Assembly (NCBI GenBank): GCA_012270545.1
Contig: JAAXID010000250.1
Coordinates: 1 to 33,818, forward strand
Length of the DNA stretch: 33,818 nt
Source: Anaerolineae bacterium
GTDB lineage: Bacteria > Chloroflexota > Anaerolineae > Aggregatilineales > Phototrophicaceae
Direction of reading: 5' to 3'
Shown: piece by piece, positions 1-33,818 of the stretch
How positions within the stretch are numbered: the stretch's first letter is position 1
How the letters are laid out: every line of letters begins with the position of its first letter
Translations under genes and position numbers: made by a program
The notes under the pieces: model-generated
Database searches by the model: none
What the model was told of the DNA's origin: nothing
The model's input: only the letters and a program-made list of their open reading frames with translations

Positions 1-542
1 CCGATGCGCAGCTGCTGGGCATGGCCTGCCGGCTGGTGGAGCAAAAGGGAATACCGTACGCGCTGGAAGCGCTGCGCCGCATCCGTTCCCATTTTCCGCG
101 CGCCCATCTAGTCATCGCCGGCGCTGGCGAACAGGCCGATGAACTGCGGCGCCTGGCGAGCAGGCTGGGCGTTGCCGACCGCGTCCGCTGGCTGGGCTGG
201 CGCGGAGACGCCGCCGAGCTGATGGCCGCCTTTGATGTCTTCCTGCTGCCGAGCCTGCGCGAAGGATTCGGCCTCGTGTTGCTGGAGGCGATGTCGCGCC
301 GCGTGCCGATTGTCGCCAGCCGCGTCGGCGCCATACCGGAGATCGTCATCGACGGCGAAACGGGCATCCTGGTCGAGCCGCGCAATGTCGATGAATTGAC
401 GAAGGCGCTGACGGGCCTGCTCAAAGACCGAGCGCTGCGCAAATATATGGGGCTGCTCGGCGCCGCCCGCCTAGAAGAGCATTTCAGCGTCGAGCGTATG
501 GTGGCCAGCACGATCGCCGTCTATGAGAAGGTTTTGCAGTAA
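1..542 (+). CDS. Glycosyltransferase family 4 (GT-B) protein, C-terminal part
   Basis: The gene enters the window already open; the reading frame is continuous from base 3, so the ATG at 21 is an internal Met and the true start lies upstream. What is visible is the C-terminal Rossmann domain of a GT-B retaining glycosyltransferase: the EGFGLVLLEAM signature, which carries the EX7E-type donor-sugar contacts, followed by VGAIPEIVIDGETGILVEP, the usual nucleotide-sugar binding end of the family. It probably transfers a hexose from an NDP-sugar to a lipid or glycan acceptor. Donor and acceptor cannot be told from this part. The next gene follows after 12 nt on the same strand, so the two may be cotranscribed. 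Confidence 0.9.
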   Translation, partial: DAQLLGMACRLVEQKGIPYALEALRRIRSHFPRAHLVIAGAGEQADELRRLASRLGVADRVRWLGWRGDAAELMAAFDVFLLPSLREGFGLVLLEAMSRRVPIVASRVGAIPEIVIDGETGILVEPRNVDELTKALTGLLKDRALRKYMGLLGAARLEEHFSVERMVASTIAVYEKVLQ

Positions 543-554
543 GCGGATCTCTTC

Positions 555-1325
555 ATGAAGAACGTGTATTTATCTTATGCGCCGGAAGACGCCGTGCGAG
601 CGGAGGAACTGCGCCGTATTCTGATGGCGCAGGGACATCGCCCCTGGATCGACCCTCAGCCAATCAGCGGCGCGAACTGGCATTATGAGATGGAAGCGGC
701 CATCCAAGCGGCTGATGCGCTGATCGTCCTCGTGACCGTTGCGGCTGCCAACTCAGCCTTTGTTACATACGACTGGGCGCTGGCGCTGGGCGCGGGCCTA
801 CCGGTCTTCGCCATTATCGACGAGGAGGCGCCTGAGCATCCGCGCTTGAGCACGGTCACTCGCTACGATTCACGGAATTTCAGCGACGAAAACCACTTTT
901 GGGATCACTTCGTGGGCGACTTCAATCGGCGGATGCAACGCGCAATCGTCGAGAAAGGACCCGCCGCCTCCCAGCCAGAGCAAGCGCTGGATATCGACAA
1001 GAGCGTTATGCCGACCGAACCGGGTTACTGGATCGTCATGCGGCGCGGACCACATAAGAATCAGATGTATCAACTGGAGCGGGCGCTGGTCAACATCGGG
1101 CGCGACCTCGTCAACGACATCGCCATACGCGACGGGCAGGTCAGTCGCTATCATCTGCGCTTGAGGCTGCAAGGTCAAGATTATCACCTTGAAGATCTGG
1201 GCAGCACAAACGGCACCTGTATCAACGGTCTGCGGATTTCGCAGCGGACGCGCCTGAACGATGGCGACATCATCGCCTTGGGCGATTCTATTCTGCTGAC
1301 CTACGACCTGGTCTATCGGGAGTAG
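555..1325 (+). CDS. TIR-FHA fusion protein
   Basis: Two domains are clear in this 256-aa protein. Residues 2-130 form a TIR domain (YLSYAPEDA box, then ADALIVLVT, then an alpha-C segment at about 66-80). Residues 155-250 form an FHA domain with the phosphothreonine-binding signatures GRD (182-184), SRYH (197-200) and LGSTNG (215-220). FHA domains bind phosphothreonine peptides; bacterial TIR domains are NAD-cleaving enzymes or scaffolds. At the place where the NADase glutamate is expected, this TIR has Asp73 in TYDWALAL, so activity is uncertain. No transmembrane segment or signal peptide is seen. It lies 12 nt downstream of a glycosyltransferase with no obvious defence-gene neighbours. It could link Ser/Thr kinase signalling to a TIR output, but that is inference. 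Confidence 0.88.
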   Translation: MKNVYLSYAPEDAVRAEELRRILMAQGHRPWIDPQPISGANWHYEMEAAIQAADALIVLVTVAAANSAFVTYDWALALGAGLPVFAIIDEEAPEHPRLSTVTRYDSRNFSDENHFWDHFVGDFNRRMQRAIVEKGPAASQPEQALDIDKSVMPTEPGYWIVMRRGPHKNQMYQLERALVNIGRDLVNDIAIRDGQVSRYHLRLRLQGQDYHLEDLGSTNGTCINGLRISQRTRLNDGDIIALGDSILLTYDLVYRE

Positions 1326-1371
1326 ACTCTACTTCGCCAATGACGCGCGCCGCGTGAGCGTTATATCAATA

Positions 1372-4300
1372 TCAAGGTACGGCGAAAATGACATCGGTCG
1401 CTTGTACGATGCCCCCGCCGCGAACGAGGGCGAGCCGCAAAACATAGTTGCCGGGGCGCAAGGCATCGGCATGCAGCATTTCCAACGATCCCTGAACCAC
1501 GGAATTATGATGCGGGTTGCCTAGGGGCGTCCAATCGGCGAATTGACCGCCGCGGATATAAAAGTGGTAGTTCTCGGCTTGGCCCAGATTGAAATGGGCT
1601 GTGCCAATGATCGGGACGACGCCGCTGACCGATTGGCCTGGGGCGGGCTGCTGAATCTGCAATGTAGCGCCGACGCTGCCGATCACTTGCCTATTGTAGA
1701 CGCCGGGCCAGCAATCCACCGTCGGCAGGTAGGCCAAGCCATTTTCGCGCGCGTAGCGTTCGGCTTCAACAGCGTCATCATGCGATGTGGTCGGTCCGCC
1801 AATGAAGAAGAGATTCTGCGCACCGGCCGCGAGCGCTTCTTGCGCTTCTTGCAGCGGCACACGACAGAAATTCGGCGGGAGCGGTCGCTTCTCGCCCGGG
1901 CGCACCTGGAACTGAATGCCGGCGGCGACAGCGGGCGGCAAGGAGTATGCCAGCGTCTGATAGACGCCGGGCGAGACCTCATGCAAGACCGAACCCTGCG
2001 TGGGGACAGGCGTCGGATAGCGCTGCGCCAGCGGCGGGTAAAGCAGATTGCCAGTCCCATCGGGGACGCCGGCGGGACCATCAAGCGTCCACTCGTTGAT
2101 CGTCGCCGGGCAGCGCGTCGAGAGCTCGATCAGGCGGCGCACATCACATATTTGCCGCAGCGTCATGCCAGACGGTGGAATCGGCCCATCATTTAGCAGC
2201 TGCCCGCCGCTGGCGAAGGCCGCGAGCAACTGATTGTCAGCGTAAATCCCGCTGAGCACCGTATTCCAGATAGGCGCCGCGCCGGTCAAGCCGGAAGAAT
2301 CGATCATGGGGTCGCCATCATTATTGCCCACCCAGACGCCGACAGCGACATTGCGCGTATAACCGATGGTCCAATTGTCCTTGACGTCATCGGTGGTGCC
2401 GGTTTTGACTGCGGCGAAGATGCCATCTGTTCGCAGGGGACTATAGGCGCCCATCGCCGCGGAGCGCGCCCGATTGTCGCCCAGCATATCGGTGATGACA
2501 AAGGCGACGCGTGGATCGAGGACGCGAGCGGCCGCCGCGCCGCCCTGAACTGTTCGCTCGTTGATCTGCCCGGCGGGGCAGCCATCATCATATTGATAGA
2601 GAATCTGATCATCGCTGTCGATCACGCAGAGGATGGATGTGACCGGCACATAGTCTCCCTGGTTGGCGAAGACGGCGAAGGCATTGGTCAATTCGATCAG
2701 GGTGACTTCGCCGCCACCGAGCGTCAGTGACAAGCCGTAATTGGACGCGTCTTCATCCAGCGTGGTGATGCCCAGCCGCCGCAGCAGGCTCAGCAAATAA
2801 TCCACGCCAACCAGACGCAGCGTCTGCACCGCCGGGATATTGTAGCTGTTGGCGAGCGCCGCGCGCATCGTCATCGGACCATGGAAGGCATTGTCGAAGT
2901 TGCGCGGGGTATAGACCGGCAGGCCAGGCAGCGCGATTTGCATACGCGTATCCCAGAGCACATCAATGGTGGACATGCCCCGCTCCAGCGCCGCCGAATA
3001 GGTGAAGGGTTTCATAGTGCTGCCGGGCTGGCGGAAGGCGATGGTTACGTTGACGCTGCCGTCAATCGCCTCGTTGTTGTAATCGATGCTACCGACCATA
3101 GCGATGATCTCGCCACTGGCCGGTTTGGTGACCACGACCGCGGCGTTGCTGACGTTCTTCCCACCCAGCTGCGCCACTTGATTGGCGGCCGCTCGCTGCG
3201 CCAGACGGTTCACATCCTGGTCGAGCGTGGTGTAGACGCGCAGACCGCCCGCGGTGATATCTTCCGGGCTGTAGCCGAGGCGGCGCATCAGCCGCTCCAA
3301 TTCGCCTTGGGCGTAGACGGTGAAGTGCGGCGCGGTCAGCGATGTATTGGCCGGCACGAAGGACAAGCCCTCCTGCAACGCCAGCCTCGCCTGCTCCCGC
3401 GAGATGAAGCCCTCCTCGACCATCTCGCCCAACACCTGCCGCCAGCGCTCATCGACCGCGGCTTGCACCGCCGGATCGGGATTCAGGGGATCGAGCCAGG
3501 CGGGCGCCTGTGGCAAGCCGGCCAGCAGTGCCGCCTCCCCGACGCTCAGCTGATCGACATCTTTGCCGAAGAAGGTCTGCGAAGCAGTCTGCACGCCGTA
3601 AGCCAGGTTGCCGTAATAAATCTCATTGAAATACATTTCAAGGATTTCTACTTTGCTCCTGGATTGCGTCAGGATGATCGCAAGCAGGATTTCTTCGGCT
3701 TTGCGCGCGACGCTGCGTTGAGCGCGCTTCTCGAAATCGAAGAAGACATTGCGCACCAGTTGCTGCGTGATGGTGCTGCCGCCGGGTGTGCTGTCGCGGT
3801 CGGCGGCGCCCAGATAGTTGAGCGCGGCCAGCAGGGTATGACCGACATCAATGCCGATATTGTAGCGAAATGAATCGTCTTCAATGGCGATGGTCGCCAA
3901 AACAAGCGCGTCAGGGATGCGGTCGTAACTGACGCGCGTACGCCGTCCCTCGCCGAAGGCCTCGTAAAGTTCATTGCCGTAGCGGTCGTAGATGAAACTG
4001 CTCTCGAAGCCGCGATAGTTGTCGACTTCGGCGATGCGAGCGCTCCACTCGGCTTCGACCTGTGGCAGGAACACCAGCGCCGCCCCCGCCGTCAGCAAGG
4101 TTAATCCGCCGCAGAGGGTCAACATTAAGCCCGCCAACACCCACAGGCAGCCGAAGGGCAGGCCGAAGAAGCGCCGTTTGCGCCGGACTTTGCGCGCCAG
4201 CTTGAGCGAATCACCCGCCGGTGGTCGCGGCATCCGCGCCGGACCGATGGCATCGGGAAACTGAGGGTGTGTGGGCGCCTGCTCTTTGGGGATACTCGCT

Positions 4301-4617
4301 GGGACAGCGGTGGACGCCCGATCGGGAACACTATCAATTTCAGGTGGCGGGGGCTGGCTCAAGCGCTTTCGGCGCGGCTGGGGCGCGGCGACTTGACCAT
4401 AAGCGGGCAAGGTGACTAGATCCTTGCGGGCGTCGCGCGGGGTTGTCTCATCCAGCTCCGAGACATGCGGCAGCGTAAATGGCGCAGCCATTCCGCGCTC
4501 CACTTTGACCATCTCGGTGGTCAGCGTATCGCCCTCCGTCGGCGGGAGCTCCGAGGCTTTATCGGTTCGGTCGACATCCTCGGTATCGCTGCCGCGCAAC
4601 TTGCCGTCCTCGGCCAT
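1372..4617 (-). CDS. Class A penicillin-binding protein (PBP1A-type), bifunctional
   Basis: This 1081-aa protein polymerises and cross-links peptidoglycan at the outer face of the membrane. A proline-rich, charged cytoplasmic head (1-150) is followed by one transmembrane segment (about 154-185). The GT51 domain has the catalytic Glu246 in AIEDDSF and the GGSTITQQLVRN motif (279-290). The transpeptidase has the SxxK nucleophile Ser533-Thr-Met-Lys536, SYN at 591-593 and KTGT at 738-741. The last 100 residues look like an Ig-like or beta-sandwich extension. It is longer than typical PBP1A (700-850 aa) because of the head and tail. The ATG at 4617 has an AGGA-type ribosome site about 7 nt upstream. 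Confidence 0.95.
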   Translation of the reverse strand: MAEDGKLRGSDTEDVDRTDKASELPPTEGDTLTTEMVKVERGMAAPFTLPHVSELDETTPRDARKDLVTLPAYGQVAAPQPRRKRLSQPPPPEIDSVPDRASTAVPASIPKEQAPTHPQFPDAIGPARMPRPPAGDSLKLARKVRRKRRFFGLPFGCLWVLAGLMLTLCGGLTLLTAGAALVFLPQVEAEWSARIAEVDNYRGFESSFIYDRYGNELYEAFGEGRRTRVSYDRIPDALVLATIAIEDDSFRYNIGIDVGHTLLAALNYLGAADRDSTPGGSTITQQLVRNVFFDFEKRAQRSVARKAEEILLAIILTQSRSKVEILEMYFNEIYYGNLAYGVQTASQTFFGKDVDQLSVGEAALLAGLPQAPAWLDPLNPDPAVQAAVDERWRQVLGEMVEEGFISREQARLALQEGLSFVPANTSLTAPHFTVYAQGELERLMRRLGYSPEDITAGGLRVYTTLDQDVNRLAQRAAANQVAQLGGKNVSNAAVVVTKPASGEIIAMVGSIDYNNEAIDGSVNVTIAFRQPGSTMKPFTYSAALERGMSTIDVLWDTRMQIALPGLPVYTPRNFDNAFHGPMTMRAALANSYNIPAVQTLRLVGVDYLLSLLRRLGITTLDEDASNYGLSLTLGGGEVTLIELTNAFAVFANQGDYVPVTSILCVIDSDDQILYQYDDGCPAGQINERTVQGGAAAARVLDPRVAFVITDMLGDNRARSAAMGAYSPLRTDGIFAAVKTGTTDDVKDNWTIGYTRNVAVGVWVGNNDGDPMIDSSGLTGAAPIWNTVLSGIYADNQLLAAFASGGQLLNDGPIPPSGMTLRQICDVRRLIELSTRCPATINEWTLDGPAGVPDGTGNLLYPPLAQRYPTPVPTQGSVLHEVSPGVYQTLAYSLPPAVAAGIQFQVRPGEKRPLPPNFCRVPLQEAQEALAAGAQNLFFIGGPTTSHDDAVEAERYARENGLAYLPTVDCWPGVYNRQVIGSVGATLQIQQPAPGQSVSGVVPIIGTAHFNLGQAENYHFYIRGGQFADWTPLGNPHHNSVVQGSLEMLHADALRPGNYVLRLALVRGGGIVQATDVIFAVP

Positions 4618-4642
4618 GGCGCTTCCTGTGCTGCCTTCGCGC

Positions 4643-4659
4643 TTATTCTATCAGAATAA
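4643..4659. repeat. 17-bp perfect inverted repeat upstream of the PBP1A gene
   Basis: TTATTCT and AGAATAA are perfect 7-bp arms around a 3-nt centre. On the minus strand the element contains TAGAAT, a possible -10 box 25-40 nt before the PBP1A start. It may be an operator overlapping that promoter; no good -35 is seen. Confidence 0.45.
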
Positions 4660-4701
4660 ATCAGAGGAGGCAGTTCTGCACGACGCCTCGCCACCGAGTT
4701 G

Positions 4702-4720
4702 CCTACGCTTCCCGCGTAGG
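4702..4720. repeat. Perfect 7-bp stem hairpin in the divergent PBP1A / GT2 region
   Basis: CCTACGC, loop TTCCC, GCGTAGG. The arms are perfect. It lies between two divergent genes, so it is unlikely to be an ordinary terminator for either of them; a regulator-binding dyad or an RNA structure in a leader is possible. Confidence 0.5.
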
Positions 4721-4762
4721 TTTGGACAACGCGCGCGCCCTGCCGCCTCAGCGCGCGTAATC

Positions 4763-4791
4763 TGGATATGCCGATTCGGGAATGATAGAAT
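4763..4791 (+). promoter_or_regulatory. Candidate promoter for the GT2 glycosyltransferase
   Basis: TGGATA (4763-4768), 17-nt spacer, TAGAAT (4786-4791). It would place the transcript start near 4798, ahead of the ATG at 4820 and after the alternative ATG at 4790. Both boxes are imperfect. Confidence 0.35.
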
Positions 4792-4819
4792 GGGTGCATG
4801 GAACCCGCGGAGAAAGTTT

Positions 4820-5833
4820 ATGAGCGTCGCGCCGGATACTATTGAAGCGCCCGAATTGGCACTGTCCGTCGTCATCCCCATCTACAACGAAGAAGGCAAT
4901 ATCGAGCGGCTGCATGACGAGCTGACCGAGGCGCTGACCGAGATCGGACGTGATTACGAAGTCATCGCCATCAATGACGGCAGCCAGGATCGCAGCTACC
5001 AACTGCTGAACGCCATACAGGGACGGGACGAGCGCTGGCACATCATTCACTTCCGGCGCAATTTCGGGCAGACGGCGGCGCTGGCGGCCGGCTTTGACGC
5101 CGCGCGTGGCGAGATCGTGGTGACCATCGATGCCGACCTGCAGAATGACCCGCGCGATATCGGCGCGATACTCGAGAAATTCGCCGAGGGCTACGACATC
5201 GTCAGTGGCTGGCGGCAAAATCGCAAGGAATCGCTGTTCCTGCGCCGCATCCCCTCAATGATGGCGAATCGCCTCATCTCGCGCAGCACCGGCATCAAGC
5301 TGCATGACTACGGCTGTACGCTGAAAGCCTATCACTTTGACGTGGTCAAGGGCGTCCGGCTTTATGGCGAATTGCACCGCTTCATTCCGGCGCTCGCCAG
5401 CCAGATGGGCGTGGTCGTCGCCGAAGTGCCGGTTAAAGATCGGGCGCGGCGCTGGGGCAGCAGCAAGTATGGCTTCGGCCGCAGCTTCAAGGTCATCCTC
5501 GACTTGATCGTTGTGGTCTTCGTTCTCAGTTACTTCAATCGCCCGCTCTACGTCTTTGGCGCGGCCGGCTTCCTGGTCGGCGGCATCGGGGCGCTGCTGG
5601 GCGCCTACCTGACCGTCTTCAAGCTGCTGACCGAAAACAAAATAGGCGATCGGCCGCTGCTGCAATTGGCGGCGCTTCTGATGGTGCTGGGTGTGCAGTT
5701 AATCAGCACCGGCATCGTCGCCGATATGATCATGCGTACCTACCACGAGTCCCAGCACAAGCCGATCTATTTCATCCGCGAGCGGCGGCGAGGCGAACAG
5801 GTCGACGAAGTTTCTGAGCTGGAGCGGGTTTAA
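4820..5833 (+). CDS. Family 2 glycosyltransferase, dolichol-phosphate mannosyltransferase / GtrB-like, membrane bound
   Basis: The protein (337 aa) has a GT-A catalytic domain at 1-230 with SVVIPIYNEE (16-25), NDGSQD (52-57) and the metal-binding DADLQND (104-110). Two transmembrane helices follow (about 244-270 and 281-305). This is the layout of GtrB/DPM-like enzymes that load a sugar from a nucleotide donor onto polyprenyl phosphate at the cytoplasmic face. The start at 4820 is chosen because GGAG lies at 4808-4811; the frame is open further upstream and has an ATG at 4790, which sits on the proposed -10 box. The stop codon overlaps the stop of the convergent lipoprotein gene. The sugar donor is not predictable. 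Confidence 0.92.
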   Translation: MSVAPDTIEAPELALSVVIPIYNEEGNIERLHDELTEALTEIGRDYEVIAINDGSQDRSYQLLNAIQGRDERWHIIHFRRNFGQTAALAAGFDAARGEIVVTIDADLQNDPRDIGAILEKFAEGYDIVSGWRQNRKESLFLRRIPSMMANRLISRSTGIKLHDYGCTLKAYHFDVVKGVRLYGELHRFIPALASQMGVVVAEVPVKDRARRWGSSKYGFGRSFKVILDLIVVVFVLSYFNRPLYVFGAAGFLVGGIGALLGAYLTVFKLLTENKIGDRPLLQLAALLMVLGVQLISTGIVADMIMRTYHESQHKPIYFIRERRRGEQVDEVSELERV

Positions 5834-6561
5834 CTGGCGGGCGCTTCAAAGCCGCGCGGGGCGTCATAGTCGTAAAACTTTATGTGCCAGATGGACGGAT
5901 CCACCTCGGGGTCTAGGGCCGTTTCCAGCATGAGGATTTCGATCAAAGCCAGCCGTCCATCCCCAGCAGTGATGTAAGCGTCAAGCTCCACATCGTCTTT
6001 TGGATCGATAAAACCGAAGAGCAGAACCTCGACCGCATCACCGGCGGCGGTCGCTTCTATACGCCAGGCGGGCTGTTCATCGACCAGCGCCTCGGCGTCA
6101 GCGATCTGCGGAGCCTGCAAATTGCTCATCACTTTTTCGATGCCGTCCTCCGGCGCCAGCAAACGGCTGACATCGAAACCATCAAAGGCGGGCAGCTGAA
6201 ACCAGGGCGCGCCGCTGGGAAAGCTAAGCCACTGGCGATCGTCCCGCGAATAGATGTCCATCGACAGAGGAATGATCAGGCGCAGACGCGCGCTAATATG
6301 CAGCTCGTCAGGGCTGATGACCTGAGCTTCAGCGCTTTGCAGCGTAGCCGGCAGCATGTTGACGCCGTCGAAACTCAGCGCCAGCTGATAGGGCTGGCCC
6401 CTCTGCTCAATCGCCAGCCGGAAGCTCTCGGCCGATTGCAGCTGCTCGACCGCCTCATCCAGCAAAGCCTGCGGTTCCGGTTCAAGCGCTTCCTGCGCCT
6501 GCGAGGCGCCCAGACAAGCAATAAGCGCCACAGCGATAAGTAACGCGATCCGATTTTTCAA
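5830..6561 (-). CDS. LppX/LprG-like lipoprotein
   Basis: A 243-aa protein with a lipoprotein signal peptide ending in the lipobox L-I-A-C near residue 16, and a mature part that alternates short beta strands and acidic turns. The fold resembles LolA/LppX_LprAFG proteins, which carry lipids or sit on the outer face of the membrane. Similarity is judged from pattern (QSAESFRLAIEQ near the N terminus, then strands such as ISARLRLIIP and DRQWLSFP), not a search. I use the TTG at 6561 as start because GAGGG lies 9-13 nt upstream; a second in-frame TTG at 6582 would add seven residues. Its stop overlaps the convergent GT2 stop by 4 nt. Confidence 0.7.
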   Translation of the reverse strand: MKNRIALLIAVALIACLGASQAQEALEPEPQALLDEAVEQLQSAESFRLAIEQRGQPYQLALSFDGVNMLPATLQSAEAQVISPDELHISARLRLIIPLSMDIYSRDDRQWLSFPSGAPWFQLPAFDGFDVSRLLAPEDGIEKVMSNLQAPQIADAEALVDEQPAWRIEATAAGDAVEVLLFGFIDPKDDVELDAYITAGDGRLALIEILMLETALDPEVDPSIWHIKFYDYDAPRGFEAPAS

Positions 6562-6613
6562 TTCACGACCCTCACATCGCAATTGGCAGGCAAGCTATTG
6601 GTCTTTAGGCCTG

Positions 6614-6640
6614 AGTCTATCATTCGTCGCCGGCTGTCAA
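6614..6640 (-). promoter_or_regulatory. Candidate promoter for the LppX-like lipoprotein
   Basis: On the minus strand: consensus -35 TTGACA (6635-6640) and TGATAGACT as extended -10 (TAGACT at 6614-6619). The 15-nt spacer is short, which lowers confidence. Confidence 0.4.
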
Positions 6641-6662
6641 TCCAGCGCCGCCGGTTTCGGCA

Positions 6663-6708
6663 AGTCGGTGCGGGTCGAGCAAAAGGGGGCGCCGCCTCCG
6701 CACCGACT
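6663..6708. repeat. 11-bp inverted repeat at the 3' end of the polyprenyl synthase gene
   Basis: AGTCGGTGCGG (6663-6673) and CCGCACCGACT (6698-6708) are perfect arms separated by 24 GC-rich bases. The distal arm overlaps the stop codon of the synthase gene. There is no T-run on either side, so it is a stable stem but not a textbook Rho-independent terminator. Confidence 0.6.
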
Positions 6709-7810
6709 AAAACTCGCGCGCAATCAGATATTCGGCCCAAAGCACGAGCAGCCTGCGATGCTCATTATCAGGCAGCGTCGCCAGCTGCGCCAGCGCCTCG
6801 TTCACATAACGATGCGATATGTCTTGCGCGTAGTCTATGACGCCCAGGTCGCGAATGAACGCGGATACGGCGGCAATGTCATCCGCGCTCGCCCCATCGT
6901 CGCCCAAGGTGCGCAGGATCCGCTCCCGCCCCCGCTCATCAGCCCGTTCCAGCGCCTTGAGCGTCAACAAGGTGGATTTGCCCTCGCGAATATCGGAGCC
7001 GACCGGTTTGCCCAACTGGTCCGCATCGCCGACGATGCCGAGGATGTCATCCTGAATCTGAAAGGCGGCGCCACAGAGGCTGCCGAAGCGGGCGATCGCC
7101 TGAACTGCTGGGCTGTCGGGTGCGGCCTCATCTAGGGCGATTGCAGCACCGGCCCGGCCGGCAAATTCATAGAGCGCGCCGGTCTTCTTCCAGAGCATGT
7201 CGAGGACCTGATCCTCGCTGAGTTGACACGCGCGCGCGGCATACTGCACATCGAGCGCTTCACCCTCAACCAGCAGCGGCGTCACCTGGCTCGCCAACTC
7301 CTGCGCCAGCCGCAGCACGACTGCCGCCGATACGCCGCGCTCGAGATGCGCTTCAAAAAACAGCGACCAAGCCCAGGCCTGCTGCACATCGCCGGTGAGT
7401 ATGGCGACCGTTCGGCCATAGTGCTCGGCAGCGTCCCCCCGCCAGCCGAACTCTTCTTTCGCCCGCCGCGCGAATTCGTGGTGCACGGTAGGCAGCCCGC
7501 GGCGAGTGCTGTCCCGGTCGATCACATCGTCGTGAACTAGGGTCCAGGTGTGGTAGATCTCGATGGCTGCGGCAACGGGTAGCGCGCGCGATTCGTCGCC
7601 GCCGAGCGCGCCACAGGCGAGCATGGCCAGCGCCGGACGCAGCGACTTGCCGCCCCTCGTCACATAGCTGTAGACGGCTGCGCGGATGTGCGCGGGCCGA
7701 AAACGCTCGACGAAGCGCGCCTGCTGCAGATAATCCAGCAGCATCCGCTTGCGGCTTTCCACAGCGTCCAGCAGCTCGGTGAAGGGAAGCCCGCCGGTCG
7801 ATTCAACCAT
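6707..7810 (-). CDS. Polyprenyl (probably geranylgeranyl/farnesyl) diphosphate synthase
   Basis: A trans-isoprenyl diphosphate synthase (367 aa) that condenses isopentenyl diphosphate with allylic diphosphates. It shows GGKSLRP (53-59), the first Asp-rich motif DDVID (94-98) and the second, DDILG (254-258), where the last Asp is Gly as in many bacterial GGPP synthases. Trp89, five residues before the first Asp of the first motif, is a bulky residue at a position that limits chain length, suggesting a C15-C20 product. The product could feed quinone, carotenoid or undecaprenyl-type lipid synthesis. No other isoprenoid gene is nearby. A possible promoter lies about 30 nt upstream. Confidence 0.93.
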   Translation of the reverse strand: MVESTGGLPFTELLDAVESRKRMLLDYLQQARFVERFRPAHIRAAVYSYVTRGGKSLRPALAMLACGALGGDESRALPVAAAIEIYHTWTLVHDDVIDRDSTRRGLPTVHHEFARRAKEEFGWRGDAAEHYGRTVAILTGDVQQAWAWSLFFEAHLERGVSAAVVLRLAQELASQVTPLLVEGEALDVQYAARACQLSEDQVLDMLWKKTGALYEFAGRAGAAIALDEAAPDSPAVQAIARFGSLCGAAFQIQDDILGIVGDADQLGKPVGSDIREGKSTLLTLKALERADERGRERILRTLGDDGASADDIAAVSAFIRDLGVIDYAQDISHRYVNEALAQLATLPDNEHRRLLVLWAEYLIAREF

Positions 7811-7845
7811 CCAGCGACTCGATCCAATCAGGTGGTCTCAGGGTC

Positions 7846-7874
7846 ATTGTATCACCTCGACAGGGCGAGCCCAA
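7846..7874 (-). promoter_or_regulatory. Candidate promoter for the polyprenyl synthase
   Basis: On the minus strand: TTGGGC (7869-7874), 17-nt spacer, TACAAT (7846-7851), with an extended TGA just before the -10 box. The predicted transcript start is about 30 nt before the ATG at 7810. Confidence 0.45.
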
Positions 7875-7895
7875 TGAGAAGTCGGCGCGCGCTCA

Positions 7896-8645
7896 TCACA
7901 GAGGCGTGATAGAGATATCCCGCAAGTGGAGCGATTGCTCTTGCGCGATATCAAGCAGGCCATGGCCGAACCGGCCTTGGGGCTTGACGATCGCGTATTG
8001 ATTGTCGATCCAGGCGATGAATCCCAGACGGTTGCGTGGAACGGTCCGAGTACGGAGCGCGACATCGCCGTCTATCGTGAAGGTTGCGCCGTCCCCACGC
8101 CACTCAATGCTGTAATTGTGAAACTCGGCGAGCAAGGTCGGGTCTAGCGCGGCTTCACTGACGCCGATGGCAGCCTGACCCAGCGGCCAAAGCGCGTCAT
8201 AGAGCGGCCGGCTGCGCATGAGAAGAAAGCCAAGCGGCGCGCATGGCAGCAAGGCGTAAAAGCGCCAATTCTTGGCATTAAATGTAGCTGCCTTCCAGCC
8301 ATTGCCGGCCAGGCCCTTCGCCAAGGCGATGTCGTTATCGGGTCCAGCAAAGAAAAACCAGAGGGCTTGTGGGAGGCGAAATCCGCGTTCACCGGGGACG
8401 AAGGCCTGATTCCAAAAGCCGAAACCGGCGGTGCCGTTGATCTCGCCGCTGACGCGGGCGCGGACTTCCAGTCGCAGTGGCGGCGCGTTGTTGAAGTCGC
8501 GGCTATCCGCGCTGTAATCGCTGATCTGCGCATCGTGATAGACGGAGGCGGAACCCGGCAGAAGCCTCAGGCTGATCTCATCGGCAGTCTGCTCAACGAG
8601 ACCGCCGCCGAGCTCGGTCAGGCGCCACGCTTTGAGAGGAGGCAT
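7896..8645 (-). CDS. Concanavalin A-like beta-sandwich protein, function unknown
   Basis: This 249-aa protein has no signal peptide. It is rich in aromatic residues and beta strands: a GFGFWN segment in the middle, LPQALWFFFAGP after it, HNYSIEWRGDG later, and RLGFIAWIDNQYAIV near the end. The spacing of these blocks resembles GH16/LamG-type concanavalin A-like folds, in which an EWxxDG-like strand and a terminal WIDN strand are common. The catalytic ExDxxE signature of GH16 glucanases is not visible, so it is more likely a non-catalytic or lectin-like relative. It starts 6 nt after the SH3 lipoprotein gene ends, so the two are probably cotranscribed and translationally coupled. Confidence 0.6.
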   Translation of the reverse strand: MPPLKAWRLTELGGGLVEQTADEISLRLLPGSASVYHDAQISDYSADSRDFNNAPPLRLEVRARVSGEINGTAGFGFWNQAFVPGERGFRLPQALWFFFAGPDNDIALAKGLAGNGWKAATFNAKNWRFYALLPCAPLGFLLMRSRPLYDALWPLGQAAIGVSEAALDPTLLAEFHNYSIEWRGDGATFTIDGDVALRTRTVPRNRLGFIAWIDNQYAIVKPQGRFGHGLLDIAQEQSLHLRDISITPL

Positions 8646-8651
8646 CGCGGC

Positions 8652-9818
8652 TCAGCTCACGACGAAGTTGCAGCTTTCCTCTTCGAATTCGGTAGCGGTG
8701 CCCGGTCCATACGAAGCGTATCCATCGCTGATGGGATTGCGCCAGGTGACGCGATAAGTGATGACATGGAAATCGGCTTCCAGCGGACCGTAGGGCACGT
8801 ACCAGTAAACGACGTGCTGATCGCCACTGCGGGAAGGGTTGAGGCGGTACTGATCGACATTCTCAATGGTCTCGCCATTGATGCGCAACTCGTGCGTCGC
8901 GTTGGACATATGCTGGCGCAGATAACGCTCCGTGCTGGCGAACCAAGCCCAGAATATCTTGATCGTCGAGCCGGCCGTCAAGTTCGACGGCGCCGCAATG
9001 CCGAAGGCGGGGTCATCGCAGAAGGCGAAGACGTTGACGCCAAAGCGCGGCGTCGCCGGGGGACCTTCGGTGGCGGGCGGCTCGGCCGTCGGCGAGCTCG
9101 CTTGCTCTGCCGGCCGAGTCGGCGCGGCCTCAGCAGTGGCCGTCATGTCAGCGCCAACCAGTACCGTCGCGGTCAGTCTCATGGCAGCGACATCGACGAT
9201 AGGCACATTGATGACCAAGACGCCATCGTCCCCTTCTTCGCTTTCCGCCTCAGCGGCAGCGCCCAATTCGACGACGATGCGCGTTTCTTCGCTTATCCGC
9301 TGCGCCTCGCCATCGCTTGAATCGGGAGCGAGCGGCGGTTCTTCAATCCGAAGCAGGGCCGCGCTCACCCAGCCTTCGGCGCCATCTTCCAGCCTGACTT
9401 GATACCAATCGCCGGCGTCGTTCTGTCCGATGACCTGCGCGCCGCTGTCGGGCGCCAGCGATCCTCTGACGGCAAATTGCGTACCCGGTCCGCTGCGCAC
9501 GTTGATATGCTGCTGCGCGCGGACAAGTCCATAGACTGTTGGCGTCGCGCTAGGCGTGGCCGTGGCGGTCGCGGTAGATGTCGCCGTTGCTGTGGCGGTC
9601 GCGGTAGATGTCGCCGTGGCGGTCGGCGAAAGCGTCGCCGTAGCGGTGTCGGAGGGCGTGAACGTTGGCGTAATGGTCGGCGTTGAGGTCGTGGTGGCCG
9701 GCAGCAGCGCTTCGAGACTACAGCCAGCGAGCAGCACAAGGAGCGTCAGCGAGGTGATCAGCAGCCGCAGATTTCGCGCGGCGGCTAGACGATTCATCTT
9801 CAAACATTTGGCGGGCAA
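8652..9818 (-). CDS. SH3-domain lipoprotein with Thr/Ala-rich linker
   Basis: A 388-aa exported lipoprotein. The signal peptide ends in the lipobox L-A-G-C near residue 33. A low-complexity stretch of Thr, Ala and Pro (about 40-93) follows, probably a glycosylated or wall-spanning stalk. Then comes a bacterial SH3 (SH3b) domain (about 94-156) with NVRSGPGTQF and WVSAALLR, a second Ala/Pro/Glu-rich linker, and a C-terminal globular domain of about 130 residues with two Cys. SH3b domains often bind peptidoglycan or surface glycans. The start is the TTG at 9818, preceded by AAGGAG with 10-nt spacing; the ATG at 9797 has no such site but also leaves an intact signal peptide. Confidence 0.8.
   Translation of the reverse strand: MPAKCLKMNRLAAARNLRLLITSLTLLVLLAGCSLEALLPATTTSTPTITPTFTPSDTATATLSPTATATSTATATATATSTATATATPSATPTVYGLVRAQQHINVRSGPGTQFAVRGSLAPDSGAQVIGQNDAGDWYQVRLEDGAEGWVSAALLRIEEPPLAPDSSDGEAQRISEETRIVVELGAAAEAESEEGDDGVLVINVPIVDVAAMRLTATVLVGADMTATAEAAPTRPAEQASSPTAEPPATEGPPATPRFGVNVFAFCDDPAFGIAAPSNLTAGSTIKIFWAWFASTERYLRQHMSNATHELRINGETIENVDQYRLNPSRSGDQHVVYWYVPYGPLEADFHVITYRVTWRNPISDGYASYGPGTATEFEEESCNFVVS
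9562..9617. repeat. 30-bp-period direct repeat coding the Thr/Ala stalk
   Basis: A 26-bp block at 9562-9587 recurs exactly at 9592-9617. The 30-bp period equals ten codons and keeps the reading frame, so copy-number change would lengthen or shorten the stalk of the SH3 lipoprotein without a frameshift. Confidence 0.7.
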
Positions 9819-9898
9819 GAGTGAGGTTCTCCTTCGGAACGAAGACCAGTCCGCTCACGATGTTCCGCGCCAGCTTGGGGCGACCTCTATCATTAACC

Positions 9899-9928
9899 AT
9901 TATAGGGGAGATTCCCGCAAGAGCGCAA
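9899..9928 (-). promoter_or_regulatory. Promoter for the SH3 lipoprotein / ConA-like pair
   Basis: On the minus strand: TTGCGC (9923-9928), 18-nt spacer, perfect TATAAT (9899-9904). It gives a leader of about 75 nt to the TTG start at 9818. Confidence 0.55.
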
Positions 9929-9971
9929 AGCCCTTAGACCATAGCCTGGGGGCGGCGAACGCATGTCCCTC

Positions 9972-10000
9972 TTGACTTATCGAGGCGCGCCGATTATGCT
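9972..10000 (+). promoter_or_regulatory. Promoter of tRNA-Arg
   Basis: TTGACT (9972-9977), 17-nt spacer, TATGCT (9995-10000). The predicted start, near 10007, is a few bases before the mature tRNA 5' end at 10014. Confidence 0.7.
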
Positions 10001-10013
10001 CTGTACTGCTTTA

Positions 10014-10086
10014 GTGCCTGTAGCTCAGTGGATAGAGCACTGGTCTACGGAACCAGGTGTCGGGAGTTCGAATCTCTCCAGGCACG
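10014..10086 (+). tRNA. tRNA-Arg (anticodon ACG)
   Basis: A 73-nt cloverleaf folds by eye: acceptor GTGCCTG/CAGGCAC, D stem GCTC/GAGC, anticodon stem CTGGT/ACCAG with loop CTACGGA (anticodon ACG), T stem GGGAG/CTCTC with loop TTCGAAT, and discriminator G. The 3' CCA is not encoded. ACG reads CGN Arg codons, usually after conversion of A34 to inosine. It is a single isolated tRNA gene. Confidence 0.96.
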
Positions 10087-10095
10087 ACTTAGAAG

Positions 10096-10120
10096 CCAGC
10101 CTGCGGGCTGGTTTTTCTTT
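10096..10120 (+). terminator. Rho-independent terminator after tRNA-Arg
   Basis: Stem CCAGCC / GGCTGG with a four-base loop (TGCG), followed by TTTTTCTTT. It lies 10 nt after the tRNA and should prevent readthrough into the PhyH gene. Confidence 0.88.
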
Positions 10121-10227
10121 GCGACTGGCATAGCGCAGGGCGAGGCGAATCTTTAGAAGAACGCGCCGACCTGCGCTATACTCGGATAAACAGACTTGCA
10201 AATTGAATAGATTTAGGAGCAATACTG

Positions 10228-11133
10228 ATGCTTGCGGAAAAATATCGGGTCGCGCCAAAGGGCTTCACCATCGAGCAATGGGAGACATTTCTGCGCGATG
10301 GCATCATCATTATGGAAAACGCGCTCTCGCAAGATGAAGTCGATGAGTATTTGGCGGCGATTGATCGCCTCACATCCGCCGACGACAATTATAAAGAAGG
10401 CGACCGCTTTTATCGCGAGAATTTCGTCGAGCTGGACCCAACGCTGTCGGCGCTGATCGATCATCCTCGGCATGTGGGTTACGCCTACGATATCTACGGC
10501 GAACTGCTCAAACTGCACCAGACACAATTATTTCTGCGCGAGCCATTTCAAACCCAGCGCAACCAATGGCATCCGGATGGCGCGCGCGTTGTGCCCTACG
10601 GCGTATTCTCGCCCGTACTGCCATTGCAGATCAAAGTCGCCTACTGGCTGACCGATTTGCCAACAGCGGATATGGGCAATTTAGTCGTCCTGCCGGGCAG
10701 CCACCGCACACAATATCAGGAAGCCTACGACACTTACGATACGCTTCCGGGCGAGTTAATCCTGCAAGTACCGGCCGGCACAATGACGGTGATGCACAGC
10801 AGCATCTGGCATAAAGTCGAGCCGAACCTCAGCAACGTCACACGCAAGAACTTCTTCATCGCTTATTGTCCCGCCTGGGTCACGGCAGCCGACCGCATCC
10901 AGTCCGACCCCGAATGGCTGAAGACGCTGAATCGCGAACAGCGCATCATCATGCGCAGCTACGAAAACGGCTACGATTACGCCAAGCCGCCGCGGGAAGA
11001 TTTCCCCCTGTTTCTGGATCGGGAAACGGGGCTGGACCACGACCCCGACATCTATCACGAGCGTGTGGTCATGGAGCGGCGCAAGCGAATGACGTTTCCT
11101 GAGAAACTAAACCGCGTACCCGAAGGGGCGTGA
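10228..11133 (+). CDS. Phytanoyl-CoA dioxygenase (PhyH) family Fe(II)/2-oxoglutarate oxygenase
   Basis: A 301-aa soluble double-stranded beta-helix oxygenase. The Fe(II) triad is visible as His115-x-Asp117 (in NQWHPDGAR) and a distal His195 (in SSIWHKVEPN), with Arg206 in NVTRKNF as the likely 2-oxoglutarate anchor. The family hydroxylates diverse small molecules and many members are not acyl-CoA enzymes; the substrate here cannot be named. AGGAG lies about 8 nt before the ATG. A TATACT box at 10177-10182 could be the -10 of its own promoter, though the -35 is poor. It lies just before the sulfatase/fucosidase region and may belong to it. Confidence 0.88.
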   Translation: MLAEKYRVAPKGFTIEQWETFLRDGIIIMENALSQDEVDEYLAAIDRLTSADDNYKEGDRFYRENFVELDPTLSALIDHPRHVGYAYDIYGELLKLHQTQLFLREPFQTQRNQWHPDGARVVPYGVFSPVLPLQIKVAYWLTDLPTADMGNLVVLPGSHRTQYQEAYDTYDTLPGELILQVPAGTMTVMHSSIWHKVEPNLSNVTRKNFFIAYCPAWVTAADRIQSDPEWLKTLNREQRIIMRSYENGYDYAKPPREDFPLFLDRETGLDHDPDIYHERVVMERRKRMTFPEKLNRVPEGA

Positions 11134-11229
11134 CGGAGAGGAATTTCGCTAGCGCTCGCCAACAGCGGATCTAGTGGCGTCCACAGCGCCGTTGTTGCTG
11201 CAAATACAGCCAATAAAGATGTGGCCGGT

Positions 11230-12705
11230 TCATGATTGCTTCGAAGCGCCGGCGTCGATAAAACGGCGGAAATTGGGCGCTTCGCCCGGCACCGGTGAAT
11301 TGGTGAAGACGCCGCGCGCCACCACCACCTCGCGGCCGCCGAGCGACTCGATGCGCGCCGCCTGATCGGCCTTGGCGCGCCGATCGACCGCTTCCGGATC
11401 AACTATCTGCCGCAACTGCGATTCATAGTCGGCCAGCAGCTGCCGAGTCTCCGGCTTCAGCGCCAGATCGTTCAGCTCCTGGGGATCAGCGACCAGGTCA
11501 AAGAACTGAGCGGGCGCATCGACGTGATAGATATATTTGTAACGCCGGTCACGCAGCATATAATAGGCGTTGCGAGAACCGATCGCGTGATATTCGGCGA
11601 AGACCGTTCGCTCCCGCTCGGCGCCCGCGGCCATATCCCAGAGTGAGCGGCCGGGCCGCTCGATGTTATCATCCGGCGGCGGACAGCCGACGGCGTCCAG
11701 AATAGTCGGGTAGCAGTCAATCAGCGAAATCGGCGTCTCGACGACCACCCCCGGCGGCACATCGGGTCCCGACATGATGAAGGGGATATTCGACGCTTCT
11801 TCGTACATGGTGAATTTGCCATAGATGCCGCGCGCGCCGATATGTTCGCCGTGATCGGAAGTGTAGATGATGCGCGTCGATTCCCGCAGATTCAGCGCAT
11901 CCACTTCCGCCAGCACCTGCCCGATCTGCTGGTCGAGGAAGGTGCAAATGCCATAATAGACGGCGTTCAGGCGCCGGATGGTCGCTTCCGGGAAGGGCTG
12001 CTCGCTGCTGAAGAAACGCCGCATGGCATCATAAGCCGGGTGGCGCGGCCAATCCTCCGCCTTCCACTGCGGCGGCATTGTAAGCTGATCATGTCGATAG
12101 AGGTCGTAAGTCTCCGGCGGCGAAAACCACGGCGGATGCGGCGTCACGAATGAGAGGAAGAGCACCCATGGCTCATCGTCGTCCGCGTGATCGCGCAGCC
12201 AGCGGATGGCGTTTTCGCGGTTGCGGATATCGTATTGCTGGTAGGTCGAATCAGCCGGACCCGCTTCCTCGATGCCTGGGCGCCAATCGCGCCGAATCGA
12301 CCCATCGCGAATGCCGCTTGCCGGATCGCCGATACCGTCAACCACGTGCAGGGGCTCAATTTCCTCCGTGAAGCCGTTGTCATCCTGGGCGCTGCGGAAG
12401 TGCAATTTGCCGATGGAGTCGACGACATAGCCCGCTTCCTTCAGCCGATGTCCCCAACTGGGCACTGATCCATCGTAGGGAAAGCCGTTATCCCAATTGC
12501 CGATCTGATGGACGTACTGACCGGTGGCGAGGGCGGCGCGGACCGGCACGCAGATGGCACAATTGGTATAGGCATTGGTGAAGCGCGTCCCGCCTGCCGC
12601 CAGACGATCGAGATTGGGCGTCTGCACGATCGGATGCCCGGCGCAACCCATCGCCGAACCCTGATGTTGATCGGAGAAGATGAATAGCAGGTTCGCCGCT
12701 TCCAT
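11230..12705 (-). CDS. Formylglycine-dependent sulfatase (type I), cytoplasmic form
   Basis: A 491-aa arylsulfatase-superfamily hydrolase that removes sulfate esters. The maturation motif CVPVR (Cys52) is the site converted to formylglycine; SDQH (11-14) supplies metal ligands, and GKLH with a later TSDHGEHIG box completes the active site. The start at 12705 is preceded by AAGGA with 6-nt spacing; the frame stays open for 33 more codons upstream, but that extension has no good ribosome site. With this start there is no signal peptide, so it should work in the cytoplasm. The preferred glycan is not readable from sequence; the nearby fucosidases suggest sulfated fucose-containing oligosaccharides. 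No maturation enzyme is present in the window. Confidence 0.92.
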   Translation of the reverse strand: MEAANLLFIFSDQHQGSAMGCAGHPIVQTPNLDRLAAGGTRFTNAYTNCAICVPVRAALATGQYVHQIGNWDNGFPYDGSVPSWGHRLKEAGYVVDSIGKLHFRSAQDDNGFTEEIEPLHVVDGIGDPASGIRDGSIRRDWRPGIEEAGPADSTYQQYDIRNRENAIRWLRDHADDDEPWVLFLSFVTPHPPWFSPPETYDLYRHDQLTMPPQWKAEDWPRHPAYDAMRRFFSSEQPFPEATIRRLNAVYYGICTFLDQQIGQVLAEVDALNLRESTRIIYTSDHGEHIGARGIYGKFTMYEEASNIPFIMSGPDVPPGVVVETPISLIDCYPTILDAVGCPPPDDNIERPGRSLWDMAAGAERERTVFAEYHAIGSRNAYYMLRDRRYKYIYHVDAPAQFFDLVADPQELNDLALKPETRQLLADYESQLRQIVDPEAVDRRAKADQAARIESLGGREVVVARGVFTNSPVPGEAPNFRRFIDAGASKQS

Positions 12706-12728
12706 TTGGCATCCTTCGTCTCTGGCAT

Positions 12729-12734
12729 ATTGTA
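12729..12734 (-). promoter_or_regulatory. Candidate -10 box of the first sulfatase gene
   Basis: TACAAT on the minus strand, giving a start near 12722, about 17 nt before the ATG at 12705. No -35 consensus is present; the -35 position is occupied by the palindrome at 12750-12768. Confidence 0.4.
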
Positions 12735-12749
12735 CGGCAATGGATGTTA

Positions 12750-12768
12750 GCATATCCGCGAGATATGC
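12750..12768. promoter_or_regulatory. 19-bp palindrome, candidate operator between sulfatase and Ldh_2 genes
   Basis: GCATATC, centre CGCGA, GATATGC: perfect 7-bp arms with a 5-bp centre. It sits where the -35 box of the sulfatase promoter should be and upstream of the divergent Ldh_2 promoter, a position suited to an activator or repressor acting on both genes. No regulator gene is in the window. Confidence 0.55.
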
Positions 12769-12791
12769 GGCAAACGACCTGCGGGCACAGC

Positions 12792-12820
12792 TTGTCTGTC
12801 GCAATGCCGGACGCTACACT
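12792..12820 (+). promoter_or_regulatory. Promoter of the Ldh_2-family gene
   Basis: TTGTCT (12792-12797), 17-nt spacer, TACACT (12815-12820). The start would be near 12827, 30 nt before the ATG. Confidence 0.55.
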
Positions 12821-12856
12821 CATTCAGATTAAGCGCTGCCAAACGAGGGCAGATCC

Positions 12857-13903
12857 ATGACATTCACGATTCGGGCTGAACCGCTTGAACGCCTTGCGCG
12901 CGACATCTTCGCCGCCGCCGGCACGCCCGACGATATTGCGGCGGTCGTCGCCGAATCGCTGGTGAAGACCAACCTCCTGGGGCATGACTCTCACGGCGTC
13001 CTGCGGGTGAAACAATACATCAGCATGATCCGCAAGGGCATGATTAAGCCGGCTGAACGACCAGGCCTGCGCAAGCGTTTCGGCGCCACGGCAATGGTGA
13101 CCCTCAGCTATGGCTTCGGACAGATCGGGGCGCGCTTCGCGGCCGAGCTGGCAATCGAGATCTGCCGTGAACATGGCATCGCGGCGGTATCGCTGGGGCA
13201 GACCACCCATGTCGGGCGGCTGGGCGAATTCACGGCTATGATCGCGGCAAAGGGGCTGATCGGGATCGGCTTCGCTGGCGGCGGGTTTTCCCACGGCTTC
13301 GTGGCGCCTTATGGCGGGCGCGAGCGGGTCTTCAGCACCAATCCGCTGTCCTTCGCCGTTCCCTGCGGCGATGATGAGACGCTGCTGCTGGACTTTGCTA
13401 CCTCGGGTGTGGCGCACGGTAAAGTATTGCTGGCGCAGTCCAAGGGCGCGCCCCTGCCGCAGGGCATGATGCTGGACAGGTTGGGGCGTCCGACGACTGA
13501 AGCGACCGATCTGGACGCTGGCGGCGTACTGTTGCCGATGGGGCTGCACAAGGGTTCGGGCCTGTCGATGATGATGGAGATTATCCCCAACCTGCTGGCG
13601 GGCGACCGGCCGATGAGCTCGCCGGAGTTTCATTATGGCAATCCGACGCTGTTGCTGGCGCTGCTGCCGGCAGCCTTCGACGAAGCGACAGATTTCGCCG
13701 CCCACGTCGAGGCGCTGAAGGCGCGCGTCAAAGCGGTGAAACCGGCGCAAGGCTTTGATCAGGTGCTTGTGCCGGGCGAGCCGGAAGCGCGCTCATACGC
13801 GGAACGAGCCCAAAATGGTATACCGTTGCCTGAGCGCGTGTGGGAAGATCTGCACGGGCTGGCGAATGAGCTAGGGGTAAATGTCCCAACCGTTGATTCA
13901 TAA
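12857..13903 (+). CDS. Malate/L-lactate/ureidoglycolate dehydrogenase family (Ldh_2) oxidoreductase
   Basis: A 348-aa NAD(P)H-dependent 2-hydroxyacid/2-oxoacid oxidoreductase of the Ldh_2 fold, unrelated to classical LDH/MDH. The conserved GHDSHGVLR (42-50) holds the catalytic His; STNPLSFAVP and LLLDFATSGVAHGK are typical cofactor and fold motifs, and LPMGLHKGSGLSMMMEI matches the family's late glycine-rich segment. Length is normal. Members reduce or oxidise malate, L-lactate, ureidoglycolate, diketogulonate or cyclic imino acids, so the substrate is open. In this setting a 2-oxo or hydroxy acid from fucose breakdown, such as L-lactate, is a reasonable guess. GAGGG precedes the ATG. It is divergent from the sulfatase gene. 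Confidence 0.9.
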   Translation: MTFTIRAEPLERLARDIFAAAGTPDDIAAVVAESLVKTNLLGHDSHGVLRVKQYISMIRKGMIKPAERPGLRKRFGATAMVTLSYGFGQIGARFAAELAIEICREHGIAAVSLGQTTHVGRLGEFTAMIAAKGLIGIGFAGGGFSHGFVAPYGGRERVFSTNPLSFAVPCGDDETLLLDFATSGVAHGKVLLAQSKGAPLPQGMMLDRLGRPTTEATDLDAGGVLLPMGLHKGSGLSMMMEIIPNLLAGDRPMSSPEFHYGNPTLLLALLPAAFDEATDFAAHVEALKARVKAVKPAQGFDQVLVPGEPEARSYAERAQNGIPLPERVWEDLHGLANELGVNVPTVDS

Positions 13904-13907
13904 TCGT

Positions 13908-13936
13908 TTGATCGGCAAAAGCGGGCGACTTATTAG
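13908..13936 (+). promoter_or_regulatory. Candidate promoter of the first GH29 gene
   Basis: TTGATC (13908-13913), 17-nt spacer, TATTAG (13931-13936). Four of six bases match in each box. Readthrough from the Ldh_2 gene, 94 nt upstream, is an alternative. Confidence 0.35.
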
Positions 13937-13997
13937 CAGCGCTACATATCGTCGCAAAGAGCAGAGATTCGGACAAACAGGCAAGGAGTAAATTACG

Positions 13998-15239
13998 ATG
14001 TATCAACCGAAACCGACCAAGGGCAACACCGATTGGTTCGTGCATGACCGTTTCGGCATGTTCATTCACTGGGGGCTATACGCGCTGCCGGCGCGCCACG
14101 AGTGGGTGAAGAACCGCGAAGAATTGACCGATGAGCAATACGCGCCTTATTTCAAGTATTTCAATCCGAAGCGCTTCAATCCCGACTGCTGGGCGGAGCT
14201 GGCGCAGGCGGCCGGCATGAAGTACATGGTCATCACCGCAAAGCACCACGAGGGCTTCTGCCTCTGGGATTCGCAATACACGGATTATAAGGCGACCAAT
14301 ACGCCCTGGGCCAAGGATCTCCTGGGCGAAGTAGTGCGCGCCTTTCGCAGCCGCGGCCTAAAAGTCGGCTTCTATTATTCGCTGATCGACTGGCATCATC
14401 CGGATTTCACCGTCGATATGCGGCATTCGCAGCGCAATCACCCCGACCGCGCTAGCCTGAATCAGGGACGGGATATGAGCAAATACCGTGCCTACATGAA
14501 GAATCAAGTGCGCGAACTGTTGACCAACTTCGGGGTAATCGATGTGATCTGGTACGACTTCTCGTACCCCGGTCCCGATGGCAAGGGGCGTGATGATTGG
14601 GACAGCGAGGGGCTGGAAACGCTAAGCCGCAGTCTGCAGCCGGAGATCATCATCAACAATCGACTCGACCTGCCCTCATCCGCCGATATCTATACGCCGG
14701 AACAGTTTCAACCGCGCGAGTGGGTGCATGTCAATGGCGAGCCGGTCGTCTGGGAGACCTGCCAGACCTTCAGCGGCTCCTGGGGTTATCATCGCGATGA
14801 AGCCACCTGGAAGAGTCCGGGGCAGCTGATTCGCATGCTGATCAATACGGTGTCGACCGGCGGCAACCTGCTGATGAACGTGGGACCGACGGCCCTGGGC
14901 GAGTTGGACAGCCGGGCGGAGGATGCGCTTGGCGTCTATCGCGACTGGATGGCGCGGCACAGCGAATCGATTTATGGCTGCACAGCCAGCGCATTCACGG
15001 CGCCGCAGGATTGCCGCTTGACGCAGAATGGCGATCTGCTCTACGCGCATATATTCGCCTATCCCTTCCGCCACCTGCATGTTGACGACATCGGCGATCG
15101 GATCGAATACGCTGAGTTTCTGCACGATGGCAGTGAGATTCACTATAGCGTCGACGATTCGGGGACGGCGAGCCTGCAACTGCCGGTGGTTCAGCCGCGC
15201 ACCGAAGTGCCGGTGATCAAGCTGTATCTGAAGTCGTAA
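13998..15239 (+). CDS. GH29 alpha-L-fucosidase (first copy)
   Basis: A 413-aa retaining exo-alpha-L-fucosidase with a (beta/alpha)8-like barrel. Family signatures: FGMFIHWGLYALP (19-31), the AKHHEGFCLW block (81-90) that binds fucose, and the nucleophile Asp187 in IWYDFSYP. WETCQT with Glu253 is a candidate acid/base region. A short beta-rich domain follows the barrel. There is no signal peptide, so the enzyme should act inside the cell. AGGAG lies about 10 nt before the ATG. It is only distantly similar to the two other GH29 copies in the window (compare WYDF, WNDI and WFDG around the nucleophile), suggesting different linkage or sulfation preferences. Confidence 0.93.
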   Translation: MYQPKPTKGNTDWFVHDRFGMFIHWGLYALPARHEWVKNREELTDEQYAPYFKYFNPKRFNPDCWAELAQAAGMKYMVITAKHHEGFCLWDSQYTDYKATNTPWAKDLLGEVVRAFRSRGLKVGFYYSLIDWHHPDFTVDMRHSQRNHPDRASLNQGRDMSKYRAYMKNQVRELLTNFGVIDVIWYDFSYPGPDGKGRDDWDSEGLETLSRSLQPEIIINNRLDLPSSADIYTPEQFQPREWVHVNGEPVVWETCQTFSGSWGYHRDEATWKSPGQLIRMLINTVSTGGNLLMNVGPTALGELDSRAEDALGVYRDWMARHSESIYGCTASAFTAPQDCRLTQNGDLLYAHIFAYPFRHLHVDDIGDRIEYAEFLHDGSEIHYSVDDSGTASLQLPVVQPRTEVPVIKLYLKS

Positions 15240-15267
15240 AACTACGACCCGAACGAGTGCTTCGTAG

Positions 15268-15313
15268 GGGCGAGCGGCGGTCAGTGTCTACGCGACCCGG
15301 TGGCTCGCCCACC
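15268..15313. repeat. Imperfect stem-loop region in the convergent gap
   Basis: GGGCGAGC (15268-15275) pairs with GCTCGCCC (15303-15310), and inside it GGTGG / CCACC (15299-15313) forms an alternative hairpin. It lies in the 139-bp gap between convergent genes and may be a decayed interspersed palindrome or a termination structure. No T-run is seen. Confidence 0.35.
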
Positions 15314-15378
15314 AGACGCCATCATTGCGCAGTTTTACAACGGGCGACCTGATAAGTCACTCCTAAATCAGCCAACAT

Positions 15379-16980
15379 CTAACGGGAATACGCAACTTCC
15401 AGAAACTGATTGACGGGGACATCCGATAGGCTCTCTTCGACGCCATTGGGCCAGCGGATGAGTATCTCGCTGATAGCGGCCGCGCCCAAGCCGAAATGCA
15501 AGGCGGTGTCGTTTCCAGCGCCGAGGCTGGAGCCACACTTCACTTCTTGCAGCAGGGTCCGTCCATCTTCAGTCCTGACGTAGACGCGCGCGCCAATGGC
15601 ATCGCGGTTCACAGCGCCGCCGCCAATGAGTCGGATATTGATCCAATTGTTGGACTTCCCTTCGGCGCCGGTGTTGCGGTAGAGGACGTAGCCTTCGTTC
15701 CAATTGCCCAACACAAAATCGAGAAAGCCGTCGCGGTCGTAATCGGCATAAGCCAAGCCCATGCTCGGTTTCAGGTCAATCAGCCAGTCCGGCGGCGTGA
15801 CATCCGCGAAACTGCCATCGCCGCGATTCCTGAACATAAAGTCGCGGTATTCGAACATCATGCCTTCAGGACCGGTTTCGATATCAAACTGGATGAACTC
15901 GGTGGCTGTCAGAAAGAGATCGAGCCAGCTGTCATTGTTGTAATCGAAGAAGACGGTGCCCCAACCGACCGCGCTGCTCGGTCCCACCACCACGCCGGCC
16001 TCCTCCGCCACATCGTCAAAGGTGCCATCGCCCTGGTTCTGCAGCAACACCATGCCGTTGACCATGTCGGAGAAATAGAAGTCCAGATCGAGGTCGTTGT
16101 CGTAATCGCCGACCGCCAAGCCCATGCCGTGGATGAAGGTGCGCGCGCCCGCTTCGATCGAGATTTCACGCCAGCACCAACCGCGACAGCCGGGACCATC
16201 ATTGCGCCAAAGGATATTGCCCAGCATGTTCTTGAACTGATCGTTGACGACGTAGATATCGGGGTCGCCATCGTTGTCGTAGTCGGTGAAGCTGGCGCTG
16301 AAGCCGGCGCCGAGCAGCAGGTCGTAGTCGAGCAGGTAGCTGACATCCTCGAAACTGCCATCGCCGCGATTGTGATAAAGCGTATCGCGGGCTTCGTGGT
16401 GTTCGCGCGTGATGTTGGGATCGCCGCACTCCGGGAAACAAGACCAATTGACGACGTAAAGATCGAGGAAACTGTCGCCATCATAATCGCCCCAGGTCGC
16501 TGTTGTGCCCTTGCCGGCATCCCCCACTCCGGCACGCTCGGTCACATCGATGAATCCGCGACCACGATCGTTATGGAATAGCGTATTGGCGCCGTGGTTC
16601 AGCACGTATAGATCGAGCCAGCCATCGTTGTCGTAATCGGCCCAGACGGCGCCGCCGGTGTCGACATCGGCGAGCGCGACCTGCGGCGTCAACTCCGAGA
16701 CGCTGAATCCGCCATCGGCATTGTTGCGGTAGAGCACGCTGGGATCGCGATTGCCGGTGACGTAGAGGTCGAGCCAGCCGTCACGGTCGTAATCGCCCCA
16801 GGCTTGACCGATGCCGAGGTAACCGGTGGCGAAGTCGTCATCGAAGAGTTGCCAGTCGCCGCTATGCGTGGCGCTGATGCCGGCCGCGTCGCTGACATCG
16901 ACGAAGGGTTCAAACTTGCCGATAGCTGTGAGAAAGACGAGGCAAAGCGGAAGTAGGAGGCGCTGTAATAGCTTCGGCAT
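15379..16980 (-). CDS. FG-GAP/VCBS repeat protein with ASPIC/UnbV domain (CRTAC1-like)
   Basis: A 533-aa exported protein: N-terminal signal peptide (about 1-22), then seven repeats that each carry a calcium-binding D-x-D/N-x-D-G-like loop followed by a strand such as LDLYV (for example DYDRDGWLDLYV, DYDNDGWLDLYV, DYDNDGDPDIYV). These should form a seven-bladed propeller resembling integrin alpha chains. The last 100 residues match the ASPIC/UnbV domain (GAVNRDAIGARVYV, then LHFGLG and IRWPNGVEE). Such proteins are secreted and Ca-stabilised, probably for adhesion or glycan contact. It lies 29 nt after a coiled-coil gene on the same strand; no strong ribosome site precedes the ATG. Confidence 0.9.
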   Translation of the reverse strand: MPKLLQRLLLPLCLVFLTAIGKFEPFVDVSDAAGISATHSGDWQLFDDDFATGYLGIGQAWGDYDRDGWLDLYVTGNRDPSVLYRNNADGGFSVSELTPQVALADVDTGGAVWADYDNDGWLDLYVLNHGANTLFHNDRGRGFIDVTERAGVGDAGKGTTATWGDYDGDSFLDLYVVNWSCFPECGDPNITREHHEARDTLYHNRGDGSFEDVSYLLDYDLLLGAGFSASFTDYDNDGDPDIYVVNDQFKNMLGNILWRNDGPGCRGWCWREISIEAGARTFIHGMGLAVGDYDNDLDLDFYFSDMVNGMVLLQNQGDGTFDDVAEEAGVVVGPSSAVGWGTVFFDYNNDSWLDLFLTATEFIQFDIETGPEGMMFEYRDFMFRNRGDGSFADVTPPDWLIDLKPSMGLAYADYDRDGFLDFVLGNWNEGYVLYRNTGAEGKSNNWINIRLIGGGAVNRDAIGARVYVRTEDGRTLLQEVKCGSSLGAGNDTALHFGLGAAAISEILIRWPNGVEESLSDVPVNQFLEVAYSR

Positions 16981-17009
16981 GCGGTTGGCATGTGGAGAAT
17001 GTGTAAGTG

Positions 17010-17378
17010 CTAGGTCCTCAGCGCCAGTGACACCAAGACATTGGTCACGGCAACCGCAAGCGAGGCAAGCCCAATCAATATGGTCAGAATCCAGCGATTC
17101 GCCCGCGTATAAGCGCGCAGCTCGCCAACTTCCGAGCGCACAGACTCAACTTCCGTCCGTACAGACTCAACTTCTGTCCGCACCGACTCAACTTCTGTCC
17201 GCACAGACTCAACTTCTGTGCGTACCTTCTCGACTTCGATTCGAACAGAATGAACATCGGCTTTGGTTGCCAAATGCTCGTACGCGCCTTCAAGCTTGGC
17301 GACGCGCTCTCCTACTGGCGCGCCAGGTTGCGTCTCCGTTTGCGCAGTTGATTGCGTTTCAGCTTGTGATATTGCCAT
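17010..17378 (-). CDS. Membrane-anchored coiled-coil protein with heptad repeats
   Basis: A 122-aa protein I do not recognise by family. Residues 1-25 are Gln/Thr rich. Residues 40-85 form a regular coiled coil with the heptad VRTEVES repeated four times and degenerate copies at each end. One transmembrane helix (about 93-118, ending VSLALRT) anchors it at the C terminus, so the coil should face the cytoplasm, or the periplasm if inserted the other way round. AGAGG lies 6 nt before the ATG, and a perfect TATAAT lies upstream. It precedes the FG-GAP gene by 29 nt. Similar small proteins are often structural, but no function can be assigned. Confidence 0.75.
   Translation of the reverse strand: MAISQAETQSTAQTETQPGAPVGERVAKLEGAYEHLATKADVHSVRIEVEKVRTEVESVRTEVESVRTEVESVRTEVESVRSEVGELRAYTRANRWILTILIGLASLAVAVTNVLVSLALRT
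17122..17247. repeat. 21-bp tandem repeat coding a heptad coiled coil
   Basis: The core GACTCAAC recurs at 17143, 17164, 17185 and 17206, exactly 21 bp apart, with degenerate flanking copies. Each unit encodes one heptad on the minus strand. The array can vary in length without a frameshift. Confidence 0.85.
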
Positions 17379-17411
17379 CGTATGCCTCTAAGAGCGCATG
17401 CCTGTAAAACG

Positions 17412-17420
17412 ATTATATCA
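17412..17420 (-). promoter_or_regulatory. Extended -10 promoter of the coiled-coil gene
   Basis: TGATATAAT on the minus strand, a perfect extended -10 (TGnTATAAT). No clear -35, which extended -10 promoters can lack. The start would be about 27 nt before the ATG at 17378. Confidence 0.5.
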
Positions 17421-17447
17421 CAGTTGACTGGAGCGGCGATTTCGGCA

Positions 17448-18335
17448 TTATCGCTTCACGCCGGAGGTGGCGATGCCTTCGACGAAGTAGCGCTGGCCGA
17501 AGACGAAGATGAGCAGAACAGGGATGACTGCGATTGTCGCCACTGCCATCATCAGGTGCCATTCAGTGTTGCCGTAGGCGCCCTGATATTGGACCAGGCA
17601 AACCGGCAGCGTCTGCACATCGGGCGTACGCAGATAAAGCAGCGGACCGAAGAAGTTATTCCAGTTGCCGATGAAGGCGAAGATCGCCAGCGTCGCCAGC
17701 GCCGGTTTGGACAGCGGGATGAAGATCTGCAGCAAGATGCGCGCGTGGCCCGCGCCGTCGATCTTGGCGGCATCAACCAATTCTTCCGGAATCGTCAGAA
17801 AGAATTGCCGCAGCAAGAAGATGAAGAAGGGCCAGCCAAACCAGGGCGGCACCATCAGCGGCAGGTGCGTATCCAACCAGCCAAAGCGGTTGAACAGCAC
17901 GTACTGCGGCACCACGAGCGCTTCGTTGGGCAGGAGCATGGTCGCCAGGACGATGGCGAAAAAGAAATTCTTGCCACGTGCCTTCAGACGCGCGAAGGCA
18001 TAAGCGGCCAAGGTGCAGGAGACGAGATTGCCGATGATGTTGTTGATGGTGATCTTCAGCGAATTCCAGGTGCAGGTGGTGAAATTGACGTAACCGTAAC
18101 CGTACCAGCCATCGGCGAAGTTCTCCCATTGGACCGTCTCAGGGATCAGCCGCGGCGGAAAGGCGAAGACTTGGTTCAGCGGTTTCAGCGCGGTCGACAC
18201 CATGACGATGAATGGCAAGACAAAGGCGACCCCGAGCGGGACAAGCAAGACGAAGGTAACCATAATGCCGATGGCGCGGCGTCCCTTGATCGACTTGCGC
18301 CAGGTGACGCTTTCTACCCGTTTTCTCGGCGTCAT
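17448..18335 (-). CDS. ABC sugar transporter permease, MalG/UgpE-type
   Basis: A 295-aa inner-membrane permease with about six transmembrane helices. The cytoplasmic EAA loop, which docks the ATPase, reads EELVDAAKIDGAGHARILLQ. The C-terminal end with VFGQRYFVEGI is typical of the CUT1 family of sugar importers. Its ATG overlaps the stop of the partner permease (ATGA at 18332-18335), so the two are translationally coupled. The substrate is not readable, but binding protein, two permeases and fucosidases nearby suggest fucose-containing oligosaccharides. No ATPase gene follows; a shared MsmX/UgpC-like ATPase elsewhere is likely. Confidence 0.95.
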   Translation of the reverse strand: MTPRKRVESVTWRKSIKGRRAIGIMVTFVLLVPLGVAFVLPFIVMVSTALKPLNQVFAFPPRLIPETVQWENFADGWYGYGYVNFTTCTWNSLKITINNIIGNLVSCTLAAYAFARLKARGKNFFFAIVLATMLLPNEALVVPQYVLFNRFGWLDTHLPLMVPPWFGWPFFIFLLRQFFLTIPEELVDAAKIDGAGHARILLQIFIPLSKPALATLAIFAFIGNWNNFFGPLLYLRTPDVQTLPVCLVQYQGAYGNTEWHLMMAVATIAVIPVLLIFVFGQRYFVEGIATSGVKR

Positions 18336-19246
18336 CCCGTATCAGCCTCGTAGTAGACCCAGCGCCTGCCCACGCGGAATTGGATGCCCGTAAGCACCAT
18401 GAGGATGACAAACATAATCCAGGCGACAGCGGCGGCAACGCCCAATTGCAGGAAAATGAAGGCGTTCTCCCATAAGTACCAAATCAAGACATTGCTGGAC
18501 TCGCCCGGTCCACCCTCCGTCATCACGCGGATCTCAGTGAAATTCTGGAAGGAACTCACGACAGAAATAATGATCACGAAGAAAAGTACCGGCGAAAGCA
18601 TGGGCAAGGTGACGTTGCGGAACTTCGCCCAATGGCCTGCGCCGTCGATCTCAGCTGATTCGTAAAGCTCTTTGGGCACGCCCTGCAAGCCGGCCAGCAG
18701 GATGATCATGATAGGACCTACCGAAAACATGCTCATCAAGATTAGCGACGGCTTGACCCAGGTCTTGCTGAATATCCAGGGCGGACCTTGAATGCCAATC
18801 TGCTTCAAAGTGTGGTTCAGGATGCCAAGGCGCGGATTAAAGATCCAGATCCAAACCAGCGCCACGGCCACGCCCGCCGTCACCGTCGGCAGATAATAGA
18901 CAGCGCGAAAGAAGGCGATGCCCGGCACCTTTTGATTAAGCAGGATGGCCAGCAATAAGGCGAATGACACGCCGAAAACCACCCGGCCGACGACAATATA
19001 GAGCGTATTGCCGACCGATGTCCAAAATATCGGGTCCGCGAAAAGATTCGAGTAATTTTCCAAGCCCACGAATTGGAGATCATCCAGCGAGATGCGCCAA
19101 TCGGTGAAGCTCAAACCCAGCATGCCGAAGACGGGCCCGACGCTGAAGACGACCAAGCCAATCAGCCAAGGGAAAATGAACAAATAGAAAATCCGCTCTT
19201 CGCGCTTGGCGCTGGGTGAGATAGGCCGCGCTATTCGTCTAAGCAT
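18332..19246 (-). CDS. ABC sugar transporter permease, MalF/UgpA-type
   Basis: A 304-aa partner permease of the CUT1 importer with about six transmembrane helices, beginning in a basic N terminus (MLRRIARP) and the helix FYLFIFPWLIGLVVF. The EAA loop reads KELYESAEIDGAGHWAKFRNV. The start at 19246 gives normal family length; the in-frame ATG at 19345 would overlap the end of the binding-protein gene and run through the intergenic hairpin. It is second in the operon binding protein, permease, permease. Confidence 0.93.
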   Translation of the reverse strand: MLRRIARPISPSAKREERIFYLFIFPWLIGLVVFSVGPVFGMLGLSFTDWRISLDDLQFVGLENYSNLFADPIFWTSVGNTLYIVVGRVVFGVSFALLLAILLNQKVPGIAFFRAVYYLPTVTAGVAVALVWIWIFNPRLGILNHTLKQIGIQGPPWIFSKTWVKPSLILMSMFSVGPIMIILLAGLQGVPKELYESAEIDGAGHWAKFRNVTLPMLSPVLFFVIIISVVSSFQNFTEIRVMTEGGPGESSNVLIWYLWENAFIFLQLGVAAAVAWIMFVILMVLTGIQFRVGRRWVYYEADTG

Positions 19247-19281
19247 TGATCTTGCACTCGCCTTAGAGCCAACAGAATCCA

Positions 19282-19304
19282 GGGAGACCGCTGAGCGATC
19301 TCCC
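19282..19304 (-). promoter_or_regulatory. Intergenic hairpin between binding-protein and permease genes
   Basis: GGGAGA and TCTCCC arms enclose CGCT and AGCG, with one mismatched pair between the two stem segments. The stem lies between the stop at 19332 and the start at 19246. Such structures after binding-protein genes commonly protect the upstream mRNA or partly terminate transcription, giving more binding protein than permease. No T-run follows. Confidence 0.6.
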
Positions 19305-19331
19305 TCAATTGTTACAGTCTGCGAAATTGGA

Positions 19332-20645
19332 CTACATATCGGCAACTGCGTCGAGCGCAGCGTTGCCCTCTTCCGTGATGGTGGCGATGGCTTCGTCCAC
19401 AGTGGTTTCGCCCAGACGCAGCAGATCGGCCTCGCGACTCAGAATCTGGCTGACTTGAGCGGCCGCCAGCGACTGGAAGGGAGGACCTGTCACCGCGTAA
19501 TCAAACATGGCTTCCAGGAAGTAATGGCCACTGGGCGGCGCCGGGTCGGATGTCAACCAGGCTTCCAGGCCCTCCGGACGCGCCGGTGAACCGCGGCCCG
19601 AGAGGCTCCACATGAAGATCATGCCCTCAAGTGAGAGGTATTCACGCAGGTAGCGCCAAGCCACATCCGGCTTATCGCTGGTGGGCGTGATGCCATAACC
19701 GCTGCCGAAAGCGCCCGTATAGCGCGAACCGTCAGCGCCCATTGGCGTCGGCGCGACATCCCATTCGAAATTCGCCAAAGCGCGCATGCTGGGCGTGCTC
19801 CAGGTCGCGATATGGCCCATAGCGGCGACACCGGCCCGGAAGGGCTGCGAGTTGGGGAAGGCCTCCATCTCAGTGCCGCTCGCGCCGGCATGTTCGACAT
19901 GCGTCAGGTTATACCAGTGGTTGAGCGCCGCGCGGATTTCGGGCGTATCAACCGTCATCGCGCTTTCGTCTTCGTTCATCGTAGTGCCGCCCCAAGCGCC
20001 GGTGAAGAAACCGCCACCGCCGTTGCCCAGATCAAGTCGGCCATCCCAGCCCCAGATGCCGGCATCGGTATCGGTCAGCTCGATGGCGGCGGCCGCCATG
20101 TCTTCCATCGTCCAGTCTTCGCCCGGATAGTCCATGCCCGCGGCATCGAACAAATCCTTGTTGTAACCAAGGATGATCGGACCGTGGTCGTATGGGAGCG
20201 CATGGATGCGGCCGTCAACGCGGTAAAGGCGTACCGACTCTTCCCACATGCCGTCGACGTTGAATTCTTCATCAGCGGTAACGATGTCGTGGATGTCGAT
20301 GATGATGCCCTCATGCGCCCATGGGGTGGCGCGGCTGCCATGTACGTAGATGATATCGGGCAAGGTGCCGGCGGCGGCCCAGGCGGGAACCACGTTGTTG
20401 TGGTCGGCCCAGGTATTGTAGGTGATGTTGATCTTGATGTCCGGATGCCGCTCCATGAAGCCTTCATCGTATTCGGCCTGGCGCGGACGGAATGCCGCTT
20501 CCCAGTGACGGCCGAAAGTCAGCTCGACCTGATCCTGCGCGGCGGCGATGCCGCTCAGGGGTCCCAGTCCCGCGAGCGCGGCGCCGGTGCTGGTAGCGGC
20601 CGTCAATTTAAGGAAATCGCGGCGTGAAAGTTTTTCAGTGCTCAT
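19332..20645 (-). CDS. Extracellular solute-binding protein, family 1, Tat-exported
   Basis: A 437-aa sugar-binding protein of the CUT1 importer. The N terminus has a twin-arginine signal (SRRDFLK at 7-13), a hydrophobic Ala-rich segment and a cleavage region near AAAQDQ. The mature part has the usual cluster A/B fold, with WADHNNVVPAWAAAGTLPDI and aromatic residues that often stack on sugar rings. Export in folded form through Tat is a feature of many Chloroflexota binding proteins. AAAGGAA lies just upstream of the ATG, and the two strong tandem promoters further up should give high expression. The ligand is inferred from neighbours as a fucose-containing oligosaccharide. Confidence 0.94.
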   Translation of the reverse strand: MSTEKLSRRDFLKLTAATSTGAALAGLGPLSGIAAAQDQVELTFGRHWEAAFRPRQAEYDEGFMERHPDIKINITYNTWADHNNVVPAWAAAGTLPDIIYVHGSRATPWAHEGIIIDIHDIVTADEEFNVDGMWEESVRLYRVDGRIHALPYDHGPIILGYNKDLFDAAGMDYPGEDWTMEDMAAAAIELTDTDAGIWGWDGRLDLGNGGGGFFTGAWGGTTMNEDESAMTVDTPEIRAALNHWYNLTHVEHAGASGTEMEAFPNSQPFRAGVAAMGHIATWSTPSMRALANFEWDVAPTPMGADGSRYTGAFGSGYGITPTSDKPDVAWRYLREYLSLEGMIFMWSLSGRGSPARPEGLEAWLTSDPAPPSGHYFLEAMFDYAVTGPPFQSLAAAQVSQILSREADLLRLGETTVDEAIATITEEGNAALDAVADM

Positions 20646-20710
20646 GTTGGTTCCTTTCTATACTAATATCTCAGACGAACATACTGCTGCTGATCGATTC
20701 TTGCCGGGGA

Positions 20711-20719
20711 CACCTCCTT
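20711..20719 (-). promoter_or_regulatory. Orphan strong Shine-Dalgarno sequence in the ABC importer leader
   Basis: AAGGAGGTG on the minus strand, a near-perfect complement of the 16S 3' end, 65 nt before the binding-protein ATG and with no ATG at usable distance. An in-frame TTG/GTG reading frame of about 17-19 codons overlaps it. It may be a standby site, a leader-peptide site or chance. Confidence 0.4.
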
Positions 20720-20726
20720 CAACAGG

Positions 20727-20755
20727 ATATTAGCGGAATCGCGGTACAAGGTCAA
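20727..20755 (-). promoter_or_regulatory. Promoter P2 of the ABC importer operon
   Basis: On the minus strand: TTGACC (20750-20755), 17-nt spacer, TAATAT (20727-20732). It is the proximal of two tandem promoters. Confidence 0.6.
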
Positions 20756-20770
20756 AACAACCTTCCGCCG

Positions 20771-20789
20771 ATACGGATATGGTTCGTAT
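20771..20789. promoter_or_regulatory. Candidate operator overlapping promoter P1
   Basis: ATACG, 9-nt centre, CGTAT. It overlaps the -10 box and the predicted start of P1, the usual place for a repressor. The arms are short, so the dyad could be chance. Confidence 0.4.
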
Positions 20790-20816
20790 AGTAGACGAGG
20801 ATTGGCTATTTGTCAA
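20788..20816 (-). promoter_or_regulatory. Promoter P1 of the ABC importer operon
   Basis: On the minus strand: perfect TTGACA (20811-20816), 17-nt spacer, TACTAT (20788-20793). The transcript would start near 20781. Confidence 0.65.
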
Positions 20817-20873
20817 AGACTTATTGAACGCGCATTCGGTTTCGCCATGCCGATGAACTGCCAAGAACCTGCC

Positions 20874-20902
20874 TTGCTCGCGCGAGCGGACAAGTCTATT
20901 AT
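20874..20902 (+). promoter_or_regulatory. Candidate promoter of the chaperonin-like / propeller pair
   Basis: TTGCTC (20874-20879), 17-nt spacer, TATTAT (20897-20902). It lies downstream of the ATG at 20802, so if used it rules out the longer protein start and leaves a leader of about 100 nt to 21012. Confidence 0.5.
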
Positions 20903-21011
20903 CATACGAGCGCGTCAAGCGTTATCGCCGCCATCATCTGACTGTGGTAAGCTTGTCGCTGTTTTCTTAGCCCAGTCTCATCGCGTTGAGAGCCAGGTTT
21001 ACAGCGCAGTT

Positions 21012-22619
21012 ATGCCAGTGCCCAAAGTCATCCACCAGCCGCGGACGCAGCAGGCGCTCAAGCGCGGGATTTCGACTTTGGTTAATGCCATTGCGCCGAC
21101 CTTGGGACCGACGCCGCGCCCTTCCATCGCGCGCAACCAAGGCAAGTTCGAACTGCTGGACGATGGCGGCCTGATCGCCCGACGCATCATTGCCCTGCCC
21201 GAACAAGAAGACGATGTCGGGGCGATGCTGCTGCGGCAGGTGCTCTGGGCTGTGCATCAGCATGTCGGCGATGGCGCCGCCACGACCGCGGTGCTCTACG
21301 AAAAGATCTATAGCGAGGGACTGCGCTATATTGCCGCCGGCGCCGACCCGATGCGGCTGCGCGTGCGTCTCATGGAATTGTTGCCGATAGTCAGCCAACG
21401 CTTGCTGGCCGCTGCGCGCCCACTGCGCGGCGAAGCGGAACTGAAAGCGCTGGCCTTCTCCGTCTGCTATGACGAGGAGATGGCGGAGGTCTTGGGCGAA
21501 GTTATCGACACAATCGGGCAATACGGTCAAGTGGATGTCCGCGCTGGGCACGGTCGCGGCCTGGAATACACCTACGTTGAAGGCAGTTATTGGCGCGGCG
21601 GCGCCCAATCAAAAGAGATGCTGCGCGGCTTCCAGCGGGGAGTCGCTGAGCTGCAAGACGCCGCGATCCTAGTCACCGACATGGAAATCGAAGAACCGCG
21701 CGAGCTGGTGCCGCTGATGAGCTTGGCGCTGCGCCGTGGCATCGCGAACCTGCTGCTCGTCGTCGCTTCAATCTCAGAAACGGGCTTGTCGGTCGTGCTG
21801 GACAAGCGCTTGCGAGACAAAATACAGACCATTGTCGTCAAGATAGATGCTTACCATCCGGGCGACCTGAGTATCGCGCAGGCGGATATTGCGCTCTTGA
21901 CCGGCGCGCGACCGCTGCTGCAAAAGGCGGGCGAATCACTGGAGCAGGTTCGCGAGAGCGACTTCGGCGAGGCGCGTTGGGTCTGGGCTGATGACAAGAA
22001 TTTTGGCTTCGCCAGCGGCAAAGGCGATCCACGACAATTGCGCGAGGGCGTGCGAAGCCTGCGGAAGGCCTACGCCAGCGCCGAAGATGACGACGATCGC
22101 CGGCGCACCCTTGAGCGGCTGGGACGCTTGAACGGCGGACTGGCGACAGTCTATGTGGGCGGCATCGCCGAGGATGAAATCCGGCAGCGCAAGGAAACGG
22201 CGGAACGCACGATTCGGGCGTTGCGGCGCGCGGCCGACCTTGGTGTGATACCCGGCGGCGGGGTTGCCCTGCTTCGCGGCCGTGATTGGCTGCTGGCGGA
22301 AGCCGAAGCGGAGACAGATATGGAGAGCCGCGCCGCCCGTCTGATCATGGCGAAGGCGGCCGAAGCGCCGATTCGTCAACTGCTTGAGAACGCCGGATAC
22401 GACCCAAGCGAAGTGCTGGCGCAGTTGGGGAACTGCGGGGCAGCAGCCGGCTTTGATGTCATGCGCGACGAGATCATCGATGTGGCGACGGCCGGCATCC
22501 TCGATGTGGCGCAGGTGCAGGTCGAGGTGCTGCAGCGCGCTGTTTCGAGCGCGGCGCTGGCTTTGACGATCGATGTGCTCGTGCTGCATCGCGAGCCAGA
22601 GACGATGACGGATCCATAA
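21012..22619 (+). CDS. Divergent Cpn60/GroEL-like chaperonin with altered ATP site
   Basis: A 535-aa protein that aligns end to end with GroEL by eye: LVNAIAPTLGP near the start, Asp51 at the position of GroEL Asp52, GDGAATTAVL (86-95) with Asp87, AAGADPMRL, an apical-like middle part, YVGGIAEDE, and VIPGGGVALLR (412-422). Several key positions differ. The LGPKGRN phosphate loop has become LGPTPRP. The catalytic Asp398 of GroEL falls at Arg399 in an ungapped alignment of that block. The Gly-Met-rich C-terminal tail is absent. It probably still forms the fold but may bind ATP poorly or not hydrolyse it. The start at 21012 gives normal family length. The propeller gene follows after 1 nt. Confidence 0.85.
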   Translation: MPVPKVIHQPRTQQALKRGISTLVNAIAPTLGPTPRPSIARNQGKFELLDDGGLIARRIIALPEQEDDVGAMLLRQVLWAVHQHVGDGAATTAVLYEKIYSEGLRYIAAGADPMRLRVRLMELLPIVSQRLLAAARPLRGEAELKALAFSVCYDEEMAEVLGEVIDTIGQYGQVDVRAGHGRGLEYTYVEGSYWRGGAQSKEMLRGFQRGVAELQDAAILVTDMEIEEPRELVPLMSLALRRGIANLLLVVASISETGLSVVLDKRLRDKIQTIVVKIDAYHPGDLSIAQADIALLTGARPLLQKAGESLEQVRESDFGEARWVWADDKNFGFASGKGDPRQLREGVRSLRKAYASAEDDDDRRRTLERLGRLNGGLATVYVGGIAEDEIRQRKETAERTIRALRRAADLGVIPGGGVALLRGRDWLLAEAEAETDMESRAARLIMAKAAEAPIRQLLENAGYDPSEVLAQLGNCGAAAGFDVMRDEIIDVATAGILDVAQVQVEVLQRAVSSAALALTIDVLVLHREPETMTDP

Positions 22620-22620
22620 A

Positions 22621-23481
22621 ATGACGTCAATCGACACGATTGAAAGAACGAACAGTCTGCTGACGGTGGGCGGCGCGGTCTACGCCGCCAGGCAATCGGG
22701 ACTGTATCGGATCGACGCCAGCGGTGATGAGCAGAACCTGTATCAGTCCTGGCTGCCCGATCAAGCGCTGCCAACGCTGGCGATTGCGGCAGTGGACGAT
22801 CTGCTGCTGGCCGGCATCAATGGCGGAGTTGCCCGTTCCGAAGACGGTGGCGCTAGCTGGAGCGCGCAACAGTTTCGCGCGCCGGCGCCGCTTGTGACCT
22901 GCCTGGCAGTTTCGCCCGCATTCGCTGATGACGGCTGCGTTTTGGCGGGCAGTTTCGAAGACGGCGTCTTCCGCTCGACCGATGGCGGGGAGACTTGGCG
23001 CGCGGTCAATCACGGCTTGTTCGATCACAGCATTTATGCCCTGGCGCTGTCGCCGGAATTCACCACTGACGGCATCGCGTATGTCGGCACGGGCAGCGGC
23101 ATCTATCGAAGCGAAAATGGCGGTCGTCTTTGGTGGGATGTAACGATGCCATCTGGTGATGAGACGGTGCTGAGCCTGGCGTTATCGGAGAACGGCGCGT
23201 TTTATGTCGGCTGTGAGGCGCACGGCCTACTGCGCTCAAACGACGCTGGCAGAAGTTGGGAGACGCCGCTAGAGACGAAAGGCGCGGTTAACGCAGTCGC
23301 TCTCACACGCGGCGGCGTGATCTTCGCGCAGGTGGACGATGGCGTATTGCAATCGCAAGATGACGGGGCAAGTTGGAGCGAAGTTGTCGCGGCGAACGTG
23401 GACTGCTTGGCGCTTGGCACGGACGGTGAGACGCTGTTTCTGGCGATGGCTGGCGGCAGCATTCGACGATCGAGCTTGTAG
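22621..23481 (+). CDS. Asp-box (BNR/YCF48-like) beta-propeller protein
   Basis: A 286-aa protein with no signal peptide, built of repeats that carry the Asp-box S-x-D-x-G-x-x-W: RSEDGGASW, RSTDGGETW, RSNDAGRSW and QSQDDGASW are clear, and RSENGGRLW is a variant. This is the pattern of sialidase-like and Ycf48/Vps10 propellers, which usually serve as protein or glycan binding platforms rather than enzymes. Catalytic sialidase residues are not seen. The ATG starts 1 nt after the stop of the chaperonin-like gene, so the two should be translated together and may work together. A role as substrate adaptor is conceivable but is inference. Confidence 0.85.
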   Translation: MTSIDTIERTNSLLTVGGAVYAARQSGLYRIDASGDEQNLYQSWLPDQALPTLAIAAVDDLLLAGINGGVARSEDGGASWSAQQFRAPAPLVTCLAVSPAFADDGCVLAGSFEDGVFRSTDGGETWRAVNHGLFDHSIYALALSPEFTTDGIAYVGTGSGIYRSENGGRLWWDVTMPSGDETVLSLALSENGAFYVGCEAHGLLRSNDAGRSWETPLETKGAVNAVALTRGGVIFAQVDDGVLQSQDDGASWSEVVAANVDCLALGTDGETLFLAMAGGSIRRSSL

Positions 23482-23521
23482 CGAAAACAGTTTTGATTAG
23501 ACGAGCAAAAGAGGAAACGAA

Positions 23522-24913
23522 ATGAATTATGAACCCACACTAGAATCGGTAAGGCGGCATCAAGTACCTGATTGGTTTCACAATGCCAAGCTGGGCATCT
23601 TCATCCATTGGGGGCTCTACTCGGTGCCGGCCTGGGCGCCCCATGGCGGTGATATCGGCGAAGTCTTCCAGAGCGGCGACTTGAGCGCCTGGTTCCGCAA
23701 CAATTCCTATGCTGAATGGTATTTGAACACGCTCAAGTTCGAAGATAGCCCCACGCGCGAGTATCACAACAAGAATTACGGCGCCGACTTCAGTTATGAT
23801 GACTTCGCCGCCGGCTTCAACTCGGCGCTGAAAAGATGGAAGCCGACCGAGATGGCGGCGCTCTTCAGCGAGGTCAACGCGCGTTACGTCGTCCTGACCA
23901 CCAAACACCACGATGGCTTCACATTATGGAACAGCGAAATACCCTGCCCGCATAAAGCGGATTATCACACGCAGCGCGATGTGGTTGGCGAGCTGACCGA
24001 CGCCGTCCGCGATCAGGGCATGCGCATGGCGCTCTATTATTCAGGCGGGCTGGACTGGGCTTTTAACGAGCAGCGCATCGACGATGTCGCCGATGTCTGG
24101 GGCACGATCGTTCAGACGCCTGAATTCGTCGCGTACTCGGTCGCGCATTGGAAGGAGTTGATCGACCGCTACCAGCCGTCAATTATGTGGAACGATATCG
24201 GTTATCCGGCGGCGGCCGACCTGGGCGAGCTCTTCGCCTACTATTACAACAACGTGCCCGACGGCGTGATCAACGACCGCTTCACCCAATCGCGCGATCA
24301 GAGGCCAAAGGCGGGCGAAAAGCTGACTGTGCCGCGCGGTCCGCATTTTGACTACATCACACCGGAGTACGCCACATTTGACGAGATTCAGGAAGTGAAA
24401 TGGGAGTGCTGCCGCGGCATCGGGCACAGCTTCGGTTACAACCGGGTCGAGGGCGATGAGCAGCTGCTGGCCGAAGATGAGCTGATCCACATGTTCGTCG
24501 ATATCGTCAGCAAGAATGGCAATCTGCTGCTGAATGTCGGTCCGCTGGCGGATGGCAGCATTCCGGAAAACCAAGCGGAGCGCCTGCGGGCTTTGGGTCG
24601 CTGGCTGGACCGTAATGGAGAAGCGATATTCGATACGCGTCCCTGGCGACGCGCCGACGGGGTGACAACGGCTGGATTGGATCTGCGCTTCACAGCGGGG
24701 GACGACGCCCTCTACGTCACGCTGCTGGGTACGCCGACGGAGAGCGAAATCACGATTGAAGGGCTGGAAGCGCCCGCCGGAGCGAGCGTTCAATTGCTGG
24801 GACGCGCTGAAGACCTGGAGTGGCGTCAAGACGGCTCGGACTTGCTGATTCGCTTGCCCGAATTGCCCGAGGCGCCAGCGCATTCGATCCGCATTCAGGG
24901 CATAGGTAGCTGA
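23522..24913 (+). CDS. GH29 alpha-L-fucosidase (second copy)
   Basis: A 463-aa GH29 enzyme that releases L-fucose from non-reducing ends. Signatures: LGIFIHWGLYSVP (24-36), TTKHHDGFTLW (126-136), and the nucleophile Asp225 in MWNDIGYP, the classic form of the family motif. A C-terminal beta-sandwich domain is present (about 375-463). No signal peptide is visible, so it should be cytoplasmic. An AGAGG-type ribosome site precedes the ATG. The MFS gene downstream begins 1 nt after its stop, which ties hydrolysis to transport. Of the three copies it looks closest to canonical plant/bacterial GH29. Confidence 0.95.
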   Translation: MNYEPTLESVRRHQVPDWFHNAKLGIFIHWGLYSVPAWAPHGGDIGEVFQSGDLSAWFRNNSYAEWYLNTLKFEDSPTREYHNKNYGADFSYDDFAAGFNSALKRWKPTEMAALFSEVNARYVVLTTKHHDGFTLWNSEIPCPHKADYHTQRDVVGELTDAVRDQGMRMALYYSGGLDWAFNEQRIDDVADVWGTIVQTPEFVAYSVAHWKELIDRYQPSIMWNDIGYPAAADLGELFAYYYNNVPDGVINDRFTQSRDQRPKAGEKLTVPRGPHFDYITPEYATFDEIQEVKWECCRGIGHSFGYNRVEGDEQLLAEDELIHMFVDIVSKNGNLLLNVGPLADGSIPENQAERLRALGRWLDRNGEAIFDTRPWRRADGVTTAGLDLRFTAGDDALYVTLLGTPTESEITIEGLEAPAGASVQLLGRAEDLEWRQDGSDLLIRLPELPEAPAHSIRIQGIGS

Positions 24914-24914
24914 C

Positions 24915-26198
24915 TTGGCACAAAAAGTCGATTCAACCGTCGAAAGAAATCTGCCCTGGAATTTCTCGGTCAATCTGATCGATATCACCTTCATCACATT
25001 GGCTTTCAGCATCATCTCGCGTGAAACCATCACACCGCTGTTGATCAGCAATCTGACGGATTCGAAGATCGCGATCGGCCTGGTGCCAGCGATATACAGC
25101 ATCGCCTATTATCTGCCACAGCTATTCGCCGCCAATCATGCCGAACGCTTAAAACGCAAGCTGCCCTTCGTCATGTTGATCGGCGGCCTGCTGGAGCGCG
25201 TGCCTTATCTCTTCGCCGGCTTGGCGATTTTGCTTTTCGCGGAGAGCGCGCCGACCGCCGCCCTGCTCTGCATTTATCTCGTGATCGGGCTGGGCGCCTT
25301 GGGCAACGGCGTGGCGACGCCGGCCTGGTTCAGCATGATTGGCAAGGTGCTGCCGGTCAATCGGCGCGGGATATTCTTCGGCCTCAGCGAAGGTTTGGGC
25401 ACGCTGATGGGCATCATCGGCGCCTATTTTGTCGGCCGCGTACTCGATGATATTGGATACCCGCTGAACTTCGCGGCGCTGTTCCTCGTTGCCGCCATCT
25501 TCATGGGCATCTCCTGGATCGGCCTGGCGCTGAACCGCGAGCCCGAAAGCCCAATCGTCAAAGCGCATATTCCCTTCAGCCACTACTTTCGGCGCTTGCC
25601 GGCGATATTGCGTGAGGAGCACAATTTTCGGCGATTCCTGCTGGGTTATTCGATCAGCCGCTTGAGCACGATGGGCGTCGGCTTCTTCATCGTTTTTGGC
25701 AATGAACGCTTTCAGTTGAACGGCGCCGATGTCGGCTTGCTGACGGCGATCCTGATCGGCAGTCAAGCGGCGATGCAGCTGCTCTTGGGCTGGTTGGCCG
25801 ATAAACGCGGGCACAAGGCGAATCTGACCGTCTCGGGTTTCGCGCTGGCATTGGCGGCGGTATTGGCGCTGGGCGCAACCGATCTGGTCGGCTTGATTCC
25901 CGCTTTTGTCTTGCTCGGCATAGGTCTGGCCAGCGATCACGTATCACGTCTGAACATCATCCTGGAATTCGCGGCGCCGGAAGATCAACCGACTTTCATC
26001 GGGCTGACCAATACCTTGCTCGCGCCGGTGGTCTTTCTGGCGCCGATCCTCGGCGGCTGGCTGGCCGATTTCGGATTTGAAACGCTCTTTATTTTGATGA
26101 CAGTTTTTGGGCTTGCCGGCGGCATGCTGCTCTCCACTTGGGTGAAGGAACCGCGCTACAACCCGCCCGAGCCAATCAGCGGCAATCTTAAGAACTGA
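24915..26198 (+). CDS. Major facilitator superfamily transporter (first of a tandem pair)
   Basis: A 427-aa inner-membrane protein with about twelve transmembrane helices. The loop between helices 2 and 3 holds NHAERLKRKLPF, a variant of the MFS Asp/Arg motif, and the central part has GWLADKRGHK, the matching motif of the second half. It starts with TTG, 1 nt after the fucosidase stop, so translation is probably coupled. It may import fucose or oligosaccharides or export products; direction and ligand are unknown. The next gene is a clear paralogue. Confidence 0.9.
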   Translation: MAQKVDSTVERNLPWNFSVNLIDITFITLAFSIISRETITPLLISNLTDSKIAIGLVPAIYSIAYYLPQLFAANHAERLKRKLPFVMLIGGLLERVPYLFAGLAILLFAESAPTAALLCIYLVIGLGALGNGVATPAWFSMIGKVLPVNRRGIFFGLSEGLGTLMGIIGAYFVGRVLDDIGYPLNFAALFLVAAIFMGISWIGLALNREPESPIVKAHIPFSHYFRRLPAILREEHNFRRFLLGYSISRLSTMGVGFFIVFGNERFQLNGADVGLLTAILIGSQAAMQLLLGWLADKRGHKANLTVSGFALALAAVLALGATDLVGLIPAFVLLGIGLASDHVSRLNIILEFAAPEDQPTFIGLTNTLLAPVVFLAPILGGWLADFGFETLFILMTVFGLAGGMLLSTWVKEPRYNPPEPISGNLKN

Positions 26199-26223
26199 TT
26201 CACAAGCGCGATCGGATGCTGAT

Positions 26224-27486
26224 TTGAAGCACTCAGCGGAAGGCCTGGTCGAGAAAAACCTCAACTGGAATTTCAGCGTCAATGTGCTTGACAATATGTT
26301 TTATGCGCTGGCGATCAGTCTGGTTTCGCAAGAGACCATCATGCCGCTGCTCGTCAGCGAATTGACCGATTCGACCATCGCTGTCGGCTTGATTCCCGCA
26401 ATCTTCAGCTTGTCGTTTCTGCTGCCGCAGCTCTTCGTCGCCAACCATGCCGAGCGTCTGCCGCGCAAACTGCCCTTCGTCTTGTTGGGGAGCGGGCTGC
26501 TGCAGCGCCTGCCCTATCCCTTGATCGGCGTTGCGCTGCTGCTCTTCGCCGTCGAGGCGCCTGGCTTGGCGCTGCTGCTTTTCTTCATCGGCATCGCCAC
26601 GGCCGCATTCGGCGGCGGCATCGTGACGCCAGCCTGGTTCAGCATGATCGGCAAGGTGGTGCCCACCCGTCGGCGCGGCATCTTCTTCGGGCTGGCCGAT
26701 GGCGGCGGCTTGCTCATGGGGGTGATCGGCGCTTACTTCGTCGGACGCGTACTGGATATCATCGACTATCCCGGCAGTTTCGCCCTGCTCTTCCTGGTCT
26801 GCGGCCTGATCCACGCGATTTCCTGGTTTTCGCTGTCGCTGACGCGCGAGCCGCCGAGCGTTGACATCAAGGAGTCAGTGCCACTGCGGCGCTACTTCAG
26901 TCAGCTGCCGACCGTGCTGCGCGGCCATAAAAATTACCGCCGCTTCCTCGTCGGCTATGCGCTGCTGCGCCTCAGCATGATGGCGGTCAGCTTCTTCATC
27001 GTATTCGGCAATATCAACTACGAGCTGAGCGGCGCTGATATCGGCTTGCTGAATGCCATATTCATCGGCACACAGGCGCTGATGCGGCTGCTGTTTGGCT
27101 GGCTGGGCGATCGTTGGGGGCATAAGCGCAACCTGGTAATATCGGCCGCCTGCATGGCGCTCGCGGCGTCATTCGCGCTGAGTTCATCCGATGTCGCCGG
27201 GTTGGCGCCGGCCTTCATCTGCCTCGCCTGCGCCATTTCGAGCGACGGCGTTTCCCACTTCAACATCGTATTGGAATTTGCCGACCCGGCCGATCAGCCA
27301 ACCTATATCGGGTTGACCAATACCTTGATGGCGCCCTTCACTTTCGTCGGTCCGATCGTCGCTGGCTGGATCGCGGCCGCCTTTGATATCAGTTTATTGT
27401 TCGTCGTCTCGCTGGCCTTTGGCGTCGCCGGCGCGGCGCTGTTATGGTGGTGGGTGCGTGAGCCAAGGCATATCAGCAAGCGATAG
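26224..27486 (+). CDS. Major facilitator superfamily transporter (second of a tandem pair)
   Basis: A 420-aa, twelve-helix MFS protein, a tandem duplicate of its neighbour: both begin with a VE-x-NL-x-WNFSVN block, share NHAERL-x-RKLPFV, and share VTPAWFSMIGKV with a nearby RRRGIFFGL. The second half has GWLGDRWGHK. The start is TTG, 25 nt after the first copy ends; like its partner it lacks an ATG near the N terminus. Divergence between the copies is moderate, so they may have different ligands (for example fucose and a fucosyl oligosaccharide). Confidence 0.9.
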   Translation: MKHSAEGLVEKNLNWNFSVNVLDNMFYALAISLVSQETIMPLLVSELTDSTIAVGLIPAIFSLSFLLPQLFVANHAERLPRKLPFVLLGSGLLQRLPYPLIGVALLLFAVEAPGLALLLFFIGIATAAFGGGIVTPAWFSMIGKVVPTRRRGIFFGLADGGGLLMGVIGAYFVGRVLDIIDYPGSFALLFLVCGLIHAISWFSLSLTREPPSVDIKESVPLRRYFSQLPTVLRGHKNYRRFLVGYALLRLSMMAVSFFIVFGNINYELSGADIGLLNAIFIGTQALMRLLFGWLGDRWGHKRNLVISAACMALAASFALSSSDVAGLAPAFICLACAISSDGVSHFNIVLEFADPADQPTYIGLTNTLMAPFTFVGPIVAGWIAAAFDISLLFVVSLAFGVAGAALLWWWVREPRHISKR

Positions 27487-27512
27487 TCGAGAAATACAAG
27501 ACAGGAGATGGC

Positions 27513-28967
27513 ATGAGCGCGACCTATCAAGCAACCTGGGAATCGTTGACGCGACACGAGGCGCCCGCGTGGTTTAACGAGGGCAAATTCGGCTTGTACG
27601 CCCACTGGGGCCTCTACAGTGTGCCCGGCTTCGGCAACGAGTGGTACGGCAAATGGATGAACGATCCCGCGCATGAGATTCACCAGCGGCATGTGGAGCG
27701 CTTCGGCTCGCCGGCGGATTATGGCTATACGAAATTCATTGATGGCTTCACAGCCGAGCATTTCGATCCCGACGACTGGGCGGAGCTCTTCGCCGCCAGT
27801 GGCGCGCGTTACGCTGGATTTTCGCTGGCGCATCACGATGGCTTCGGCTTGTGGGATAGCGATGTCTACCGTTGGAATGTCGGCAAGATGGGACCAAAGC
27901 GCGATCTCTACGGCGAGTTGGCGGAGGCGCTGCGGGCGCGCGGTTTGCGCTTGGTGGCGCCATTCCACATCATCCGCGGCTTCAACTGGTTCCTGGCCGG
28001 CTGGAATCAATGGGATCAAACTTTTGACGCCGCCGTCGTCGAGCGCGGGCTGGCGGAAGGCTGGGAGCTCTTCGACCCCGAGTATGCCGATTTCTATTGG
28101 GTGCAGCAGACGAGCAAGTTCGAAGACTTTTTTCAGCAATGGCAGCTGAAAGTGCGCGAGGTGATCGACAAGTATCAGCCCGATATGATGTGGTTCGATG
28201 GCGGCAAGTTCCGCGATGACGGATACGAGGAGACGGCGCTGGAGATCCTCGCCCATTACTTGAATCAAGCGGGCGCCTGGGGAAAAGAGGTGCTGGTGCT
28301 GAACAAGCTGCCGGTCAGCATGCAATACAACTTCCATCCCGATTTCGGCATCATCAACTTCGAAAAGGGACGCGACCGCCCGCTGCACTACGAGCGCCCC
28401 TGGAATGATGATATGCGTATCGGCGATCAATCCTGGGGCTGGGTGGAGAATCAGCTATACGCCAGCGGACATACTTTACTGAGCAAGTTGATCGATTGCG
28501 TGGCGCGCGGCGGGAGCATGATGCTGTCGCTGTCTCCGAAGCCGGATGGCAGGATCCCCGAAGGTCAACGCGATTCGCTGCTGGAAATGGGCGCCTGGCT
28601 GACTTGGAATGGCGAGGCGATCTATGGAACGGTGCCCTGGACAACTCACTCCGAGGGCGACCTGGAAAAGCTCTGGCATCACGAGCGCGGGCACAAGTTC
28701 TGGGTTTATGAAAATTGCAATGCCGATGACAGGCGCTATACGCAGTCGACGGACGGCAAAACGGTCTATGCGCTGACGTTGGGCATTCCGCAGAAGTCGG
28801 TTACCTTTGAGGCGCTGGACGGTTCGGTCGGGATCGAGTATGTGTCGCTAGTCGAATCCGATCAGCCGGTATCCTGGTCGCAATCGGAGGCTGGTTTAAC
28901 CATCGACGCGGCTAAACTGAACTTCAAGACGAAGCTGGCAGCGGCTTGGAAAGTGGAACTGCAATGA
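27513..28967 (+). CDS. GH29 alpha-L-fucosidase (third copy)
   Basis: A 484-aa GH29-type enzyme, the most divergent of the three copies. It has FGLYAHWGLYSVP (26-38), SLAHHDGFGLW (104-114) with AHHDG in place of the usual KHHDG, and the nucleophile Asp229 in MMWFDGGKF. The Lys to Ala change in the fucose-binding block suggests a different sugar or a substituted (for example sulfated) fucose. No signal peptide is visible. GGAGA lies 7 nt before the ATG, 26 nt after the second MFS gene. Its stop overlaps the start of the kinase gene (ATGA), which ties the two products together. Confidence 0.9.
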   Translation: MSATYQATWESLTRHEAPAWFNEGKFGLYAHWGLYSVPGFGNEWYGKWMNDPAHEIHQRHVERFGSPADYGYTKFIDGFTAEHFDPDDWAELFAASGARYAGFSLAHHDGFGLWDSDVYRWNVGKMGPKRDLYGELAEALRARGLRLVAPFHIIRGFNWFLAGWNQWDQTFDAAVVERGLAEGWELFDPEYADFYWVQQTSKFEDFFQQWQLKVREVIDKYQPDMMWFDGGKFRDDGYEETALEILAHYLNQAGAWGKEVLVLNKLPVSMQYNFHPDFGIINFEKGRDRPLHYERPWNDDMRIGDQSWGWVENQLYASGHTLLSKLIDCVARGGSMMLSLSPKPDGRIPEGQRDSLLEMGAWLTWNGEAIYGTVPWTTHSEGDLEKLWHHERGHKFWVYENCNADDRRYTQSTDGKTVYALTLGIPQKSVTFEALDGSVGIEYVSLVESDQPVSWSQSEAGLTIDAAKLNFKTKLAAAWKVELQ

Positions 28968-29917
28968 TCGCTGGAGCCGCTCATCTTCCGCCGCGCGGGG
29001 CAATTCACGCCGTGCTAGAGGAACTTTACCGGGATCAGTCCGTTAACTACGACGGTTTCCGCGTTCGTTTACTGCGCGGCAGCTACTCCAACTTCACGCA
29101 TCTGATCACCGTTGAGTTCGAGGATGAGTCGACTCGCAAGATCGTCATGCGCCGTTACAATCCCGAAAAATACGAAGAGGGGCATGACAAGCATAGCTGC
29201 GAGTTCAACGCGCTCAAGCTGCTGCATAAGCAGGGCATCCCGGTGCCGCCGCCACTTCTGCTGGATGAGACGGGCGAGATGCTGGGTCTGCCCGGCATCG
29301 TGACCGAGTTCGTCGAGGGCGCGCCGATAGAGCTGCCGGCCGAGGCCGCGCGCTGGGGCGAGCTGGCGGCGGCGACGGCGCGGATGCTGGCGCGGATTCA
29401 TCAAACAGCATTCAGCGAAGCCGACAAGCGTTTCTTGATGGATGATAACGTTGAGGTCGCCTGGTTCATCAAAACTGGCCTCATTCCCGATTACATGCGC
29501 GCCGACCAGGATGGCGAGATGGTATGGCAGCTGGTAAAGGACCACTGGGGACGCTGGGCGCCGGTCGAGCCACGCTTCGCGCATACGGACTATTGGGCGG
29601 GCAATATCTTGTGGCGGGGCGATGAGATTACCGCAGTCGTCGATTGGGAGGAAGCTGGCTACGGCCATCCGGCCGCGGACGTCGCCTACTGCCGCATGGG
29701 GTATTACATCGAGGGCCTGCCGGAAGCGGCTGAGACATTCCTGCGCGTCTACGAGACGGAAGCGGGCTGGACCTTATCAGACCTGCCACTATTCGAGTTG
29801 GCCGCCAGCGCCCGCCCCATGACGGATCCTCAAGACTGGTTCGCGCGCGCTTACATGGAAGCTGGCTTCCGCCGCTTCATCGCTGAAGCCAAGGGAAAAC
29901 TGCTCGCGGCGCGCTAA
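28964..29917 (+). CDS. APH/choline-kinase-fold phosphotransferase
   Basis: A 317-aa kinase of the aminoglycoside phosphotransferase-like fold. The catalytic loop is HTDYWAGN (207-214, base Asp209, Asn214) and the metal-binding Asp227 lies in VVDWEEAGYG. The N lobe carries a VMRRY strand in place of the usual Lys strand, and a hinge VTEFVEG. The start at 28964 overlaps the fucosidase stop by 4 nt; an in-frame TTG at 28946 is less likely. Family members phosphorylate aminoglycosides, choline, homoserine, methylthioribose or sugars. Coupling to a fucosidase suggests a sugar or sugar-acid substrate here, but this is inference. Its stop overlaps the stop of the convergent sulfatase. Confidence 0.85.
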   Translation: MIAGAAHLPPRGAIHAVLEELYRDQSVNYDGFRVRLLRGSYSNFTHLITVEFEDESTRKIVMRRYNPEKYEEGHDKHSCEFNALKLLHKQGIPVPPPLLLDETGEMLGLPGIVTEFVEGAPIELPAEAARWGELAAATARMLARIHQTAFSEADKRFLMDDNVEVAWFIKTGLIPDYMRADQDGEMVWQLVKDHWGRWAPVEPRFAHTDYWAGNILWRGDEITAVVDWEEAGYGHPAADVAYCRMGYYIEGLPEAAETFLRVYETEAGWTLSDLPLFELAASARPMTDPQDWFARAYMEAGFRRFIAEAKGKLLAAR

Positions 29918-31335
29918 TCCACATCGAGGTGGTAGCGCTCATCGCCGACTTCGGCTTGCAGGCGGTGCAGCTCGTCTCTGAGTTCGACTACCCGGTCGGC
30001 ATAGGCGGGGTCGGCGACCACGTTCTTCAATTCATAGGGATCGACCTCGAGATCAAATAACTCCCATTCGGGTTCGTAGGTTTCGTCGATGCTGCCTTCG
30101 CTGCCCAGCGCGTCAGCGTAGTAGTAGATCAGCTTGTAGCGATGACTGCGGATGCCGTAGTGGGCGTAGACGTTGTGGTGCGTCTTGTGCATCCAGTAGC
30201 GATAATACATGCTCTGGCGCCAGTCCGGCGGCGTCTCGTCTGCTAGCTGAGGCACAAAGCTTCGTCCCTGCATAGCGTCGGGAGTCGGTAACCCAGCCAG
30301 CTCGAGATAGGTCGGCGCGAAATCGACATTGAGTATCATGTCTTCGTTGACGCTTCCGGCTTCGATGGTTTTGGGATAGCGCATGAGATAGGGCATCCGC
30401 AGCGATTCCTCGTACATGAAGCGCTTGTCGTACCAGCCGTGGTCGCCGAGGAAGAAGCCTTGATCCGATGTGTAGACGACAACCGTATTCTCGGCCAGCC
30501 CTTCGGCATCGAGGTAATCGAGCAGGCGGCCGACGTTGTCATCGATGCTGGCGACCACCCGCAGATAATCCTTGATGTAGCGCTGGTAAGCCCATTTGCG
30601 CAGTTCCATCTCGGGGAGATCGCGCGGTATCTCGGCTTTTAGATCGAGGGGAGTATGGTGCAAGCCCATGCGCATCTCGGCGGCTTCGGCGGCGGAAGCG
30701 CGGTTGGCATAATCGTCGTAGAGCGTTTCCGGCTCCGGCAGCTCTTCGTTGAGGAACATATGAGCGTGCTTCTCATCCGGCTCCCAATGGCGGTGCGGCG
30801 CCTTGTGATGGCACATGAGGAAGAATGGTCGTTCGCTGTCGCGATTCCGCAGGAAGTCAAGACTCATGTCGGTGATGAGATCGGTAACATAGCCCCTGAC
30901 AGGCCGCCGCTGCGAGCCATCACCGTCTTTGAAAATAAACGTCGGATTGTGATAGAGCCCCTGCCCAGGCAGCACCGCCCAATCATCGAAGCCGGTCGGC
31001 TGATGCGCCGGACCCTGCCCCAGATGCCACTTGCCGAACATGCCGGTCTGATAGCCGCCGGCCTGCAAGTCCTTGACGAAGGTGGGCAGGGTATTGTCCA
31101 TAGGCGTGCTGAGCGTGGTGACGCCGTTGATGTGGTTGTAGCTGCCGGTGAGGATGGCGGCGCGGCTTGGCGTGCAGATTGAGTTGGTGCAGAAGACGGT
31201 GTCGAAGCGCATGCCCTCGTCCGCGATGCGGTCGAGATTGGGCGTCTGGTTGATGCGGCTGCCATAGCAGCTCAATGCGTGCGCGGCGTGGTCGTCCGAC
31301 ATGATGAAGAGGATATTGGGGCGTTCGTCTGGCAT
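29914..31335 (-). CDS. Formylglycine-dependent sulfatase (second copy), cytoplasmic form
   Basis: A 473-aa type I sulfatase. The maturation site CTPSR (Cys54) is followed by AAILTG, metal ligands are at SDDH (13-16), and GKWHLG lies in the expected place; TSDQGFFLGDHGW supplies the later metal and substrate residues. The start at 31335 has AGGA about 11 nt upstream; a GTG at 31365 would add ten residues. No signal peptide is seen with either start. It resembles iduronate/fucose-type S1 sulfatases more than the first copy does, but subfamily assignment needs alignment. It lies 64 nt after the aldo/keto reductase gene on the same strand and is probably in the same operon. Confidence 0.93.
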   Translation of the reverse strand: MPDERPNILFIMSDDHAAHALSCYGSRINQTPNLDRIADEGMRFDTVFCTNSICTPSRAAILTGSYNHINGVTTLSTPMDNTLPTFVKDLQAGGYQTGMFGKWHLGQGPAHQPTGFDDWAVLPGQGLYHNPTFIFKDGDGSQRRPVRGYVTDLITDMSLDFLRNRDSERPFFLMCHHKAPHRHWEPDEKHAHMFLNEELPEPETLYDDYANRASAAEAAEMRMGLHHTPLDLKAEIPRDLPEMELRKWAYQRYIKDYLRVVASIDDNVGRLLDYLDAEGLAENTVVVYTSDQGFFLGDHGWYDKRFMYEESLRMPYLMRYPKTIEAGSVNEDMILNVDFAPTYLELAGLPTPDAMQGRSFVPQLADETPPDWRQSMYYRYWMHKTHHNVYAHYGIRSHRYKLIYYYADALGSEGSIDETYEPEWELFDLEVDPYELKNVVADPAYADRVVELRDELHRLQAEVGDERYHLDVD

Positions 31336-31399
31336 TAGAGTTAGAGTCCTTTTTGATTTAACCACCGGGGCGCAGAGCTAAACTCATGCAAGCTGCTGT

Positions 31400-32443
31400 C
31401 TAGTTGATATAGGGATGATCGGCCGCCAGCAAACCTTCTTCTTTCAGCACATGCCAGAAGGCGGCCGGCACTTCGGCGGACAGAGCCTCGACATTGGTTT
31501 TGACGCGTTCGGGCCTGCTGGTGCTGAGGGCGAGCGCGACGATCCCCGGATGCGATTTCCCGAATTGAATGCAAACTTCGTACGGGACTTGATTGTATTC
31601 GGCGCAGAGCCGGAAGAACTTCTCGCGCCAGGCGAATTTCTCAGCGCCCTCGGGATTCGCTGGATCAAGCTTGACGTAATTGAAGAACGCGCCACCCACG
31701 AGAAAGCCGGCGTTGAAGACGGCCGAATTGATGATGGCGACGCCCTTGGCCTGCAGTGAATCCATGAAGGCGAGCAGATCGGCCGGATGCGAGTAAAGCG
31801 TATAGCTGTTGGCGAACATCACCCAGTCGAGCTGCGTGTGCGCGTCAATCTCAGCGATCGATTTCCAGTTCTTGGCGCCGACGCCGATGCCTTTCGCCAC
31901 GCCCTGCGCTTTCAATTCGCCGAGCGCAGCATAGGCGCCGAGGATATCAGCGAAACGGCCTTCGCGGTCGGCGGGTGATTCAGCCGCGTCGAGGTATTCA
32001 TCCGGATCGTGAACGGAGACGAGCTGCGTGCTGTAATCGCCGCCGAGCAGCTCGAGCCCCTGTTCGAAGCATTTGAGGATGCCATCATAGCTGATGTCCT
32101 GCACGGCATCGTGCGCCAAGCCGAACCAGGCGCCTGGCTCAAAGGTGGGTTCCGCCGTCGTCAAGGGCGCGCGCAGCCAGGCCAGCTTGTTGCTGATGAT
32201 GACCTCGTCATCGCCCACGCCGAGCTCGCGCAGGCAATCGCCCATCACTTCCAGCGCCAGCCCAGCGCCATATTTGCCCGCTGAATCAATGACGACGGGT
32301 TTGGGCAAGTGCTGGAAGATGGCGCGCATCGTCTCCAGTTTGGATGCGTAGGAAAACTCGCGGAACAAATTGCCCAGCGCGGTCGAGCCGAAGATCAGCG
32401 GTGGCGTCTGTAATCCAGTGTTGCCGAAGGGTACGGGTTGCAT
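31400..32443 (-). CDS. Aldo/keto reductase, L-fucose (D-threo-aldose) 1-dehydrogenase-like
   Basis: A 347-aa NAD(P)-dependent (beta/alpha)8 oxidoreductase. The catalytic tetrad is visible: Asp53 and Tyr58 in DSAGKYGAG, Lys86 in ISNKLAWL and His145 in VSVHDPDEY. The long segment between Lys86 and His145 and the HDPDEY motif resemble the D-threo-aldose/L-fucose dehydrogenase and pyridoxal dehydrogenase branch, which oxidises L-fucose to fuconolactone, the first step of the non-phosphorylating pathway. The ATG at 32443 has GGAG 9 nt upstream; an ATG at 32458 has none. An ATATTA (TAATAT on the minus strand) at 32522-32527 may be its -10 box. Later pathway enzymes are not in the window. Confidence 0.88.
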   Translation of the reverse strand: MQPVPFGNTGLQTPPLIFGSTALGNLFREFSYASKLETMRAIFQHLPKPVVIDSAGKYGAGLALEVMGDCLRELGVGDDEVIISNKLAWLRAPLTTAEPTFEPGAWFGLAHDAVQDISYDGILKCFEQGLELLGGDYSTQLVSVHDPDEYLDAAESPADREGRFADILGAYAALGELKAQGVAKGIGVGAKNWKSIAEIDAHTQLDWVMFANSYTLYSHPADLLAFMDSLQAKGVAIINSAVFNAGFLVGGAFFNYVKLDPANPEGAEKFAWREKFFRLCAEYNQVPYEVCIQFGKSHPGIVALALSTSRPERVKTNVEALSAEVPAAFWHVLKEEGLLAADHPYIN

Positions 32444-32567
32444 ATCAACTCTCTCCATAATTCAGTTCAATCATCCATCTCGCTCTTGAGATTGACCGGC
32501 GTTGTCAGCGCTTCGAACGACATATTAACCTAAGCCGGGCGAAGAAAAATGCCGTCCGACCTCAAGG

Positions 32568-33818
32568 TTATCGAATAGTTGGCGCGCCGCCGATCCGGCC
32601 GACGATCCAACCAACTATGAAGTTCGCCGTCTGCACTTTCCACCAAGGGTAGCCCCCGCTCTGATGCGGACCAGCGAGAATTGCTACGTAATCACCCTCG
32701 ACCAACTGCCCGATCTGCGCGGCAGCCGTGCTCGGGCTCTGGCGGATGTTCAGACGCGGTATCACCGTCCGCAGCTGCTGGCCGGGACAATATTCCGAAT
32801 TCTCAATGACGCCGGCGGGAATCGTCGGCGATCCAAATCCGCTGGCGCTGAATTGCGGATCGCGCAGCCGCTCGGTCACATCGGTGACGCTTCCGCCCTC
32901 CACCTGAACCGTGTACTGCCGACCTTGTACTGCGACGACCACCAAGCTGCGGTTGGGGAACCAGCGAACGTCCTCGGGCGGGGCGTCCCCGATGAAGCCG
33001 GATATCTGCCGGCCAGCGCTATCGTATAATGCGACCGGTCCGCTGCCCGGCGCGCCAGGCCGTCCCAAAGCCACGACCTCTCCATTTGGCCGCCGCGCGG
33101 CGTCACGTAGCCACAGCCCATGCGCGGAGGCATCGAGGATGACGCGCTCGCCGGACAAGTTATTGTTGACTTCGCCGATGATCACGCGACCATCCGGGCG
33201 GCGGCCGCTGACGATGATGCCCTGCCCATCCGGATTCCAGTGTCCGTAATCGTAACGAACGAAGCGCGGCGCCTGACTGGCTTGATGAGCAGACTGCTCG
33301 CGAAGCGCCTGCGCGATGGCGAGCGCGTTACGTCCTTCGTCCGGCAGATGCGCCGTTAGCAGCACCGTGTTGCTGTCCTGTATTGGCGACCATGAAACCG
33401 CCCTGGTTGCCCAATGCCCCGCGTTGCTGGGACGGACAAGTGAGCAGGAGTTGTAGCCTGAATTCGGACAGTCGCGCATGATCGGATAAGTCGGATCATA
33501 TTGGCTCTCGTTGCGCGGCTGCCAGAACCAGACGCCCGCGTTGGCGGTGTCGGTGCCTTGTGGCGGCGCGATGCGAAAGCTGAACTGTTGACCGTCAGCC
33601 GACCAATCCAATTCCACAATGCGGTTCTTGTTCTGGTCGATGCTGGCCACGCCGAATCCCTCGAAGAAGGGCGAGAAACTCATCATGCCCTCTTGCGGCA
33701 CGCCAAGAGGCTTGTAGCGCAGAATGCCATAGTGATCGGTTCGAATCCAGCTGTTATTGGGATCGGCCGGATTGGGCAGGAACAAGCGTACGCCACCACC
33801 CAACTGGATATTCTGGAA
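32568..33818 (-). CDS. Surface protein with propeller-like region and C-terminal SH3 domain, 5' end missing
   Basis: The gene runs off the right edge; the frame is open through base 33818, and the apparent start at 33803 is only an internal TTG. The visible 416 codons contain a WD40/TolB-like region (repeated strands such as QFSFRIAP, GHWNPDGQGIIVSGRRPDG and VRWFPNRSLVVVAVQ) that should form part of a beta-propeller, then a C-terminal SH3b domain of about 65 residues with LNIRQSPSTAAAQIG and WWKVQ. The type is frequent in Chloroflexota, where such proteins are exported and bind wall or surface glycans. The signal peptide is outside the window. No terminator is seen in the 124-nt gap downstream. 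Confidence 0.8.
   Translation of the reverse strand, partial: FQNIQLGGGVRLFLPNPADPNNSWIRTDHYGILRYKPLGVPQEGMMSFSPFFEGFGVASIDQNKNRIVELDWSADGQQFSFRIAPPQGTDTANAGVWFWQPRNESQYDPTYPIMRDCPNSGYNSCSLVRPSNAGHWATRAVSWSPIQDSNTVLLTAHLPDEGRNALAIAQALREQSAHQASQAPRFVRYDYGHWNPDGQGIIVSGRRPDGRVIIGEVNNNLSGERVILDASAHGLWLRDAARRPNGEVVALGRPGAPGSGPVALYDSAGRQISGFIGDAPPEDVRWFPNRSLVVVAVQGRQYTVQVEGGSVTDVTERLRDPQFSASGFGSPTIPAGVIENSEYCPGQQLRTVIPRLNIRQSPSTAAAQIGQLVEGDYVAILAGPHQSGGYPWWKVQTANFIVGWIVGRIGGAPTIR

Follow-up and report, generated by a model that had tools for sequence, protein, structure and literature searches.

A candidate pseudo-chaperonin of Chloroflexota: a GroEL-like protein lacking the catalytic Asp398 and encoded next to a beta-propeller protein

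Introduction

Textbooks present GroEL as a folding cage driven by ATP, and a large clade of its relatives that has been kept by selection without the catalytic Asp398, with a Mg-nucleotide pocket in place, raises the question of what use a non-cycling ring might be. The question arises from a stretch of 33,818 nucleotides of an Anaerolineae bacterium of the Chloroflexota (contig JAAXID010000250.1), hereafter the window, in which a GroEL-like protein of 535 aa carries Arg399 in the place of Asp398. Our answer, to which we assign a probability of roughly 0.55, is that the protein is a pseudo-chaperonin whose ring binds nucleotide but hardly hydrolyses it, and which acts as a slow or locked partner of its own beta-propeller protein in the service of sugar uptake and use. 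The database name "chaperonin GroEL", borne by a number of members, hides the loss of Asp398, and among the matches listed from the open-access PMC literature no title on an Asp398-less chaperonin clade was found.

Results and discussion

The chaperonin gene occupies positions 21012..22619 of the plus strand (535 aa plus stop), in agreement with the preliminary description in coordinates, strand and length, and was identified from profile scores, an alignment with E. coli GroEL and the predicted fold. Counted from the gene start, the Arg399 codon lies at 22206..22208 (plus strand). The next gene, on the same strand and starting 1 nt past the chaperonin stop codon, encodes a BNR/Asp-box protein of 286 aa (22621..23481). 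Further downstream, also on the plus strand, lie an alpha-L-fucosidase of family GH29 (23522..24913), two tandem MFS transporters (24915..27486), a further GH29 alpha-L-fucosidase (27513..28967) and an APH-type kinase (28946..29917). A sugar ABC importer on the minus strand is transcribed divergently from the chaperonin gene and comprises a solute-binding protein with a TAT signal (19332..20645), a permease of the BPD_transp_1 family resembling UgpA/MalF (18332..19345) and a second permease (17448..18335; BPD_transp_1 match at 17475-18008). Between positions 10228 and 33803 the gene set includes three GH29 fucosidases, two sulfatases, the two MFS transporters, the APH-type kinase, an aldo/keto reductase and an Ldh_2 dehydrogenase, which suggests use of a sulfated, fucose-rich glycan; the importer, fucosidases and kinase around the chaperonin gene bear out the earlier reading of a sugar-use locus. 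This setting is largely conserved in most loci of the genus with enough flanking sequence. The MFS tandem, placed between two fucosidases, is itself conserved in most orthologous loci whose flanks are long enough.

The protein passes the Cpn60/TCP-1 profile PF00118 (119.9 bits against a gathering cut-off of 34.3, residues 24-524) and fails every narrower chaperonin model applied. It reaches 282.7 bits against the cut-off of 582.1 of the GroEL equivalog model TIGR02348, 80.8 and 135.4 bits against 600 for the chlamydial GroEL2/GroEL3 models NF038370 and NF038369, 29.4 bits against 671.1 for the group II model thermosome_arch, and at most 37.6 bits with the CCT models. The family search proposed in the preliminary description, read from these profile scores, thus makes the protein a member of the Cpn60 superfamily outside GroEL proper, the chlamydial variants and group II. 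Among solved structures it matches group I chaperonins best, the structural list giving identities of 24-29%; group II chaperonins also align in the VIA-align comparison, at lower Z, and were left out of the membership decision. An AlphaFold2 model built from a 50-row alignment (pLDDT 85.6) contains the three-domain GroEL fold and overlays over its full length on GroES-bound GroEL (4v4o_F; TM 0.89-0.90, rmsd 2.3), so that the full-length chaperonin fold anticipated from the letters is found in the prediction. The overlay on apo GroEL is poor (1oel; TM 0.56-0.57, rmsd 11.8), and the method may be biased towards the GroES-bound shape that the model takes.

With E. coli GroEL as the ruler for residue numbers, 32 window-type proteins were tabulated. 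As the preliminary description had it, the block containing Asp398 and GGGVAL aligns with GroEL without gaps, Arg399 stands for Asp398, Asp51 (GroEL Asp52) and Asp87 are kept, and the Gly-Met tail is missing, the C-terminus reading REPETMTDP. Its remaining claim about the pocket, a changed phosphate loop, is correct in the letters (LGPTPRP for LGPKGRN) and overstated as a change of the loop, because the altered letters follow a conserved TLGP and position 34 is variable among the 32 orthologues (Leu 23, Thr 8, Ser 1). Besides the two aspartates, the window protein retains T30, L31, G32, P33, G414-G416 and Asp495. Throughout the window type Asp398 is replaced by Arg (32/32), with Asp87, Thr30, Gly32, Pro33, Gly414, Gly416 and Asp495 present in all 32 proteins and Asp52 and Gly415 in 31 each. 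The Arg at position 398 is encoded by all four CGN codons, and this, together with its presence in 32/32 proteins and the purifying selection described below, indicates that Arg399 is more than a chance substitution.

Arg predominates beyond the window type as well. In the best 120 of 5702 listed homologues of the window protein (itself included), position 398 is Arg in 117, Ala in two and a gap in one; of the best 120 of 1952 listed homologues of a distant member, 119 have Arg and one has His there, with Asp87 in 120/120 and position 52 occupied by Asn (88) or Asp (32). Over all rows, which are partly non-independent, Asp87 is present in 311 of 312, the remaining one having a gap. The window genome carries five Cpn60 genes, one canonical and four divergent, and all four divergent copies lack Asp398: the window protein and the copy on contig C229 have Arg, that on C4 has Ala and that on C210 has Glu. 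Since Ala, Glu, Ser, Lys, Thr and His all occur at position 398 within the clade, Arg was rejected as an obligatory residue. In no Asp398-less row do residues 52 and 398 bear like charges: the combinations seen at 398 and 52, in that order, are Arg/Asp, Arg/Asn, Arg/Ser, Arg/Ala, His/Asn, Glu/Lys, Ser/Arg, Ser/Ser, Ala/Asn, Ala/Ser and Lys/Asp. The two positions would thus form a structural pair in place of a catalytic one, a reading with few independent lineages behind it, and Arg398 would pair with the acidic residues 51/52. Model confidence across the pocket loop is low (pLDDT ~58-67 for residues 31-70), and the geometry of Arg399 and Asp51 is therefore unreadable from it. For E. coli GroEL, PMC3813556 describes a D398A variant that responds to ATP binding and has an ATPase of ~2% of wild type. 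By analogy, the window protein has plausibly lost the normal ATPase cycle and would hold nucleotide and hardly hydrolyse it.

The changes extend to the surface that meets GroES and substrate. The apical residues involved, which we take to be Tyr199, Tyr203, Phe204, Val263, Val264 and Asn265, correspond to Ala198, Glu202, Met203, Leu263, Asp264 and Lys265 in the window protein, and the GroEL groove residues are not retained. Across the window type Tyr199 becomes Ala or Val, Tyr203 Glu, Asp or Thr, Val264 Asp or Glu, and Asn265 mostly Lys or Asp; among the salt-bridge positions, Arg197 becomes Gly and Arg501 Val, Ile, Ala or Leu. Met at 204 and Phe or Trp at 199 are found in Asp398-bearing relatives too. 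These relatives otherwise mostly retain the groove: in 11 tabulated divergent Asp398-bearing proteins of Chloroflexota, Tyr203 is kept in 10, Val263, Asn265 and Glu386 in 11 each, and Arg501 in nine, so that the loss of Asp398 accompanies the change of the GroES/substrate surface. In the distant-member set (best 120 of 1952) the salt-bridge residues are mostly retained (Arg197 in 104/120, Glu386 in 117/120, Lys or Arg at 501 in 119/120), which argues that the allosteric network has not been lost everywhere; salt-bridge loss is seen in the window type and is not general across the clade. There is no groES gene next to the window chaperonin gene, and the sole Cpn10 (GroES) match of the genome adjoins the canonical groEL on contig C242. 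The window protein would be expected to function without GroES.

The strongest alternative is a working chaperonin with a rebuilt active site, in which another residue replaces Asp398 and which folds proteins, perhaps the propeller only, with or without the single GroES. It fits the retention of the nucleotide-contacting glycines, Asp87, Asp495 and (31/32 of the window type) Asp52, as well as the strong purifying selection, and seven-bladed WD40 propellers are reported as clients of eukaryotic CCT in PMC8544692. However, no conserved compensating carboxylate is found nearby: the adjacent residue in the window type, Glu398, considered as a substitute catalyst, was ruled out because other members carry Lys, Ala, Gln, Arg, Leu or Val there. 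Many members moreover have Asn, Ser, Lys or Arg in place of Asp52, the GroES/substrate groove is altered, and the only GroES gene found sits beside canonical groEL. We consider this alternative unlikely, though more probable than those discussed below, and retain a ring that holds nucleotide and scarcely hydrolyses it as the preferred reading.

The preliminary description overlooked the beta-propeller gene directly downstream, as it did the altered groove, the three Asp398-less paralogues near other sugar importers of the genome and the variation at position 398 in other members. The BNR protein has no signal-like hydrophobic N-terminus, and its model (pLDDT 93.3) is a seven-bladed beta-propeller, each blade having three or four strands in our grouping. 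The model resembles the propellers of Ycf48, WD40 proteins and xyloglucanase, with Foldseek TM scores of 0.71-0.75 (query length) to Ycf48 entries. Like Ycf48/HCF136 and F510_1955 it is a single-domain BNR propeller; it differs from them in falling short of both model cut-offs (F510_1955, 88.3 of 175 bits; Ycf48, 33.3 of 326 bits) and in having no signal-like N-terminus. A propeller is the next gene on the same strand in 34/34 distinct window-type loci. At 21 other Asp398-less loci a propeller neighbour lies on the same strand in 12, is convergent in one and is absent from eight, and among the 30 best-scoring loci of the order, eight of which overlap with the other locus counts, it lies on the same strand in 29 and is convergent in one. 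Three of 13 divergent Asp398-bearing loci have a same-strand propeller neighbour, one of the Asp398-bearing loci (L105/L132) having only 595 bases downstream, as against none of 12 canonical groEL loci, nine of which have only ~1.1-1.5 kb downstream. These counts rest on open frames from six-frame translation and on profiles made from member sequences, which distant propellers could escape.

Within the window genome the propeller has a single strong relative (2e-46), which adjoins the C4 chaperonin; outside these two frames, matches are at 3e-7 or weaker and lie in frames of 446-1141 residues. Chance neighbourhood as the source of the link was checked against the canonical loci (0/12) and against this number of propellers, and was rejected. 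No propeller was found at the four loci examined for the C210- and C229-like paralogues, which recur in the genus (L069, L070, L082 and L084). Together with the eight propeller-free loci among 21, this implies that the partner is not obligatory and that its overall share is below the counts given here. At the loci of Glu398-type paralogues (L070:5161-6096, L082 and L084) the chaperonin is followed by a membrane protein and not by a propeller, the L070 copy being without a Pfam match.

In other families of Chloroflexota, three Asp398-bearing chaperonins are followed by BNR frames of ~670 residues (L123:5089-7110, L125:4509-6539 and L127:2835-4835), twice the size of the window partner. These cases imply that the pairing of propeller and chaperonin may be older than the loss of Asp398. 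At L124:4528-6564, an Asp398-bearing chaperonin is followed by what appear, read by eye, to be a bactofilin and an MreB-like gene. One apparent fusion of both domains (P0139, 867 aa) was set aside as fusion evidence, since it probably arose by a frameshift where the chaperonin gene ends, running across the gene pair: its chaperonin match stops at residue 496, its propeller match starts at residue 578, and the intervening sequence is unrelated.

The propeller counts also bear on the view that the protein is an ATP-independent holdase or moonlighting Cpn60, with neither ring nor partner, and that propeller and importer are mere neighbours in a sugar operon. Cpn60 paralogues diverged in function are described, chlamydial GroEL2/GroEL3 among them (PMC1892554), and the propeller is absent from eight of 21 other Asp398-less loci. 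However, the propeller recurs across differing gene settings and families, which plain operon inheritance explains poorly, and the near-universal Asp87 (311/312 rows) would be needless in a protein that binds no nucleotide. We regard this view as improbable, more so than a rebuilt active site, and favour a nucleotide-holding ring that the propeller would physically bind.

The link to sugar importers is looser. All three other divergent chaperonin genes of the genome (C4, C229 and C210) have importer permeases directly upstream on the same strand, with further neighbours that differ: metallo-beta-lactamase-fold, SDR and GH32 genes at C4, PhyH at C229 and a membrane protein without a Pfam match at C210. 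An importer permease lies within ~1.5 kb upstream in 15 of the 30 order loci. Since at least 151 BPD_transp_1 permease matches were counted in the window genome, such nearness is partly expected and weighs less than the propeller link; a further point against the importer link is the divergent transcription of the importer in the window. Set against these permeases, the same genome has four OB_MalK matches, three of them over the cut-off, and many of its sugar importers may share few ATPases.

The residues at ring contacts are kept: inter-ring Arg452 is present in 32/32 window-type proteins and position 461 is Asp or Glu, and the protein probably assembles into a ring. The same residues, along with the canonical GroEL of the genome, would allow a regulatory subunit that enters mixed rings with GroEL and slows its cycle. 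Against this stand the identity of 30% between the window protein and the canonical GroEL of its genome, the changed salt-bridge partners of the window type and the separate, sugar-linked loci, and we hold mixed rings to be slightly more doubtful even than a free holdase.

Orthologues of the window gene without internal stops are present in 33 of the 34 genus genomes searched, its own included, at 64-85% identity; a genome of 8.5 Mb counted in the same genus (G033) gave no match to the divergent chaperonins. With start codons chosen near residue length 535, the orthologues are 533-536 aa long, and dN/dS against 31 of them is 0.122-0.262, a sign of purifying selection. A decaying pseudogene or an assembly error is effectively excluded by these orthologues, lengths and ratios. 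At a threshold of E 1e-85, matches to a member were obtained in 58 of the 154 genomes of the order; at the 30 best-scoring loci, 12 proteins have Arg as residue 398, 12 have Ala, four Lys, one Thr and one Ser. Of 400 genomes drawn evenly across the phylum, at least eight have an Asp398-less member (G000, which is the window genome, G244, G390, G113, G343, G212, G205 and G125), a lower bound set by scoring up to three candidates per genome and leaving out three (G381, G138 and G130) of 33 genomes. A 60-row tree, which used 13 of the 32 window-type rows, was rooted by the program at the midpoint and has flagged long branches, contains one branch (support 99/95) separating the 40 rows without Asp398 from the 20 with it. 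With canonical GroEL read as the outgroup, and with caution because of the long branches, this would correspond to one loss of Asp398 in the sample. The separate clade with the same Arg that had been envisaged thus emerges as a clade, in which the Arg is shared by most members and replaced by other residues in some.

Proposed function

We propose the following course of events. An older, divergent GroEL-like chaperonin that still had Asp398 would have had a beta-propeller as its neighbour and possibly as its client; the action of CCT on seven-bladed propellers, as described in PMC8544692 and PMC6599039, leads us to suggest such a client. Replacement of Asp398 by Arg would have removed the hydrolysis step while Asp87 and other pocket residues were retained. 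With a natural Arg and a retained Mg ligand, the ring would take up nucleotide and rest in a long-lived state, a proposal that draws on the ATP response of E. coli D398A at ~2% ATPase (PMC3813556). Once hydrolysis and the use of GroES were lost, the propeller client and the ring would have become lasting partners, and the partnership would have outlived the ATPase.

A bolder version holds that a seven-fold ring, locked by the Arg/acid pair, is permanently joined to the seven-bladed propeller, as a client turned subunit or as an axis cap, and acts on sugar importers as a platform for their assembly or as a regulator, in several parallel versions per genome, each with its own importer. We offer it tentatively and think it less probable than the reading given at the outset. 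More generally, the extra GroEL copies with a replaced ATP-splitting residue suggest a folding machine turned into a non-cycling device, for which the co-encoded propeller is a concrete candidate partner and the Asp398-bearing relatives with a propeller provide a before-and-after pair.

Comparison with known systems

The window protein has in common with GroEL the three-domain fold (in the model), Thr30, Gly32 and Pro33, Asp52, Asp87, Gly414-416, Asp495 and Arg452. It differs in having Arg for Asp398, a groove changed at 199, 203, 264 and 265 and no Gly-Met tail, and in its genetic setting, with a sugar importer and a BNR gene as neighbours and the GroES gene elsewhere. The divergent Asp398-bearing GroEL-like proteins (L093-L100 and L102-L106) share with it the short, mostly Pro-ending tail, the LGPxAR loop and Asp or Asn at 51, whereas they have Asp398 and mostly retain Tyr203, Val263, Asn265 and Arg501.

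Pseudo-chaperonins are a known kind of protein in eukaryotes, where MKKS, BBS10 and BBS12 are chaperonin relatives without a normal ATPase cycle. CCT belongs to group II and is a hetero-oligomer that hydrolyses ATP. Among bacteria, chlamydial GroEL2/GroEL3 resemble the window case as duplicated GroELs with changed ATP and GroES regions, according to PMC1892554. Eukaryotic CCT is likewise a chaperonin paired with propellers, acting on beta-propeller clients, WD40 and seven-bladed ones among them, according to PMC8544692 and PMC6599039; from it the window protein is set apart by the loss of the catalytic Asp and by scores of at most 37.6 bits with the CCT models.
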